Below, in pieces: positions 1 through 64,000 of a stretch of 64,000 nucleotides of DNA (position 1 is its first letter; each line of letters starts with the position of its first letter). The position numbers and the translations under genes are program-made. Below the pieces are notes generated by a model that did not search any database, was not told where the DNA came from, and worked only from the letters and a program-made list of their open reading frames with translations. Origin of the DNA: Verrucomicrobiales bacterium (lineage in GTDB: Bacteria > Verrucomicrobiota > Verrucomicrobiia > Verrucomicrobiales > DEV007); contig JAOFXR010000001.1 of the NCBI GenBank assembly GCA_028047635.1, forward strand, positions 1 through 64,000, in the 5' to 3' direction.

Positions 1-1
1 T

Positions 2-367
2 AAAACGAGAGAGACGATTACCGCAGAGCCTATCCCTGAATATTTCAGGAATCTCACAGAAACGGAACTACTCACCACGATATGGAACGCTCAGTTTGAC
101 CCCGGCTCCCCGTCCAGTGTCAATGCCTTCATCAGTCAGTTGAATGAACCGGAGCAAAAGTGCCTTTCAAAACTCCTCACGGAGGAAAGCGCCAACCTCA
201 CGCTTGAGCTGGCGAATGACTGCCTCGCCAAACTGATAAGGCAAAGTATCCAAAATCAAATCTCGGTCACCAAAGCACAATTGGGAGCCCCTAATCTCCC
301 ACCCCAGGAGATAGAACGGCTAAGCAAACTACTTCTTGACCTGAGACTACAACTACACGACCGTTAG
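2..367 (+). CDS. dnaG: DNA primase DnaG, C-terminal end (5' truncated by window)
   Basis: An open frame runs from the window edge to a TAG at 365-367, so only about the last 121 residues are visible. The tail is hydrophilic and helical, with paired Leu/Glu heptads ending in LRLQLHDR, like the C-terminal helicase-interaction region of DnaG. No catalytic residues are visible because the zinc and TOPRIM domains lie upstream of the window. The call rests mainly on position: it lies 58 bp upstream of rpoD in the same direction, the order of the macromolecular synthesis operon (dnaG-rpoD). DnaG makes RNA primers at the replication fork. Another helical protein cannot be excluded from the tail alone. 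Confidence 0.7.
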
Positions 368-425
368 CGGCTCCGCAGCATTCAGGTGTGTAGACCCACC
401 TGCACTTCTTCCAAGCACCTTAAAA

Positions 426-2324
426 ATGGCTGTCGATAAAAAAGCAAAACGAACGGACGCTAAAAAGGTTAGCAAATCCCCGGTGGTGCGTTCAACCAAA
501 AAATCGACAAAAAAGAAGTCGGTTTCGACTACTACTGCGAAAACTAAGTCGCCTCCTTCGAAAAAGAAGACAGTCGCAGCGAAGTCAAAAGCACCGGCCA
601 AAAAAAAGGCCGCTGCCACTAAGCCAAAGGCATCCTCTAAAAAGAAGACCGCTGCCAAAGTAGAGTCGACTACCAAGTCTCTACTCGATTCCCCGGAGTT
701 TAAACCCGTTGTTCGAGACCTTATTCGTCTCGCCAAAGAGCAGGATTATCTGACTTTTGACGACATAAACGAAGCGCTTCCTGATACGACGACCGATCTA
801 GAGTTGATGGAAGAGCTCATCGAGCGGTTGCGCACGATGAAATTTCGTATCATCGATTCTGCCGAGGTGGATAACCTCAAAGCGGACTCTGACGATGAAG
901 ATGCCGAAGGCAGCTCGGAACCGCCACCGGTCAAAAAAGTGGCACCCGAAAGAGCGGGTCGTCTCGATATTCTCGATGACCCGGTTCGGATGTATCTCAA
1001 GCAGATGGGCCAGGTTCCTCTGCTGACGCGAGAAGAGGAAGTGGAGATCTCGAAACGAATCGAAAAGGCCGAGCTTGAGATTCGGAAGATCCTCGCTCAG
1101 TTCGGTTTCATTCCCAATGCCTACCTCGATCTTGCGAAGCGCCTCGAAGCTGGAGAAGAGCGCTTTGACCGACTCATCATTGATAAGAAAATCGAAAGCC
1201 GGGCACGCTACTTAAAAAATCTCACTAAACTGTGTGATCAAGTCGATTCTCTTCGTTACGATATGGAAGGTGTCTACACCAAAATTCGTGCCGGAAAAGG
1301 AGATCCCACTCCCAAGCTCGCCGGGAGCTGGAAAAAGGGACTCGCAAGCCTCTCACGCACTTATAATCGCTTTTTCTTTAAGCAGAAGGTCACTGAAGAT
1401 CTCGTCATTTTCACCGCCAAGTTTACCGAACGCTCTCTCGATCTGAAGAAAGAAGCGAAGAAAGCGAAAGACCGTGCGGCGAAAGGCCAGGCGACCCGCT
1501 CCAAGACAGCTTTCGAAAAGGAAGTCTGGATGGATCAGGAAGCGTTCGACGAACTTGCTGCGAAGCTCGAGATCCATGTCGCTGAAGCGAGAAAAGCGAA
1601 AGATGAAATGGTCGAGGCCAACCTGCGGCTCGTCATTTCGATTGCGAAGAAATACACAAACCGTGGCCTCTCTTTCCTCGATCTGATTCAGGAAGGCAAC
1701 ATGGGGTTGATGAAAGCGGTCGAAAAATTCGAGTATCGTCGCGGCTACAAATTTTCGACTTACGCCACGTGGTGGATTCGTCAGGCGATCACCCGTTCGA
1801 TCGCCGATCAGGCACGGACGATTCGGATCCCTGTCCACATGATCGAAACGATCAACAAGCTGATGCGCGTGCAGAAGCAACTCGTGCAGGAGTATGGTCG
1901 GGAACCCACCTCCGATGAGATTGCGGAAGAGATTCACCTTCCAGTAGAACGCGTCAGCGCCGTCTTGAAGATGGCACAGCAGCCTATTTCTCTTCAGGCT
2001 CCCGTTGGTGACAGTGACGAGACCAGCCTCGGTGATTTTATTGAGGACAAAGGCGCCGAAGATCCGAGCGACATGACTTCCATGTCGATGCTGAAGGATC
2101 GAATCAAAGACGTTCTCGATACCCTGACAGAACGCGAGCGCGAGGTCTTGGAGCAACGTTTCGGACTCGTTGATGGTTACAGCCGAACGCTCGAAGAAGT
2201 CGGCAAACAGTTTCAGGTGACCCGTGAGCGAATTCGCCAGATTGAGGCGAAAGCGCTTCGTAAAATGCGTCATCCGACGAGAATTCGCCAGCTCGAAGGC
2301 TTTATCGATGCCCCTCATCTCTAA
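426..2324 (+). CDS. rpoD: RNA polymerase primary sigma factor RpoD (sigma-70)
   Basis: A 632-residue housekeeping sigma factor that directs RNA polymerase to -10/-35 promoters. Region 1.2 starts near residue 185 ([11 protein letters not shown]). Region 2 spans about 390-460 and includes the core-binding [12 protein letters not shown] and the -10 recognition block [15 protein letters not shown]. Region 3 follows, and region 4 lies around 565-620 with [15 protein letters not shown] and the -35 helix-turn-helix [20 protein letters not shown]. The first 80 residues are unusual: Lys/Ala/Ser/Thr-rich, with 27 lysines, resembling histone H1 or AlgP-type tails, placed before a region 1.1-like segment (about 88-145). 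The ATG at 426 was chosen because the frame is closed just upstream. It probably shares a transcript with dnaG and the small gene downstream. Confidence 0.98.
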
Positions 2325-2392
2325 ATCGGTAATTTTCTCTCTTTTTTCACAAGAGAGCGAAACTTTCCTCTTTTTCCGAGGTTGAAAGAGAC

Positions 2393-2812
2393 ATGGAACA
2401 TCAGGAGCCAACCAATCCCGAACACGAAAAAGTTTGGGAACTTCTTAAATCAGCGAAAACCGTTGAACCCAGCCCGTTTTTCCCACGAAACGCCGGTAGA
2501 GAAGTAAGGCGCCTTGAAGAGGAAGCCAATTCAGGTTGGTTTGCCCCGCTGAAGGAATTCTTCACTGCCTCTACCACTCGCCCGATTATGATCGGCGCAG
2601 CAACCTTCGCATTGGTCGCGGTTGCCGCGGTTTGGTTTTCCAATCCCGACTCTTCCGAAACTACCGCTCCCGTGATCGCTGCCGCCGAAGCAAGTTCAGA
2701 GGAATTTGATCCGGCTGTCGAGATGGCTGAGGTCGAGTATTTTGGCCAGCTCATGGCAGTGGCCGATCCCGCGATGCTCGACGACGCGTCGATTGCCAAT
2801 TTGTTCTTCTAG
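2393..2812 (+). CDS. Small single-pass membrane protein, anti-sigma-like layout
   Basis: A 139-residue protein not assigned to a named family. It has a charged N-terminal segment of about 60 residues, one hydrophobic helix at roughly 64-82 (PIMIGAATFALVAVAAVWF), and an acidic, Ala/Glu-rich tail ending in DPAMLDDASIANLFF. The short cytoplasmic domain plus single helix plus acidic tail resembles small proteins encoded next to sigma factors in Planctomycetes and Verrucomicrobia, but no zinc-finger HC2 motif is visible. It starts 68 bp after rpoD, so co-transcription is likely. A role in sigma or envelope control is inference from position only. Confidence 0.7.
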   Translation: MEHQEPTNPEHEKVWELLKSAKTVEPSPFFPRNAGREVRRLEEEANSGWFAPLKEFFTASTTRPIMIGAATFALVAVAAVWFSNPDSSETTAPVIAAAEASSEEFDPAVEMAEVEYFGQLMAVADPAMLDDASIANLFF

Positions 2813-3078
2813 CGCTGCGAGCAGCCGGAGCTCTCTTCATTCATCTGCTCGACGGTCGACATTTCGCTCATGTCGAGGAATGAGTTCTACTTCAAGGGAG
2901 GATGGCTACGGCCACCCTTCACTTGAGAAAAAGGAGCGAAATATCAGGGCTGAGGAGTCACTCATTTTTCCGGAGTCAGACTATTTTTCTAAGGCCGAAT
3001 CGGCTCAACCGTTTATATTGTCCCGGCTCTTGATCTGAAGTCCCCTCTTCTTCTGAGCCGCCCTGCAACCTCCCTTGT

Positions 3079-3867
3079 ATGAAGAGACATTATGCTCCGT
3101 TAATCGCTGCGGTTACTCTTTCAGCCTGCCTTGCCGCAGTGGCATGCCGCACCGTACCTGAGACGGGGCGAAAACAAGTGAACTTCATGAACCCTGCCGA
3201 GGAAGCCGCCCTCGGACTTTCGGAGTTCAATAAGATGAAGCAGAAGAAGAAAATTTCGACCGATCAAGCCTACAATACATTAGTCCAGCGCGTCGGGACT
3301 CGTCTCTCAAAAGTCATGCCGGTTCCCAACGCGGAGTGGGAATTTGTCGTTTTCGAAGATCCCTCTCCCAATGCGTTTGCTCTCCCCGGTGGAAAAGTCG
3401 GAGTGCACACGGGACTGTTTCAAGTGTCTCAAAATGAGGCCGGTCTTGCCGCCGTGATTGGCCATGAAGTCGCCCACGTGATTGCCCGACACTCAGGGGA
3501 ACGAATGTCTCAAGGGATTATCTCAGGAGTTGCTGTCGCGGGAGCAGGCTATATGCTAAATAAGAAAACGGGTACAAGCGGAGCCCTCCCCACCGCCGCT
3601 CTTGGAGGAGCTGCACTCTTACTGAATAAGAAATTCTCCCGCAAGCAGGAATTGGAAGCCGATCGCATGGGAGCAATATTTATGGCAAGGACCGGTTACG
3701 ACCCCCGCGAGTCCGTCGAACTCTGGAAACGGTTCGCCGCATGGAGGGTGCAAAACGCTACGAAAACCACACCGACACTTCTTTCGAGCCACCCGCTTGA
3801 CGACACCCGTATCTCAGAACTACAGCGATACATGCCGGAAGCATTAGCAGAATATAAAGAGCCATAA
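3079..3867 (+). CDS. M48-family zinc metalloprotease, lipoprotein
   Basis: A 262-residue periplasmic protease of the M48 (Oma1/LoiP/YcaL-like) type. The N-terminus is a lipoprotein signal with lipobox LAAVAC (Cys23). The zinc-binding HExxH is HEVAH at residues 129-133, and the third ligand region is ELEADRMG near 191-198. SSHPLDDTRI near the C-terminus is also typical. No internal membrane helices are seen, which fits the periplasmic rather than the HtpX branch. Its stop codon overlaps the next gene's ATG by one base, so translation is probably coupled. The family is known for quality control of outer-membrane proteins; the substrate here is unknown. Confidence 0.93.
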   Translation: MKRHYAPLIAAVTLSACLAAVACRTVPETGRKQVNFMNPAEEAALGLSEFNKMKQKKKISTDQAYNTLVQRVGTRLSKVMPVPNAEWEFVVFEDPSPNAFALPGGKVGVHTGLFQVSQNEAGLAAVIGHEVAHVIARHSGERMSQGIISGVAVAGAGYMLNKKTGTSGALPTAALGGAALLLNKKFSRKQELEADRMGAIFMARTGYDPRESVELWKRFAAWRVQNATKTTPTLLSSHPLDDTRISELQRYMPEALAEYKEP

Positions 3868-4439
3868 TGGATAAACAACTTTTACGCCGCGAGGGTTTTG
3901 CGACGATCAAAGCCATCACTCCGGAAGAGAAAGCAAACGCTTCAGTAGCTATTTGTCGCCAACTGGCAGACACCCGAATCTTCCGAACGTCTGATGTAAT
4001 TTTCGCCTACCTCTCACTCTCCAGTGAGCCATCATTGGAATCGCTCTTCAGCACCTATCCGCAAAAACGATGGGGCTTCTCTCGAATCAACGATGAAGGA
4101 CTGCTCGAATTTCACCATGTCACCAGCATTAGCCAGGTTGCGGTCGGCGAATACGGCATCTTTGAGCCGGACCCCGAGCAGTGCAAAAAACTCACCCCGG
4201 AGGAAGCCGATCTCATTCTCGTTCCCGGAGTCGCTTTTGATGCCACCAGCGGAGCGCGCCTCGGTCGCGGTCGCGGCCACTACGACCGCTATCTTTCACG
4301 GATCACCTCAGCGACAGGACCCGCCCATGTCATGGGCGTATGCTTTTCCAGCCAGCTCACGGAGCTCAATCCGGAAGAGCACGACATGGCCATGGATCGG
4401 ATTATCACCGAGAAGGGTATAGCCAAATCTCTGACCTGA
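3867..4439 (+). CDS. 5-formyltetrahydrofolate cyclo-ligase
   Basis: A 190-residue cytoplasmic enzyme of the 5-FTHF cyclo-ligase (MTHFS, YgfA-like) family, which converts 5-formyl-THF to 5,10-methenyl-THF using ATP. The diagnostic C-terminal block is present: ILVPGVAFD followed by RLGRGRGHYDRYLS, the phosphate-binding G-x-G-x-G-x-Y-D-R motif. Length is normal for the family. It starts inside the stop codon of the M48 protease gene. It is convergent with the following minus-strand gene, with only two bases between stop codons. Confidence 0.95.
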   Translation: MDKQLLRREGFATIKAITPEEKANASVAICRQLADTRIFRTSDVIFAYLSLSSEPSLESLFSTYPQKRWGFSRINDEGLLEFHHVTSISQVAVGEYGIFEPDPEQCKKLTPEEADLILVPGVAFDATSGARLGRGRGHYDRYLSRITSATGPAHVMGVCFSSQLTELNPEEHDMAMDRIITEKGIAKSLT

Positions 4440-4441
4440 GA

Positions 4442-5191
4442 TTAACTAAATGTCGCGGCAAATCCCGCTTCGCGGAGCGCTTTGATCACGGCATTGCAAT
4501 CGAATTGATCTCCTGAAACTTGGATCGTCCTCGCTCCAATCTTAGCTTCGACTTTCTCGACTCCTTTGACTGAATCTACGGCCTTTTCGAATTCTTTGAT
4601 GCACTTGCGGCAGAAGAGCTGAACGCCTCGAACACGCATCGTGTCCGACATGAACTCCTCGTCTTTCAAATCCGGAATTTTAATAGAGGGGTTATCTGAG
4701 ACTCCGTAGAATCCAATTCTGCTGACAGCCCCCACCGCAGTTTGCGCGACTTTCCCGGAAGGCGCCGTAATCGTGACCGTGCCGGCTCCTGAGTCAACCA
4801 CATATTTCACGCCGGCTCCGGCGGAAATCCCCATAATCGCCTCTTCACATTCGCTGCAGCTGAGGTGGACACCACTGAGGGTGACCGTTGTCTCCCCTTC
4901 CGGAATCGCTGTTTTGGCAGCATCTCCGGCGGCAGTAGCCATCTCCCTTTTATCCCCGGCATTTAGCACTTTGATAAACTCGCGATCCGCTTCCGAGAGT
5001 CCTGTCAGAGGAACATCAAACTGATTTCCGTTCGCCATTTTTATCTGAACGGTTGCTCCGTCTTTCATTCCCACATATTTGGCGCTGATTTTTTTGCCAT
5101 CAGCTGCTCTCGTCCACTCTCTCAGCTCCGCCCTGAGCACTGGCGAAGCAGAAAACAGAACCGCAATTGCTACCGTAAAAAGTTTCTTCAT
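4442..5191 (-). CDS. Exported SHD1-like protein with two HMA-type (CxxC) domains
   Basis: A 249-residue protein with a signal peptide (about 1-21). A small beta domain at about 22-75 (REWTRAADGKKISAKYVG and PLTGLSEADREFI) matches the SHD1/Sla1-like domain common in PVC-group exported proteins. Two ferredoxin-like repeats follow. The first (about 100-165) has CSEC at 112-115, and the second (about 183-249) has CRKC at 194-197. Both sit where heavy-metal-associated (HMA) domains carry CxxC. The spacing and the beta-alpha-beta pattern around V-x-x-V and ALREAGF support HMA folds. Metal binding (copper or another thiophilic metal) in the periplasm is inferred. It is transcribed away from the DUF1080 gene. 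Confidence 0.75.
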   Translation of the reverse strand: MKKLFTVAIAVLFSASPVLRAELREWTRAADGKKISAKYVGMKDGATVQIKMANGNQFDVPLTGLSEADREFIKVLNAGDKREMATAAGDAAKTAIPEGETTVTLSGVHLSCSECEEAIMGISAGAGVKYVVDSGAGTVTITAPSGKVAQTAVGAVSRIGFYGVSDNPSIKIPDLKDEEFMSDTMRVRGVQLFCRKCIKEFEKAVDSVKGVEKVEAKIGARTIQVSGDQFDCNAVIKALREAGFAATFS

Positions 5192-5329
5192 AGAGCTAAT
5201 TTAGCGATTCTCAGGAGTGCCGTCAATCCCTCTCACTCTCACGAAAACAGGTCTCACACACTTTTTCATGGCGGGTGAACGTCCCCTCACAGAATTGACA
5301 TATTAAGACCAAGCTGGTGCAATCCCTCC

Positions 5330-6070
5330 GTGAAAAGACTCCTATTTCTATTCTGCTTTTTCCTGACACTGGGTTCTATCAACGCTGAAACCCCAGCGAA
5401 AAAACCCGTGGCCATTGAGCGGCTTGACAACCTTTCTCAATGGGGTGGCACCGGCGATTGGGCCATGGCGGAATTCGTATCCGGAAGCACGACCGAAAAA
5501 AAATGGAAATCAATCAAAGCAGGAAAATTGATCCTCTTCAACGGCAAGTCCGGCAAGACCACTAACATCGTCAGCAAGAAGTCCTACTCCGATGTCGAAG
5601 TGTTGATTGAATTCATGATTCCCAAGTCATCAAACTCAGGCATTTATTTCATGGAGCGATACGAGGTCCAGATTTTAGACAGCTATGGGAAAGCTGACGA
5701 CGCTCTTTCCTACGGCGATTGCGGAGGGATCTACCATCGCTGGAATGAAGAGATCGAAATTCCTAAAGCACGAGGCTACGAAGGAACGGCCCCGACAACC
5801 AATGCTTCAAAAGCTCCCGGAGCATGGCAACAACTCTTGATCGCGTTCCGTGCCCCCCGCTTTGATGACACCGGAAAAAAGAGTGAGAATGCTCGCTTTG
5901 TCAAAGTCACTCACAATGGTGTCGTCATTCACGAGGACGTCGAAGTAACAGGCCCTACCCGCGGAGGAAAAGGCGGAGAAGAAGCCCAGGAAGGGCACTT
6001 CATCATCCAGGGTGATCACGGTCCTGTTGCGTTTCGCAAATTTCAAATCACCCCGAAGTCGTTCGAATAG
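5330..6070 (+). CDS. DUF1080 / 3-keto-disaccharide hydrolase-domain protein
   Basis: A 246-residue secreted protein that begins with GTG and has a clear signal peptide (about 1-19, ending INAETPA). The body matches the DUF1080 (concanavalin-like, 3-keto-disaccharide hydrolase) fold: KSYSDVEVLIEFMIPKSSNSGIYF, then RYEVQILDSYGK and the CGGIYHRW region. WQQLLIAFRAPRFD and the closing VAFRKFQI are also typical. The family is greatly expanded in PVC bacteria and acts on oxidised sugars or glycans. No catalytic residue was assigned here. It ends 20 bp from the stop of the converging ammonium transporter pseudogene. Confidence 0.9.
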   Translation: MKRLLFLFCFFLTLGSINAETPAKKPVAIERLDNLSQWGGTGDWAMAEFVSGSTTEKKWKSIKAGKLILFNGKSGKTTNIVSKKSYSDVEVLIEFMIPKSSNSGIYFMERYEVQILDSYGKADDALSYGDCGGIYHRWNEEIEIPKARGYEGTAPTTNASKAPGAWQQLLIAFRAPRFDDTGKKSENARFVKVTHNGVVIHEDVEVTGPTRGGKGGEEAQEGHFIIQGDHGPVAFRKFQITPKSFE

Positions 6071-6090
6071 AGGTTCTCAGGGGCGAAACT

Positions 6091-7361
6091 TCAGACAGGG
6101 TCTTCCGTATTCTCAAACTCGGGATACGCGTTCAATGAGTGCTCATTAAAGTCACTCCCCAAAAGTTGTTCTCCTTCGGATACCCTCAAACCGAAGAGGT
6201 TATCAATCAGCTTGAAGAGCACCAGGCCAATCACAAAAGCGCTCCCTCCGAGAGCGAAGCCTCCTACCAACTGGGTTTTAAGGCCTTCTACCCCTCTCAT
6301 CTCTGCGGGACCGAAGAAAGCAACCGCTGTCACTCCCCAGAATCCGCAAAAGAGATGTGCCGGTATCGCACCACCCGCATCATCAATACCAAGCTTTTCG
6401 ATCAGTGACGTCGCGAGAACAACCAGCACACCTGCAATCGCCGCTACAACAACGGCGTTTAAAGGATCCAGCGAGGTCGCACACGACGAAGAGGCGACAA
6501 GGCCACCAATAACGCCGTAAAGTGTCGTGTGAAATCCCGCGGCGCCATAAAAGACGCGGTAGAACAGCAGCGCGCTCAGCCCCGAAGCAGCGGAAGCAAT
6601 CAACGTCGCCACGATCACTTGGCCTCCGGAAGCAGAAGCAAGTGAGGCAAATCCGAGGTGAAAACCACACCAGGCAATCAGAGTAACGAAGACTCCGAAC
6701 GAGACCAGCGTCGGTTGATGCCCCGCCGCAGAGCGAAGCCCCCAATACCCGGCGTATCCCCTCTTCACTGTCCCACAATTAAAGCACCTGCGAGAGCAAA
6801 AGCGCCACCGACAACGTGAACCACTCCGGAGCCTGCAAAATCATAAAACCCCGAGCCGAACACTTCGAGCCAACCCGCCGTCAGGTCAGCTCCGGAAAAG
6901 TGCCGCCCCCAGGCCCCCTAAGAAAGAACCGGGAAGAGCACTCCGGAAAACAAAATGCAAAAAACGATCAATCCACGAAGTCGGATACGATCGATCATCG
7001 ATCGGCAGGCAACGGAAAGAGCAATCGCAACCGTGCCTAGCTGAAAGAGCAACAGGCGCCAACCTGAATCACTTTCAGAAGCGCTAACTGAAAACCACTC
7101 GGAGCTCCAGTCAGAAGCGGGCAATCGCCCCTCGAAAATCAATATTCCGAAACCGACAAAAGCAATCGAACAGATGCCGAGAATCACCCACTGATTCAGC
7201 GAAGTGCTGGCTGCATTTTTCGACCGGGCCGCACCGACAGCAATGAGGGCCATGCCTAGAAATATTAGCAATGGAAGAAGCGAGTAGGCCGGAAAAAAAG
7301 TAAACGAGTCAGAAGCAACGACACCGACTGCTGATAGAACTAACGATATGGTTGAAATCAT
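6091..7361 (-). pseudogene. amt: Ammonium transporter (Amt) pseudogene: nonsense plus frameshift
   Basis: Reading the minus strand, the N-terminal half (7361-6918) and C-terminal half (6768-6091) of one Amt protein lie in two frames. The N-terminal part has the Amt helices with LFQLGTVAIAL and the run to GVLFPVLS. An in-frame TAG at 6918-6920 then interrupts it. The same frame resumes with GAWG and carries the family block FYDFAGSGVVHVVGG, including the pore histidine, down to a TGA at 6765-6767. The remainder (GYAGYWGLRSAAGH to the C-terminal LRVSEGEQLLGSDFNEHSLN) lies in the next frame from about 6768. Two independent lesions argue for real gene loss. No glnB/glnK is adjacent. A sequencing error at one site cannot be excluded. 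Confidence 0.85.
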
Positions 7362-7426
7362 AAGGAAGGATAATCTCTTTCCTGACCATAGTGAGTTCGA
7401 CTGAGATCATTGTGAGCAGCCTCTAA

Positions 7427-8161
7427 CTACTTGCGAATACGACGATCGCGCACCCGTGAGATCAATGATTTGCCGAAGTCCTTCTCTGCCGGTTCTTTGC
7501 GTGAATCGTAAGGGATTGACTTAATCGTTTTCCATTCGGGTTCCAAAATCCGGCTGACCTGCTTGGCACTTAAAACGTTAGTAAAGAGCGACTTCACCTC
7601 CCCTTTAAAATGAACGTCGCAAGAATCCGGATCAAGCGGATCGAATGAAACAGGCATCGAACCATTTATTCCAGTAATTGCTACTTTGGCGGAATCACCA
7701 TCGACAGCAACTCCATTGCTATCTTCTTCGGGAGGCGCCACTTCAATTTTGAGTTCAGGAAGAGCGACAACGCTGCCGCTTTCGATCTTCAAAGAATCTT
7801 TCCACTCTTCGAGAAACTCTTCACCTGCCCTCTCAATCGCTGAAGCATCGTCCAACTCTCCAAAGAAAAAACAGAAGACGTAAGGCGAGAGATTAAATAC
7901 GAGAAAACACCCACCGTCAAAATTGAACAAAGCACGATTCAACGGGCTCCCCGAATTTCGGTATTGTGCGAGCAAGGCTTTAATCTGAAGAACAAAATCA
8001 TTGAGCTGCAGCTCTCCCAAAAGAGTCTCTGCATTGAGACACTCACCGCCTTTCATGACAACGGTTCCCTCGAGTTTTCGAATACGCTTAACCCGCTGCA
8101 ACGCCTTCAACATACCATCATGAGAATTCGTTTCGCTGGTCACGCCTTCCATACCACTCAT
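7427..8161 (-). CDS. Conserved-looking hypothetical protein, possibly roadblock/LC7-like N-terminus
   Basis: A 244-residue soluble protein that I do not recognise. The first 130 residues alternate helix and strand: a helix, KLEGTVVMKGGECL, a helix, then NFDGGCFLVF and YVFCFFFGE strands and an acidic helix. This order loosely resembles a roadblock/LC7 domain. The middle (about 140-180) is acidic and low-complexity, and the end is basic (SRVRDRRIRK). There is no signal peptide. The ATG overlaps the stop of the upstream broken gene as ATGA, suggesting the two were translationally coupled. The amt pseudogene follows 65 bp downstream on the same strand. It is intact while both neighbours are broken. 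Confidence 0.6.
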   Translation of the reverse strand: MSGMEGVTSETNSHDGMLKALQRVKRIRKLEGTVVMKGGECLNAETLLGELQLNDFVLQIKALLAQYRNSGSPLNRALFNFDGGCFLVFNLSPYVFCFFFGELDDASAIERAGEEFLEEWKDSLKIESGSVVALPELKIEVAPPEEDSNGVAVDGDSAKVAITGINGSMPVSFDPLDPDSCDVHFKGEVKSLFTNVLSAKQVSRILEPEWKTIKSIPYDSRKEPAEKDFGKSLISRVRDRRIRK

Positions 8162-8481
8162 TTGTCGCCTGATTCACCAGCGCGATTCGCCAGCATAAGA
8201 CTACTGGCAGAATAGGATTCGCCTGACACGTAAATCCCCCGGACATCCACGTCGTTAACTGAGTCCTCGACAAATCGAAATGAAAGGCCTCCGTCAGCAC
8301 CACTCACTGAACATCCAGTTAAGCGTGGCGTTCCAAGGGCTTTCCTGAGCTGTTTTCCAATTTATTGAAGCCCCTCCGCTTCCCGTGCAAACTGACTTCG
8401 GATCTCTTCAGAATCGTCGCCATCGACGCAATGAACGCGGTCGTTTTTGATTTCGAGGAGTGATAATATTTTTGCAGCCAT
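8158..8481 (-). pseudogene. Small unknown gene with an in-frame TAA (107 codons)
   Basis: On the minus strand, an ATG at 8479-8481 opens a protein-like frame (MAAKILSLLEIKNDRVHCVD, then DSEEIRSQFAREAEGLQ). It meets a TAA at 8362-8364. The very same frame continues as IGKQLRKALGTPRLTG and RFVEDSVNDVDVRGIYVSGE to a TGA at 8158-8160 that overlaps the next gene's start (ATGA). The coupled end and protein-like composition on both sides of the stop make a single interrupted gene more likely than chance. Product unknown. Alternatives are a genuine 39-residue peptide or a sequencing error. The frame also looks coding for about 15 codons upstream of the ATG, so the true start may be earlier. Confidence 0.55.
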
Positions 8482-8606
8482 GAAACTTGCGTTCGCGTCA
8501 TCAAAACGCTCTAATGAAATTAACAGTTACAAGAATGCCCCTACGTAACAAACATAAATTTGAGAATTTTCATCAAGATTAATTAACTATCAATTAGCTA
8601 ATCATC

Positions 8607-9585
8607 ATGAAGATCTTTGTAAATATTGCCCTGCTATTAACCTTACTCGCCTTGCTTGCATTGGCAGTAACCGTTCCACGCTAATGGACAAGCAAGGAAC
8701 AGGCCAAAACGATTCCTACTGAGCAGACCAGTTTTGTGATCCAAGAGAAACCCGATCACGCTTCCCCTGAGCTCAATGCTGATGAGACTACTGATGAAAC
8801 GAACCTTGAGGTCGATCCTAAACCCGTCCCGGAACTCGATGTGGAACCTGAGCCGAAAGTTGTCACGCCTTCCCAAATTCTTGAGATCGTTTCCAAACTT
8901 CAGCGCGGTGAGTCCGACGAAGCCGCCATACTAATCAACGAAGCACTTGAAACGCCTCGATGATCGAGACGCCATTGTTCTTCAATCAATTGTTTCCAAG
9001 GAGACAGCGAAAGCAGGACAGCTTGAATTGCTGACCACTCAAATCGACGACTCGAAGAAAGAGCTCGCCGAGCTAGAGAAGAACAGTCGAAAGTCTCTCG
9101 ATGAATCGCTAAAGACTCTGGCCACTGTCACGAAAAGGGCCGAAGAAGCAGCCGCTGAGTTAAAAGAGCAGACCAGGAAACAGAGAGACGAGAGTAGTTT
9201 ACAGCTTGCCGCAGCGAAAGCAGCTCCTGCCACTCCAGAAAAACCAATCGAACTCCCCGAAAACGATCTCATCGATTTTTCATTTGGCTCGACATACCTC
9301 AGCGAAGCAAACAAAGAGACGCTTTCCAAAACGATCGAAATTCTGACGGCTCGAACTGAATTGGCAGTTCAGTTGCGAGGCCATACCGACACCGTTGGAG
9401 ATCCTCAATACAATGCGATTCTTGCGAACGCACGCTGCGAAATGACACGGGACTTCCTCATTGAAAAAGGAATTAAAACCAGCCGAATTTCCATCGTTTC
9501 CTTTGGTGAAAGCCAGGTTTTTAAAGAAGGCGTCGTCGCCGAAAAACCGCGACGTGTCGAAATTCTTTTCCGCGAGAAATCCTAA
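8607..9585 (+). pseudogene. OmpA-family (peptidoglycan-binding) membrane protein pseudogene
   Basis: The ATG at 8607 opens an N-terminal hydrophobic segment (MKIFVNIALLLTLLALLALA) that stops at TAA 8682-8684. The same frame resumes at once (WTSKEQAKTIPTEQ) through an acidic Pro/Glu-rich linker to LETPR and a TGA near 8961. The rest lies in the next frame: a coiled-coil (about 8950-9230), then an OmpA C-terminal domain with GHTDTVGDPQYNAILANAR and RVEILF to the TAA at 9585. Removing one C at 8955-8956 restores ALETLDDRDAIVL. Thus there is one nonsense codon plus one single-base insertion. The downstream 200-residue part could still be translated from an internal TTG, but would lack an export signal. 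The intact protein would have tethered the envelope to peptidoglycan. Confidence 0.75.
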
Positions 9586-9757
9586 GCAAAAGAAAATCAG
9601 GGACACAGAGCTCCCAGGCCGGGGGGGGATTAATTGGTATATCGCCTCGCCAAGAATAGCGCGTCCTCGCCCACATTTTCCGTGGAACTTGATCTATTTC
9701 CTGCGACGATGCGAACTGCCGTCTTCGCCAGTCCCTGAGTTGCGGCTTTTTCCAATC

Positions 9758-12700
9758 ATGAAAGTCAGAACGACACTCCTCTCAACCTCTTTAATTTTGA
9801 CGCTTTCGTCAGGATACGCCCAGGAAAAAGAAAACACGGGAAAGACACTTGAGAAACCAACCGAATTTCTCAGTGCCGCTGAATATGACAAAGAGGCAGC
9901 GATTCGCATCAGTAGCTTCACCCTTCCTGACGATGTCGAGGCATCACTCTTCGCGGACTCGAGCCAGATTCAGAATCCGAGTGCAATCTGCTTTGACCAC
10001 AACGGAGACCTTTTCGTTGCGGAGATTCATCGCTGGAGAGCCGGCGTTCAAGACATCCGGAACGAGCAGCAAATCCTACTCGATGACATCAACAATGGGT
10101 CGAGCCAGGACCGTTATGAAATGTATGAAAGAGATCAGCTCACTCGCCCGCTCTCTTTTTACACCGAGTATACCGACCAAATAGTTCTTATCAAAGATTC
10201 GGATGGCAACGGCAGAGCCGACACCTCATCCGTTTGGGCGACGGGATTTAATGAAGTGCTCGACGGTCCTGGAATAGGTCTCATCGCGGGATTCGAAAAC
10301 GACATTTACTACACGAATATCCCGCACCTCTGGCGACTCACCGATAGTGACGAGGATGGTAAGGCTGAAAGGCGCGTCTCAATTCAGGATGGCTTTGGCG
10401 TGCGCATGAGTATTTCCGGCCACGACATGCACGGACTCGTTTGGGGCCCGGACGGAAAGCTCTACTGGTCGATTGGTGATCGAGGGTATTCTTTCACCAC
10501 TAAAGAAGGCAGACACTATCACGAGCCCTACCGGGGTGGCGTCTTTCGATGCGATCCTGACGGTTCGAATGTGGAAGAGATCTACACTGGGCTCCGGAAT
10601 CCGCAGGAGCTCGCATTCGACCAATACGGCAACCTTTTCACCTGCGACAATGATGCTGACCAGTGGGACAAAGGGCGGCTCGTCTACATTCTCGAAGGAG
10701 GCGACTCCGGCTGGAATCACGGACATCAGGTGCTTTTAAATTTCCGCAATCAGCTGGAACTTCGCACTCCCGACTACGAACATCCCGATCACAAGTCTAT
10801 TCCCATGAATCCCTGGATGACTGAGGCCATTTGGGAAACTCAACAGGAAGGACGCCCCGCCTACGCGCTTCCTCCAGTCGACATCGTGTCATGGGGGCCT
10901 AGCGGACTCGTCTACAATTATGGTGCTACTGCGATGCCGGATCGCTACGCCGGTCACTTTTGGGTATGTAACTTCGGCGGTGCCAAGGGCGATCTCGAAG
11001 CCTTCAGTGTGAAAGAGAAGGGAGCTGGATTCGCGGTTGATCATCAGGAGATCTTCATGGAAGGCCTCGGTAACACCGATGTCGAGTTTGGTCCTGACGG
11101 CCGCATGTATCTGAGTTGCTTCAACAACAACGGCTGGTTCAAAGAGGATCTCGGAAACATCTACACGCTGGCCTCACCTGAAAAGCTTAACTCTCCTGCG
11201 GTGAAGCAGACCCATGAGATTCTCCTCAAAGACTTCTCTGCCTTTGTCGAAACCGAACTGGTCGAAGCCATCGGCCATCCCGACATGCGGATTCGTCAAA
11301 AGGCTCAGTTTGAACTCGTTAAGCGAGGCGCCAAAGAAGCTCTCAACGCATCGGCACAGCCGGGCGGGAAACAACTCAAACGCCTCCACTCCATTTGGGG
11401 ACTTGGCCAGCTAGCGAGAAAAGAAGCGACGCTGCTTACCGGCATCGCTGAATTTCTCAACGACGAAGACGCTGAAGTGCGAGCTCAAACAGTCAAAGTC
11501 CTCGCTGACTCCAGAAACACCGACATGGGAACTCTCCTTGAACCGCTCCTCGATGATTCCTCGGATCGGGTGAAATCTTTCGCAGCGATTGGTGTCGGGA
11601 AATGTGGAAACGTGCCGGCCCTTCCCAAACTTTTCGAGATCCTCGCCGCCAACAACAATCAGGATCGCTTTCTCCGCCATTCAGTGGTTCAGGGAATGTG
11701 GTATCTCAATGAACGGGAGAAAATTCTCAAGGAAGTAAAAAACGAGTCGGCCGGAGTTCGCATGGGAGCCCTGCTTTTTTTGAGGAAACTGAAAGATCCC
11801 CGTGTGAAATACTTTCTCAAAGATGAGGACAAAAGCATCGCCTACGAAGCAATCCGTGCGATCAACGACTTGAACCTCATCACAGCGATTCCCGATCTCG
11901 CGAAAGAGATCATCCCCTTCATCGAGGGCAACGAGTCGGCCCGCTGGCCGCAAGACCACCGTGATTTCATCATTCAAACAAGGATCATCAATGCAAACTT
12001 TCACGCAGGAACCCCTGAGGCCGCGACACGACTGATTCAATACGCCGCGCAAACGAAGCTTCCAGCCCCCCTTCGCGAGCAGACCCTTCTCGCCTTAAGC
12101 GAGTGGAAGAATCCCAAGCCGGTTGATTCCACTGACGGCAGCTACCGACCTATTGATCCTGCAACGCGAGCAGACATCAGTGAGGCGGTCAAAAGCACCC
12201 TCTCTTCTGTCTTTGATATCGCCGAGGGCAATCTCGTTGGTCTCGCCACCCAAATCGCCCTTGAATATGGAGTCGCCGCACCCGTTGAATTGCTGACCGC
12301 TCAAATTACCGACGAAAAAGCAGAACTCGATTCCCGTGTCGCCTCGCTCAACGGTCTCGCCAGGCAGGAACCATCAGCCCTGAAACCGCTCTGGGCCCGA
12401 TTGCTCAAATCATCCGATCCAGCATTCAAAGCAGCGGTCGTGTCTGAACTGCTTGCGGCAGAACCTGAACGGGGCCTCACTGAAGCTTTTGCCATGAGCG
12501 AATCTCCCGACGTCAAAACAAAGCAGCAGGGCTACCGGCTCCTCGGCCCCATTCAAAACGCCAAAGTCGCAGCACTCTTTTCGGAACGACTTGCAAAATT
12601 CAGCAACGAAAAGAAAGGCGCTCAGTTAGACTTGATCGAAAATGCCGCCTTCCAGACAGATGAATCGGTTAAAAAAGCGCTCGCTGCCTATACCGCGTCG

Positions 12701-13204
12701 CTTGATTCCAGTGATATTCTCGCTGCCTTCGCCCCCACGCTCCACGGTGGAGATGTTAGAGAAGGAAAGGAAATTTTCATGACTCACGCAGCCGGTCAGT
12801 GCGCCAAGTGTCACAAAGTAAACGGAGACGGCGGAGTAGCCGGTCCTGAACTCACTGGAATTGGGACCCGTCATGATAGAGCCTATCTACTCGAATCACT
12901 TGTTTCCCCCAGCGCGGTGGTCGTTCCCGGATACGGACTGACCATGATGACACTCAAAAATGGCAAAACGATTGGCGGCACCTACCTCTCAGAGGACGAA
13001 GCACACGTGACACTCAAAGTGGCAGACCCCGACAATTCGGCTCAACAAATCGAGAAGCAAATAGCCCTCGCAGACATCGAAACCAAGCAGCCTCCAATCT
13101 CCGCGATGCCACCGATGGGACTCATCATGAAGAAGTCAGAAGTCCGAGATCTCATCACCTACCTCTCCTCTCTGAAGGAGAAAAACGGAAAAAAAGGTCA
13201 TTAA
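9758..13204 (+). CDS. PVC-type membrane-bound dehydrogenase with HEAT repeats and haem c site
   Basis: A protein of 1148 residues when started at the ATG at 9758, chosen because it gives a signal peptide (MKVRTTLLSTSLILTLSSGYA). The open frame extends further upstream but overlaps the ompA-like gene. Domains: N-terminal six-bladed propeller of the PVC dehydrogenase type (about 60-500; HRWRAGVQDIR, SGHDMHGLVWGPDGKLYW, GLRNPQELAFD), HEAT-like helical repeats (about 510-950), and a C-terminal cytochrome c-like domain with CAKCH at 1015-1019 and the axial-Met region ISAMPPMGL. This architecture is typical of planctomycetes and verrucomicrobia and is thought to oxidise sugars or alcohols in the periplasm. 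Substrate unknown. Confidence 0.92.
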   Translation: MKVRTTLLSTSLILTLSSGYAQEKENTGKTLEKPTEFLSAAEYDKEAAIRISSFTLPDDVEASLFADSSQIQNPSAICFDHNGDLFVAEIHRWRAGVQDIRNEQQILLDDINNGSSQDRYEMYERDQLTRPLSFYTEYTDQIVLIKDSDGNGRADTSSVWATGFNEVLDGPGIGLIAGFENDIYYTNIPHLWRLTDSDEDGKAERRVSIQDGFGVRMSISGHDMHGLVWGPDGKLYWSIGDRGYSFTTKEGRHYHEPYRGGVFRCDPDGSNVEEIYTGLRNPQELAFDQYGNLFTCDNDADQWDKGRLVYILEGGDSGWNHGHQVLLNFRNQLELRTPDYEHPDHKSIPMNPWMTEAIWETQQEGRPAYALPPVDIVSWGPSGLVYNYGATAMPDRYAGHFWVCNFGGAKGDLEAFSVKEKGAGFAVDHQEIFMEGLGNTDVEFGPDGRMYLSCFNNNGWFKEDLGNIYTLASPEKLNSPAVKQTHEILLKDFSAFVETELVEAIGHPDMRIRQKAQFELVKRGAKEALNASAQPGGKQLKRLHSIWGLGQLARKEATLLTGIAEFLNDEDAEVRAQTVKVLADSRNTDMGTLLEPLLDDSSDRVKSFAAIGVGKCGNVPALPKLFEILAANNNQDRFLRHSVVQGMWYLNEREKILKEVKNESAGVRMGALLFLRKLKDPRVKYFLKDEDKSIAYEAIRAINDLNLITAIPDLAKEIIPFIEGNESARWPQDHRDFIIQTRIINANFHAGTPEAATRLIQYAAQTKLPAPLREQTLLALSEWKNPKPVDSTDGSYRPIDPATRADISEAVKSTLSSVFDIAEGNLVGLATQIALEYGVAAPVELLTAQITDEKAELDSRVASLNGLARQEPSALKPLWARLLKSSDPAFKAAVVSELLAAEPERGLTEAFAMSESPDVKTKQQGYRLLGPIQNAKVAALFSERLAKFSNEKKGAQLDLIENAAFQTDESVKKALAAYTASLDSSDILAAFAPTLHGGDVREGKEIFMTHAAGQCAKCHKVNGDGGVAGPELTGIGTRHDRAYLLESLVSPSAVVVPGYGLTMMTLKNGKTIGGTYLSEDEAHVTLKVADPDNSAQQIEKQIALADIETKQPPISAMPPMGLIMKKSEVRDLITYLSSLKEKNGKKGH

Positions 13205-13282
13205 AGTCGGAACTCATCCGTTTAGTTAATAGACGGGCTCTTCTTGAAAGAGACCCTCTTTTACCCTATACTGTTAATTGTG

Positions 13283-14293
13283 ATGAGGAAAATACTCCCA
13301 ACGGTGCTGATCATCGCCCTTACTTCCCCTTGCATTTCCGACGCCCAGGTGAAGAAAAGCGGCGGTCTTTTTGGATTCAATCGCGACCAGGAGCAGATTT
13401 CCTCGGAACTGTTCCCGACTGAGATGACGACTGAGACAGCCTCCCAGACGAGCAGCGCTCCCGTCACGAGTGCTCCGGCACCTCCGAGTCAGGCTCCTTC
13501 CGGAAGTGATGGTATTTTCCGAGGAGGCTCCCCCTCCCTGGTAGAGCCTGTGTCCTACACCATTGAAGAGGGTCGAAAAGTTCAAAAGAGCAATAAGAAG
13601 ACTTCGTTCTTTGGCTTCGGGAAGAAAGACGAAGCGGAGGAGTCAGATCCCATCGTAACGCCAGTGCCGCTCTCTACCCCCTATTTTTCAACCACTGCTG
13701 AACCGGTCGTTTCGAAGACGGCTCCGTTGGCAATCCCTCAAGTAAAGCCGGTTCCCGTAATGATTGATGAGAAGAAGGAGGAAGTGGCTGCTGAGATCGC
13801 AGCTGAGACGCCTTCTTTCAAAACGGAAGAAAAGGAATCTAAGAGCGGTGGGTTTTTCTCGTTTTTCAATCGGAAGAAACCAGAGCCGGTAATCGCTGCT
13901 CCTGCCGTTCCAGTGGCTGAAACAACGTCAGGAGCCGTTGCCCCCGTGGTAGACTCTGGCGAGAACGTCTTCGAAGTGCCCTCCATGCCGGGCAGGGTAA
14001 GCGAGCCCGAGAAGGAAAAGAAATCCATCGCAGGAACCCTTTTGTCACCCGTATCGAAGATCCGGCCTCCTAAAAAGGAACTCGATTTCACCGGAGCTGA
14101 GACCATTATCGCTGATGGCGAAATCGTGAGCGATAGCGGCCAAAGCCTGGCGGATCGCGTCGTTACCACTCAAGGTGATGGTGTCAAAGATCCGCCGAAA
14201 ATGGTTAACGGAGTAAAAACCTATTCCTCCTGGGAAGATGTAGAAGGTAGCAGTGTTTCTGCCGCCGATAAGATCATCAGTCAAATCCGTTGA
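13283..14293 (+). CDS. Exported low-complexity protein with repeated FxFF/FGF-basic motifs
   Basis: About 336 residues from the ATG at 13283, which gives a signal peptide (MRKILPTVLIIALTSPCISDAQ). An upstream GTG/ATG start at 13244 would add 13 residues. No family recognised. The body is Ser/Thr/Pro/Glu-rich and probably disordered. It carries three spaced aromatic-basic patches: SGGLFGFNRDQE (about 27), KTSFFGFGKKDE (about 109) and SGGFFSFFNRKKPE (about 195). The last 60 residues are more ordered, with TTQGDGVKDPPKMVNGVKTY. It starts 78 bp after the dehydrogenase and may be co-transcribed. A cell-surface or periplasmic scaffold role is speculative. Confidence 0.65.
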   Translation: MRKILPTVLIIALTSPCISDAQVKKSGGLFGFNRDQEQISSELFPTEMTTETASQTSSAPVTSAPAPPSQAPSGSDGIFRGGSPSLVEPVSYTIEEGRKVQKSNKKTSFFGFGKKDEAEESDPIVTPVPLSTPYFSTTAEPVVSKTAPLAIPQVKPVPVMIDEKKEEVAAEIAAETPSFKTEEKESKSGGFFSFFNRKKPEPVIAAPAVPVAETTSGAVAPVVDSGENVFEVPSMPGRVSEPEKEKKSIAGTLLSPVSKIRPPKKELDFTGAETIIADGEIVSDSGQSLADRVVTTQGDGVKDPPKMVNGVKTYSSWEDVEGSSVSAADKIISQIR

Positions 14294-14364
14294 TTGATCA
14301 AGGCTACCGCCTGATTCCACTGGAAAATGCCTCATCTTGAGGCAGCGTGGGGCGCTTGTTATCC

Positions 14365-15921
14365 ATGTCCCAGCCGCTCACTCAGTCCCCTTTTCTCAGA
14401 CGCTCGATTTGGCTCATCGCAGCCGTTTTCGTGTTCCGTCTGATATACGCCTGGCTCCTTCCGGTGAACCCAGCCGGCGACGAAGCCTACTACTGGGACT
14501 GGGGGCGACAGCTCGACTATGGCTACTATTCGAAGCCCCCATTTATTGCATGGCTATACGCCTTCGTCGATTGGATTGGACAAGGCTCCCTTTTCGGGAT
14601 TCGTGCGACCGCTGCAGTTCTCGGGACAGCCTCAGTGTTGTTACTCTACTTTTTGACGGCGGCTCTCTTTGATCCAAAAACAGGTTGGATCGCCGTAATT
14701 CTCGGATTGGTCGCACCGGCGAATTCGGTTCTTAGTTTCTTTCTCACGATCGACGCCCCCCTCGTCTTCACTTGGTCGACAGCGCTCTGGATGCTCTGGC
14801 GTTACCTTTCAGGCAAAGGCGGCACAGGCAGTTTGATCGTGCTTCTCTTCGCCCTTGGAATCGGTCATCTCAGCAAACAGATGATGATGATCTTCCCTGT
14901 CTTAGCCGTGGTTTACCTGGCGCTGCATAAGGACACGAGACATCATCTGAAACGTCCCGAGCTCCTTCTCACACTTTTTGGTTCCTATCTTTTCCTCGCT
15001 CCTCCTCTGATCTGGAACGCACAGAACGAATGGATCACGTTCCAGCACACCGGGCACCATTTTGAAGCACACGAAGGAGAGGGCGCCATGTTCACCGAGC
15101 GTGTCATTGGCTTCTTTTCATTCTTCGGTAGTCAATTTGGTGTGCTCTCTCCGGTGACGGCCTTCCTCGCTTACAGCCTTTGTATTCCCGGACTTTTCAT
15201 CATCCGAAAAGTGGAAGCCCCCATTCGTTACTGCCTCACTTTCAGCGCCATTCCGCTCGCCGGTTTGCTGCTTCTCGCAATGCGTCAGGAGCTCCAACCC
15301 AACTGGCCCGCCGTTTTCTATGTCTCAGCGCTTTCCCTAACGGCGGGTTGGTATACAGGAGCCGTTACCCTTTTCAAGTTCCCTCCCGTGGCCTGGCGAA
15401 AACTTTTTCCGATCACCGTTTCAATCGGATTGCTTTTGACCTTCTACTTCTACGCCGGCCCTGCCTTTTTTCGCGCTATTGGCAAGCCCGGCCACAAAGC
15501 CGACCCCGAGCGTCGCCTCATGAGCCATGACCTCGTCATCAACAAGGTAGAGTCCATTCGCCGGTCGCAGTCTGATGGAGACGATCTATTTCTGGTCGCG
15601 CTCGGCCATCGCGACTTGATCAGCCACCTTTCCTTTGGCCTCCCCGATCAACCCCGCGTCTACGGATGGCACGGACAGGATAAGATACTCTCTCAGTATG
15701 ACCTCTGGCCAAACCCTCAAGATGATGGCAACACGGGAAAGAACGGACTGATCGTTCGATGGGGCTCGAAAGCCGCCCTTCCGGATAAAGTTGCGGATGC
15801 CTTTACTTCAGTGAAAAAGCTGGAGGAATTCACGATACCATTCGGCTACAATACCGAACGGACCTACACCGTTTTCCGCGGTGAGAGATTGAAATCCTGG
15901 CCGGAAAACGGCAGCAAATAG
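14365..15921 (+). CDS. GT39 (ArnT/PMT-like) membrane glycosyltransferase
   Basis: About 518 residues from the ATG at 14365 (an in-frame GTG at 14347 adds six). Polytopic, with roughly ten hydrophobic helices. The first periplasmic loop carries NPAGDEAYYWDWGRQLDYGY, where the Asp-Glu pair matches the catalytic acidic site of GT39/ArnT enzymes, and KPPFIAWLYA follows as in the family. Such enzymes move a sugar from a polyprenyl-phosphate donor to lipid or protein outside the membrane. The GT2 enzyme encoded 15 bp downstream would make the polyprenyl-linked donor, so the two probably form one pathway. The acceptor is unknown. Confidence 0.9.
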   Translation: MSQPLTQSPFLRRSIWLIAAVFVFRLIYAWLLPVNPAGDEAYYWDWGRQLDYGYYSKPPFIAWLYAFVDWIGQGSLFGIRATAAVLGTASVLLLYFLTAALFDPKTGWIAVILGLVAPANSVLSFFLTIDAPLVFTWSTALWMLWRYLSGKGGTGSLIVLLFALGIGHLSKQMMMIFPVLAVVYLALHKDTRHHLKRPELLLTLFGSYLFLAPPLIWNAQNEWITFQHTGHHFEAHEGEGAMFTERVIGFFSFFGSQFGVLSPVTAFLAYSLCIPGLFIIRKVEAPIRYCLTFSAIPLAGLLLLAMRQELQPNWPAVFYVSALSLTAGWYTGAVTLFKFPPVAWRKLFPITVSIGLLLTFYFYAGPAFFRAIGKPGHKADPERRLMSHDLVINKVESIRRSQSDGDDLFLVALGHRDLISHLSFGLPDQPRVYGWHGQDKILSQYDLWPNPQDDGNTGKNGLIVRWGSKAALPDKVADAFTSVKKLEEFTIPFGYNTERTYTVFRGERLKSWPENGSK

Positions 15922-15936
15922 ACTCTCCCGATTGCA

Positions 15937-16719
15937 ATGAAAGCACCTGGCTACACTTCTCCTTTTGAGCGAACGAAGGGACTCCGTTCCACAGCTCCGG
16001 GTTTCGATACAGTGAGTATTGTCGTTCCTTTCTACAACGAAGAAGAATGCGCAGAATTTGTCCTCAAAGAGATCGTCGAATGCCAGCCCCATGCCGAGAT
16101 CGTCGCGGTGGATGATGGCAGTTCCGACGGGACCTGGGATATCTTGTGCCGCGTTGAAGGAGTGACTCCTGTCCGACTGACCGAGAACCGCGGACAAAGC
16201 GGCGCTCTCTACGCAGGGCTGAAGTTTGCATCCGGAGACATCCTTGTGATGCTGGACGGCGATGGTCAAAATGACCCTGCCGACATTGAGAAGCTTGTCG
16301 AACTGGTGCGTGGAGAAGACTGCGACGTTGCCGTGGGAAGACGGGCGAAGCGGAAAGACACCTGGAGCAAGCGCACCGCTTCCAAAATTGCCAACCGTAT
16401 TCGCCGCTGGTTCATTCACGACGGGATTAGCGATACAGGCTGTTCACTAAAAGTGATGCACAGCGACTACGTGGATCTTCTCGTTCCTTTCAACGGGCTG
16501 CACCGCTACCTCGCCGGAATATTTACTCATGCCGGACTCAGAATCGCGGAGATTGATGTGAATCACCGTGAGAGAAAAGCAGGAACTTCGAAGTACACGA
16601 ACCTCGACCGCGCAATCCGTGGCGTTTACGATCTCATCGGCGTTTGCTGGTTATTGAAGCGCGGCGTCATTATTCCGCCGCTTGAAGCAGGTAAGGCATC
16701 GGGTGGATCGTCCAAGTGA
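15937..16719 (+). CDS. GT2 family glycosyltransferase, DPM1/ArnC-like
   Basis: A 260-residue GT-A fold enzyme. Nucleotide-sugar binding motifs are visible: [24 protein letters not shown], and the metal-binding [16 protein letters not shown]. Later blocks [21 protein letters not shown] (positions about 207-227) and DTGCSLKVM match the DPM1/ArnC branch that transfers sugars to polyprenyl phosphate. No C-terminal paired membrane helices are seen beyond a short hydrophobic stretch ([11 protein letters not shown]). It is 15 bp downstream of the GT39 gene and presumably supplies its lipid-linked donor. Confidence 0.92.
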
Positions 16720-16760
16720 TGTCGCTTCCGAAGATTCAACTCCGTCTCTAAAATAATCCT

Positions 16761-17153
16761 ATGAAAATCAAAGTCATCACGAGCCCCCTCCTCCTCGCAA
16801 TGATGATGGCACTCGCCATACCCGCCTGTGTTGAAACCAGCGGCACGAATACATCCACGGGTTCCAACTCCGCATCAACCGGCGCGGCATCTCCCGCACC
16901 GCAGGAGATACTAACCAAGCACGACGCCGCACTGAGGTTTCTAACTGCATTCATCCGTTTGGATCGAAATATGGCGCTAAAATTTGCTACCCCCGAAGCG
17001 GTCAGCAAGCTGAATTGGAACATGCCTCATGGAGCCAATATTCCTTACTACGACGACAAGATGATCCTCTACTACAAAGGAGGTCTCGCCAAAGTCTACT
17101 TTCAGGAAGACGCTAATGGCAGCTTCCGTGTTTCCAAGCTCCACGTCTATTAG
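16761..17153 (+). CDS. Small exported lipoprotein of unknown function
   Basis: A 130-residue protein with a lipoprotein signal (hydrophobic 8-22, lipobox AIPAC, Cys23). A Ser/Thr/Gly/Ala linker follows, then a compact C-terminal domain from about 52 (ILTKHDAALRFLTAFIRLDR) to the end. The aromatic pattern YYDDKMILYYKGGLAKVYF suggests a small alpha-beta fold, possibly NTF2-like or DUF4878-like; this is a guess from the pattern. It is 41 bp after the GT2 gene and is followed by a hairpin terminator, so it closes the glycosyltransferase unit. Confidence 0.65.
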   Translation: MKIKVITSPLLLAMMMALAIPACVETSGTNTSTGSNSASTGAASPAPQEILTKHDAALRFLTAFIRLDRNMALKFATPEAVSKLNWNMPHGANIPYYDDKMILYYKGGLAKVYFQEDANGSFRVSKLHVY

Positions 17154-17183
17154 GAGCTGCGCTCAAAAACTCCGGAGACAAAA

Positions 17184-17209
17184 AAAGCCCCACTAAAAAG
17201 TGAGGCTTT
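17184..17209. terminator. Hairpin terminator between convergent genes
   Basis: An 11-bp stem (AAAGCCCCACT against AGTGAGGCTTT, one mismatch) with an AAAA loop. The A-tract on the left gives a U-tract in the minus transcript; the plus transcript ends CTTTCCCG. It lies between the small lipoprotein gene (+) and the ROK kinase gene (-) and probably serves both. Confidence 0.8.
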
Positions 17210-17240
17210 CCCGATAAATAGAATCTAGCAGCAGGCTTCT

Positions 17241-18260
17241 CTAACGGAACATCTCCCGCGCTGAATACGCCACTCCCAAGGCCGCAGACCAGTCGCCTCC
17301 GGAAGCCCACTCGAAACGGGTCGTCACTTGATCGGGATCAATCGGGCTGCGCTGGTAAACTTCCCAGGCACGCTCAGCAAAACCTTCGCGGACCCAATCA
17401 ATATACTGATCACGGAAACTGGTCTCGGCAAGACCGCCGCCAATTACGACAAGGCCCGGATCAAAAACACGGACCAGATCAGCAATGCCATAGCCAAGAA
17501 TCTGCCCCTGCTGACGAAAGATCCCAATCGCCATTGCATCGCCCTCAGTCGCATAATCACGAAGCGCGAACGCTTTCTCCTCAACTGTCTCGATTGCCTG
17601 AATGGGATGGTCTTTATTCTCTTCCTTTGCCAATTCGAGTCCCACGCGGCGGCGAAGCGCGACGAGGGACACCCAGGCCTCAAGACAACCTTTCTTTCCG
17701 CAGGAACACTGAGGAAGCTCACCATCATCTTCGCGATGCGGAGCCGTGATGTGACCGACTTCGAGAGCCATTCCGTTCGCCCCTTCATAAGCCATTCCGC
17801 CAGGGAGGACGAGACCACCACCAAGACCAGTGCCCGGAGCAATCAACAGCAAAGCCCCGTGATGCTTCCTGCGTACTGAATACTCACCGAGTGCAGCCGC
17901 ATTGCCATCATTCGTCATGTAGACAGGAGTGCCTCCAAGGCGAGCCGAAAACTCGTCACGGATATTCGTGCCCACCCAATCTTCAGCCAAATTCGCACGG
18001 CCCCAGATTACGCCATCGCTCGAAGGAGCCGGGACGTCCATTCCGATTCCATGCACCTGGTCGCGTGAAACACCGATGTTCGAAGTGAGTTGATCGAGCG
18101 CTCCCTCCAACTGACCGAAAGTCGCCTCATAGCCATCTTTTACATGACTTTTCACTTCGACCATTTCACCGGCAAGATCGCCTTTTTCGTCCACCAATGC
18201 GGTTTTCACCGTAGAGCCGCCAATATCAAGTCCTGCAAAGTATTTCGCGTTTTCAGCCAT
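17241..18260 (-). CDS. ROK family sugar kinase (glucokinase-like)
   Basis: A 339-residue cytoplasmic kinase that phosphorylates a hexose using ATP. ATP-binding DIGGSTVK lies at about 11-18. The catalytic region NDGNAAALGEY, the phosphate loop LLIAPGTGLGGGLV and EVGHI follow. The ROK zinc signature CSCGKKGCLEAW is complete (three Cys plus the His of GHI). The adenosine-binding VVIGGGLAE is near the C-terminus. The length fits bacterial glucokinases of the ROK group and argues against a repressor, because no N-terminal helix-turn-helix is present. Sugar specificity cannot be read from the sequence. Confidence 0.92.
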   Translation of the reverse strand: MAENAKYFAGLDIGGSTVKTALVDEKGDLAGEMVEVKSHVKDGYEATFGQLEGALDQLTSNIGVSRDQVHGIGMDVPAPSSDGVIWGRANLAEDWVGTNIRDEFSARLGGTPVYMTNDGNAAALGEYSVRRKHHGALLLIAPGTGLGGGLVLPGGMAYEGANGMALEVGHITAPHREDDGELPQCSCGKKGCLEAWVSLVALRRRVGLELAKEENKDHPIQAIETVEEKAFALRDYATEGDAMAIGIFRQQGQILGYGIADLVRVFDPGLVVIGGGLAETSFRDQYIDWVREGFAERAWEVYQRSPIDPDQVTTRFEWASGGDWSAALGVAYSAREMFR

Positions 18261-18398
18261 AAATATATCCCGTTAAGAAAGGGGAGGAAGGAATACGCTT
18301 TGGGCTTAGCGACGTCAAAGGGAATTCATGCAACTCGCCTCACGACAAGCAAAAGAATGAGGGAATCAATTTCCGACTGGCGATTGAGGGGAAAACCT

Positions 18399-19160
18399 CT
18401 AGGAAACAGCAACCGCAGGCAATACATCCGCCACGCTTACCTGAGCGGGCAGCGCCACTGCTTTCGTAGGGAGAAACAAACCGTTGAAGTTAAACTCTTC
18501 TCTGAGCTCGTATCCCAGCTGGTCCAGAAAAGCAAAAATGGACTCCCGGGAAGAATCAAATCCGTTGAGATTACCATCGTAAATCTCCATGATAATGGCA
18601 GGACGGTGAGTCTTTAACAGTTCGACCATTCCATTGAGCGCTTCTTCTTCGGCTCCTTCGATATCCATTTTAACGAGCCCGACTTTCATGCCCGTTTTTT
18701 TAAGGAAGTCGTTGAATTCAGAAAACTGATCCAGTCGCTCGACCTGAACCTCGAAGCGCTCACCATCACGATGCGCTGGATCATTCGGCGATTCGAGAGA
18801 AGATTGGCCAATATGTTCCGGCGGCTCCACAAAAGTCGCCGTTCCCGATTTATAAGCCAGGGCAACACGAAATACACGAACGAGAGAGTTAAGCCCATTG
18901 GCCTCAATTGAGCGCTCAAGACAGTCGGCTGTCTTCGTCCCAGGCTCAACCGGACAACCAATATCCTTGGCAACACCAAGACTGTGTAGTCCCAAATTGG
19001 CGCCGACATCGAGAAATACTTCATTGGGCTTCGCGTGCTTGCGCAAGAACTGACAGGTCTCGGGCTCATAAGTCCCGAAGTATCGAAAAATGCGGGATAA
19101 ATGATCTCCAGGGCGCACGAACAATTTCACGCCGGTCCGCATTGGCACCGGCTGCGGCAA
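18399..19160 (-). CDS. FkbM family methyltransferase
   Basis: About 253 residues with a TTG start at 19160; an ATG at 19142 gives 247. The SAM-binding motif I is FLDVGANLGLHSL, with an acidic residue in CPVEPGTKTADC that replaces the usual FEP block in shortened form. SIEANGLNSLVRVFRVAL, then LVKMDIEGAEEEALNGM and the C-terminal AIIMEIYDGN are hallmark FkbM blocks. Protein-like sequence continues upstream of the TTG in the same frame for about 25 codons without an ATG, so the real start is unsure or the 5' end has changed. Likely modifies a sugar or lipid; acceptor unknown. Confidence 0.85.
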   Translation of the reverse strand: MPQPVPMRTGVKLFVRPGDHLSRIFRYFGTYEPETCQFLRKHAKPNEVFLDVGANLGLHSLGVAKDIGCPVEPGTKTADCLERSIEANGLNSLVRVFRVALAYKSGTATFVEPPEHIGQSSLESPNDPAHRDGERFEVQVERLDQFSEFNDFLKKTGMKVGLVKMDIEGAEEEALNGMVELLKTHRPAIIMEIYDGNLNGFDSSRESIFAFLDQLGYELREEFNFNGLFLPTKAVALPAQVSVADVLPAVAVS

Positions 19161-19376
19161 AGTATCCAGATAATCTTTTGTCTCGTTGGAAAGCAGCGCA
19201 AATAAACGATACCGCCCTGTCGCAAATGGCCAGCACTACATGAATTTGGTGAGTAGTTTCGCAAAAAGCATGAAGCGGAAAATTGAGTTAAAAGCAGTTA
19301 AGTCATGCCAATGATCGTGATAGATCGATCAGCTATAGTATGAAAATACTAGTTTTTATAGAATTTTTCAATTTGC

Positions 19377-20498
19377 TTAACGCTTAGCAAGCATTGCTTT
19401 TACCCACCCATAGACATTCCTTCCGATCGACTCATAGCCGGAGTCATTAGGGTGCACCGCATTATCATCAGGATATCCCAAATGAGGATCAACACTGTGG
19501 GACGTAGGGACGACGTAAAGATTCTCGCCCTTCCGCCCTGAGAATGCCTCGATCTGCCGCTGCACGAGCCGGCGTTGGATACGACGCCAGCCATCACGGG
19601 TGTATTTTTTTCCGTAATTCGCGACAAAAGCCCCTTCCCTGTCATTCGCCGCAGGCGTGAGACCTATACCGATCATGGCCTGAGGCGCGGCTTCCTTCAA
19701 CGATGCCAGAAAAATCTCCGCCTGTTCCATCATCGTATCAATTCTAGCCTCAATCGCGGCAGGATCTTCAGGATCGGGGTGAAAACAGTCGTTGATGCCA
19801 AGAAGAATGAAAACGATGTCGGGCAACTCACCGTCATGAAATTCGGAAAAATAGCGTGGTACGTTGAGCCCGGGCTCGCCTTCCTCTGACAGAAAAACAA
19901 AAGGACTCGTTCGCGTCTTTCCAGTTTGATTCTCTTCCGGCTCATAGCGCGTGTTAAAACGCGCCCAGGTCCATCCCCCATATCCTTCGTGAAAGACCTT
20001 CAAATCAGCCGACTTCGGATGATGTGTCCCCATCATTCGCCACTCCGGATTTCCGGGTTCTTCAAGGAGTCTCGCAATCGTGTTGGGATAGCGGGATGCA
20101 TTCGTAAGGCTGTCTCCTACCACCAGAAGAGATAGCTTTCCCGTCTCACCTGAATCGGCAGGCACGACTCTCAAGATCAGTGAGCACTCTTTAGCTGACT
20201 CGAAGTCATCCCGGGCAACTCGAACGCTCATACGGTGATCACCAACGTCCGCCTTCCCGGCCGTGAGATGCCAGACTTCACCATCGAGCTGTCCGACCGC
20301 ACATTTCACATCAACGTCGAGAGGATCCGAGGGAAACACATCGACCAAATTACGGCAGTTCAACGAAGTCGGCACGCCCTCGACCGCATAAAAGACTTCA
20401 GGAACGGTCACCGTCAACGCGGACTCGACGTCCTTGCTGAATCCACTCGCAGAAAAACAGATTGCCCATGCTAGTAAAAACGCTCTCACCATAGTCAT
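19377..20498 (-). CDS. Secreted SGNH/GDSL hydrolase
   Basis: A 373-residue exported esterase/lipase-type protein with a signal peptide (about 1-21). A beta-rich N-terminal domain (about 28-112) precedes the SGNH core. Block I is LLVVGDSLTNAS with nucleophile Ser130. Block II is probably the Gly pair in HEGYGGWTW. Block III is ILLGINDCF with Asn236. Block V is DNAVHPNDSGY with Asp345 and His349. All four SGNH positions are therefore present. The extra beta domain suggests polysaccharide or glycan acetyl-ester substrates. It is divergent from the second PVC dehydrogenase gene, with a 158-bp shared upstream region. Confidence 0.88.
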   Translation of the reverse strand: MTMVRAFLLAWAICFSASGFSKDVESALTVTVPEVFYAVEGVPTSLNCRNLVDVFPSDPLDVDVKCAVGQLDGEVWHLTAGKADVGDHRMSVRVARDDFESAKECSLILRVVPADSGETGKLSLLVVGDSLTNASRYPNTIARLLEEPGNPEWRMMGTHHPKSADLKVFHEGYGGWTWARFNTRYEPEENQTGKTRTSPFVFLSEEGEPGLNVPRYFSEFHDGELPDIVFILLGINDCFHPDPEDPAAIEARIDTMMEQAEIFLASLKEAAPQAMIGIGLTPAANDREGAFVANYGKKYTRDGWRRIQRRLVQRQIEAFSGRKGENLYVVPTSHSVDPHLGYPDDNAVHPNDSGYESIGRNVYGWVKAMLAKR

Positions 20499-20656
20499 TG
20501 TTTTCGCAAATCAGGGACCAGTTAGCAACGGCCAAATCATAGCTTAATCAGGGTCACCGAATTGACTCCCCCACTGTTGAATGATGACATCAATACATGA
20601 TAGAAATGATCGCCGACTCTGCTCTAAACTGATAAAATCAATTCGTTTCCTCAACG

Positions 20657-23600
20657 ATGAAAGATCCGAAAGTAATTGTTCCAGCCTTAACCTTTCTCTT
20701 TTGCTTTTGCTTTCTCTCATCAGCGCAAGATAAAGTGATCGACTATGCCGCGCTTCTTCCCCCGCTCATTCCTGTCGAGCCGGAAGACGCGTTAAAAACA
20801 TTCAAGATACAACCCGGTTTCAAAATCGAACTCGTCGCCGCTGAACCGCTCATTGCGGACCCCGTTGAGATAGCTTTTGACGCCCGGGGACGGCTCTGGG
20901 TTCTTGAATTTACTCAGTACAATCAGGAGTTCCATGGCGGTGACACCGGCAAACGAGGACGGTTAAAAATTCTCGAAGACATCGATGGAGACGGGAGGAT
21001 GGACAAGGCAACCACCTTCATCGACGATCTCGACTATTCGTCGGCCTTTCTCTTGTGGAACGAGGGCGTTTATCTGGGCAGCACGCCCGAAATCCTCTAT
21101 CTCGCAGACACTGACGCCGATGGAAAAGCCGATCAGGAAGAAGTCGTCTACACCGGATTTTCCCGCGAGGAAATCCGGGCGGGACAAGCGCAGATGAATT
21201 CGTTTCGCTGGGGCTTCGACAACCGGATTCATGTCTGCACGAACTCAGGCGGAAGCGTGCGTCGAGCCGACAATGACGATCAGAGACCGGTCAACGTTCA
21301 CCGTCGCGGATTTGCCTTTGATCCCCACTCACGTCAATTCGCGGTCGGGAGTGGCGGTGGACAGCATGGGCAGACCTTTGATCGCTGGGGTAATCGCTTT
21401 AACTGCCAAAGCAGCTATCCCAACCAGTTTGTCATCTACGACTCCCGCTACTTGAGGAACAATCCGTGGATGCCTGCCCCCTCTTCTTCAATCTTGATTT
21501 CCGACGGGGTCAAAAACGAACGGCTACACACCATCAGCCCGCCCGAACCGTGGCGCATCCTTCGCAACCGGATGCGAGTGGCTGGTGAGTTTCGGGGCAG
21601 CGCAGACATTCGCGACGGGAAAGTGCAGGACCAGGGCTATATCACCTCCGCATCAGGTCTCACCTTCTACACCGGTAATGCATTTCCCGAAAGCTACCTC
21701 GCGGATGCCTTTATCGGCGAGCCAGCCAACAACCTCGTCTACCGCGCCAAAGTCGAGCGCGAAGGGTTATCCTTCAGGTCCCGGCACGTCGGTTCCGGAA
21801 CTAAGGGAGAGTTCCTCGCCTCGACCGACAATTACTTTCGTCCTGTTCAGTTTTCCAATGGTCCCGACGGGGCACTCTATGTCGTCGACATGTATCGCGA
21901 AGTAATCGAAGGCGGCGGCTTCCTTCCGCCAAAAGTGGTCGAGCACCTCAATATGGCAAGTGGCGATAACCGGGGGCGCATTTACCGAATTCTTCCCGAA
22001 GAAGCCAACCGGCGCCCTCTCCCCACGCTTGCGAATCAATCTACGGAACAGCTCGTCGCACTGCTGGATCACCCCAACGGTTGGCACCGCGACACCGCGG
22101 CACGACTCTTATGGGAAAGACAAGATGCGAAAACTGCAATTCCCGAATTAAGGCGATTGGTCGAAAACACACCCTCAGCACTCGGCCGAACGCGAGCACG
22201 TTATCTCCTTCACAGCTTCGACGCTTACGATATTGATCTCGCTCTCGCCGGACTGAAAGAGAGCGATCCCGATGCGATCGTTCACAGCCTTAGACTCGCC
22301 GACAAGCACGCGCCAGAGTCAGCGCTGATACGCGACCTCATCATCACGCTGGGAGATCATCCGGCCGAAGAAGTACGTTACCAGGCGCTCTTCTCCTGCG
22401 GTGAGTTCTTCCATCTGCAGAAGGCCGACCTCCTCGCACGAAGATTGCAGCAGGAAGGCGGAAACCGGTGGATGCGCCTCGCAGCAACGAGCGCCATTAT
22501 CGATTCACTCAGCTCAGTGTTCACGCAGCTGTATCATCATGAAAGTGCGGACAGCTCCCAAGCAACCCGCAGTATTCTATCTGAGCTCGTCAGCGTCGCG
22601 GCGAAATCAGGGGACCTTACGACTATTTTCGCACTCGCAGAAAACCTAACACAACCAAACGGAAAGCATCCCCGCCTGCAGGCTATTCTATTAAGGACCT
22701 TACTACTGGCATCAAATAAGTCCGTCCAGAAAAGCCTTCTCACGGAAGCGCCTGAAGTCGTGCGGAACGGGGTGGCTGAAACATTATCTCAATCCATAAA
22801 TATGGCTCTCGATCCTGAGGTCGATACGGAAATCCGGATAAAACATCTGCCGCTCATGGCGCTTGCCGACTACGCAGAGGTCGCGAGCAGCCTCAAAGCC
22901 GCTCTCGCGCCGAATCAGGATGCCGCCCTGCAGAAAGCAGCGCTCGACCTTATCGCGACGTTTGATGAGCCTGACATTGGCGAGTTTCTCGTAAATTCCT
23001 GGCAAACCTTCAGTCCATTGATTCGCTCAGGAGCCATCGAAATCCTCCTCTCCCGCACTGCCTGGGCTCTGTCCACAATCAGTGCTGCCGAAGCAGGCAA
23101 AATTAGCCGGGGCGAATTGGGACCCATCCGCATCCAGATGCTTCGTTCCCATGGTGATGAGAAGGTCAGCGAAAAAGCCACCCGCGTTTTCGGAGGCATC
23201 GAACAAGAAGCCCGCGCCGCCGTTATCGCCCGTTACGCCCCCGCCTTGGAGAACAAAGGGAACCCGGCAGCGGGCAGAGAAGTCTTTGCCAAATCCTGCG
23301 CGGCCTGCCATCAACTCGACGGCATGGGAAATGCCATCGGCGCCCGACTGATGGGTATTGGTAAGATTGGTCGCGAGGCCATTTTGCAAAATATCCTCGA
23401 TCCGAATCGGGATGTGAAGGCTGAATATCTCAACTACAGCCTCCTCACCAAGTCGGGCGAAGCCTATTCCGGAATGATTCAGGCCGAGTCGACCAACAGC
23501 GTTACCTTGCAACGCCTCGACGGGTCGTCCTCCGAGATTCTTCGAGTCGACATCGCCAGCCTCTCCGGGATGGGGATCTCATTCATGCCCGCCGGTTTGG

Positions 23601-23662
23601 AAGCTCAAATTGATGTCGAAGCGATGTCAGACCTGCTCGCTTACCTCGTTGCACTCGACTGA
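20657..23662 (+). CDS. Second PVC-type membrane-bound dehydrogenase with haem c site
   Basis: A 1001-residue protein with a signal peptide (hydrophobic 8-22, cleavage near SSAQD). The N-terminal propeller of the PVC dehydrogenase family spans about 35-440 (PGFKIELVAAEPLIADPVEI, with MYREVIEGG and NRGRIYRI near its end). HEAT-type helices follow (about 450-850). The C-terminal cytochrome-like domain has CAACH at 881-885 and the late GMGISFMPAGLE. It is clearly a paralogue of the protein at 9758-13204 but belongs to a different subgroup, with no HRWRAG block. The Verru/Chthon cassette begins 140 bp downstream. Substrate unknown. Confidence 0.92.
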   Translation: MKDPKVIVPALTFLFCFCFLSSAQDKVIDYAALLPPLIPVEPEDALKTFKIQPGFKIELVAAEPLIADPVEIAFDARGRLWVLEFTQYNQEFHGGDTGKRGRLKILEDIDGDGRMDKATTFIDDLDYSSAFLLWNEGVYLGSTPEILYLADTDADGKADQEEVVYTGFSREEIRAGQAQMNSFRWGFDNRIHVCTNSGGSVRRADNDDQRPVNVHRRGFAFDPHSRQFAVGSGGGQHGQTFDRWGNRFNCQSSYPNQFVIYDSRYLRNNPWMPAPSSSILISDGVKNERLHTISPPEPWRILRNRMRVAGEFRGSADIRDGKVQDQGYITSASGLTFYTGNAFPESYLADAFIGEPANNLVYRAKVEREGLSFRSRHVGSGTKGEFLASTDNYFRPVQFSNGPDGALYVVDMYREVIEGGGFLPPKVVEHLNMASGDNRGRIYRILPEEANRRPLPTLANQSTEQLVALLDHPNGWHRDTAARLLWERQDAKTAIPELRRLVENTPSALGRTRARYLLHSFDAYDIDLALAGLKESDPDAIVHSLRLADKHAPESALIRDLIITLGDHPAEEVRYQALFSCGEFFHLQKADLLARRLQQEGGNRWMRLAATSAIIDSLSSVFTQLYHHESADSSQATRSILSELVSVAAKSGDLTTIFALAENLTQPNGKHPRLQAILLRTLLLASNKSVQKSLLTEAPEVVRNGVAETLSQSINMALDPEVDTEIRIKHLPLMALADYAEVASSLKAALAPNQDAALQKAALDLIATFDEPDIGEFLVNSWQTFSPLIRSGAIEILLSRTAWALSTISAAEAGKISRGELGPIRIQMLRSHGDEKVSEKATRVFGGIEQEARAAVIARYAPALENKGNPAAGREVFAKSCAACHQLDGMGNAIGARLMGIGKIGREAILQNILDPNRDVKAEYLNYSLLTKSGEAYSGMIQAESTNSVTLQRLDGSSSEILRVDIASLSGMGISFMPAGLEAQIDVEAMSDLLAYLVALD

Positions 23663-23802
23663 ATTCAGCGGAGAGAATCGCAAGAGACGGTCGAACCGCC
23701 CTTGCGAGGTCACGTTTCTTTTACCTTTACGAAAAAGTAGAATACCCACAGAATTCTCGACAAAGAACGCCCCTCTTAATCCACCTGAATCGCGGTGGTA
23801 AC

Positions 23803-24369
23803 ATGAATACTTCTGCTGAAAAATTTACGATCAAAACTTCCGCATTCTCGTTGATCGAAGTGGCCATCGCATTGGCCATCTTTTCATCGGGCATCATGCT
23901 GGTTTTCTCTATGTTGCCGGGCAGTCTCTACAACATGAAGGAGGCCTCCTCCCGTTCCGTCGAAAGAAGAATCGCCAAAAACCTCGTTAACGACCTAATG
24001 CTCAACGAATGGGATCGACTCCATCAGTTTGATAGCAAACAACTGGGGATTCGATACTTTGACTCACAAGGCATCGAACTTTCAGAGCATGGAATCGACG
24101 CCATCTTCACGGCAAGAATTCGCATTCATCCCCGTGACGTAAATCTAGACGCTAACAGAACACTAGAACGGGTTGCCATATCCGATTCTGAAGACTACGC
24201 GCTACCTGACGATAACAGGACAAGCAAGTCTACCAGCCAACACACAAGACGCATCACCATAGAGGTAACAGACGTCCCGCTTCAATCCTTCGATTTTGAC
24301 GATGTGAAGAACGCGAACCGCTTTCGGCGCTTCTCAACGGTTGTCGCAAACATGAAAGATATTGACTAG
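23803..24369 (+). CDS. Verru/Chthon cassette protein B (pseudopilin-like)
   Basis: A 188-residue protein with a prepilin N-terminus at about residues 14-34: SAFSLIEVAIALAIFSSGIM. This is a leader, then F-S-L-I-E with Glu+5, then a hydrophobic helix. The residue before F is Ala, not the usual Gly. The rest is soluble, with an Arg/Glu-rich ERRIAKNLVNDLM helix. Length and place fit protein B of the Verru_Chthon cassette families; by shape it resembles a GspI/PilV-type minor pseudopilin. First gene of a four-gene unit. The TIGRFAM naming is from memory and was not searched. Confidence 0.82.
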   Translation: MNTSAEKFTIKTSAFSLIEVAIALAIFSSGIMLVFSMLPGSLYNMKEASSRSVERRIAKNLVNDLMLNEWDRLHQFDSKQLGIRYFDSQGIELSEHGIDAIFTARIRIHPRDVNLDANRTLERVAISDSEDYALPDDNRTSKSTSQHTRRITIEVTDVPLQSFDFDDVKNANRFRRFSTVVANMKDID

Positions 24370-24389
24370 CTCAATCAATAGTCTCAGCC

Positions 24390-25430
24390 ATGAAGAGAAA
24401 CAGAGCCAGCGACTATCTCCTCCGTCCAAGCGAAGCATTCTCACTCGTGGAAATGCTCGTATCAATGGCCATTCTTTCCATCATAATGGTCTCCGCAGCA
24501 ATGGTTCTCCGAACGACTCAGGAGGTTTGGACGACTTCCTGGGACAGAACCTCCCAGTTCAGAGACGCTCGCCTCGCTTTCGAGCAGATGAGCCGGAACC
24601 TGAGTCAATCCACACTCAACACTTATTGGGACTACGACTATACCGGAAGCAACACGAAGACGGGCGCACCCAACGAATATCGTCGAAACTCCGAACTTCA
24701 TTTCTTCACTGATGCGGCGTCACGCTTCATGGAAAGCAAACAAGCAGTGACTCACGCCGTTTTCTTTCAAGCCCCTCTCGGCTATACCAGAGAGGAATCG
24801 TATCAGCGTCTCGATGGCCTGCTCAACGGTATCGGTTACTTTGTCGAATACTCGGACAATGAGTATGGGAAACCCAGGTTCATCATCGCAAGGGAAAAGG
24901 GAAAGCGGTCGAGCTGGAGATTTCGACTTATGGAATTCCAGACGCCGACCGAATACAACACCGTTTACGAAGCGGACGAAGCGAGCAGTGAATCAGCAGG
25001 GCAAATCAGAGAATGGTTTTCATCTGAGCAAATAGACACCTACAAACGCCCGCTAGTCGACAATATTATAGCGCTGATTATTTCCCCTCAATTGAGCCGT
25101 GAACCCGGAACAGCTCCAACTAATGCTCTAAGAATTGCTCCTTTGTATCGCTACGATTCGCGCAACGAAGGCAATCCGGATACGTTACACGTTCTTCCAC
25201 CACTAGTGAAAATTACGCTGGTGGCCATCGATGAAGAAGCGGCGATCCGACTCGAATCCCAAACAGCCCCGGGAACCATCCCCCGCCTTGTCGAGCCGCA
25301 GTGGTTCAGAGAGGCTAAAAATTACGGCAAGGATCTGGAAGCACTAAAACAATCACTTACTGACCGCACAATTAATCATCGGGTCTTTTCAACCACCGTG
25401 GCAATTCGCTCTGCAAAATGGAGCACTTAA
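24390..25430 (+). CDS. Verru/Chthon cassette protein C (GspJ/PilW-like)
   Basis: A 346-residue protein with a prepilin-type start (EAFSLVEMLVSMAILSIIMV, about 13-32), again Ala before Phe and Glu at +5. The helix is followed by FRDARLAFEQMSRNLSQSTL, a pattern typical of GspJ/PilW minor pseudopilins. A long soluble domain follows, including HAVFFQAPLG and the late PRLVEPQWF. It starts 20 bp after B and overlaps the start of D by 13 bp, so the genes are translationally linked. Confidence 0.82.
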   Translation: MKRNRASDYLLRPSEAFSLVEMLVSMAILSIIMVSAAMVLRTTQEVWTTSWDRTSQFRDARLAFEQMSRNLSQSTLNTYWDYDYTGSNTKTGAPNEYRRNSELHFFTDAASRFMESKQAVTHAVFFQAPLGYTREESYQRLDGLLNGIGYFVEYSDNEYGKPRFIIAREKGKRSSWRFRLMEFQTPTEYNTVYEADEASSESAGQIREWFSSEQIDTYKRPLVDNIIALIISPQLSREPGTAPTNALRIAPLYRYDSRNEGNPDTLHVLPPLVKITLVAIDEEAAIRLESQTAPGTIPRLVEPQWFREAKNYGKDLEALKQSLTDRTINHRVFSTTVAIRSAKWST

Positions 25431-26053
25431 AAACGAAATCCCCCTATTGCGCAAGAAGTTCGGGAGCGTTTTCACTCATTGAAACCCTCGCCGTACTCAC
25501 CATCGTGTCGCTTTTGCTTTCGATGAGCGTGCTGGGGATAAACAGCATTGCTGACTCCACTGATTTAACCAGCAACGGGGATCAAATTGTTAGCCACCTC
25601 GTGCAAGCTCGGCAACGAGCTCTCTCGGACAATGCGCATGTCGAAGTCAGAATCTATCCCCCTCTGGAGAGCGCTGCCGCAAAGCAATGGATGATGGTTC
25701 TAGCCCGACAAGGTCTCGAAGATTCCTCCTCAGCGTTGCAGAAACCGCTCATCCTTAGCGATAGTATCGCGATCAGCAAAAGCCCGGTATACTCCTCCTT
25801 GATTGCTTTGAGAGAAAAACGGCAAGACGAGACCCTGATGTCCCGTGCCTCGGGACCCAAAAGGGAATATCTAAGTTTCCGGTATTTCCCCGATGGCTCA
25901 ACCAATTTGCCCCTTAATCCCAATGGAGATACGTGGCACCTAACAGTCACTTCCCGCAAATATATTGAGAGAGCGGAGGCACCTCTTCCCGATAATTTCT
26001 ACACGATTCGTATCGACCCATTCACCGGTGCGGTGCGCGCTTTCCGCCCCTGA
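25418..26053 (+). CDS. Verru/Chthon cassette protein D (GspH/FimT-like)
   Basis: A 211-residue protein with a prepilin-type start (SGAFSLIETLAVLTIVSLLL, about 15-34), Ala before Phe and Glu at +5. The following QIVSHLVQARQRALSDNAHV is characteristic of GspH/FimT-like pseudopilins (helix then V-x-V strand). The C-terminal FYTIRIDPFTGAVRAFRP also fits the GspH pattern ending in a D-P-x-T-G turn. It overlaps the end of C by 13 bp and ends two bases before A. Confidence 0.82.
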   Translation: MEHLKTKSPYCARSSGAFSLIETLAVLTIVSLLLSMSVLGINSIADSTDLTSNGDQIVSHLVQARQRALSDNAHVEVRIYPPLESAAAKQWMMVLARQGLEDSSSALQKPLILSDSIAISKSPVYSSLIALREKRQDETLMSRASGPKREYLSFRYFPDGSTNLPLNPNGDTWHLTVTSRKYIERAEAPLPDNFYTIRIDPFTGAVRAFRP

Positions 26054-26055
26054 CA

Positions 26056-29000
26056 ATGAAACTGCGCCATCGATCACAGCGTCAGAGAAACCACAAGAGA
26101 TCTGTGGGAGCCGCACTTATTTCCATTCTTCTCGTGATGGCTCTGATGGTCATTCTCGTGATCGCCATCGTTATGCTGGCGCAGGCAGAAAGACAGTCAG
26201 CGGCAGTATATGAAAATCAGATCTCATCGCAGGATCTTTCCGAAGTCGCCACTAATTTAGTAATCAGCCAGTTGCGCTCCGGCACGGTCGGGAAATCTGA
26301 AACATGGGCAAGCCAGCCCGGTGCCATTCGGAAGTATGGAGAGAATGGCGACTTTCTCGCCGGTTATAAACTCTTCTCGGATGACGACATGATCGTCTCG
26401 GACGAGGAAGAACTTCTCGAGGATCTACCGCCATCGAACTGGCAAAATGAAACAGAGCACTTCATCGATCTCAATGCCCCCTCGATGATGGATAAAGATC
26501 TGATATTTCCTATCATTGACCCAAGAGCGCAAGGAACAGTCGAAGGCTTCGAAATTTCCGAAACGATCGAGGGAACCGTTCTCGCAGATGACAATACAGC
26601 CCGACTTCCGATGCCAGTGCGGTGGCTCTACATGCTCGAAGACGGGACCACTGGACACCTCGACCCGAAGACGGGAAAGTTTGCGGGGGTGCGCGCGAAC
26701 GGACAGCGGATTGCGCCAGACAAGGACAACCCTATTATCGGGAGAGTCGCATTTTGGACCGATGACGAATGTTCGAAGCTCAACATCAATACCGCCTCTG
26801 AGCCAACCTTTTGGGATACTCCCAAATCCGTCTCACGGGAAGATCTTTGGTATGGAAGAGCTCAGCCAACCCAAAAAGAGTATCAACGCTTTCCAGGCCA
26901 TCCTGCCACAACAGCCCTGTCCCCGGTTCTTTTTGGAAACGAAGTCATTCGAAAAACGATAGCCGAACTGGATGGTGATTCCATGCGCACCTCACGAAGA
27001 CTTTCCCGTGACATGCAAAAAAACAGCGAGATCAAGGAGGTCATTTACGACCTGATTCCCCGTGTGAACACCGGTGGTTCTGAAGGTGCCACCCGTGTCA
27101 ATGCGCGAGGCGACCTCGGGGTGGAACCCGACGAGGATCGACTCTACGCCAGCGTTGATGAGTTTATCTTCAAAGCTCCCAGGCTACAAAAACAAGCAGG
27201 CGAAAGAGAAAGCTCTGAAATTGTAAGCCGCGATCTTCTTGAGAAGTCGCGCTTTTTCCTAACCGCGCACAGCCGTGCCCCCGAACTCAACCTATACGGG
27301 CTGCCACGAGTCAGTATCTGGCCAACAACAGCGGATCAAGACAGCAATCAATATTTAACAGGCTTCGACAATTTAATTCGCTTTTGTTCAACGACTTCAT
27401 CCGGGCAGCCCTACTATTTCACACGAATGAATGCTGACAGTCCCACTGATGACTGGAGAAAAATCCGCCGAAATCAGGAAGTTTATGGCTATCTGAAGGA
27501 GCTCACCTCACAACCGGTTCCCGGAATAGGAAAAGACTTCGCTTCCAAATTCGGCCCTGACCGGGAACAAATTCTTACTGAGATTTTTGACTATGTCAGG
27601 ACGACAAATCTCTTTGATGACAACCATCCAAAATTATTCTACACCGGAAAAGAAAGCGGAGCGAACAGGCAAACCCAGTTCACGAACGGTCGCACCCTTT
27701 ACTGGAGCAAAGGAGAACTAAAAGAGAATTTTAACGGCACACATCAGGGGCACGGTCAGGTTGCTCCCATCCAAATTGGGGACACCATGGGATTTGGTCG
27801 CTTCCCTACCTTCTCGGAGTTCTCTATCGCTTTGATTTGCTGTGCCTCCCCCGGCAACTCCCCCCGCCCACAACGAACAGGAGGCGAACGTATTGTTGAC
27901 TCCGTTCCCATGCGATTGCCCCCCGGCTACGAGGGTGGAACCACGAGAATTCACTACACGAACTTCCCTCCGCTGGATCCCCATCCCAAGCAGGTGAATG
28001 TCCGGGGCCTGCCCGTTGAAAAATGGCCCTTTCTTCCAGTGCGCGATCGAAAAGACAGACTCAGGCATGCGAATGACCCGAATCACCCCGGATACGACCC
28101 ACTGAACTGGAATCATGCCCTACCGGTTTGGAGAGGATGGCACACCGGGCTCACCGATCCGACGAACTGTAAAAAGGAGGAGATCGTAGTGCAGCTTTGT
28201 CTCATTTCGGAAGCGTTCATTCCCGGGCAAGGCTGGTCTTCAATCAACTCGAGAATGCGAACGCACTGGACTGGACTGGACTCTCTTCGAATTAACAAGG
28301 AAGAGCTTGGACTTCAGCCCATCATCAAAAGGAACCGCTCCGGCAGCCTGAGTTCAGGATTTCACGGCCGCGCATGGGGAGGTAATGCCGGATTTCGTGG
28401 CAACACGGATTTCGGATTCGTAAGCGAACCGATCAAGATTGATATCACTTCAGAAAAGATCGAATTCAGTCAGGAGGAACCCTTGATTCTTGATGTCTTC
28501 TGCGAGCACAACGGTTACACAAGCCAGCTGATTCAACGTATCAACCTGGAATTTCCAAACGCAGATTTCCCGGTTCCTGCTATTCAGAAAGAAGGGACGA
28601 GAGAACGCCGTGGCAGACCGGAAACCTCAGCTAGGTTTTGGTGGTCTTTTAACAATTCTAAAATCAACAATGCTCGAAAGTTTCCGGATCCGGATCCCCG
28701 CCCCGATATCCCCTGGCACGTGAATGGACAGGCCCTCGTTGAAGGGAGAAAAAAATCGAGAACGGGTCGAGTACTCCAGGACAATAAATTGATCGGAGCC
28801 TACTTCTGGGGTGGACGGCTTACCGGCAAAGGCTCGAACCCCGGCTCACCGTGGACGGCGACTAACAATCACAGCGACGACGCCAAAACGTTGGACCCTC
28901 GCTGGCGCCCCGGTGTTCATAAAGGCGGTCTTTGGAGAGAAGGCGATGTAGTGAGGAGCTTGAACCCGTTCCACGGTAGCGGCAATCAAGTCGCCGGTGG

Positions 29001-30426
29001 CGATTTCAGGCTGATTGCCGCGAGTCAAAATGTGGGGGTAGAAGTCTTTCGACCGCATGCTGATTACTTCAATTCCAACAACCCGATAGATCATACTCTT
29101 TTCCTCCCTGCAGGAGCCCACTACTATTGGAGATTCGGAAACGCCGACTTACACAAAACACCCGACGGATTCTATCCCCGATTCGATTATCCTGTAGAAA
29201 CTCAGCTCACCGATGCCAGCTACCACTTTTCCAAATTCCCCGATTTCCCAAGAGGATTCTCATCTTCCGAAGGGATGACCCCTTCCCAACCGATCTCGAG
29301 CGGCGACTTTGACAATGGCGTTGCCCTCACCGTAGACGGCCCCTACATCAACAAGCCGGATGGTGGAAACCGTTCGAATCGCTGGGGAGTTAGCCGCGGG
29401 GATGCTTTTTCAGATGTTCCCACGCCCTACTTTGACAACAACTGGGGACAGGCAATCCAGGGGCCCGGCTACTTTTCCCCCAACCGCCAGATCAGTTCAC
29501 CGGTGATGTTTGGTTCGCTTCCCACAGGAGTGAAACGAAACATCCCCTGGCAAACGCTCCTCTTCCGTCCGCAACCCTGGGGACACCCCGCTGATCCCGG
29601 TAGACCGCATCCCGGTCATGAAGGCCTCAAAGACCACTACCTTCTCGATCTTTTCTGGATGCCCGTAGTCGAGCCCTACGCCATCAGCGAACCCTTCTCC
29701 ACCGCTGGCAAAATCAATCTCAACTACCAAATTCTGCCTTTCACCAATGTAAAACGAGCGACCGGACTTCATGGCGTGATGAAAGCAGAAGAGATGCTGA
29801 TCATTTCAGATCAAGATGCCGCACACTATAAGAACTGGGACCACGCTCTCGCCGACTACTACGTCCCCCCCCTTCCCGACCAGGTCAACTTACGTCACCT
29901 TATCGATATTGATGAGACACTGAAACAATTCGACGATCGATTTTTGAACGGGGAAATCTTTCGCTCGGCAACCGAGATTTGTGAAATGCATCTAATCCCT
30001 TTGCGAGAGCGTCCCGTAATGAGTTCATTGAACATTCCCGTGCCTGAGGAAGGCAAAAAAATTCAACCTCGCATTGATCAAATTATGGAAAGTTTCTGGG
30101 AGAACCACAGCCCCACCGGAGACAATTCCAGAGAGCGCCCCTACTCAAATATTTACCCACGACTGACAACGAAGTCGAACACGTTCAGAGTCCACGCCAG
30201 GGTTCAGGTCCTCAAAAAAGCAAGAGACAGCGACCACGAGACCTTTAACCCTAACAAAGACACTGTTTCGAGTGAATGGCGCGGTGAAACGCTTTTGGAA
30301 CGTTACATCGATCCTAACAATGAATCAATTCCTGACTACGCAAAATCAGGCAATGTCCTGAACAAGGAAAATCTCGATCGTTTTTATCAGTATCGAATAC
30401 TCTATCAAAAACGGTTCGAGGGCTAA
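26056..30426 (+). CDS. Verru/Chthon cassette protein A, very large GspK-like protein
   Basis: A 1456-residue protein. Its N-terminus, SVGAALISILLVMALMVILV (about 15-34), is a Gly-ended leader and hydrophobic helix without the +5 Glu, as in GspK/PilX. EVATNLVISQLRSG follows. WTDDECSKLNINTASEP (about 235-251) resembles the GspK block around L-N-x-N-T, and a second GKINLNYQ lies near residue 1217. The bulk is soluble, aromatic- and Pro-rich, and about four times the usual GspK length. It is presumably exported on the tip of a pseudopilus with B, C and D. No ATPase, platform or secretin gene lies beside it. Family identity with cassette protein A is from memory. Confidence 0.83.
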   Translation: MKLRHRSQRQRNHKRSVGAALISILLVMALMVILVIAIVMLAQAERQSAAVYENQISSQDLSEVATNLVISQLRSGTVGKSETWASQPGAIRKYGENGDFLAGYKLFSDDDMIVSDEEELLEDLPPSNWQNETEHFIDLNAPSMMDKDLIFPIIDPRAQGTVEGFEISETIEGTVLADDNTARLPMPVRWLYMLEDGTTGHLDPKTGKFAGVRANGQRIAPDKDNPIIGRVAFWTDDECSKLNINTASEPTFWDTPKSVSREDLWYGRAQPTQKEYQRFPGHPATTALSPVLFGNEVIRKTIAELDGDSMRTSRRLSRDMQKNSEIKEVIYDLIPRVNTGGSEGATRVNARGDLGVEPDEDRLYASVDEFIFKAPRLQKQAGERESSEIVSRDLLEKSRFFLTAHSRAPELNLYGLPRVSIWPTTADQDSNQYLTGFDNLIRFCSTTSSGQPYYFTRMNADSPTDDWRKIRRNQEVYGYLKELTSQPVPGIGKDFASKFGPDREQILTEIFDYVRTTNLFDDNHPKLFYTGKESGANRQTQFTNGRTLYWSKGELKENFNGTHQGHGQVAPIQIGDTMGFGRFPTFSEFSIALICCASPGNSPRPQRTGGERIVDSVPMRLPPGYEGGTTRIHYTNFPPLDPHPKQVNVRGLPVEKWPFLPVRDRKDRLRHANDPNHPGYDPLNWNHALPVWRGWHTGLTDPTNCKKEEIVVQLCLISEAFIPGQGWSSINSRMRTHWTGLDSLRINKEELGLQPIIKRNRSGSLSSGFHGRAWGGNAGFRGNTDFGFVSEPIKIDITSEKIEFSQEEPLILDVFCEHNGYTSQLIQRINLEFPNADFPVPAIQKEGTRERRGRPETSARFWWSFNNSKINNARKFPDPDPRPDIPWHVNGQALVEGRKKSRTGRVLQDNKLIGAYFWGGRLTGKGSNPGSPWTATNNHSDDAKTLDPRWRPGVHKGGLWREGDVVRSLNPFHGSGNQVAGGDFRLIAASQNVGVEVFRPHADYFNSNNPIDHTLFLPAGAHYYWRFGNADLHKTPDGFYPRFDYPVETQLTDASYHFSKFPDFPRGFSSSEGMTPSQPISSGDFDNGVALTVDGPYINKPDGGNRSNRWGVSRGDAFSDVPTPYFDNNWGQAIQGPGYFSPNRQISSPVMFGSLPTGVKRNIPWQTLLFRPQPWGHPADPGRPHPGHEGLKDHYLLDLFWMPVVEPYAISEPFSTAGKINLNYQILPFTNVKRATGLHGVMKAEEMLIISDQDAAHYKNWDHALADYYVPPLPDQVNLRHLIDIDETLKQFDDRFLNGEIFRSATEICEMHLIPLRERPVMSSLNIPVPEEGKKIQPRIDQIMESFWENHSPTGDNSRERPYSNIYPRLTTKSNTFRVHARVQVLKKARDSDHETFNPNKDTVSSEWRGETLLERYIDPNNESIPDYAKSGNVLNKENLDRFYQYRILYQKRFEG

Positions 30427-30487
30427 GGTAGTTTTCCTGCCACCTCAATAACGTTAAAAAATGAAAGGACGAAAAAGTAATAGTTAA

Positions 30488-30645
30488 AGGGCACCTCCGG
30501 CAACCTCCTTTCTCGTCTGGATTCTCAGAATGGTCACCCATTTCGTTCTGAAAAATCCAGTTAATGCCTATTAGCTGGATCATTCACGCCTCATTTCAAC
30601 CGTTCTGACTGCTCCAAACTTCTGGATGAGTTACCGGAGGTCCCC
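30488..30645. repeat. Imperfect inverted repeat enclosing a hairpin, in a 303-bp gap
   Basis: The gap 30427-30729 between convergent genes has no credible gene. It holds near-complementary ends: GGGCACCTCCGGCAAC at about 30489-30504 and GTTACCGGAGGTCCCC at 30630-30645 (14 of 16 pair). Inside is a stem-loop at 30555-30580 (ATCCAGTTAAT / ATTAGCTGGAT, one G-U pair, 4-base loop). It could be a folded RNA or a small non-autonomous mobile element. No target-site duplication was identified. Confidence 0.4.
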
Positions 30646-30729
30646 TAAAGAAAAAGGCCTCAGCGAACATAGCGAGTGGAAGCCAGTCGAGAATTCCGAA
30701 GCTGTTCGAATTCTTCCCACAAAGTCGGA

Positions 30730-32073
30730 TTAACCTAACAGGGTTGAGTCAAAGACCTCCCCCTGTTCACTCTGCCCAAGAACCTCTTCAAACACGGCGG
30801 CGGTCGACTTCGCCATCGCCTCGCGGCTGTTTTTCTCCAGGACCCAGTCACGGGCCTTACGACCGAGATCCTGACAACGACCCGAATCGGCGAGAAGTTC
30901 AGCTAACTTCGCCGCGAGATCGTCGACGTCCTCAGGCTCGCAAAGCAATCCGCCACCACTTTCGCCCACCATCTCAGGATAAGCCCCCCGCTTCGGAACC
31001 ACCACAGGAAGTCTGCAAGCCATCGCTTCGAGAACGCTCAATCCTTTAGGCTCGATAAAGCGCGCCGGCACCGTGAAAACATCAATCCCGCTCAGCATTT
31101 TCAGTTTCTTCTCAGCATCCGGCGAAATATGGATCCGGCAACGCGCCTCTACCCCGGCGACCCGAATCTTCTCACGCTGTGCTTCGACAAACGCCTCGTC
31201 CTTAGGGGAAAGCCAACCGCCCGCTTCCAACTGCACTTCCGGATCCGATACTGCCAATTTCAAAAAAGCATCCACGGCAAGGTCGAAACCTTTTTCCGGA
31301 GCGAGACGGGCAAAGTAGCCAACGACACGCCGGGGCTTTCGACCGGACCTCATTTCAAGCACCTGATCAGCGCTCTCCGTCTCAATTCCTAACGGAGTGA
31401 TAAAAAATCGATCCAAGGGCACCTCAAGAATCGAAGCAATATGATCGCGGTAATAATCGGAAAACGTGAGAAATCCATCCGCCTGCGCAGAAAGCCGTCG
31501 CATTTCCTTAAGCACTTTAGCCCTCCACGGTTCCTCCAATTCGTCGAGAAAAACATCATCCCCCTGCAGCGTGACAAGAACAGGGATCTCCAACTCCCGT
31601 TGAAGCGCCGGAATACATCCACCGACAAGCAAATTGGTGAGACAAATCAAATCAGGCTTCACGATTTCTTTGAGCCAGAGCACGAGGCGTTTTACTTCCT
31701 TCTTTTGAAAACCATCCTCCCCTTTGACCATCGACAACGTCATTGATCCGAGTTCTTTCGCACTCACGGAAACAGCTCCGGAGGCGACTCGACGAATCAA
31801 CCTGGGGTTGTCCAGCCAACGATCCAGAAATCGAGGGAGCCAACGAAAGAGCGGTATCTTCTGTTGGAGATAAACATTGACGCCTCCGAAGAAAACCTGA
31901 TCCACCGAGCGATCCTCTTCATCCACTCGAATCGGAGTGTAGAGAGGAAGCAGCATCGCATCCCAACCCAGTTGCTCCAGTCCCGCAACGAGCGCGTTGT
32001 CACGAATGCAACTGCCACAGTACATGCCTCCTGCGCCAGCAGTGATGTATACGATTTTCGGGGGAGAGCTCAA
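30730..32073 (-). CDS. GT4 family glycosyltransferase (GT-B fold)
   Basis: A 447-residue cytoplasmic enzyme with two Rossmann-like halves. The N-terminal half begins KIVYITAGAGGMYCGSCIRD, with a glycine-rich acceptor loop. The C-terminal half has RRVVGYFARLAPEKGFDLAV and the donor-binding EX7E block (ARFIEPKGLSVLEAMACRLP), then GGLLCEPEDVDDLA. These are standard GT4 features using a nucleotide-diphospho-sugar. The acceptor and product are unknown. It is divergent from the PQQ-like propeller gene. Confidence 0.9.
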   Translation of the reverse strand: MSSPPKIVYITAGAGGMYCGSCIRDNALVAGLEQLGWDAMLLPLYTPIRVDEEDRSVDQVFFGGVNVYLQQKIPLFRWLPRFLDRWLDNPRLIRRVASGAVSVSAKELGSMTLSMVKGEDGFQKKEVKRLVLWLKEIVKPDLICLTNLLVGGCIPALQRELEIPVLVTLQGDDVFLDELEEPWRAKVLKEMRRLSAQADGFLTFSDYYRDHIASILEVPLDRFFITPLGIETESADQVLEMRSGRKPRRVVGYFARLAPEKGFDLAVDAFLKLAVSDPEVQLEAGGWLSPKDEAFVEAQREKIRVAGVEARCRIHISPDAEKKLKMLSGIDVFTVPARFIEPKGLSVLEAMACRLPVVVPKRGAYPEMVGESGGGLLCEPEDVDDLAAKLAELLADSGRCQDLGRKARDWVLEKNSREAMAKSTAAVFEEVLGQSEQGEVFDSTLLG

Positions 32074-32149
32074 GATTCGCAGATTTTGTCTTCGTATAAA
32101 TAAAGCGGAGGCGCGTCATAACGCCAGTGATAGATTCTTGGACACGCGT

Positions 32150-33721
32150 ATGCTCAACCTGTTCATGAAATCCTTTTTCCCTCCCCTCGCAGTTCTCACG
32201 TTTTGCCTGACTTCCATTTCCGCGCTTGCTGATTGGCCCCAGTGGCGTGGCCCGGAGCGCAATGGAACTGCCAGCGCTAAATCAGCGCTTCCCGACACCT
32301 TCGCCGAGGATTACGAACTGACCAAGCGCTGGGAAACGAGCGATGAGATCCCCAGCGATCACTATGGGGGCCACGGCAGTGTCATCGCGGCAGAGGGAAT
32401 GGTCTATCTCTCCCTCGTCTGGCATCAGGACGAGCCGACCGAAACACGCAAGATAGATTCAGATGTTCTTTCCACTCTCGGTTATCGTGGCGTTCGCAGT
32501 ATCGGTGAAGAAACGGTAAAAGCGATGGAGCACGAACGCTTGAACCTGAGTCGCCGACTCCGCGGTGCCGCCCTCGACGAGTGGGCGCAAAACTGGGTTG
32601 AGACGAATCTCGATAAAAAGACCCAACTCAGCCTCGGCAGCTGGGTCGTCGGAAGATTTAAGAAAGGAAAAGCGGCCATACCACTTTCTGTCTACGACAC
32701 GCTCCAGACGGTCTCAAAAAAGGAGTTCGCCAATCAAAGCGAAGTAGAAGCCTGGGTAAACGCTCAAGGATTTGATCCGGTCGTTCGTGACCAAATCATC
32801 AAAGCAATCCCAGCGACGAAGAAAGTAGCCAACGATGTCATCCTTTGTCTCAGCGGTGAAGACGGCTCTGTTATCTGGCGCTTTGAAACGGGGGGAAAAC
32901 CCAGTGGACGCGGCTCTTCCAGCACTCCGTGTTTCGCCGAAGGAAAGGTGATTGCCGCTCTCAGCGAAAACATTTACTGCGTCGACGCAAAAACGGGAGA
33001 CGAGATCTGGCGGGCCCCACTTGAAGGAAAGAGCGGTCCTGCTTCCTCGCCGCTGGTTTCCGGCGATACGGTTTTTATCCAACAGAATCGACTCACCGCC
33101 TTCGACCTCGCAACCGGCGAAGAACGCTGGTCGAATACAGAGATCAAGGGAGCGAACGCTTCGCCGGCGATTTGGAACGGCACTGTCCTGTGCAATTCTC
33201 AGAAGGAGTTTTTCGGGGTCGACGCCGTCACTGGCGAGACACAGTGGAAACGTCCAGGAGGCGGCGATGCTACTCCCGTGGTCTCCGGGGATCATGTCAT
33301 CGTCACCAGTAAGATTGATGGGAAAAATCTCGTCGCTTACCAGCTCTCCGAAGCAGGTCCGGAAGAGCTATGGGCACAGGCGTTTCTAGCCCGTCGCTAT
33401 GGATCCAGTCCCATCGTTTTTGAGGATGCCGTTTATCATCTGGGAAGTGAAAGACACCTCTGCCTCGATTTGAAGTCAGGTAAAATCCTGTGGGAGCGGA
33501 AAGCACAGTCGTCCATCTCGTCGCCCCTGCTGGTCGGTGGAAAATTACTGGTCTATGAAAATCGTGGCGGATTTATCTCAGTGATCGCTGCCCGCAAAGA
33601 TGAATACGAACAGCTCGCCCGCACCAAGGTCGGCGCGCTCTATTGTGCTTCTCCCGCGCTCGTCGGAAAAGATCTCTTTTTCCGAACCGCAAAGTCAGTT
33701 TCGAGCCTGCGATTTGAATAA
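32150..33721 (+). CDS. Exported PQQ-like beta-propeller protein
   Basis: About 523 residues from the ATG at 32150, which gives a signal peptide (MLNLFMKSFFPPLAVLTFCL, ending SALADWP). The open frame runs further upstream across the neighbouring GT4 gene's 5' end, so the longer version is rejected; an ATG at 32165 is also possible. Mature start ADWPQWRGPERNG is the common start of PVC-group PQQ-like propellers. Repeated blade motifs follow: GSVIWRFETGG, GDEIWRAPLEG, GEERWSN, GETQWKRPGG and GKILWERKAQ. A helical insertion of about 130 residues splits the first blade. No PQQ ligands were assigned. Probable periplasmic binding or scaffold role. Confidence 0.87.
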   Translation: MLNLFMKSFFPPLAVLTFCLTSISALADWPQWRGPERNGTASAKSALPDTFAEDYELTKRWETSDEIPSDHYGGHGSVIAAEGMVYLSLVWHQDEPTETRKIDSDVLSTLGYRGVRSIGEETVKAMEHERLNLSRRLRGAALDEWAQNWVETNLDKKTQLSLGSWVVGRFKKGKAAIPLSVYDTLQTVSKKEFANQSEVEAWVNAQGFDPVVRDQIIKAIPATKKVANDVILCLSGEDGSVIWRFETGGKPSGRGSSSTPCFAEGKVIAALSENIYCVDAKTGDEIWRAPLEGKSGPASSPLVSGDTVFIQQNRLTAFDLATGEERWSNTEIKGANASPAIWNGTVLCNSQKEFFGVDAVTGETQWKRPGGGDATPVVSGDHVIVTSKIDGKNLVAYQLSEAGPEELWAQAFLARRYGSSPIVFEDAVYHLGSERHLCLDLKSGKILWERKAQSSISSPLLVGGKLLVYENRGGFISVIAARKDEYEQLARTKVGALYCASPALVGKDLFFRTAKSVSSLRFE

Positions 33722-33773
33722 CCCGTGGCTCGGCTAGATAGGATTTAGCAAAAAACTTCATAAAAACCACTTT

Positions 33774-33791
33774 ACAGACAGGTCTGTCTGT
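33774..33791. promoter_or_regulatory. Probable TetR operator upstream of the tetR gene
   Basis: An 18-bp palindrome, ACAGACAGGTCTGTCTGT, with perfect 8-bp arms around GT, ending 16 bp before the tetR ATG. A near copy (15 of 18 bases) lies upstream of the next gene. Position and shape fit a TetR autoregulatory operator. Confidence 0.7.
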
Positions 33792-33807
33792 CCATAGTGA
33801 TTGCAGG

Positions 33808-34368
33808 ATGAAGAAACCAAACGCCAGAGAGCGAATTCTTGAGACAGCCGGCAAGCTGTTTCATAAGCGAGGTTACTCGGAAGTTGGTATCAACGAAATC
33901 ATCAATGAGGCAGAGACTGCCAAAGCAAGCTTCTATCAACACTACCCATCGAAAGAAGCTCTTTGCGAAGCGTGGCTGCAATCGGTTCACGAAAAGTCCG
34001 ATAATCACCTCAAGTCGATTATCGAAGGAGAGGGCGACGCCGATTCAAAACTTTCGGGCTACTTTGATGACCTGCGATCCTACATGATTCAAAGCGAGTT
34101 CCGCGGATGTCCTTACAGCAACACAGGCGTAGTCTCCGGGAATAGCTGCACCGGCATTCAGGAACAGATCCTCGAGCATAAGGATTGCCTCCGCTGTTTT
34201 TTCCGCGAACTCGCCTTCCAAAAGTGTGATGATCGCGAAAAAGCCGACGAGGCAGGTGATCGTATCTTTCTCATCTACTCAGGGGCGACCACTGAAACGC
34301 AGAACCTTAAAGAAATCTGGCCTGTGGACATCGCACAACAAGCAGCGCTTCAACTGATCCAATTCTAA
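33808..34368 (+). CDS. TetR/AcrR family transcriptional regulator
   Basis: A 186-residue repressor-type protein. The N-terminal helix-turn-helix is textbook TetR: RILETAGKLFHKRGYSEVGI, then KASFYQHYPSKEALCEAWL. The C-terminal ligand domain contains RGCPYSNTG, a pattern seen in many AcrR-type regulators, and is unusually Cys-rich (GCPYS, NSCTG, DCLRC, QKCDD), which might allow thiol or metal sensing. Perfect and near-perfect palindromes sit directly before this gene and before the ECF sigma gene 58 bp downstream. It therefore probably represses both itself and the sigma factor until a ligand or stress signal releases it. Confidence 0.93.
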   Translation: MKKPNARERILETAGKLFHKRGYSEVGINEIINEAETAKASFYQHYPSKEALCEAWLQSVHEKSDNHLKSIIEGEGDADSKLSGYFDDLRSYMIQSEFRGCPYSNTGVVSGNSCTGIQEQILEHKDCLRCFFRELAFQKCDDREKADEAGDRIFLIYSGATTETQNLKEIWPVDIAQQAALQLIQF

Positions 34369-34384
34369 TTTTTTTACGTAACAA

Positions 34385-34402
34385 ACAGACAGACCTTTCT
34401 GT
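34385..34402. promoter_or_regulatory. Second copy of the TetR operator, before the ECF sigma gene
   Basis: ACAGACAGACCTTTCTGT matches the upstream palindrome at 15 of 18 positions, including the whole left arm. It lies 24 bp before the ATG of the sigma gene and 16 bp after the tetR stop. An internal promoter under TetR control is inferred. Confidence 0.65.
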
Positions 34403-34426
34403 ATAGAACTCTGACCCAAAGCTACT

Positions 34427-35017
34427 ATGACACAGCACACTCTCGATCCTGAGAACTGGAATATGGCGCACCGCACCTATTTAATTCAGTTTGCTCTACC
34501 ACGCATCTCTGACTACGGGACTGCTGAGGACCTCGTTCAAGAGGTTTTCCTCTCGGCATGGAAGGCAAAATCTCGCTTTCGTGGAGATTGCACGGAGCGC
34601 ACCTGGCTCACGGGGATTCTGCGGAATAAGATCATCGATCTTTACCGTCGCAATGGGAGACGTCCTTCGGTTTTAACCACAGACCTCGACGCATCTGCCA
34701 ACAACGATGATGATAACTTCTCGTGGATCGACCAGCAGCCTGACCTTCGCTCAACAAACCAGCCCCAGGCTCAAACCGAGAAGCATGAATTTCTTGAAGA
34801 ACTCGAGACAGCCGTGACCGGTCTCCCCGACAAAATGGGCCAGGCGTTTAGAATGAGAGAAATCGAAGGTTTCTCAACTGATGAAATCACAGACGAGTTG
34901 AACATATCAAAATCAAATCTGTGGGTTCTCATCCACCGGGCGAAACAGTCGTTGAATGAGCAATTAAGCCCCAACTGGGATGGAATCGACGAGTTCGGAG
35001 GCCAAAGAGCTGCGTAG
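34427..35017 (+). CDS. ECF-type RNA polymerase sigma factor
   Basis: A 196-residue alternative sigma factor. Region 2 spans about 20-80: AEDLVQEVFLSAWKAKSRFR, then ERTWLTGILRNKIIDLYRRN, the -10 binding helix. A 45-residue acidic linker follows. Region 4 is at about 125-180: GLPDKMGQAFRMREIEGFST, then DELNISKSNLWVLIHRAKQS, the -35 helix-turn-helix. No region 1.1 or 3 is present. No anti-sigma gene with a zinc-finger motif follows, so control is likely transcriptional through the TetR operator just upstream. The regulon is unknown. Confidence 0.92.
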   Translation: MTQHTLDPENWNMAHRTYLIQFALPRISDYGTAEDLVQEVFLSAWKAKSRFRGDCTERTWLTGILRNKIIDLYRRNGRRPSVLTTDLDASANNDDDNFSWIDQQPDLRSTNQPQAQTEKHEFLEELETAVTGLPDKMGQAFRMREIEGFSTDEITDELNISKSNLWVLIHRAKQSLNEQLSPNWDGIDEFGGQRAA

Positions 35018-35164
35018 TGATAGAATAATTAGTAAAAAAGGTGACTCTTCCGCTCCCTTTGTTCGTCTAACCTTGAGACTGCTGTCACACTCACTGTCAC
35101 TTTTTAAAGAATCCTGACATTAGAAGGTAGTCAGCAGAAATACTAACTCGGGAATCAATAGGAC

Positions 35165-35305
35165 ATGTCAGAGATCGCAAAACGGATTATTCGTCAGCAA
35201 TGGGAAAATCGCCATCACCCTGACGGCAACATGCGATCTCAGGCCCTAACCTTAATCGTCACACACGTGGCCATGCTGCGAAAGTGGCAGAGGTCAAGGG
35301 ACTGA
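35165..35305 (+). CDS. Possible 46-residue basic peptide downstream of the ECF sigma gene
   Basis: ATG to TGA frame encoding a small basic, helix-prone peptide (MSEIAKRIIRQQWENRHHPD, then ALTLIVTHVAMLRKWQRSRD). It lies where an anti-sigma gene would be expected and is followed 45 bp later by a terminator. It has no cysteines, so it is not an HC2-type zinc anti-sigma. A weak AGGA lies just before the ATG. It could be chance. Confidence 0.3.
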   Translation: MSEIAKRIIRQQWENRHHPDGNMRSQALTLIVTHVAMLRKWQRSRD

Positions 35306-35350
35306 GATCCCTGGCTAAAATTTCAGTTAGCTAACTGGACTGATCCCCTC

Positions 35351-35390
35351 TAAAAGACCGATATCCTCCTCGCAGGGTGTCGGTCTTTTA
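35351..35390 (+). terminator. Strong hairpin terminator after the TetR/ECF unit
   Basis: TAAAAGACCGATA pairs with TGTCGGTCTTTTA (13 bp, one G-U) around a GC-containing loop, followed by further T-rich sequence. It closes the tetR-ECF sigma transcript before the peptidase gene. Confidence 0.82.
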
Positions 35391-35448
35391 CTGTAATTTT
35401 CAAAAACTTTCTCTTTATTTTTACTTAATAAGCATTAATTTCTAAATT

Positions 35449-36285
35449 ATGTTTAATTTCCGCGCATATTTAGGAGTTTTTTTTAGTGCCCTGCTAATTG
35501 TTTCGCTCCCCACTCTCTCGCGAGGCGAGCCCAAAGGTTCCGGGACTCGATCCTTCCGCCCTATTGCCCCGGTTAAACACATTCAGATTAAGCAGAACGT
35601 AAACGACGGGATGGCTAAAATGAAGAGCCAGTCGGTGAAGATAGCCATTCCCCCTCCCCCCATCCCGGAAACAGCGGCTTCCCTTTTCCCTGATGACAGC
35701 GTTCCTGAAGTCAACCTTCCACCCGAAACTCTGCAGGACGTGGATCATGACAGCGGTGAATTCAACGAAACCGACGAGATTCCTGAAACCGACGGAAAAG
35801 TTTCGGGAGCCACCCTCGAAGCACTGCGGAACGAAGCACACAAACTGGCCACCGAGGGGCTAACCTACTCATTTGGCGCAGACGACCCAAAGACTGGTGG
35901 TCTCGATTGCTCAGGAGCGATGCAACACCTCTTCAACAAAATTGGCATTAGAGATATCCCCCGCACCTCCTACGGTCAATACGACTGGCTTAAGAAAAAG
36001 AAGACTCTCGATGATGTCTACGGAAAAGGAGCAAGCAAGAAACTCTTAAAAAAACTATCACCGGGCGATCTTATTTTCTGGGGCGGCACCTGGAAGTCAG
36101 GCCATCGCGTTTCTCACGTCATGCTTTACATGGGCTACGACCCGAATGAAGACAAGCACTGGGTTTTCGGAGCCCGGGGCAAAAGCTCAAAGGGCAAATT
36201 CGGACATGGAGTCGACCTTTTTGAACTCGAGCCCAATCGCGGCAGGCTGATCGCACACGGAAAAGTTCCGGGGTTGAACTACTGA
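35449..36285 (+). CDS. Secreted NlpC/P60 (C40) peptidase
   Basis: A 278-residue protein with a signal peptide (about 1-26), a disordered Pro/Glu-rich linker (about 30-120) and a C-terminal NlpC/P60 domain. The catalytic cysteine is in GGLDCSGAMQHLF (about residue 156), the histidine in HRVSHVMLYMG (about 223), and PRTSYGQYDWL and LSPGDLIFWGG are family blocks. Such enzymes cut gamma-D-glutamyl-diaminopimelate bonds in peptidoglycan. The insert KKKKTLDDVYGKGASKKLLK within the domain is longer and more basic than usual. It stands alone after a terminator and is convergent with the SNF2 gene one base away. Confidence 0.92.
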   Translation: MFNFRAYLGVFFSALLIVSLPTLSRGEPKGSGTRSFRPIAPVKHIQIKQNVNDGMAKMKSQSVKIAIPPPPIPETAASLFPDDSVPEVNLPPETLQDVDHDSGEFNETDEIPETDGKVSGATLEALRNEAHKLATEGLTYSFGADDPKTGGLDCSGAMQHLFNKIGIRDIPRTSYGQYDWLKKKKTLDDVYGKGASKKLLKKLSPGDLIFWGGTWKSGHRVSHVMLYMGYDPNEDKHWVFGARGKSSKGKFGHGVDLFELEPNRGRLIAHGKVPGLNY

Positions 36286-36286
36286 G

Positions 36287-38938
36287 TTACTTCATCGGAG
36301 CGAGAAGGTCTTCCAACTCACCTTCGGAAAAAGACAACTTCTGCGGAGTGCCGTCGAGGATTCCTTCAAAGAGCGCACGTTTTTTCTGTTGAAGCATGAG
36401 GATCTTCTCCTCAATCGTTCCCGAGGTGATCAGCTTGTAAACGAACACGGGATTCTTTTGCCCGATTCGATAAGCGCGATCCGTGGCCTGAGCTTCCAAC
36501 GCGGGATTCCACCAGGGATCAAAGTGGATCACCGTATCTGCCGCTGTGAGGTTTAGCCCCGTCCCTCCGGCTCGCAAACTGATCAGGAAAATCGGCACTT
36601 TCCCCGCCTGGAAATCATCACACAATTTCCCGCGATCTTTTGACTGTCCTGTCAGGGTCTGGTAGCGAATTTTTTCCTTATCCAATGCATTCTCAATCAG
36701 CGAAAGCATCCCGGTAAACTGCGAGAAAACGAGAATTTTGCGACCTTCCCTCACCATTGAAGGTAACCATTCCATGAGAAGATCCATCTTCGCTGAATTC
36801 GTCGCCTTCTGCGCGGTGGGCAATTTCAGCAATTGCGGGTGATTACAAACCTGTCGCAACTTCAGCAACGCATCGAGAACGCGAAGCTTACTTTTCTCGA
36901 CACCGAAACGGGTAATTTCTTCATGCACTTCACGGCTTACCGCCGCACGCACCGCTTCATAAAGCTCGACCTGCTTCGGTAGCAATTCTACGGTGCGAAC
37001 AATCTCGGTCTTTTTAGGAAGATCAGTTGCCACCAGCGTCTTTGTTCTTCGCAACATTAACGGAGCAACGCGCTCGGCGAGACGTTTCCTTAAGCCCTCG
37101 TCCCGCTGATTTTCAATCGGTATACGAAAACAGCGGTTAAAACTCTCTTCCGTTCCCAGAAATCCAGGCATGAGAAAATGAAACTGAGACCACAGTTCAC
37201 CCAGATTATTCTCGATAGGAGTTCCGGAAAGACAAAGCCTGTGTCGGGCGTCAATTTGATAGGCCACTTTCGTCACTTGAGACGCCGTATTTTTGATCGT
37301 ATGAGCTTCGTCAAGAACCACGTAATGAAATGGTTGAGCGAGTAACTCATCCGCATCCCGTGAAAGAACCGGGTAGGAAGTGATTACCAGATCGGTGTAC
37401 TTCAGGACGTCGTAGTATTTCTTTCGACCGGGCCCCTGAAGAACAATCACTTTGAGGGATGGCGCAAACTTTTTGACCTCCTTCTCCCAGTTCGGAACCA
37501 CGCTTTTCGGAGCAAGAATCAAGCTGGGCAAATCCCCGCGACCATTCGCCTTCTCACAATGAAGATGACAGAGTGTCTGGATCGTTTTTCCCAATCCCAT
37601 GTCATCCGCGAGAATACCACCAAGCTCCTGTTCACGAAGAAACTGGAGCCACTCGAAGCCATCCTGTTGATACGGACGCAAGTTAGCCAAGAACCCCTCG
37701 GGAGCATCCAGAGGAACACTGGGCTTCAATGACTCGAGTTCCTCTGCTCTCACTTTGAGTGCTTCAGGTGCGAGATTCACAAGCCCCTCCTCGCCGGAAA
37801 GGCGCGTCAATTGGGCCGCCCTAACGTGGTGCAGCTTTACCTTTCCTTCGGCAGAGACCGAATGAAGGTCGAACAACTCCGAAACAATTTCGAGAATGGT
37901 TTTCAGCTTGCGAGCGGGCAACGCAGCATAAGTCCCGGTATCGCCGAGCTTAATAGGAATCTTTTTACTTCCGCCAGACTCCGCCATCTTCTCCATCGAG
38001 TCACTCGAAGGGCGCCCCTCCAGATAACGCAAGATGTAGGGAAGTAAATTCACACGCTCGCCCTTGCTCTCGAACCCATACTCGAAACTGAACCAATCAA
38101 CATCATCATCGCCTGAGTCAATCTCCCCGTAAAAATTAATCGGCTCAATCACCTGAAGGCCAAAACTCTCATCCACTTCAATCGCGCAACCAAGGTTCTC
38201 CAAATCCTCGCGCCGGTTCGTCAGAAAGTCAGCCCAGAAAACTTCCTGCATCCCTTTTCGAATCGCAGAATAGGCGTAGCACTGACGGCAGTCCGCTTCA
38301 ATCTCGTCCCAGGGGTAGAGCTCAACGAGACGCTTGAGCCCCATTTCACGGAGTTTCGTCTCCACTTTGGGATTCACCCCACTCAAGCGCGCCAGCGGCA
38401 TCGCTTCGAGGACGGCTCTCGCATCGGAGTCATCCCAATGCAAAATCCCCGCTCTTACATCCGTTGAAAACAAGCGAACAACACTTACCTGGTTACCCAG
38501 ACCAAAAAGTCGATCTTCGCACCCTCCCTCTTCAAGCATCGCCGCCATCAGCAGAGCAGCGACGTGGGAATTATTCTGAGTTGAGTCACAATCACTTCGA
38601 CCGTCCACCTTCCAGCCATCATCGGTGTGGTGCACCACGACACTCACCTCCGCAACACTGCCTTCATCAGCGAGAGTCACCTGCCCGAAGATCCCGGCAA
38701 ATCGGCCCTGCACGTTGGCCGTAACAACTCGCACCGCTCCAATCTCGACAAGGCAACGCCCTGACATGAGGACATCGCGAGAAAAGATTTCTCCGCAGAA
38801 AGGAGACTCAGAAAGCACAATTTCCTCGAGCAGACCGAAATCCTTGCGAGACTTGCTCTCCACTTTTGAGCGCGATGTAGGTTTCGAGGTTTTCAAAAAA
38901 GCAGAACTGGGAGAGAAAGCCGTAGTTTCACGAATCAA
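36287..38938 (-). CDS. SNF2/Rad54-family helicase
   Basis: An 883-residue DNA-translocating ATPase. The N-terminal third (1-400) is poorly conserved; a possible degenerate SWIM-like segment lies around 90-140 but the Cys-His pattern is incomplete. The SNF2 N-lobe starts near 425 (LRPYQQDGFEWL), Walker A is LADDMGLGKTIQT (about 445-457), and Walker B is VLDEAHTIKN (about 545). The C-lobe has LVFSQFTGMLSLIENAL, LISLRAGGTGLNLTAADTVI, and DRAYRIGQ with the arginine finger. Bacterial SNF2 proteins of this kind often interact with RNA polymerase or nucleoprotein. It is a single gene, not next to a restriction or defence gene. Confidence 0.93.
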   Translation of the reverse strand: MIRETTAFSPSSAFLKTSKPTSRSKVESKSRKDFGLLEEIVLSESPFCGEIFSRDVLMSGRCLVEIGAVRVVTANVQGRFAGIFGQVTLADEGSVAEVSVVVHHTDDGWKVDGRSDCDSTQNNSHVAALLMAAMLEEGGCEDRLFGLGNQVSVVRLFSTDVRAGILHWDDSDARAVLEAMPLARLSGVNPKVETKLREMGLKRLVELYPWDEIEADCRQCYAYSAIRKGMQEVFWADFLTNRREDLENLGCAIEVDESFGLQVIEPINFYGEIDSGDDDVDWFSFEYGFESKGERVNLLPYILRYLEGRPSSDSMEKMAESGGSKKIPIKLGDTGTYAALPARKLKTILEIVSELFDLHSVSAEGKVKLHHVRAAQLTRLSGEEGLVNLAPEALKVRAEELESLKPSVPLDAPEGFLANLRPYQQDGFEWLQFLREQELGGILADDMGLGKTIQTLCHLHCEKANGRGDLPSLILAPKSVVPNWEKEVKKFAPSLKVIVLQGPGRKKYYDVLKYTDLVITSYPVLSRDADELLAQPFHYVVLDEAHTIKNTASQVTKVAYQIDARHRLCLSGTPIENNLGELWSQFHFLMPGFLGTEESFNRCFRIPIENQRDEGLRKRLAERVAPLMLRRTKTLVATDLPKKTEIVRTVELLPKQVELYEAVRAAVSREVHEEITRFGVEKSKLRVLDALLKLRQVCNHPQLLKLPTAQKATNSAKMDLLMEWLPSMVREGRKILVFSQFTGMLSLIENALDKEKIRYQTLTGQSKDRGKLCDDFQAGKVPIFLISLRAGGTGLNLTAADTVIHFDPWWNPALEAQATDRAYRIGQKNPVFVYKLITSGTIEEKILMLQQKKRALFEGILDGTPQKLSFSEGELEDLLAPMK

Positions 38939-39013
38939 AGCAGAATTTCAACCTTTACGAAAGAAAAGTTTCCTCACTGCTCAAATAGCCTTTTACCCTG
39001 AACCGAAAAGAAA

Positions 39014-39035
39014 CCGGGTGGCTTTCACCACCCGG
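39014..39035 (-). terminator. Hairpin terminator of the ECF sigma / anti-sigma unit
   Basis: A perfect 8-bp stem, CCGGGTGG / CCACCCGG, with a 6-base loop. On the minus strand it is followed by TTTCTTTT. It lies 57 bp beyond the anti-sigma-like gene. Confidence 0.82.
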
Positions 39036-39091
39036 CTCTCAGTTCTACTACCACGACCAATCCTAGTTCGGTCGGAAATGATACAAAATCT

Positions 39092-40096
39092 CTACTGCGA
39101 GAATTCCCGCTTCAGCTCTGACATCGCTTCGCGATTACGGTTCAGAATCTGAATCAATTGTGAGCGACGCGCTTCAGAGGCAGGCATCTCAGAAACAACC
39201 CGCTCGAGTTCACGCTGAACGCCACTGAGTTCAGAAAGTATTTTAAGATCCATCTCACTGGACTGGACCGGATTACCACTGATCGAAACAGGATTAAAAC
39301 TGGCAAGAGTCTTACCACCATTCTCGAAATAGGAACCGCTGCCATCCATCGAAACAAACCCACTAACAAATACAGGAGCTCCTTTGCTGCTGGAAAGGAC
39401 ACGCTCGCCAAGACGATTCTCGATTGTCACAACAGCATCGTTCTGATCAGCAACAGGTGGAAGGTAAGAATCAACACGACTCATAAGAGTCCGATGAACG
39501 GTTTCGCTGGGAACACTTGTATAGGAAGCGGGAACAATCGAAGAGGCATCGAGATAAGAGGCGTCAATTGACCCGTCATTGGTTGCGAGATCGAGACCAC
39601 CAATATTCTCCACTTCGTCAGCAAGAAACAGCTGAGGAACATGAGCAACATGTCCGCGATCAACGGCATTTGCGGGAGTAGCGGTATCCTGAGACGCCGC
39701 AGACATCGCAAACATTTCGGTAGAATCAGCGGCCGAACCATCAGCGAAGCTTGATCCTGAGTTACCAAAGACTCCAGCACCGACCAGCGCCATCACGGCT
39801 ACTGCAGCAGCAGCGGCAAGCAGAACTTTCCGACCTTGGCCGAAAAATCCTTCGACGACATTAGGCTCGTCATTAGAAATAACATCAAGCGCCGAATGAA
39901 CTGGCTCGTTTTCCCACTCTTGAGCGAGGCCCTTTGTCAGAAGGCCCATCACAGCATTCATTTCAGCAAGCTCACGGGCAGCGTTAGGAGACTCTTTCAA
40001 CTTCGCTTCAAACTCAACACTTTCGGCAATCGAGAGTTCGCCGAGTGCATAAGCAGTCATCTGAGGGTCGTCAGTATTTATCGGTTCACGATTCAT
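39092..40096 (-). CDS. Membrane anti-sigma-like protein
   Basis: A 334-residue protein with a cytoplasmic N-terminal helical domain (about 1-90) including DPQMTAYALGELSIAESVEF, the pattern seen in Verrucomicrobia and Planctomycetes anti-sigma proteins that lack the zinc ligands. A single membrane helix lies near 92-111 (LLAAAAAVAVMALVGAGVF), followed by a large exported domain rich in Ser/Asp. The C-terminal helix (about 285-333) is charged. It starts 22 bp after the ECF sigma gene, so the two probably form a sigma/anti-sigma pair sensing an envelope signal. Confidence 0.8.
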   Translation of the reverse strand: MNREPINTDDPQMTAYALGELSIAESVEFEAKLKESPNAARELAEMNAVMGLLTKGLAQEWENEPVHSALDVISNDEPNVVEGFFGQGRKVLLAAAAAVAVMALVGAGVFGNSGSSFADGSAADSTEMFAMSAASQDTATPANAVDRGHVAHVPQLFLADEVENIGGLDLATNDGSIDASYLDASSIVPASYTSVPSETVHRTLMSRVDSYLPPVADQNDAVVTIENRLGERVLSSSKGAPVFVSGFVSMDGSGSYFENGGKTLASFNPVSISGNPVQSSEMDLKILSELSGVQRELERVVSEMPASEARRSQLIQILNRNREAMSELKREFSQ

Positions 40097-40118
40097 GGCA
40101 GTATTCAGGCGGGTAAAA

Positions 40119-40673
40119 TTAGTCGAGATCCACGCCCATCATTGATCGGAGGCGCTTGATTCCAGTGTGGATTAAAAAGCCGACGTTGCTGACACTCAGC
40201 CCTGTAACGTCGGAAATTTCTTTGTAGCTCAGGTCTCCCTGAAACTTAAGGCGAATGACTTCTCTTTGGTTGTCGGGAAGTCGGTCGAGAAATTTAAGTA
40301 CTTCCTCGTGTCGCTCTTTCTGTTGCATCGATGCAGACGGATCCGGCGTCGAATCATCCAGCTTGGCGAAAGCCTCTCCTCCGGAAGTAATCATGGGATT
40401 CTCCTTCCGAAGAACATCAATCGAGCGGTTACGGCATACCGTATAAAGCCAGCTCTTTAACTTCCCTTTGATCGCATCAGGATCCTGCTTGTGCAGTTTA
40501 ATGAATGTGTCTTGCACGACATCGCGAGCACGATCCCAGTCACCACCCAACAATCCGGCAGCATAGCCCGTCAAAGGGCCTTCGAAATCCGCTTGAGCGG
40601 ATTCTACAAGTTCGCGGGGCGAAACTTCCATGATATGGCAGGGAACAGCAGACATTGAACAAAGTGAGTTCAC
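40119..40673 (-). CDS. ECF-type RNA polymerase sigma factor
   Basis: A 184-residue alternative sigma factor. A GTG at 40673 is the longest start; ATGs at 40655 and 40631 are possible, and MEVSPRELVESAQADFEGPL from 40631 looks like the conserved beginning. Region 2: DWDRARDVVQDTFIKLHKQD, then LKSWLYTVCRNRSIDVLRKE. Region 4: RLPDNQREVIRLKFQGDLSY, then ISDVTGLSVSNVGFLIHTGI. It is co-transcribed with the anti-sigma-like gene and divergent from the NtrC-like regulator. Confidence 0.92.
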   Translation of the reverse strand: MNSLCSMSAVPCHIMEVSPRELVESAQADFEGPLTGYAAGLLGGDWDRARDVVQDTFIKLHKQDPDAIKGKLKSWLYTVCRNRSIDVLRKENPMITSGGEAFAKLDDSTPDPSASMQQKERHEEVLKFLDRLPDNQREVIRLKFQGDLSYKEISDVTGLSVSNVGFLIHTGIKRLRSMMGVDLD

Positions 40674-40708
40674 CGCTTAGAACGAGTAGCCGTCCCTCTT
40701 ATTAGAAA

Positions 40709-40732
40709 AGAATTAAATTATAAGTTAATTCT
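40709..40732. promoter_or_regulatory. AT-rich palindrome in the divergent ECF sigma / NtrC-like promoter region
   Basis: AGAATTAA and TTAATTCT form perfect 8-bp arms with an 8-bp spacer. The site is 36-59 bp upstream of the ECF sigma start and about 190 bp upstream of the NtrC-like gene. It could be a dimer-binding operator; no regulator can be assigned. Confidence 0.4.
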
Positions 40733-40919
40733 CTTTCTTGGTTAGCACAACGAACATGGTTTAATTACTCTCAAAAAAGTACAATTCCTCGCTTCCCCGA
40801 CAAGATTGAGACTCGTTTTTTGCAAATATGAGATTTTTTAGTTGCTTTAGTTAAGGTTTCCGTAGTATTTGATACTCTTAAGTAATTAAGTCCCGTTCCA
40901 AATACCACTCAACAATCTC

Positions 40920-42293
40920 ATGGCAAAAATTCTAATTATTGATGATGAGGCAGCGATCCTCAATCTCATGTCTAAATCCTGCGAACAGCAAGGACACCAA
41001 GTTACCGCGGTCCAGACAGGACGCGAAGGGCTCACTTCTCTGGAAGCCAATACTCCGGATCTAATGATCGTGGATCTCTTCATTGGTGATGTGAACGGTT
41101 TGGAAATCATTCAGCAGTGCAGCGAACAGCATCCTGATGTTCAAATCGTAATGGTAACTGGCAATGGGAGTATCGAGTCAGCCGTCGAAGCGATGCGCCT
41201 CGGTGCCTTCGACTACCTCACGAAGCCATTCGAACTCGCCGACCTGCAGCGCACCGTTAAATTGGGACTCACCAAGCGTGACACTCCTGCTCAGAATGAC
41301 AGCGGTGACTTCAAGTCTTCAGCAATCGCCCTCGAATCCGGCGGAATGATTGGCGAAAGCGGAAAGATTTCGAAAATCAAAGGAGTCATTGAGAAAATTG
41401 CAGACAACGACTCCCCTGTTCTGCTTGAAGGCGAATTCGGTTCAGGTAAGCAAATGGTTGCCCGCTCGATTCACAATGCAAGCAAACGGAAAAGCGCTCC
41501 ATTCAAAGTGCTTCAGTGTTCAGCGCTTCCTGAAGAGCTTTTGGAAATCGAGCTTTTTGGTTCTGCTTCCAGCAGAAGCGAAACTATTTTTTCCCGCGCT
41601 GCCGGCGGCACTGTCCTTCTTGAAGAGATCCACTTACTGCCCGTTCGACTCCAGTCAAAACTCGAGAGCTACCTCGAGGAGATCAATACAAGACGCGTCG
41701 TTAGTGACCTCCCCGAAAGCATGAACGTTCGGTTTATCGCCTCTTCCGCGAAGCCACTTCAGGATTGCATCGAAAGCGGTTCATTTCGTGAAGATCTTTT
41801 CTACAAGATCTCGGTCATTCCCATCGATGTCTCCCCTTTGAGGAGCCGTGTCGAAGATATCGGGGTGCTCGCAGCACACTTCCTTTCCCAGTATGCCGAG
41901 AGAACCGGCACGAAAGCTCCCGAGATCGACAAGTATGCTCAGACCATTCTGGATGGCTACAATTGGCCGGGCAACGTTGGCGAGCTTCAGAACGCTATGG
42001 AGCGTGCCTGTGCGTTTGCCGAGAACGGACGAATTCGTCCTGTTGATCTTCCACCGAAAGTCACCCAGAAAGTCGAAATCACCGACGACGATGAGAAAAC
42101 CACTCATCACCTTCCGATCGGCACTGCGCTTCAAGAATATATCAGGAAGCAGGAGAAACTCTTTATCCGTGAGACCTTGAATTACAACGGTGGATCACGT
42201 GAGAAAACAGCCAGTATGCTCGGAGTCAGCATTGCGACTCTTTACCGAAAAATGGGACTCAAGCTGGAAAGAGACAAACTGATGAAAGTCTAG
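40920..42293 (+). CDS. NtrC-like response regulator lacking the GAFTGA sigma-54 motif
   Basis: A 457-residue protein. The receiver domain (1-120) is complete: acidic pair IIDDE, phospho-acceptor Asp52 in MIVDLF, Thr80, and Lys102 in DYLTKPFE. The AAA+ domain (about 140-375) has Walker A GEFGSGKQ (171-178), an altered Walker B TVLLEEIHLLP (Glu where Asp is usual), and arginine-finger SFREDLFYKISV (about 288-299). The GAFTGA loop is absent: ELFG (211-214) runs directly into SASSRSETIFSRAAGGT. The sensor II arginine is also missing (PGNVGELQN instead of PGNVRELQN). A Fis-type helix-turn-helix closes the protein (KTASMLGVSIATLYRKMG). No histidine kinase is adjacent. Confidence 0.92.
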   Translation: MAKILIIDDEAAILNLMSKSCEQQGHQVTAVQTGREGLTSLEANTPDLMIVDLFIGDVNGLEIIQQCSEQHPDVQIVMVTGNGSIESAVEAMRLGAFDYLTKPFELADLQRTVKLGLTKRDTPAQNDSGDFKSSAIALESGGMIGESGKISKIKGVIEKIADNDSPVLLEGEFGSGKQMVARSIHNASKRKSAPFKVLQCSALPEELLEIELFGSASSRSETIFSRAAGGTVLLEEIHLLPVRLQSKLESYLEEINTRRVVSDLPESMNVRFIASSAKPLQDCIESGSFREDLFYKISVIPIDVSPLRSRVEDIGVLAAHFLSQYAERTGTKAPEIDKYAQTILDGYNWPGNVGELQNAMERACAFAENGRIRPVDLPPKVTQKVEITDDDEKTTHHLPIGTALQEYIRKQEKLFIRETLNYNGGSREKTASMLGVSIATLYRKMGLKLERDKLMKV

Positions 42294-42326
42294 CAACACG
42301 GGCTAAACCTTTGCTTAATCTTCTAA

Positions 42327-42360
42327 AAGGCACCGATTCCCAGCAATGGGACGGTGCCTT
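42327..42360 (+). terminator. Hairpin terminator after the NtrC-like gene
   Basis: A 9-bp outer stem AAGGCACCG / CGGTGCCTT encloses an inner TCCCA / TGGGA stem with a GCAA loop, followed by CTTCGTTT. It lies 33 bp after the stop codon and sits between convergent genes. Confidence 0.85.
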
Positions 42361-42430
42361 CTTCGTTTACGGTTGAAAGCACCACTTCCGGGCCGGGTTC
42401 TCCGTTCGAAAGTTTCAGGAGACTAAAAAG

Positions 42431-43561
42431 CTATCCTAACCCGAGTAACTCACGCTGCCAGACCATAATCCCCTCAAGCTGAGTCTCCTCATCCAAATTG
42501 GTTGAAGCCAATTTCTCAAGAACAGTCCTTGTCGCAATCATAGTGGGTTCGACATTCAGTTCTGCTGCCACCTTGTTTCGGTGAGCGCGCAGTTTATCAA
42601 AACGCTTTTCATCGATCTCCAATCGAAGCCCGCTCCCTCTCTTCCGCTTCACAGGGTATTCCGCAGGATCAACTTGAGCCGCAACGGCCATCGCTTCCCT
42701 GAGCCGGGAAGCCGGTTGAGACCTGACGTAGTGAGGTGGCTTAGCTTCCCTGCCATTTTCCAGCGCTTCAGCCATTTTTAACAGTTCAGCATTTCCTAGG
42801 AACTTAAATGCCGGGCGGTCCAGGATTTTACATTCACCGTCTCTCCAGTGCCAAAGCGCCCGAAGAAAATGTAGCCCTTTCGAGGAAAGCTTCCCCCATC
42901 CCGTAACTCGCCACACATCATCTTCACTCTTACCGGTTCGCTTCATCACTGAAGTCCTTGCGAAATCACAAGTCTCACAGAACCATGTATATCGACCGAT
43001 CTCTTCAAGCTCGGCAACATACTTTGCCCCAAGATCTAACAGATAGCGAACATCGTTGTAGGCGTAGGCCATCATATTCTCACTCAGAGGTCGACGACTC
43101 CAATCAGCTTTCTGCGACTGCTTGGAAACGACAACGCCATATTGATCTTCGAGTAGATTCGCGAGACCAAACTTTTCTTTACCGATGAAACGAGCCGCAA
43201 ACTGCGTGTCCCAAATTTTACGTGGAACCCAGTTAAATGTCTCGTTGAAAAGGGATATATCGTAGTCTGCCCCGTGCATCCAAACGATCTCGAATCGATC
43301 GACAAATTTGATCAAAACTTCCAAATCATCCCGGCTCAGCGCAAGAGGATCAATGATTGCCAACTGCCCCGGCATTGAAAACTGAATCAGGCATAACTTC
43401 GTCTCATACGAGTGCATGCTGTCAGCCTCCGTATCAATAGAACAAGCCGCATACTCCTGGTCTGCAGGCACCGACGCTATAAACGCCTCTAAATCAGCAA
43501 GGCTATCGATATAGGACTCTGGAATAGAGCCAAATTGCGATTCAACTTCTTCAGGCGTCAT
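42431..43561 (-). CDS. rnd: Ribonuclease D
   Basis: A 376-residue 3'-5' exoribonuclease involved in tRNA and stable-RNA 3' maturation. DEDDy catalytic motifs are present: Exo I CSIDTEADS, Exo II WMHGADYDISLF, and Exo III YAYNDVRYLLDL with the Tyr typical of the DEDDy class. An HRDC-like helical region follows (about 210-290; LHFLRALWHWRDGECKILDR). The C-terminal 70 residues are basic and helical. It lies nine bases downstream of rho on the same strand and may be in the coaE-rho transcript. Confidence 0.93.
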   Translation of the reverse strand: MTPEEVESQFGSIPESYIDSLADLEAFIASVPADQEYAACSIDTEADSMHSYETKLCLIQFSMPGQLAIIDPLALSRDDLEVLIKFVDRFEIVWMHGADYDISLFNETFNWVPRKIWDTQFAARFIGKEKFGLANLLEDQYGVVVSKQSQKADWSRRPLSENMMAYAYNDVRYLLDLGAKYVAELEEIGRYTWFCETCDFARTSVMKRTGKSEDDVWRVTGWGKLSSKGLHFLRALWHWRDGECKILDRPAFKFLGNAELLKMAEALENGREAKPPHYVRSQPASRLREAMAVAAQVDPAEYPVKRKRGSGLRLEIDEKRFDKLRAHRNKVAAELNVEPTMIATRTVLEKLASTNLDEETQLEGIMVWQRELLGLG

Positions 43562-43570
43562 AAGACGGAA

Positions 43571-44959
43571 TTATTGGATTCCCCTGAGGAGCAATTCTGC
43601 ATTGGAGCCAGTCGAACCAACCAGCTTAAGAAGAACCTGCATAGCCTCTGCCGCTGGCCGTTGCGCCATTTGCTTACGGAGACTTGAGATGCGCTGGTAC
43701 TCTTCCGGATGGTAGAGCAACTCATCTTTTCTCGTTCCACTCTTCAGCAAGTGGATTGCAGGGAAAATCCGGGACTCTGCCATCTCACGATCAAGTGTGA
43801 TTTCCATATTTCCCGTTCCCTTGAACTCCTCAAAAATAACATCATCCATGCGGCTATCCGTCTCAATTAAACAGGTCGCGAGAATCGTGAGGCTGCCGCC
43901 ATCCTCCACATTACGGGCCGCTCCAAAAAATCGTCTCGACCGTTCGAGCGCCTTGGGAGAAATACCACCACTCCCGACAGCTCCGCCTCCGCCGCCACGT
44001 CTTTGCTGCTTGCCTCTTCGACCTCCTCCTCCACCGCCGCCGCCGCCGGATTGATTGGAGGAGTTGTGGGCACGGGCAAGACGAGTCAAACTATCCAGAA
44101 GAACCACCACATCTTTTCCCTCTTCAACGAGTCGCTTTGCGCGATTCAACACCATATCAGCCACCTCAATGTGACGACTCGACGACTCGTCAAAGGTAGA
44201 ACTAAATACATCCGCATCGACCGTCTCTTTGAAATCAGTAACCTCCTCCGGTCTCTCGTCTAAGAGCATGACGATAAGCTTCACCTCAGGATTATTCTTA
44301 TAGACTGAAACGGCAATATTCTTCAGTAGAATGGTTTTACCTCCCCGTGGAGGTGCGACGATAAGACCTCGCTGCCCCTTTCCTAATGGAGCAATCAGAT
44401 CAATCACTCTGGAAGAAGGAGATGAACTCTCATTGGACTCAAGAATCAAACGGTCGGATGGAAACATCGCAACGAGATGATCAAACTCATCAGGTGCCTT
44501 CCACTCTTCAGCGGTAATGCCCTCAATCTCGAGAATCTCACCGGCCGAAAGAAACTTCTCCCTGTCTTTCGGCGCCCTCACCTGAACCTTCACCTTATGT
44601 CCGGGCTGTAAGTCGAACTTTTTAATGAGCTGTGCCGCCACGTATACATCGTCAGCATTTGACGCAAAACTGAAACTCGGCCACCTCAGAAAACCGAAAT
44701 TATCACCGGAGAAATCGAGGTAGCCTTCGGCAACCATTTCAGTGCCTCGACTTCCGTAAAACTTCAAAATTTCAAAAACGATCTGGTGCTTGGAGCGAAG
44801 CCCAGCCACACGAAGCTTCGCTTCCTGAGCCGCCTTATGCAGTGCATTCAGAGAGAGCTCCTGAAACTCATTAACATTAAGGCTTTCAGGAACCTTAATC
44901 TCATCCTCTTTCTCGTTAGCCGCCACCTCGGTGTCAGCAGTTGTTTTATCTTCAGTCAT
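43571..44959 (-). CDS. rho: Transcription termination factor Rho with a Gly/Arg-rich insertion
   Basis: A 462-residue hexameric RNA helicase that ends Rho-dependent transcripts. The N-terminal helical domain spans about 30-70, and the cold-shock RNA-binding domain about 75-145 ([15 protein letters not shown]). Walker A is PPRGGKT (203-209); [10 protein letters not shown] and [16 protein letters not shown] (Walker B) follow. At residues about 305-332, between [10 protein letters not shown] and [10 protein letters not shown], there is a Gly/Arg/Gln-rich insertion with nine consecutive glycines, exactly where the RNA-contacting Q-loop lies in E. coli Rho. The rest ([30 protein letters not shown]) is canonical. 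The start abuts the stop of coaE. Confidence 0.97.
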
Positions 44960-45574
44960 TCAGTTAAATAATGAAATACAGCGATCGGCTAAATGCTCAA
45001 TCTGAGCCTCAAACGAATCAAGACTCCCCTCGTTCCAGGCCACGATGTCAGCCCGCCTCATTTTTTCGTCTACAGGCATCTGTGATTTAAGAATATTAGC
45101 AGCGAGATCCTCAGGTAATTGGCGATCCTCAACAAGTCTCCTCATTTGAGATTCAGCTGAGGCCGCAACCACAAGAACCATATCTCTTCGAATGGGAAAT
45201 TCGACCTCAAAAAGCAGAGGAACCTCAATAACCAGGACTCGGGTCCCTGAGTCCAGCTCTTCTGCAAAAATCTCAACACATGAGAGGACACGGGGATGGA
45301 GTTCGGATTCAACCTTCTCACGAAACGTGGAATTTTCAAACAAGACTTTGCGGAGGAGCGCCTTCTCAAAACCATTCCCCGAAGAGATCGAAACACCACT
45401 CTCACTGGCCCTTGCCATTAAAACCTCCTGAACGGAATTCTCCTCGAGAAGACCCCGGACTGCCGCATCACAATCGAAGCGAGCCATCTTTCCTTCCGGG
45501 AAAAACCGAACGAGCCGCTCAACCAGTAAACTCTTACCGCAGGCAACCCCTCCACTGACAGCGATCCTGAACAT
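44960..45574 (-). CDS. coaE: Dephospho-CoA kinase
   Basis: A 204-residue enzyme for the last step of coenzyme A synthesis. The P-loop is SGGVACGKSLLVERL (about 8-22). FDCDAAVRGLL and HPRVLSCVEIFAEELD are family blocks for substrate binding. VIEVPLLFE is the conserved core strand, and RADIVAWNEGSLDSFEAQI is the typical C-terminal region. The stop codon abuts the rho start, so the genes are probably co-transcribed. A hairpin precedes the gene. Confidence 0.95.
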   Translation of the reverse strand: MFRIAVSGGVACGKSLLVERLVRFFPEGKMARFDCDAAVRGLLEENSVQEVLMARASESGVSISSGNGFEKALLRKVLFENSTFREKVESELHPRVLSCVEIFAEELDSGTRVLVIEVPLLFEVEFPIRRDMVLVVAASAESQMRRLVEDRQLPEDLAANILKSQMPVDEKMRRADIVAWNEGSLDSFEAQIEHLADRCISLFN

Positions 45575-45594
45575 CGTTACCCTTTAAAAACAAA

Positions 45595-45621
45595 AAAGCG
45601 CAGCTCGACGAGCCACGCTTT
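45595..45621 (-). terminator. Hairpin terminator after the secretin gene
   Basis: AAAGCG / CGCTTT enclose GCTCG / CGAGC with short internal mismatches. On the minus strand it is followed by a TTTTTTG-type U-tract. It lies about 30 bp beyond the secretin stop and just upstream of coaE, separating the two units. Confidence 0.75.
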
Positions 45622-45652
45622 CCTGAAAATCAAAACTAAATGAGCTTCAAGC

Positions 45653-48331
45653 CTACTTCTGGTAGTTAGGCATTGGGCCGGGAGCGAAAGTCGTCGGCGT
45701 CGTGATCGGCGGGCGAGGAACTGGCTCGGGAAGAGGCTCATCTTGAATACGACCGTGGATCGGCATTCCTGAAGGATCCATCAACTGTGCCTTAACAAAT
45801 ATCGTGAGGTTCTTCTTCAAGTGCAACTCAATGCTTGAACGAAAGAGGCGACCGATCACAGGAAGGTCACCAATAATTGGGACTTTATCCTCAACGTCCT
45901 GAATGTCTTCGCGAATCAATCCACCGAGAGCAACGGTCTGCCCATCCCAAATCGTGACCTGAGTTGAGACCTTACGAGTATCAAACACAGGCATCTCGAT
46001 CTTGTTCGCAGTAAGAATCACCGGAGCAGTAATACCGAAAGCGTTAGTTGAAGTGGTCTGAATCGGACTACCATAGTTAATGAAGCCACTGAACTCAACT
46101 ACCTCAGGGGCAAGGCTCAAGTCTACCGTATACTCATCCGCACCAAGGACTGGGTCGACCTCGAGAGTAACACCGGTATTCCGAGTCTCGAAAGCTGTCG
46201 GCGTTGCAGGAGTGACGGGGAAACCACCACCAGTGGTTGTGCCGCCACCAATACCACCAGTAGCAATACCACCACCGAACTGGTTGGGAATCTCTGGTGG
46301 ATCATACTCAGTTGGGTAGATGAATTCCCTCACTACTTCAACCTTAGCTCGCTGACCGCTCCGGGCCATGACCGATGGAGCAGAAAGTAAGTCGGTTCCT
46401 TTGCGCTGATTGAGCGCACGAATCATCAACTGAAACTGAGGGTCAGTGAAAACACCCGAGATACCAAAGACCGCTGGTGCCAACTGAGATCCGGGAAGTC
46501 CGGTTCCTGCAGCCGAAGCAATAAGAGCGTCGATCGAATTACCGGAAATTCCCTGCGCTCCAGAACGAAGACCAGCCGTTACCGGATTCGTTCCCGCGGG
46601 AAGACCGCCAGGAATATTAGGTCCGTAATCAGTCGCCGCGCCGCGTCCAACTTGGTTACCATTGGTTCCACCAGCACCGAAAACACGAGGTTGTGAACCC
46701 AAACCCAAGTTAAAAGGACCAAGGAGCCAATCGAAACCTAACTCTTCAGTGTCATTCTCAGCGATTTCAACAAAACTCGAAGTGATGTAGATTTGCTTCT
46801 CAACACCGGTGATAATCGAATCAATGTAAGCCTCTACAAGCTCCATTTGATCCTGAGTATTACGAACGATCAGCTGAGAGTTCGCGGGGTTGTAGATCGC
46901 ACTTGACCCGGTGCTGAAAGTAATACCCGCACTCTCAAGAATCTCTTTTGCTGTCTTCCGGCGATTTGGAATTCCGGCACCGCCCGCATCACCTGGATCA
47001 GCAAATGGATCCGCTGCAGCGCCACCGCCACCGCCACCGCCACCGTCACCCATGGAGAGGAAGGTAGGAGGAACCACATAAGTATTGGTGAAGAGATCAG
47101 CATCAGGCTGAGAAAGAGGGATTACCAAAACGGAGTAGCCCTCAACCTTGTATTTCAAGTTCGCAAGAGAGGTCGTATAGCGAAGAGCCTCAGCGATTGG
47201 AACACTACCCAACCGAAGTGTGATGCGAGTGTCAGCAACACCACCACCGGTGCTCATACCGCCACCGCCATCGCCATCACCACCACCGAACCCAAAGCCA
47301 TCATCGCCAGCGGGAGCTGCTGCTGCCGGAGCTGCTGATGCGGCACCAAGTACTCCCACATCGAGAATGATGTTAATTCCTTTTTTCCCAGGATCAGTCT
47401 CAGAGATGTCGAGCTCAACGCTTCTCTGCTGGATAAATTCGAGAGCATCCTTCAAAGGCGTATCCGTAAACTCGATACTTGGAATAATGATTGTCTTAAG
47501 CTTCTCTTCAATACGTCTGATATTGGTAGTGGCCATGTCCTGCGGAAGACCGATTTCAGGAGCAATATCAAGACCGCTTGGAACAGGTGACTCCCATCCA
47601 GCCGCAACCTGTCGAAGCATCTTCGAGCGGGTGTGGTTGTAAGCAGCGTCATAATAATTCATCCGCTCACGCTCGCCTCTCTCCTGACCACGTCTTGCAG
47701 CGGTGTTGTAAGGATCATCGCTGAGTGCCTTGTGATACTCACGGTCAGCACGATCATAATCACCGATGTCAATATAACCTGAACCCGTCTTCAAAGCCAA
47801 CTTCACCCGACGCACACGCTCAAGGTGTGTTGGTGTCAAAGCCGGCGAATAATAATCAGGATCATTCAACTGCTCAAGCAATCTCTTTGCATCGATGTTA
47901 TCAGGATCAACGCTTGGCTGAAGGACTTCTTCGACCAATGCAATTGACTCAGGATAACGTCCTTCGTCAGCACGATCACGAGCTAGCAAAACGCTGGCAC
48001 GGGCAAACTGTTTAATGTAGGCCCTGCGACGAGGCTCTGTCATCGGTGCATCCGGAAGAAGATCCAACGCATTGCGATACTGATCAATTGCCCCCTGGTA
48101 GTCACCGTCAGACATCAACTGGGATCCGCGCAAAGCAGCTTCATCAGCTTTCTTCACACGCTCCTGAAGTCGAATCACATAATGTGAAGCGATTGATGGA
48201 ACGCCGCTTCCTCCGCCACCGTATCCGTTAGAACCAGCAGTGGCTCCGGAAACACAGGCAAATGAGGTAATCGCGCATAAACATCCCATTAGGGAATACG
48301 TGATTGTTCGGTCTGTAGCTCTCATGTTCAT
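45653..48331 (-). CDS. Secretin-family outer-membrane protein (Amuc_1098/PilQ-like)
   Basis: An 892-residue exported protein; the ATG at 48325 is an equally good start. The signal peptide runs to about 30. TPR-like helices follow (about 55-240; SDGDYQGAIDQYRNALDLLP, DYDRADREYHKALSDDPYNT). An N-type domain with SIEFTDTPLKDALEFIQQRS and SVPIAEALRYTTSLANLKYK comes next, interrupted by two Gly-rich runs. The C-terminal secretin core (about 600-850) has LSAPSVMARSGQRAKVEVV and TVALGGLIREDIQDVEDKVP, leading to PVIGRLFRS. The order with the four upstream genes matches Akkermansia Amuc_1098-1102. It likely forms the pore for a type IV pilus-like machine. Confidence 0.92.
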   Translation of the reverse strand: MNMRATDRTITYSLMGCLCAITSFACVSGATAGSNGYGGGGSGVPSIASHYVIRLQERVKKADEAALRGSQLMSDGDYQGAIDQYRNALDLLPDAPMTEPRRRAYIKQFARASVLLARDRADEGRYPESIALVEEVLQPSVDPDNIDAKRLLEQLNDPDYYSPALTPTHLERVRRVKLALKTGSGYIDIGDYDRADREYHKALSDDPYNTAARRGQERGERERMNYYDAAYNHTRSKMLRQVAAGWESPVPSGLDIAPEIGLPQDMATTNIRRIEEKLKTIIIPSIEFTDTPLKDALEFIQQRSVELDISETDPGKKGINIILDVGVLGAASAAPAAAAPAGDDGFGFGGGDGDGGGGMSTGGGVADTRITLRLGSVPIAEALRYTTSLANLKYKVEGYSVLVIPLSQPDADLFTNTYVVPPTFLSMGDGGGGGGGGAAADPFADPGDAGGAGIPNRRKTAKEILESAGITFSTGSSAIYNPANSQLIVRNTQDQMELVEAYIDSIITGVEKQIYITSSFVEIAENDTEELGFDWLLGPFNLGLGSQPRVFGAGGTNGNQVGRGAATDYGPNIPGGLPAGTNPVTAGLRSGAQGISGNSIDALIASAAGTGLPGSQLAPAVFGISGVFTDPQFQLMIRALNQRKGTDLLSAPSVMARSGQRAKVEVVREFIYPTEYDPPEIPNQFGGGIATGGIGGGTTTGGGFPVTPATPTAFETRNTGVTLEVDPVLGADEYTVDLSLAPEVVEFSGFINYGSPIQTTSTNAFGITAPVILTANKIEMPVFDTRKVSTQVTIWDGQTVALGGLIREDIQDVEDKVPIIGDLPVIGRLFRSSIELHLKKNLTIFVKAQLMDPSGMPIHGRIQDEPLPEPVPRPPITTPTTFAPGPMPNYQK

Positions 48332-48416
48332 AATTCTTTACAGCAAAGGGTGTTTCAAATCCTAATATGCCGATGCAGCGGCAATCAAAACCAGAATATC
48401 ACCCTAATGTCAACTC

Positions 48417-49388
48417 TTAGTTCTTCTTAATTTCCACTGTTTGCTCAGGGGCATCTCCAGTTTGGTAGGAGATAACAACTGAGCCTTCGTTTACCTTTAC
48501 GACTCGATACTTCGTCTCCGAATCAATCGTAAGGTTAAATGCATCTCCTTCTTTCACATATTCTTTGAATGAAGGATCCAACTTAAACTGCATGAGAGCA
48601 AAATAAGTGGGAATGACTGTCTCAACGCCTTTCACGAGTTGATAATTACCCCCTTTGGGAAGATATGTCACTGTTAGGACTGCGGCATCGACCTCGATAC
48701 CAAATTGGTTTTTAGCCTTTTTCTCCTCGAAAGAATCGAGTCGGAACTGCCCATCGTCAGATGTCTCGCCTACCCTGAGATAAAAGTTCTCGTCCTGAGG
48801 CCACTTCCGCGTCCTTACACGCTTAATCTGAAAACGCTCCTGATCAGGACGAGCTGAGAATTGCAGCGTGTATTCCTGCTGCTCACGTCCTCCAAAGAGG
48901 AGCTTATCAGCATACGGCGGGTGCGAGTCGGGATCAGTGGGCGCTGTCTTAGCATCCCACTCTTCGAGGCTGGTATAGCCATCACCGTCCGGATCATGAG
49001 CCAAAACGCCCGCTGACAGAAAATCCAAATTATTGGTGATCAGCCAGGTATTGGTAACCGGCGGACGAAGCGGCTCCTCTTCAGGATCCAACATGTCATA
49101 TAACTTCCCTTTTGCTTCGACAATGGGAATCGAAACAAACAGAGGCACAGGCTTTGCGGCTCCAGATCCTTTTCCAACAGTCTCCCAAACCAGCTTACGC
49201 TGAACATAGCCAGTCGCAATTTTAGCAACATTCGCCTCCGTTTCCGCGATCTCATTATTCGGAACCGCCGACATCAGCTGAAAGCGCTCCGAGAAGCCAC
49301 TCACCTTCATGAAAAAGAGAGCTGACAGGCCAATAACGACCAATGCCACTGCAACGAGCAAGTATTTATCCCAGGGTTTTGCGTTCAT
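48417..49388 (-). CDS. Amuc_1099-like membrane protein of the pilus locus
   Basis: A 323-residue protein with one N-terminal membrane helix (LLVAVALVVIGLSALFFMKV, about 10-29) and a periplasmic body. An EF-hand-like segment DPDGDGYTSLEEWDAKTAPTD (starting about 131) resembles thrombospondin type-3 calcium loops. Beta-rich C-terminal domains end in VKVNEGSVVISYQTGDAP. The start overlaps the stop of the Amuc_1100-like gene (ATGA), so translation is coupled. By position it is the equivalent of Amuc_1099; a PilP-like link between inner membrane and secretin is inferred. Confidence 0.82.
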   Translation of the reverse strand: MNAKPWDKYLLVAVALVVIGLSALFFMKVSGFSERFQLMSAVPNNEIAETEANVAKIATGYVQRKLVWETVGKGSGAAKPVPLFVSIPIVEAKGKLYDMLDPEEEPLRPPVTNTWLITNNLDFLSAGVLAHDPDGDGYTSLEEWDAKTAPTDPDSHPPYADKLLFGGREQQEYTLQFSARPDQERFQIKRVRTRKWPQDENFYLRVGETSDDGQFRLDSFEEKKAKNQFGIEVDAAVLTVTYLPKGGNYQLVKGVETVIPTYFALMQFKLDPSFKEYVKEGDAFNLTIDSETKYRVVKVNEGSVVISYQTGDAPEQTVEIKKN

Positions 49389-50401
49389 CGTTTTCTAGTC
49401 GTCTTTTTGTCATCTCCCGCTGCGCCGGCTTTATCAACCACTTCATCCGGGTTCACAAATCTGGCGATATCAATAATCATGAAGATCTCAAGTTGCTCCT
49501 GCCCCATGATGACACGGGCGTCCTTGTTTGCAGGGGTAAAACCCGCCTCCTTGGCCTTCTCGGCCACCGTTTCCTCGCTCTCGGTTTCATATCCCCACTC
49601 GAGAAGCATCTCGTAACCAGCGACCTGCTTTGTAGACTGGTCTTCAAATACAGGAAAAGCACTACCATCCTCTGATGTAAGCTTCGGAGCCCCTTCCGTA
49701 ACCTGGTTCTCCACTTTAAGAACACGAACGATATAAAAGTAACTGTCGTCATTCGCGATTCGATTCACGAATGACTGAAAAGAATCATGAGGCGCAACAA
49801 AGCGCAATCGCACTGGATACTTATGAACTGCAACCCCTTCATTGTTAGGCTCAGTTCCCGGCTCTTCCCCCGGAATTAAATCACGCTCAAAAGTCCCCAA
49901 CGAGGTAACACCCGCAGTGACCAGCTCTCGCAGCATGTTATCAATCGCGTCGAGCTCGTAATCGAGAATCGAGACCATCTCAGGAGGAGGCAAATTGGCA
50001 CTGTAACGCTCGAAACCTAGCTGAAACTCCTCTACCGTATCAACAACCATGCCGCCTGCCTGCGAAAACGTGCGAAACTCTTCAACGCGCTTTTTGACGA
50101 ACTGCTGAAACGCCGTGTTCTCCAAATCAGCCCTGAGAGGCTTCTGGAAAGTGTTGAGACTCTCAAACAATCCCTTCACTGCGGCATCATACTCCTCCGC
50201 CTGAGCCTGAACGGCGTCTTCATTCTCCTCATTGGGATAAGGGACTCGAGACTCCAAACTTTCGATGGTGCCCACCCTCGTATTCCAACTGGAATCAGCC
50301 TCGGAAAACTCATTAAACTTTGAGAAGGCGAAAAAACCTGAACCACCAATGAGGAGAGCAGCAAAGACACCAAAAACAATTAACCAAACCTTAGAATTCA
50401 T
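49385..50401 (-). CDS. Amuc_1100-like membrane protein of the pilus locus
   Basis: A 338-residue protein with an N-terminal membrane helix (VWLIVFGVFAALLIGGSGFF, about 5-24) and a long coiled-coil (about 30-130). A PilO-like alpha-beta domain follows: VHKYPVRLRFVAPHDSFQSF, then IANDDSYFYIVRVLKVEN. PMxxVLDYELDAIDNML-type helix pairing is seen near 150. The C-terminal 40 residues are charged (DKAGAAGDDKKTTRKR). Position and topology match Amuc_1100, the Akkermansia outer-surface protein known for TLR2 signalling; whether this protein shares that activity cannot be told. Confidence 0.85.
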   Translation of the reverse strand: MNSKVWLIVFGVFAALLIGGSGFFAFSKFNEFSEADSSWNTRVGTIESLESRVPYPNEENEDAVQAQAEEYDAAVKGLFESLNTFQKPLRADLENTAFQQFVKKRVEEFRTFSQAGGMVVDTVEEFQLGFERYSANLPPPEMVSILDYELDAIDNMLRELVTAGVTSLGTFERDLIPGEEPGTEPNNEGVAVHKYPVRLRFVAPHDSFQSFVNRIANDDSYFYIVRVLKVENQVTEGAPKLTSEDGSAFPVFEDQSTKQVAGYEMLLEWGYETESEETVAEKAKEAGFTPANKDARVIMGQEQLEIFMIIDIARFVNPDEVVDKAGAAGDDKKTTRKR

Positions 50402-50419
50402 ACTGATTGCTGGAAAATA

Positions 50420-52162
50420 TTACTTGCTGAATTTTACCTGATTCGCCTCCGGAAGAGGAAGGGTCATTTTGAAAGGGTAGGCATACCGGTCATCACTCGT
50501 CCCGGCGTCTACTTCTATCACTTCGCTAATATCAACCTCCTTCAAGTCGAAGAACGTGTCCGTAGACTCATCAGCAGCATCATCCTTGAGCCTCTTGAAG
50601 TATTCATAGACCACGTTATTCCCGTTGCTATTTTCGCGCCAGAGTCCCTTGATCAAAAATGAGTCGACTCTGCGCTCATCCCCTGCCCCTTCGACATTAA
50701 GCTGGCTATCGCCATCTCCGATCAAAGGCTCACCAGCGGACAAAGGCTCGATTGTAGTGAGGAATAAGAGATCGTCCTCCATTTTGGAGGCCAAATAGTT
50801 GGACATTCGGACCCAGTAGATTCGATGAATCACCGCATCCTTGTAAGGAATCATTTTTCCATCGATCTTAGCGATCTCGGCCTTAGATAGCTGAATAGCA
50901 TCATTGCGAGCCTTCAGATCATCGGCCTTCTTCTCAATCTCAGCAGCTTTCAGAGAAGTGAGCTCTGCTCCCTTCATGAAAAAGAAACCCATTGCCGCAA
51001 GCAGCGCGGTCAATGCCAACACAGAGAGAATCAACGCAAGCTTGCGCTTAGCGAGAATTTGCTCTTTTCGAACTGATTCTGGAATCAGGTCAATTGCCAT
51101 GGGCACCTCGCCAGCCCGATGAAGAGCACTTCCTACAAGATCACCAAAACGGTGTGCATTTTCAGACACAAACGCCGAGTCGATCCCCTTACCGATCGCC
51201 ACGTTTCTGAACGGATTAAAATGATCGACAGGGAGGTTTAGCTTCTCGGCGAAAAACTCGCGAATAAAGGGCAACCCGGAAGTCGCACCCGCGAGAAGCA
51301 ACATGACAGGAGCCCCGCCACCTTGTTGACTGCGGTAAAAAGTGATCGTCCGCATAATCTCTGAATGCAGCCGTGTAAGCGAATTACGCACCACTTTCGA
51401 AATACCGGCGATTTCGGGATCTTCATGATCAGCGTAAGCACCGCCAAGAGCAACGAAACCATCATTGATCTTACGCAAATCAGCCGCCGCAAACTCGGTT
51501 CCGAACTCTTTCGCAATTGCACGACTGATGTCAGCGCCGCCGATCTTCACCGTCCTGATGAAAGAGGTTCCCCCTTCACGGAAAATCATATCCGTCGTTC
51601 TCGCACCGATATCGACCAACAAGATGGTTCCTTCGTAATCCGAGTAATTGTAGGCAAGCGAGTTAAAAATAGCCACGGGCGAAACCTCAGCGCCGGCAGA
51701 TTTCACTCCGGACGCATTAATCATCTCGTCAATCTCATTGAGCTCATCCGATTTTACGGCAGCGAGAACCACCTCCACCTCAATGTCATCAGGGTCACCC
51801 ATGAGCTGGTATCCCCAGACCACTTCGTTGATGGGATAAGGAACCTGCTGCTGTGCCTCAAACTCGACAATCTGATCTACTTGCTCCCCGTCGAGAGCAG
51901 GAAGACTTGCGAACTTCAGTAAAACAGGAAATGAAGTAACCACATAAGAGACCTTCTTCCCCTTAGCCTTCAGAGCCGCAACAATCTCAGTCAAGGCCTT
52001 CGCCCCCTGAGCATTTCTCGCCATATCCTCGGCAGGATCGCCAAAGAAATCACGATGCTCCAGTTGTTCCAGCTTAACGCTACCATTTGCGCCCTTGCTG
52101 AAAACGGCACCGGTGATCTGCTGAGATCCCAGCGTCAACGATATAATTCGATCATCTGCCAT
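50420..52162 (-). CDS. PilM-like actin-fold ATPase fused to a PilN-like membrane segment (Amuc_1101-like)
   Basis: A 580-residue protein. Residues 1-345 form a PilM/FtsA-like actin fold: SLTLGSQQITGAVFSKG (phosphate 1 region), TILLVDIGARTTDMIF (phosphate 2) and VMLLLAGATSGLPFIREF (adenosine motif). A membrane helix follows near 375-397 (LALILSVLALTALLAAMGFF), then a coiled-coil and a periplasmic alpha-beta domain as in PilN. Fusing PilM and PilN into one chain differs from proteobacterial pilMNOP. It is 18 bp upstream of the Amuc_1100-like gene. Confidence 0.9.
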   Translation of the reverse strand: MADDRIISLTLGSQQITGAVFSKGANGSVKLEQLEHRDFFGDPAEDMARNAQGAKALTEIVAALKAKGKKVSYVVTSFPVLLKFASLPALDGEQVDQIVEFEAQQQVPYPINEVVWGYQLMGDPDDIEVEVVLAAVKSDELNEIDEMINASGVKSAGAEVSPVAIFNSLAYNYSDYEGTILLVDIGARTTDMIFREGGTSFIRTVKIGGADISRAIAKEFGTEFAAADLRKINDGFVALGGAYADHEDPEIAGISKVVRNSLTRLHSEIMRTITFYRSQQGGGAPVMLLLAGATSGLPFIREFFAEKLNLPVDHFNPFRNVAIGKGIDSAFVSENAHRFGDLVGSALHRAGEVPMAIDLIPESVRKEQILAKRKLALILSVLALTALLAAMGFFFMKGAELTSLKAAEIEKKADDLKARNDAIQLSKAEIAKIDGKMIPYKDAVIHRIYWVRMSNYLASKMEDDLLFLTTIEPLSAGEPLIGDGDSQLNVEGAGDERRVDSFLIKGLWRENSNGNNVVYEYFKRLKDDAADESTDTFFDLKEVDISEVIEVDAGTSDDRYAYPFKMTLPLPEANQVKFSK

Positions 52163-52234
52163 GATTTACTTTTCCAAAAGGAATACGGAGCGTGAAAAGA
52201 TTAAGAATGAGAAACTAAAAATGACGAGACGCGT

Positions 52235-52852
52235 CTACTTCTTCCCAGCCTGGGCGTAGCGGTCAATCCAAAGCAAAGCGAAAGGCGTCTCCCCTTTCCC
52301 CATAACTCCCGGAGCGGGGGCAGTTCCCGCCGCCCAGAATTTGGTACCGGTTGAGGTCGACCCGCCGATAATAACCCCGTTGAAGTATATCTCAACACCC
52401 ACCCCAGCTACAGAGCTCGGCTGGAATCGGCTGTAATCACCAGTGATCTGGCCAAGAGTGCTTGGGGAAACGTAGGCGCTTGAATAATACTCCTCACCCG
52501 GAACAACGTTGATGTGCTTCACATCTCCAGTGAGAATCCTCACACTACCCTTCTCATCTCTAAATCCTGCGTAGTAGCGAAAAAGAAGCTCAGGAACCAC
52601 TTTGTCCTCGTCTCCCTTCACCTCGAACTCCACTTCCATCTCAAGCCATTCTTTAGGATTAGGAATATTCTTGTTTTTAACCCCTGCTGCCTGGAATAGG
52701 GGCGTGGGCTGAGCCTCAACCTCGATATCCTTAACCTTAATATCTCCGTTACTGAGCTGAATCTGGGACATCCCATCGGTGGAAAATCCGAGAACCCCAA
52801 TCAGGGCGACTAATGCAAGTGTTGATTTCATAATTGCAAGTGTTGATTTCAT
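52235..52852 (-). CDS. Amuc_1102-like exported protein, first gene of the pilus locus
   Basis: A 205-residue exported beta-rich protein. The signal peptide is unusual: MKSTLAI is directly repeated (MKSTLAIMKSTLALVALIGV) by an exact 21-bp tandem duplication that also doubles the start codon. Either ATG (52852 or 52831) gives a usable signal. The mature region has PNPKEWLEMEVEFEVKGDED and ELLFRYYAGFRDEKGSVRIL, a single beta-sandwich-like domain. Position equals Amuc_1102. The spacing to the PilM-like gene is 72 bp. Confidence 0.82.
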   Translation of the reverse strand: MKSTLAIMKSTLALVALIGVLGFSTDGMSQIQLSNGDIKVKDIEVEAQPTPLFQAAGVKNKNIPNPKEWLEMEVEFEVKGDEDKVVPELLFRYYAGFRDEKGSVRILTGDVKHINVVPGEEYYSSAYVSPSTLGQITGDYSRFQPSSVAGVGVEIYFNGVIIGGSTSTGTKFWAAGTAPAPGVMGKGETPFALLWIDRYAQAGKK

Positions 52853-52855
52853 AAT
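52814..52855. repeat. Exact 21-bp tandem duplication over a start codon
   Basis: Positions 52814-52834 and 52835-52855 are identical 21-base units. On the minus strand each encodes ATT-ATG-AAA-TCA-ACA-CTT-GCA, so the start and first residues of the Amuc_1102-like gene are present twice in frame. Confidence 0.97.
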
Positions 52856-52873
52856 TTCAGATTAAAATTTAAT

Positions 52874-52897
52874 GGGTGATACCAGATGGCATCACCC
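52874..52897. other. Hairpin in the leader of the pilus operon
   Basis: GGGTGATACC / GGCATCACCC pair at 9 of 10 positions with an AGAT loop, 22 bp upstream of the first ATG of the operon. It has no downstream U-tract close enough for a standard terminator on the minus strand. Possible leader control element. Confidence 0.45.
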
Positions 52898-52967
52898 TAA
52901 TAGGCTAACCCTACGATAAATGTTTCATTGAGGTAAAGACTCAATTTGTATCATTTCGAAGATTTTT

Positions 52968-52992
52968 CGCAAAAGCGGCTAATGCTTTTGCG
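52968..52992. other. Perfect 9-bp stem-loop upstream of the pilus operon
   Basis: CGCAAAAGC / GCTTTTGCG with a 7-base loop. The whole stretch 52853-53164 has no convincing gene and is AT-rich; it probably carries the operon promoter. The stem lacks a clear U-tract. Confidence 0.45.
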
Positions 52993-53164
52993 GTTCTTCT
53001 ATCAATGTAACCTCAGCGTTGCTCATCACAACCCGTTTACACATTAAGAATTCCATCCCCGACCTCGCCGTGTGATAGTGATTCATCACGCCTCTGTCAA
53101 TCAAATCGAGAAAAAAATCTGCACTTTTTTTCAATCCTCAAGCCCCTTAAAATATCCGTTCCCT

Positions 53165-53525
53165 TCAAGGTGTCTTTCTCAACGAGCGAAAACCATGCTT
53201 CCCCACGCTCACACCGAATAAAAAAGACGCCCTGACAAGCTCACTAGAAACTAGTAAACCGGGCAACTCAGCGCTGTCGCACGGCCCCGGCAAAGCCGCT
53301 TCCTTCTTTCGACGAGCTGCCGGAGACTTATCCAGCGCTTTTTTCAGAGTCCTGATCTCTTCAGTCTTCTCGCCTAACTCCTGGTGAGCGACATGAAGGC
53401 TTTCCCGCGCTTTTTCAAATCAGCCTCCGCCTGCACAAGGCGCTCAGACAACTCAGAGGCACCAGAAACAGTGTCACCTATGCACAGAATCAAAAAACTA
53501 ACCAAAAAGACAACTGGAGGGACAT
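53165..53525 (-). pseudogene. Frameshifted small exported coiled-coil protein
   Basis: On the minus strand, an ATG at 53523-53525 starts MSLQLSFWLVF, then TGA. Adding one T to the six-T run that follows restores LILCIGDTVSGASELSERLV and a helix ending EADLKK. A second shift near 53425 (adding one G) restores ARESLHVAHQELGEKTEEIR, then TLKKALDKSPAARRKKEA, to a TGA at 53165-53167. Together these give a signal peptide followed by a coiled-coil. Both lesions lie at or beside homopolymer-like runs, so sequencing error must be considered. The family is unknown. It lies within the 780-bp gap before the pilus operon. Confidence 0.55.
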
Positions 53526-53632
53526 GGCGCGATATTGATCGGATTTAGCACCGCTTGGCAACTCTGAAATAGAGCCATTTCAGAAAAACGAGGATCCCCG
53601 CCGTCTTCGCAAGGAGTTGACGCTACGTCGAA

Positions 53633-53893
53633 TCAGCGATCGTCGTCATCTTCCAACTCGACATCAACGCGGATATCGTTGAGCTGGGCTGAAGCAATTG
53701 CGAGACTGCGAATCGCTCCGATTGTTTTCCCGCCTTTACCGATGACGCGTCCTGCATCATCGGGGTGGAGACGAATCTTATAAAGGTGACGTTCTCCCGA
53801 TTTTTCGTGGAGAACGCTTGCTTCGTCGGGATGGTTGATCAACTGGACCACCACATACTTGAGAAACTCATGAACCGCGAGACTTGCTTCCAT
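53633..53893 (-). CDS. khpA: KH-domain RNA-binding protein KhpA
   Basis: 86 residues from the ATG at 53893 (MEASLAVHEFLKYVV); the frame opens five codons earlier. A single type II KH domain with the RNA-binding loop GRVIGKGGKTIGAIRSLA (GxxG = GKGG) and an acidic C-terminus. It lies 68 bp downstream of rpsP, the standard rpsP-khpA pairing. KhpA binds small RNAs and mRNAs and is linked to cell-division or ribosome control in other bacteria. Confidence 0.93.
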   Translation of the reverse strand: MEASLAVHEFLKYVVVQLINHPDEASVLHEKSGERHLYKIRLHPDDAGRVIGKGGKTIGAIRSLAIASAQLNDIRVDVELEDDDDR

Positions 53894-53961
53894 TTCCCCA
53901 AGTAACACTCCCGGACGCCAAAGACGTCGGGAGCAAATTAAACTATACCAAGCCTGCCTGC

Positions 53962-54213
53962 TTACGCAGAGGCAGCTGCCTGACGTGCTTTTTTAATGAG
54001 GCTGCGAACCGTATCAGAAGGCTGAGCACCTTTCGCAATCCAAGCATCCGCTTTTTCGAGGTCGATCTTAAAATCGTCCGTCTCTTTAAGAGGGTCGTAT
54101 GTGCCGAGAAGTTCGATAAACGCGCCCTGACGACGTGCACGACCATCTGCTACAACGATACGATAAAAAGGCTTATCCTTTGATCCTTCGCGTCTGAGTC
54201 TAATCTTAACCAT
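53962..54213 (-). CDS. rpsP: 30S ribosomal protein bS16
   Basis: 83 residues from the ATG at 54213 ([20 protein letters not shown]), preceded by AGGA at the right distance. Family blocks [20 protein letters not shown] and [14 protein letters not shown] are complete. A longer frame extends 18 codons upstream but is not conserved. Component of the small ribosomal subunit; co-transcribed with khpA. Confidence 0.97.
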
Positions 54214-54403
54214 TTTCCTAATCTTTGTAGAAAGCCCCGCTGCCCGGGGAAAGCAAAAAAGCCCCACAGAGGCGGAGCGAGTGACTTGATACGGTCTTCT
54301 AAAGAAAAATCAACCGGTAGTTTGAGCGTTTTTACGAACAATTTTACTTCAAAGGCCAGAATTGTCCTCGCAATTTCCCTCTATCCCCATTTCAATTCAC
54401 CTC

Positions 54404-55408
54404 ATGCCGCTCGAGGAATCAGAAATCGCCGAACACGCCGGGAAAGTAAAACGACTTACCGACGCCCTCAACCAAGTGTTATTTGGGCAGGAGGATTTGG
54501 TCAATCAAGTCGTCACCGGATTGCTCGCAAGAGGTCACATCCTTCTTGAAGGCCTTCCCGGATTAGGAAAGACGGAACTGGTGAAAGGATTGTCCAAATG
54601 CCTCGACCTCGATAACAAACGAATTCAGTTCACGCCGGACCTGCTACCCGGTGACATCACTGGAAACCCCGTTCTTCAGGAAACAGAAAGCGGACGCGAG
54701 TTTGTTTTTCAAAAAGGCCCCCTTTTCGGCAACCTCGTCCTCGCCGATGAAATTAACCGAGCCTCTCCCAAAACGCAGTCTGCTTTACTTGAAGCAATGC
54801 AGGAACGACGCGTCACCGTATTGGGAACCACTCACGAGCTTCCCAATCCTTTCTTCGTAATCGCGACCCAGAATCCGATCGAACTCGAAGGCACTTACCC
54901 CCTGCCTGAGGCACAACTCGACCGATTCCTCTTCAAACTCGAAGTCTATCGCAATCCGGTCGAGACATTGGAAAAAATTGTCTTAAACCGTGAGATCGGA
55001 GTCGAGCCTACCGTCGACAAAGTGATGACAGGCGAAGAACTCGCCACGATCACCGCAGCCGTTCGTGAGATTTACCTTCCCGACGTCGTGGCTAACTACA
55101 TCGCCCGCATCGTCGACGGAACGCACCGGGGACAATCCAAGTGTGCCGAAGCCATTAAATTCGGAGCCAGTCCGCGGGCCGCACTCGGACTCGCTTCGGC
55201 CGCAAAAGCAAAAGCGCTCATCGAAGGCCGGATCAACACCAGCTTCGAAGATGTCGCCGCCGTGGCCGCTCCGGTCCTCCAACACCGAATCATTCTCGAG
55301 TATGAAGCACGCATTGAAGGTCGCACGAGCAGCGACGTCGTTGCCGAACTCTTGAAAGAGATTCCCCGCCAGGAATTAGATCTGCCTTCGACACTCAAAG
55401 ACAGCTGA
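54404..55408 (+). CDS. MoxR-family AAA+ ATPase
   Basis: 334 residues from the ATG at 54404 (MPLEESEIAEHAG); an in-frame TTG at 54362 adds 14 less plausible residues. Walker A is GLPGLGKTE (about 50-58), Walker B LVLADEINRASPKTQSALLE, sensor 1 FFVIATQNPIELEGTYPLPE, and the arginine finger is in AQLDRFLFK. MoxR proteins act with VWA proteins in metal insertion or complex assembly, and both DUF58 and VWA genes follow on the same strand. First gene of a six-gene unit. Confidence 0.95.
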   Translation: MPLEESEIAEHAGKVKRLTDALNQVLFGQEDLVNQVVTGLLARGHILLEGLPGLGKTELVKGLSKCLDLDNKRIQFTPDLLPGDITGNPVLQETESGREFVFQKGPLFGNLVLADEINRASPKTQSALLEAMQERRVTVLGTTHELPNPFFVIATQNPIELEGTYPLPEAQLDRFLFKLEVYRNPVETLEKIVLNREIGVEPTVDKVMTGEELATITAAVREIYLPDVVANYIARIVDGTHRGQSKCAEAIKFGASPRAALGLASAAKAKALIEGRINTSFEDVAAVAAPVLQHRIILEYEARIEGRTSSDVVAELLKEIPRQELDLPSTLKDS

Positions 55409-55476
55409 TCAAAAAACCGCACTTCTTTGCAAGAAGCCTTCACAAAGGTGCGTTCATTCTTCACAATCCTTCCTAG

Positions 55477-57297
55477 ATGCCCTTCGATCTGAAATGCTTT
55501 GCCCTCACTGCGGCATGCCTCCTCCTGTCCTTCTCCGCAGCGGCCCAGGAGGAGATTGCTAAAATCACCTATCCGAAATTCCCGGGAACTTCCGCACGGG
55601 TTCAGAGCATTTTCGGTAAATCGGCCCGACAAGGAGCCCTTCCCTTTCGGGTGACGATCCGCAACAATTCAGGAGCGGATCGCGTTTGGGTGGTTACCTT
55701 GAGAGAAGGAAGCGGCTCACGAAAACTCAGCACCGAATCCCGATTCGAATTCCCTGTTAAAAATGGCACCGAAATTCAGGAAGATGTCATTTTCCATTTC
55801 TCGCCTGCCTTCCTTGCCTACGACTACCGTAACCTCGAAGTCAGCATCACCGCCAACGGACTCGAACGTTTTAACCGCAGAAACGGCGAGGAAACCAATC
55901 GTGACTTCCCCCAACTGGCCGTTAGCAAAGCACTCGCGCAGCGAAACCTCACGAAACTGAACGACCTCGTTAAAAAGGCAGACTCGCAGAACAACTTTTT
56001 TGGTCACCGCTTTGAAGCCAGCTATCTGCCGACGAACGGGATCGGCTATTCCGCGCTCGATGGACTCCTCATCGACGCCGATGCGCTCTCCCAAATTTCA
56101 ACCGGCCAACTTCAGGCAATGCTTTCGTGGGTAAGATTCGGTGGCAACCTCGAAATCTTTTTTACCGATGGCGTCGAACGGGGAAAGATCCCCGGGGTAA
56201 TTCAAGAGAAACTCGATGGCAAAGAGACGGCCGAGATCAGCCTCGGAAGTATCAGCGTTCATAAGTGGAATGGATCCGTCATCGATTCCAGAGCGGCATC
56301 GAAAAATGGATTCCTATTAAAAGGCTACCGACCTCGCGACCAGTCCCTCACTCAGGATTTCTCCCGAAACTGGGAGCTGCAAAAACGGTTCGGCATCAAA
56401 ACCTTCAACCCCGCTTTCGTTTTTATTCTCCTTCTCATCTTCGCGATTCTCGTGGCGCCGGTGAATCTCTTCGTATTCGCAAAGAAAGGGCGTCGTCATC
56501 GCCTCTTCATCACCACTCCGACTATATCGCTATCTGCCTGTCTCATTCTCATCGCCGCGATATTCCTCATGGACGGACTCGGTGGAAACGGACTTCGATC
56601 CATTTTTGCTGATCTCCAACCGGGCCGTGACGAAATGCGGCTCTACACTACGCAGGAGCAAATCAGCCGCACCGGGGTGATGATCAAACAGGGATTTGAA
56701 ACAGAAATCGCCTACGACATTAATCCCGTAGATCTGCCTCCAAGCACCTACAATCCGTTCTCACGCAGCGGCAGCCAATCCACCACCTACGAGATTGCGA
56801 ACACCACCTATCAGGGCGGGTTTTTCCGAAGCCGTTCAGAACAGGCCTTCTCAATACGGGCAGCAAACGCCACCCGCTCACGAATTGAACAAACAGGGAT
56901 CAGCAATGGCATTCCCGTTCTCGTCTCCAGCCTCGACACTGGCTTGAGCGAACTCTTTTATCGCGATGATTCCGGCACGGTTTGGAAACTTCCCCCCAAC
57001 ACAACCGTTGCCTCGGGCAGTCCTATCCCTCTGGAGAAGACGACCGAAGAAGAAATCAAGAACTGGATCAGTGCGGAAAAGAAAGTCTTCAATACAGGTT
57101 TGAAATCGAAGATCACGAACCTTGGGAAAGAGCCCAATCGCTTCTTCGCCAAAGTAATCGATCCCGAAGCTTTTGCTCTCCCCACCCATCCGGGCATCCT
57201 TTGGAAAGAGACCGAAATGCTACTCACCGGAACCCCTTTAAAAAAAGGGAACCTCATTTCTCCGGAAGCTGGAATACCCGCATCAACCAATGAGTGA
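55477..57297 (+). CDS. Large exported membrane protein of the MoxR/ABC operon
   Basis: A 606-residue protein with a signal peptide (about 1-23). A beta-sandwich-like domain (about 25-140) and an alpha-beta domain follow (about 170-260; YSALDGLLIDADALSQISTG, LSWVRFGGNLEIFF), resembling the glutamine-amidotransferase-like domain found beside other DUF58/VWA genes. Two membrane helices lie at about 314-333 and 346-367, then a C-terminal soluble domain. No catalytic triad was seen. Its last codons overlap the ABC ATPase gene by 8 bp, so it belongs to the unit. Confidence 0.72.
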   Translation: MPFDLKCFALTAACLLLSFSAAAQEEIAKITYPKFPGTSARVQSIFGKSARQGALPFRVTIRNNSGADRVWVVTLREGSGSRKLSTESRFEFPVKNGTEIQEDVIFHFSPAFLAYDYRNLEVSITANGLERFNRRNGEETNRDFPQLAVSKALAQRNLTKLNDLVKKADSQNNFFGHRFEASYLPTNGIGYSALDGLLIDADALSQISTGQLQAMLSWVRFGGNLEIFFTDGVERGKIPGVIQEKLDGKETAEISLGSISVHKWNGSVIDSRAASKNGFLLKGYRPRDQSLTQDFSRNWELQKRFGIKTFNPAFVFILLLIFAILVAPVNLFVFAKKGRRHRLFITTPTISLSACLILIAAIFLMDGLGGNGLRSIFADLQPGRDEMRLYTTQEQISRTGVMIKQGFETEIAYDINPVDLPPSTYNPFSRSGSQSTTYEIANTTYQGGFFRSRSEQAFSIRAANATRSRIEQTGISNGIPVLVSSLDTGLSELFYRDDSGTVWKLPPNTTVASGSPIPLEKTTEEEIKNWISAEKKVFNTGLKSKITNLGKEPNRFFAKVIDPEAFALPTHPGILWKETEMLLTGTPLKKGNLISPEAGIPASTNE

Positions 57298-58342
57298 CTT
57301 GAGCGAAAAATCACCCGAAGCAGAGGAGACCACTGAGGCAACCGAGATGACGGGAACCACCGCGAGTCCGGAGAATGCTCCGCCAATCCCGGCAATCGAA
57401 GTGACGAACCTCTCCCGCTGGTTCACCGGTGTGCATGCGGTGAACGACATATCATTCACCGTCGAACGCGGCCAGGTCATTGGGTTTGTCGGAGCAAACG
57501 GAGCCGGTAAGACAACCACCATGCGCATCCTCGCGACCCTCGACTATCCGAGTGGCGGCACTGCCAGGATCGCCGGATATGATGTCGTTCAATACCCCGG
57601 CGAAGTCCGCAAACGCATCGGCTGGATGCCTGACCACTACGGCACCTACAGCAATATGACCGTGCTCGAGTATCTCGATTTCTTCGCGAGAGCACTCGGC
57701 TACAAAGGGCAGGAGCGTGTCGAGCGAATTGCTGACGTCATGGAATTCACCGACCTTGGAAGCCTCGCGGACCGACTCATCGACAAGCTTAGCAAAGGAA
57801 TGGGGCAGCGCCTCTGCCTGGCACGCGCGCTCATCCACGATCCAGAAGTGCTCATCCTCGACGAACCCGCCGCAGGCCTTGACCCCAAGGCTCGCGTCGA
57901 ACTGAAACATCTGATCCGTATTCTCGCCGAAGAAGGAAAGACGGTATTTATCAGCTCCCATATTCTCTCCGAGCTCGATGAAATGTGCGACTCTCTTCTC
58001 TTCATCAATCAGGGAAAGATTATCCACCACGGTACTTCCGAGAGCCTCAGAAAAGGATCGAGCGAGACATCGCTCATCGAGGTGCAGGTCGCCCATTCTC
58101 CGGAACGCCTTCAGGAATGGGCCGCCCTTGCACCCAACGTGACGTTTAAAGATTCCACCAAAAACGGTGGCCGCATCGAAGTGGATTCCGTTGACGACGA
58201 AGTCATCGCCACCGTGCTTCGCCGGATGATTAAAGACGACCTTGCCGTGACTGATTTCCATCTTCAGGAGAGACGGCTCGAAGACGCCTTCATCGAAATT
58301 CTCGGAGAAATTGAAGCCTCCGGAACTCCCATCGTCAGTTAA
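57290..58342 (+). CDS. ABC transporter ATP-binding protein (ABC-2 type)
   Basis: A 350-residue ATPase. An acidic Thr/Glu-rich tail of about 38 residues precedes the ABC domain. Walker A is GANGAGKTT (about 67-75), the signature LSKGMGQRL (about 167), Walker B VLILDEPAAGLDP (about 187-199), and the switch histidine lies in VFISSHILSELDEM. A C-terminal domain typical of multidrug or gliding-type exporters follows. It overlaps the upstream gene by 8 bp and pairs with the permease 69 bp downstream. Confidence 0.95.
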   Translation: MSDLSEKSPEAEETTEATEMTGTTASPENAPPIPAIEVTNLSRWFTGVHAVNDISFTVERGQVIGFVGANGAGKTTTMRILATLDYPSGGTARIAGYDVVQYPGEVRKRIGWMPDHYGTYSNMTVLEYLDFFARALGYKGQERVERIADVMEFTDLGSLADRLIDKLSKGMGQRLCLARALIHDPEVLILDEPAAGLDPKARVELKHLIRILAEEGKTVFISSHILSELDEMCDSLLFINQGKIIHHGTSESLRKGSSETSLIEVQVAHSPERLQEWAALAPNVTFKDSTKNGGRIEVDSVDDEVIATVLRRMIKDDLAVTDFHLQERRLEDAFIEILGEIEASGTPIVS

Positions 58343-58374
58343 CCCTATCAAGTCCACTAACTAACCCTATCAAG
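58340..58374. repeat. 13-bp direct repeat at the end of the ABC ATPase gene
   Basis: TAACCCTATCAAG occurs at 58340-58352 and 58362-58374 (22-bp period). The first copy contains the TAA stop codon. Probably a small local duplication in the 69-bp spacer. Confidence 0.85.
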
Positions 58375-58411
58375 CCCTGATTTCCAACCCTCTACGCCAC
58401 GAAGTGGCCCT

Positions 58412-59830
58412 ATGAGTAAACCTACCACCAGTCCTGCTGACACCATCAGCGAGTCGATGACTGATTTCCCGGCCCGGCTCAGCCCGATGCTAGTGAAGGA
58501 ACTGCGTCAGGGAATGAGGACAAGTCTCTTCGCGGTGGCTTTTATTCTCCTGCAGACCTTTATGGTCCTCTGTTTCGTTGCAAACATCGCCGAACCGGGG
58601 TCGCAGGATGCGAATGGGTTCTTTTGGTTCTTCATCATCACGACTTTGATGGTGGTCCAACCGCTGCGTGGATTCAACGCGCTCAGCTCTGAGTATCAGC
58701 TCAACACGATGGACTTGATCCAGCTCACGAAGCTGAGCGGCTGGCGAATCACTCTTGGTAAATGGACCGCGCTCAACGCACAGACCTTACTCTTCATCAC
58801 CGGCGTGCTTCCCTATCTCGTGATGCGCTACTTTTTCGGGAACGTCGATCTCATTCTTGATCTCGTCGCGCTACTCCTTCTTGGCCTGGGCTCCGCACTC
58901 GCCAGCGCCATCACAATAGGGTTCTCTGTTTTTAGAAACTTTCTCTTACGCGGCATTCTCGCCGTCGGTTCAGCCATAGGTTTAATCGGGCTCTTCGTTG
59001 GAGTGAAGGAAGAGATATTCCGCAACGGGATCGACTCTGCGGAAGCGGCGACCCTTGTCCTGTTGGCAATTTGCAGCCTTTACGGCTGTTTCTTTTTCCT
59101 CGCCTTCGGGGCCAGCCGAATCGCCTACCAGTCTGAAAATCTATCCACCGTAAAACGACTTGCAGCGCTCACGATGTGCGGGCTCGCCTTCTGCCTGTTC
59201 CTGCTCCCCCTCGACATTGGGGAAATGATTATCGTCGCGACCGCCATCATCTTGACCTTCGCGGTCGTCGATGCAGTGACCGAGGCACTTCCCAACTACG
59301 CCCGCGTTTTGATTCCGTTTCGGAAAAATATCGTTACCCGCAGCTGCGCTCTGTTTTTTGCTCCCGGCTGGATCAGTGGCCTCGGTTTCTTTTGCATTGC
59401 CGCCGCGGTTTGGTTAGCGGGTTTTGGGCTCCTTGAACACTTTGAGGGTGATGGCCCGTCTGGCATCGACGACTGGGTCGCCATCATCTCAGGCCCCAAC
59501 GCCCTCATCTTTCCCCTCGTGATCATCCAGCTCTTTTTTCACAAGCAAACCTCGAGCCAGTTCACCTTCGGTATTTATGCGTTTACCCAAGTCTGTCTTC
59601 TCTTCATTTCGATGCTCGTCCTCGTCATGGCGAACGCGATCCGTCACTACGAAGACCTGATCTACAGCGTGATCCCCCTTCCCTCGGTGCTTCTTTTTGC
59701 CTCAGCGGATGGTGAAGCTGACGCTCCACTTTTCTTCTATATCGCACTGGCTACGTCTGCCGTGTGCCTGCTCATTCCACGGATTCGCAGCCACGCGCAC
59801 TACCGCGATTTTTTCAAACACCTGAAGTAA
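58412..59830 (+). CDS. ABC-2 type transporter permease
   Basis: A 472-residue membrane protein with roughly ten hydrophobic helices. The N-terminal block LSPMLVKELRQGMRTSLFAV and LNTMDLIQLTKLSGWRITLGKW match ABC-2 permeases, where the latter is the coupling region for the ATPase. Long helices occupy about 33-52, 68-87, 126-150, 152-172, 175-200 and more C-terminal positions. It is encoded after the ABC ATPase and 3 bp before the DUF58 gene. Substrate unknown. Confidence 0.88.
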   Translation: MSKPTTSPADTISESMTDFPARLSPMLVKELRQGMRTSLFAVAFILLQTFMVLCFVANIAEPGSQDANGFFWFFIITTLMVVQPLRGFNALSSEYQLNTMDLIQLTKLSGWRITLGKWTALNAQTLLFITGVLPYLVMRYFFGNVDLILDLVALLLLGLGSALASAITIGFSVFRNFLLRGILAVGSAIGLIGLFVGVKEEIFRNGIDSAEAATLVLLAICSLYGCFFFLAFGASRIAYQSENLSTVKRLAALTMCGLAFCLFLLPLDIGEMIIVATAIILTFAVVDAVTEALPNYARVLIPFRKNIVTRSCALFFAPGWISGLGFFCIAAAVWLAGFGLLEHFEGDGPSGIDDWVAIISGPNALIFPLVIIQLFFHKQTSSQFTFGIYAFTQVCLLFISMLVLVMANAIRHYEDLIYSVIPLPSVLLFASADGEADAPLFFYIALATSAVCLLIPRIRSHAHYRDFFKHLK

Positions 59831-59833
59831 TCC

Positions 59834-60724
59834 ATGGCTTCCGTTTCTACAGAGCTCGATCTCAATGCGATTGCAGCGCGGGCGAGGCGCTACGCGGAAC
59901 TGTTCTCGCTGCCACTCAAAGATCGAAACTGGCGGGGCAGCGCGGGCGACTTCTCCGGATCAGGAGTTGGCAGCTCGCTCGATTTCCAGGACCATCGCAA
60001 CTACCTTCCCGGCGACGATCCCAGACACATCAACTGGCAGGCCTACGCACGGACTGGCAACTACTCGCTCAAACTCTATCGCGAGGAAGTAAGGCCCGTC
60101 GTCGAGATCATCTTCGATGTTTCCGACTCCATGTTTTCTGATCCTGCCAAAGCCACGCGAGCACTCGAACTCTTTTACTTCGCGATCGCCTCAGGTGAAA
60201 AATCAGGCGCCGCGACTCACGCCTACCTTTCCAAAGGACCTCGTTGGAAGGCGCTCGAACCCGGAGCCGTCTTTTCTCACTACTGGGAGCAAGTCTCCAG
60301 CGAAATGCCTGAAACCGAAGCTTCCGCTTCGCCTAATCTCATGGCGATCCCGCTGCGAGCCCTTTCATTGAGAGTCTTCATCAGCGATCTGCTGTTTCTC
60401 TCCGATCCCGGCCCAACGATGCAGGCACTTCTCCATCACAGTGGACGCGGTGTGATTCTTTGCCCGTTTGTTCGTGAAGAGTCAAATCCCAACTGGGAAG
60501 GCAATTACGAATTCATTGACACCGAAAACAACGCTCTCCACGACCGGCGTATTGATCGAACCGTTCTTCGCCAATACCTTGAAGCCTACCGGCGCCATTT
60601 CGCCCGCTGGAAAGCCGACGCGATTCGCGCCCAATCCCCTCTCGCCCGCATCCCCTCAGAAAGCCCTTTCGAAGCGGCCCTCAACCTGGAAGCAGTCCCC
60701 TCCGGAGCTCTGAATTTGGCATGA
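59834..60724 (+). CDS. DUF58 domain protein
   Basis: A 296-residue soluble protein. The DUF58 core is clear: VGSSLDFQDHRNYLPGDDPR, then HINWQAYARTGNYSLKLYRE, then VVEIIFDVSDSM, a degenerate VWA/MIDAS (D-x-S-x-S). The C-terminal part RVFISDLLFLSDPGPTMQAL also fits the VWA fold. No N-terminal membrane helices are present, unlike some members. DUF58 proteins accompany MoxR ATPases. It starts 3 bp after the permease gene. Confidence 0.93.
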   Translation: MASVSTELDLNAIAARARRYAELFSLPLKDRNWRGSAGDFSGSGVGSSLDFQDHRNYLPGDDPRHINWQAYARTGNYSLKLYREEVRPVVEIIFDVSDSMFSDPAKATRALELFYFAIASGEKSGAATHAYLSKGPRWKALEPGAVFSHYWEQVSSEMPETEASASPNLMAIPLRALSLRVFISDLLFLSDPGPTMQALLHHSGRGVILCPFVREESNPNWEGNYEFIDTENNALHDRRIDRTVLRQYLEAYRRHFARWKADAIRAQSPLARIPSESPFEAALNLEAVPSGALNLA

Positions 60725-60865
60725 AATTGAATTCAAAACCTAAGCTGCAAAATTTCGGGACGATTCTCGTTCCACTACTCCAGGGCCACAGAAGCCAAGC
60801 ACCTTTTACTTTTTACCTTTCACCTGTGACAGCGCGAAGCGCTATCTTTTAAAGCGCCACGCGCT

Positions 60866-62653
60866 ATGCCCGTCATTTTCGCCAACCCTTTGGGATTTCT
60901 TACCCTCCTCGGCATTCCTGCGATTCTCCTGATTCACTTTCTTCAGAGGGAATCCCGCAGGCTACCCATCAGCACCTTGTTTCTGCTCGAGCACATCGAC
61001 CGACAAAGTATCAAAGGCCGAAAGTTCGATCGCCTCCGCAGCTCCTTCCCTCTCTGGCTCCAGCTGCTTTCCGTGCTGATTCTCACCTGGCTGCTCGTGG
61101 AGCCCCGCTGGACAAGCGAACGTTCCGTGCAACGGGTCGTGATCATCATCGACAGCTCTGCCTCAATGGTGGCATTTCAAAACCAACTCGCTGACGAACT
61201 CACCCAAACGATCCCCCCCCTCACCAGTGCAGTCGCGACGACTGAATACCGCCTCGTTGAATCTCAACTCCGTGGCGATAACCTCTACAGCGGAACTGAA
61301 TTCCCCGTGCTACTCACCGCACTCGAGAATTGGAATCCCTCCGACAGTGCCCACTCCCCCGAGACCGCTCTTCGTGTCGGACGCAGCCTTGCCGGTTCAG
61401 AAGGCACTCTCATTTTCGTAACCGATCACCCAAGGGAAACGCTTCCCTTCGGAACCGTCCAACTCAGTATCGGAAATGCGATCGAGAACGTAGGCTTCGC
61501 CGGACATCGCATCGATAGCGACGGAGCTGAAACCTCCTGGCAAGTGACGGTTCGGAATTACTCCGCTAACCCTCAATCACGCGAATGGCTCCTCGCCGCC
61601 GGAGAACAACGTACCGCCTTCCGGACAATCGATTTGGGAGCCGGCGAAACCCGGACATTAAAAGGGAAGTTCCCCGCCGGAGCCACACAAATTCAGCTAC
61701 TCATCAAGCCGGACGACTTCCCTCTCGATGACCAACGCTTTCTCCTCATTCCCGAAGCAAAAGAGCTGACCATATCACGAACCGGAGACGCCAATATCGA
61801 AGCCTCCGTCGCCGGGATCATCGACAGCCTGCCAAACACACCACAAAGCAAAACCGGAGAAACACCAGATCTGGTCTTTGCGACCTACAATCCCCTCGCC
61901 CCGGCGCCACTGCCACCTCGCTCAATCACCTTTCTCAATCAGCAACAGGTCCCGCAGGCCTATTTTTCAGGCCCCATCGTTAAAGCCAATCATCAGCTAA
62001 TGAAAGACCTCGACTGGCAGGGACTCATTGCGAAAAAAACAGCTTCTCTTCCCGCGACGGAAGGCCAAACCGTGTTGCTTTGGCAGGGCGAGCGGCCGCT
62101 TATCATCATGAAACGCAGCGAAGGCATTCGCCAACTCATTTTCAATTTCGACGTCCTCAATTCGAATGCGGCGAGGTTACCGTCATTCATCGTCCTCATC
62201 CATCGCTTCGTGAACCAACTCAGAACTGAGAAAGTAGGCAGTGAATCAGATAACGTTGAATTGCGTCAGCGCCTAAAGATCGCAGTGGATACCGGAGAAG
62301 AAGCCGCGCCTCTCGGTATCAAAACCGGAAGCAATGCCGCTGAAATTCCACCCACTCAGGCAGGCATAATTAAAGCGCCTAACACTCCCGGTTATTTTGA
62401 GATACGTCAGGGTAACGATCTGAGATTCCGGGGCGCTGGCAATTTCGCCGACACCCGTGAGGCCGACTTTTCCGAAGCGGCCCCTTACTCCGAACTCAAA
62501 GCCCTCCCCGCGAAGATCACCGAGAACCGAACCGTAAACGATCCCCGCTGGCAACTCTGGCTCCTCGCTATTCTCGCCGCAATCCTGACTGCATGGGCAC
62601 TCATTAATCGAGGAGATCAGCGGAAGGAACCCGAGCTAAACGCGCCGGGCTAG
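60866..62653 (+). CDS. BatA-type VWA membrane protein
   Basis: A 595-residue protein with an N-terminal BatA motif (FANPLGFLTLLGIPAILLIH), a second helix at about 61-79, and a VWA domain starting VVIIIDSSASMVAFQNQLAD (about 91; MIDAS D-x-S-x-S). A beta-rich CARDB-like domain follows (about 215-295). Another alpha-beta domain and a C-terminal membrane helix (LWLLAILAAILTAWALI, about 564-580) complete it. The 141-bp gap before it contains repeats of AGCGC around GCGCGAAGCGCT, possibly a small palindromic element. Last clear member of the MoxR unit. Confidence 0.9.
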   Translation: MPVIFANPLGFLTLLGIPAILLIHFLQRESRRLPISTLFLLEHIDRQSIKGRKFDRLRSSFPLWLQLLSVLILTWLLVEPRWTSERSVQRVVIIIDSSASMVAFQNQLADELTQTIPPLTSAVATTEYRLVESQLRGDNLYSGTEFPVLLTALENWNPSDSAHSPETALRVGRSLAGSEGTLIFVTDHPRETLPFGTVQLSIGNAIENVGFAGHRIDSDGAETSWQVTVRNYSANPQSREWLLAAGEQRTAFRTIDLGAGETRTLKGKFPAGATQIQLLIKPDDFPLDDQRFLLIPEAKELTISRTGDANIEASVAGIIDSLPNTPQSKTGETPDLVFATYNPLAPAPLPPRSITFLNQQQVPQAYFSGPIVKANHQLMKDLDWQGLIAKKTASLPATEGQTVLLWQGERPLIIMKRSEGIRQLIFNFDVLNSNAARLPSFIVLIHRFVNQLRTEKVGSESDNVELRQRLKIAVDTGEEAAPLGIKTGSNAAEIPPTQAGIIKAPNTPGYFEIRQGNDLRFRGAGNFADTREADFSEAAPYSELKALPAKITENRTVNDPRWQLWLLAILAAILTAWALINRGDQRKEPELNAPG

Positions 62654-62779
62654 CGAGATCGTTGTCTTCGACACTACGGAAACAACTTCCCTTGATCGCC
62701 ACGCCCTAAACAAGGATCACACAACCGGACTCGTCCCTTTACTCGCTGAGTATCTTCTGCAACCATCCGACTCCATCTC

Positions 62780-63565
62780 ATGTTTAAAAACTGGTTCCCT
62801 GAATCTCAGGATCTGCTGCCACTGACGTGGTGGAAACAGCATCCCATTTACCTTTCAACCATTCTCGCGATTGGAGGCGTCGCCAGCATGGTGCTTTTCG
62901 CCATCGTTGGTTTCGAAGCGATGAGCCATTTCATGTTCAGCTTTGAAAGCGCTTTTCAACAAGGGAAACTGTGGACGCCATTTACCTACGCTTTCGTCAA
63001 CGCCCCCGGTATCTGGACAGTTATTGGCTGCTACCTTCTTTGGAGATTCGGTGAAGAGGTCGAGCGCCATTTTGGTCGACGGATTTTCGTTAAGCTTCTT
63101 CTGGTTCTTCTCTTTGTTGCCCCTATCGCGGTCACGTTGCTTCACCTCGTTGGCCTACGGGGAATGATGTGCGCAGGCATCATGGAGATTGAATTCGGAG
63201 TTTTCATTGCCTTTGCCACTCTCCTTCCCCGTGCCGGAATCAATATTTTCATTGCCACGATCGATGCCTGGATTCTCGCCGCGATTATTGTCGGCGTGAA
63301 TGCCCTTTCCTGCATCGCAGCGAGAGATTGGGGTTCACTGATCCTGTTGGTAACGACGGTTGGCTCTGCTTACGTTTTCATCCGCTATCAAAAAGGCGAG
63401 ATCAAATTACCGACCTTCATCAAGATTCTACCCGACGAACCTAAGCAGGAGAAAAAGCCGTCAGCGGTGATCGATGAGATTCTCGACAAGATCAGTCAAA
63501 ACGGTTTCGATAGTATTACCCCCGAAGAAAGAGCGATTCTCGATAAGGCGAGCAAGAAAAAGTAA
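62780..63565 (+). CDS. Rhomboid-like membrane protein lacking catalytic serine
   Basis: A 261-residue protein with about six membrane helices. The topology matches rhomboids: FQQGKLWTPFTYAFVNAPGI at the first loop and LWRFGEEVERHFGRRIFVKL after helix 2. The position of the GxSG active site reads RGMMCAGIMEIEFG, with no serine; the catalytic His is not apparent either. The C-terminal motif ILDKISQNGFDSITPEERAI is the short helical tail common in Verrucomicrobia and Bacteroidetes rhomboid family proteins. Likely a non-proteolytic rhomboid homologue. Confidence 0.8.
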   Translation: MFKNWFPESQDLLPLTWWKQHPIYLSTILAIGGVASMVLFAIVGFEAMSHFMFSFESAFQQGKLWTPFTYAFVNAPGIWTVIGCYLLWRFGEEVERHFGRRIFVKLLLVLLFVAPIAVTLLHLVGLRGMMCAGIMEIEFGVFIAFATLLPRAGINIFIATIDAWILAAIIVGVNALSCIAARDWGSLILLVTTVGSAYVFIRYQKGEIKLPTFIKILPDEPKQEKKPSAVIDEILDKISQNGFDSITPEERAILDKASKKK

Positions 63566-63643
63566 ATAAGAGCCTTAGACACCTCTAAATAAACTGGTAA
63601 CCAATAATTATTAAGCGCTGAAAAATCTGATACCGATCTAAGA

Positions 63644-64000
63644 ATGATGAAATACAGGCCAGTCGGGATCCTCTTCTCATTTTTAGCGACGCTCAATCTC
63701 TCTGCCTCTTCCAGGGAAGGAATCACCGAGAAGAAGCGTCCCATGGACGGCTATATCATTTTCGGTCAGTCCAATTCCAACGGACGATCTTACCGCTCTG
63801 AGTTAAGCAACGAAGCCCTCCGCTATAATTTTGGGAACGAAGGCAACGCATTCTTATATGCCTACCGCGAACGCTCCTACCAAAACGGCACTCAACCTGA
63901 GGATGTTCCGCTCGGAGTGATGCAACCCGACTCCCGCGAACGGATCGGCGCAGAAGTTACCCTTGGCCGCTTCCTCGCCGCGAAATCACCCCGCCCTGTT
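63644..64000 (+). CDS. SASA/CE6-type acetylesterase, N-terminal part (truncated by window)
   Basis: The first 119 residues are visible; ATG at 63644 or 63647. A signal peptide (about 1-23) is followed by DGYIIFGQSNSNGRSYRSE, where GQSN is the nucleophile block of SASA/CE6 (DUF303) sialate or xylan acetylesterases. RIGAEVTLGRFLA matches the second conserved block (G-x-E-x-x-x-G). The remaining catalytic residues lie beyond the window. Confidence 0.85.
   Translation, partial: MMKYRPVGILFSFLATLNLSASSREGITEKKRPMDGYIIFGQSNSNGRSYRSELSNEALRYNFGNEGNAFLYAYRERSYQNGTQPEDVPLGVMQPDSRERIGAEVTLGRFLAAKSPRPV

Follow-up and report, generated by a model that had tools for sequence, protein, structure and literature searches.

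Among the closest described systems is the tip of the type II secretion system (T2SS), GspH-I-J-K (Xcp U-V-W-X, Eps, Pul), whose four prepilin-type subunits are of classes matching those of the gene cassette described here. Several tip sets per machine are described in reports on Myxococcus minor pilin/PilY1 clusters 1–3 and on Kil Tip1–4 (PMC7541494, PMC12075869). Since Myxococcus provides precedents for several tips on one machine, the kind of system we propose is already known. A third point of comparison is the PEP-CTERM/exosortase system, whose proteins recur beside cassettes in genomes like that of one relative, G178. The Verru_Chthon cassette families themselves are NCBIfam models whose names give no function, and both their reading as pilin classes and their linkage to PEP-CTERM genes are new here. 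In the open-access literature, with subscription papers mostly outside the scope of the search, Verru_Chthon was not found named, nor were PEP-CTERM, exosortase and pseudopilin found together; PEP-CTERM and minor pilin came together in a Geobacter transcriptome study alone. Haft et al. count 65 PEP-CTERM proteins in V. spinosum, and the word 'cassette' is absent from the main text of that paper (PMC1569441).

The window, the 64,000-nucleotide stretch of Verrucomicrobiales DNA that we analysed, holds at 23803-30426 four co-directional ORFs in the order B-C-D-A, which an earlier note had picked out as one such cassette:

23803..24369, + strand: B, candidate GspI/PilV-class minor (pseudo)pilin, 188 aa; AFSLIE at 23842-23859
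24390..25430, + strand: C, candidate GspJ-class minor (pseudo)pilin, 346 aa; AFSLVE at 24435-24452
25418..26053, + strand: D, candidate GspH-class minor (pseudo)pilin, 211 aa; AFSLIE at 25466-25483
26056..30426, + strand: A, giant GspK-like putative tip protein, 1456 aa; Glu-less prepilin helix and ~1400 aa

B and C are separated by 20 nt, C and D overlap by 13 nt, and D and A are 2 nt apart. All four lie above the curated cut-offs of the corresponding NCBIfam Verru_Chthon cassette models (B, TIGR02598, 74 bits against 51.4; C, TIGR02599, 331.2 against 256.5; D, TIGR02596, 106.5 against 70; A, TIGR02600, 982.2 against 332.3) and are direct, adjacent members of these families. The cassette is thus a real, named four-gene family, and its parts resemble a minor pilin/pseudopilin tip. 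Probably, B-C-D-A is a four-subunit tip of this kind. All its subunits would be matured by prepilin peptidase; GspI-like B, GspJ-like C and A, an enlarged GspK-like cap, would form a tip trimer, and GspH-like D would link the trimer to the major pilin. Assembly would then be primed by the tip and carried out by a machine whose genes lie elsewhere; the likeliest is a Verrucomicrobial type IV pilus-type system that would combine an Amuc_1098-1102-like envelope complex with a locus encoding two adjacent PilB-type ATPases, a GspF/PilC homologue and a pilin. With several cassettes in a genome, these few machines would have alternative tips to choose from. Such a reading gives families with function-less names a testable role.

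The prepilin helices that the earlier note saw in B, C and D are borne out: each opens with AFSL[IV]E, and a prepilin regular expression applied to the first 60 residues of window ORFs of at least 60 aa picks these three alone. No further prepilin-like ORF occurs in the window, which agrees with the note's remark that no major pseudopilin is nearby. The residue ahead of Phe in the motif is Ala instead of Gly; this is usual in the family, because Ala stands there in 20 of 77 B, 50 of 96 C and 44 of 80 D homologues that pass both the score threshold and the regular expression. As in the T2SS minor tip, Glu5 is present in the H/I/J-type subunits (B, C, D) and absent from the K-type one (A).

Class resemblance was tallied from homologues matching each model at E ≤ 0.01, after some candidates had been dropped before counting (57 of 66 were kept for A, 71 of 73 for C, 57 of 77 for B and 58 of 80 for D). 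Every one of the 58 D homologues matched GspH TIGR01708, with ComGD (56), GspG (47), GspJ (5) and GspI (5) behind it, and Pfam GspH was matched by 9. The 71 C homologues matched ComGE more often than GspJ (55 against 47), followed by ComGF (46), GspI (12) and GspH (2). Among the 57 B homologues, XpsI (35), PilV (33) and GspI (26) were well ahead of XpsH (2), and none matched GspH or GspJ; for window B itself, PilV and GspI are the top families outside Verru_Chthon, both under cut-off. The window proteins all fall short of the equivalog cut-offs (GspK 28.8 of 130 bits, GspJ 21.9 of 64.85, GspH 27.8 of 80, GspI 19 of 44.35), and their matches to GspH-K lie for the most part in the N-terminal helix or directly behind it. 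Because the matches are mainly helix-proximal and none reaches its cut-off, we speak of class resemblance, not of orthology. At the family level, the resemblances of D to GspH, C to GspJ, B to GspI/PilV and the N-terminus of A to GspK hold, and the tip reading of the earlier note is supported in part. The classes that the earlier note chose for B, C and D (GspI, GspJ and GspH) stand in the family tallies.

A PDB sequence search with the C profile returned pilin helices alone (E 0.02-0.7). An AlphaFold2 model of C (71 sequences; pLDDT 90.9, pTM 0.85) had 3cfi_K, 2ret_H, 5g23_B, 2ret_F and 5g23_D as its first five PDB matches, with E-values of 3e-3 to 9e-3, so that no match reached E ≤ 0.001, probabilities of 0.97-1.00 and an rmsd of 7.7-10 Å. 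We take 3cfi_K, 2ret_H and 2ret_F to be EpsJ chains, judging from chain length. The model matches the chains of the EpsI:EpsJ entries with probability 0.99-1.00 and a TM-score by target of 0.50-0.55, and GspJ 3ci0_J ranks seventh (probability 0.69). The 5g23 chains are TTHA1219, and Tt1219 is reported to be closest to XcpW/GspJ (PMC5131608). The predicted fold of C therefore appears GspJ-like, at modest E-values, and the likeness to GspH/I/J/K structures on which the earlier note had staked its reading is found in this model.

A begins KRSVGAALISILLVM, with no Glu at +5. It also has the L-N-x-N-T block that had been likened to GspK, as KLNINTA at residues 241-247, and a similar GKINLN block at residues 1218-1223:

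26761..26796, + strand: DDECSKLNINTA block of A, resembling the GspK INxN motifs; 13-column profile match better than all 100 column shuffles
29701..29730, + strand: second block of A, TAGKINLNYQ; 12-column profile match to the GspK INxN motif better than all 100 shuffles

The match of A to GspK NF037980 (E 8.6e-7) spans residues 18-88. Aligned with HHalign, profiles of the A family (57 sequences) and of GspK (26, from E. coli K-12 and Verrucomicrobial proteins) correspond over the first 87 positions (95.3%, 2.3e-8, the value for one comparison). Alternative local matches of A to GspK are short and have probabilities of 0.8-11% (225-235/212-223, 223-235/99-111, 874-885/208-220 and 992-1013/276-297); the last three are colinear with GspK. 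This colinearity is ambiguous, because the first INxN block of A scores better against the second INxN motif of GspK than against its first. The score of the post-helix region alone was reached in 3 of 100 shuffles and is not outstanding. Cutting out the insertion of A to extend the alignment brought no gain, with the first 88 columns aligned as before. A 1079-residue A homologue was modelled (pLDDT 85.2); it gave no PDB match at E ≤ 0.001 and no convincing whole-model match. GspK 3ci0_K ranked sixth (E 0.54, 95 columns) with a probability of 0.38, the highest among the best 50 matches listed. No Pfam domain over cut-off is found in A, and a PDB sequence search with its profile yielded a single irrelevant match (E 0.6). 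Most simply, A would be a protein of the GspK type enlarged by a very long insertion, although the structural matches of the model speak against this; its length is ~4.5 times that of E. coli GspK (1456 against 327 aa).

The size of A also bears on a reading in which the cassettes are adhesin or sensor heads of a type IV pilus, A is an adhesive cap, and neighbouring PEP-CTERM proteins are co-expressed matrix proteins, not cargo. Precedents exist in the three Myxococcus PilY1/minor-pilin clusters on one machine and in the interchangeable Kil tips, as the two reports describe them (PMC7541494, PMC12075869). By E-value, the first PDB matches of the A-homologue model are to the fimbrial adhesin CfaE; at E 0.11-0.17 and probability 0.05 these are no evidence of homology, fold matches are weak throughout, and the lack of any Pfam domain over cut-off in A also counts against this reading. 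We rate this reading, which is compatible with multiple tips on shared machines, as a real contender at somewhat under an even chance. Neither the four cassette proteins nor the product of the upstream gene matched the PilY1 family, and the large head of the cassette, unlike those of Myxococcus and Kil, is part of a GspK-type protein.

The secretin-bearing locus that the earlier note placed at 45.6-52.9 kb is real and starts ~15 kb downstream of the cassette:

45653..52852, - strand: candidate shared machine, with Amuc_1098 secretin, 1099, 1100, 1101 (PilM-like) and 1102 (NCBIfam)

The Amuc_1098, Amuc_1099 and Amuc_1102 families score above cut-off, Amuc_1100 exactly at it (180 bits) and Amuc_1101 below it (585 of 650 bits). 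By inference, this locus would be a natural candidate partner of the cassette. On contig C1, from which the window comes, no PF00437 match reached E ≤ 0.001, in keeping with the absence of a nearby ATPase in the earlier note; the genome (G000) is 63% complete.

Copy number and linkage can be compared in G178 (8,220,857 bases), which we take to be V. spinosum. It has 24 A proteins over cut-off, one of which is interrupted by an in-frame stop towards the C-terminus, and 3 more below; 8 PF00437 ATPases are listed of 14 matches. Such counts of copies against ATPases, which the earlier note had proposed to compare, fit a shared machine. None of the 32 G178 clusters, defined by A and C matches and including A-only, C-only and below-cut-off ones, lies within 20 kb of the 8 strong T2SSE-family (PF00437) positions listed of 14; the nearest is at 21 kb. 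As 1.2 would be expected by chance, a non-significant difference, this shows absence of linkage, not avoidance. By this measure, the G178 clusters are not each linked to assembly genes of their own, a linkage that would have refuted the note. The cassette stands apart from other T2SS genes, with no ATPase match on contig C1, no other prepilin-like ORF in the window and none of the listed ATPases within 20 kb in G178; in this it differs from T2SS, as it does in its multiple copies and sub-cut-off scores.

Adjacent pairs of strong PF00437 matches are present in 23 of 24 genomes, the exception being the incomplete G000. The G178 pair adjoins a GspF/PilC homologue and one GspG/PilA-like pilin; no minor pilins were seen in the 20 kb read around it, and an extra regular-expression match there resembles a LysR-type regulator. 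Two further G178 loci, parts of which were read by eye, are T2SS-like: in each, several prepilin-like ORFs accompany an ATPase match and a GspK match over the full length (73.9 and 59.1 bits, cut-off 130). These loci weigh on the idea that duplication has scattered ordinary minor pseudopilin sets of T2SS, and that the cassettes serve no special purpose. The cassette does contain every one of the four GspH-K classes, as that idea would have it, but the T2SS-like loci already have pilin sets of their own, a GspK match included, and the oriented linkage to PEP-CTERM genes described below is left unexplained; we find it improbable. In the window's family, f1, PF03934 (GspK), a short model that may miss members, matches in 3 of 10 genomes, always in frames of at least 569 aa, and G000 has none, so that the cassette may be the sole GspK-like tip in the family. 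A lone GspE-like ATPase in G000 (L044) and a cassette in G173 (L194) are flanked by a gene pair similar by eye, presumably SpoIIM/RDD-like.

Another cassette of G000 lies on contig C68 and runs A-B-C-D. Across the bacterial order, a C protein scores over cut-off in 40 of 57 genomes; the remaining 17 are all 15 of family f2, which we take to be Akkermansia, and both of f45. One f2 genome has a divergent D-B-C cluster (L199:4412-7055; 55, 39 and 48 bits) and, elsewhere, a 1385-aa A-like protein (L198:3361-7518, 19.5 bits). In a phylum-wide sample, A is over cut-off in 3 of 144 genomes, and some A match at E ≤ 0.001 occurs in 81, mostly to the N-terminal helix alone. Six genomes (G045, G039, G048, G015, G023, G093) have several long ORFs, mostly ~1000-1500 aa, that match the N-terminal helix of A only (14-26 candidates per genome, 4 scored), which suggests further giant GspK-like families in other lineages. 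One A match, at 957 kb in G078 (L040), had no labelled cassette ORF under greedy ORF choice and was left out. With up to 24 copies over cut-off, and with neighbours that are often PEP-CTERM proteins, the cassettes go beyond Myxococcus and Kil; read as tips, they would be an extreme example of tips multiplied far beyond the number of motors. More than 20 copies in some relatives, away from motors and often by giant secreted proteins, suggest exchangeable tips on shared machines, and sharing or exchange of this kind would best account for the findings.

The pattern of PEP-CTERM neighbours in relatives is new here and goes beyond what the earlier note found; it links putative pseudopilus-type tips to PEP-CTERM proteins. 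In G178, giant ORFs adjoining cassettes carry TIGR02601 repeats and PEP-CTERM tails. With gene extents approximated from open-frame lengths, a same-strand PEP-CTERM gene lies within 2 kb of 15 of the 27 A-containing clusters (three of them with A below cut-off), and one on either strand within 2 kb of 18. Random placement (3000 draws) gives 1.31 (maximum 6) and 2.56 (maximum 9), and rigid rotation 1.25 on the same strand (maximum 6 in 5000). A same-strand PATR repeat lies within 3 kb of at least 8 of 32 clusters, among the repeats listed (150 scored of 503 candidates), against 0.74 expected (maximum 5 in 5000). Across pooled loci, a PEP-CTERM-like tail is found in 26 of 117 deduplicated same-strand neighbours against 15 of 731 ORFs further off, some of which may be spurious (odds ratio 13.6), and 36 of 117 neighbours against 70 of 731 reach 700 aa. 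In a first set that was not deduplicated, Pfam PATR is matched by 12 of 40 neighbours upstream and by 5 of 42 downstream. An initial regular expression for PEP-CTERM tails also picked false positives (e.g. L144, L160) and is not behind these counts. In L035:5458-11682 (- strand), a single open frame runs from a PEP-CTERM repeat protein into A, with no intervening stop codon and an internal Met ahead of A's helix, which may reflect fusion, an internal start or an error.

This linkage invites the reading that the cassettes are cargo-dedicated pseudopilus tips, each a receptor head that carries a neighbouring giant PEP-CTERM or PATR protein through the outer membrane or attaches it to the cell surface. 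The oriented PEP-CTERM and PATR excess in G178, the tails in pooled neighbours and the uninterrupted L035 frame all favour it, and substrate recognition is reported to depend critically on the XcpU/V/W/X tip (PMC6211770). Linkage could, however, mean co-regulation, and spurious ORFs may be among the 731 of the background; for 9 of the 27 G178 clusters, HMMs detect no PEP-CTERM gene on either strand within 2 kb, and 49 of the 62 PEP-CTERM matches in G178 have no same-strand cassette within 2 kb, 13 supplying the same-strand cases and 16 the either-strand ones. Exosortase is present in 9 of 9 f3 genomes searched but had no match in 5 of 24 (G000, G144, G183, G147, G153), all with cassette matches; the first three are the genomes of the window's genus that were searched, G000 being incomplete. 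A cassette that is part of PEP-CTERM processing is unlikely, given these five genomes. Also against dedicated cargo, the window cassette has no PEP-CTERM neighbour. The gene upstream of it encodes a CxxCH haem protein; pooled loci show no enrichment of CxxCH neighbours (3 of 117 against 26 of 731), so that such a protein was rejected as a general cassette partner. We hold the cargo reading tentatively, as possible but doubtful; it is compatible with multiple tips on shared machines. Because the window cassette has no PEP-CTERM neighbour and the three genomes of its genus searched no exosortase match, cargo pairing would be a lineage elaboration, and dedicated cargo in expanded lineages is an attractive possibility. 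A bolder version would give each genome more than 20 interchangeable heads, many of them matched to a giant PEP-CTERM protein of their own, with each head selecting one cargo for a common secretin; it strikes us as rather unlikely, but if true, such a paired-head library would be a route for exosortase-processed proteins to the cell surface.

Among 18 family-f1 cassette loci (L180-L197), the window haem neighbour has only weak partial matches (L186 and L190, 34-41% over 87-148 aa). Some family-f1 cassettes (L033, L058, L181) adjoin aroA and cytochrome genes, the latter presumably alternative complex III. In L148 and L149 (G178) and L193 (G173), gene pairs stand beside or between cassette genes; we take them to be a DUF1501-like gene and a planctomycete-type cytochrome.
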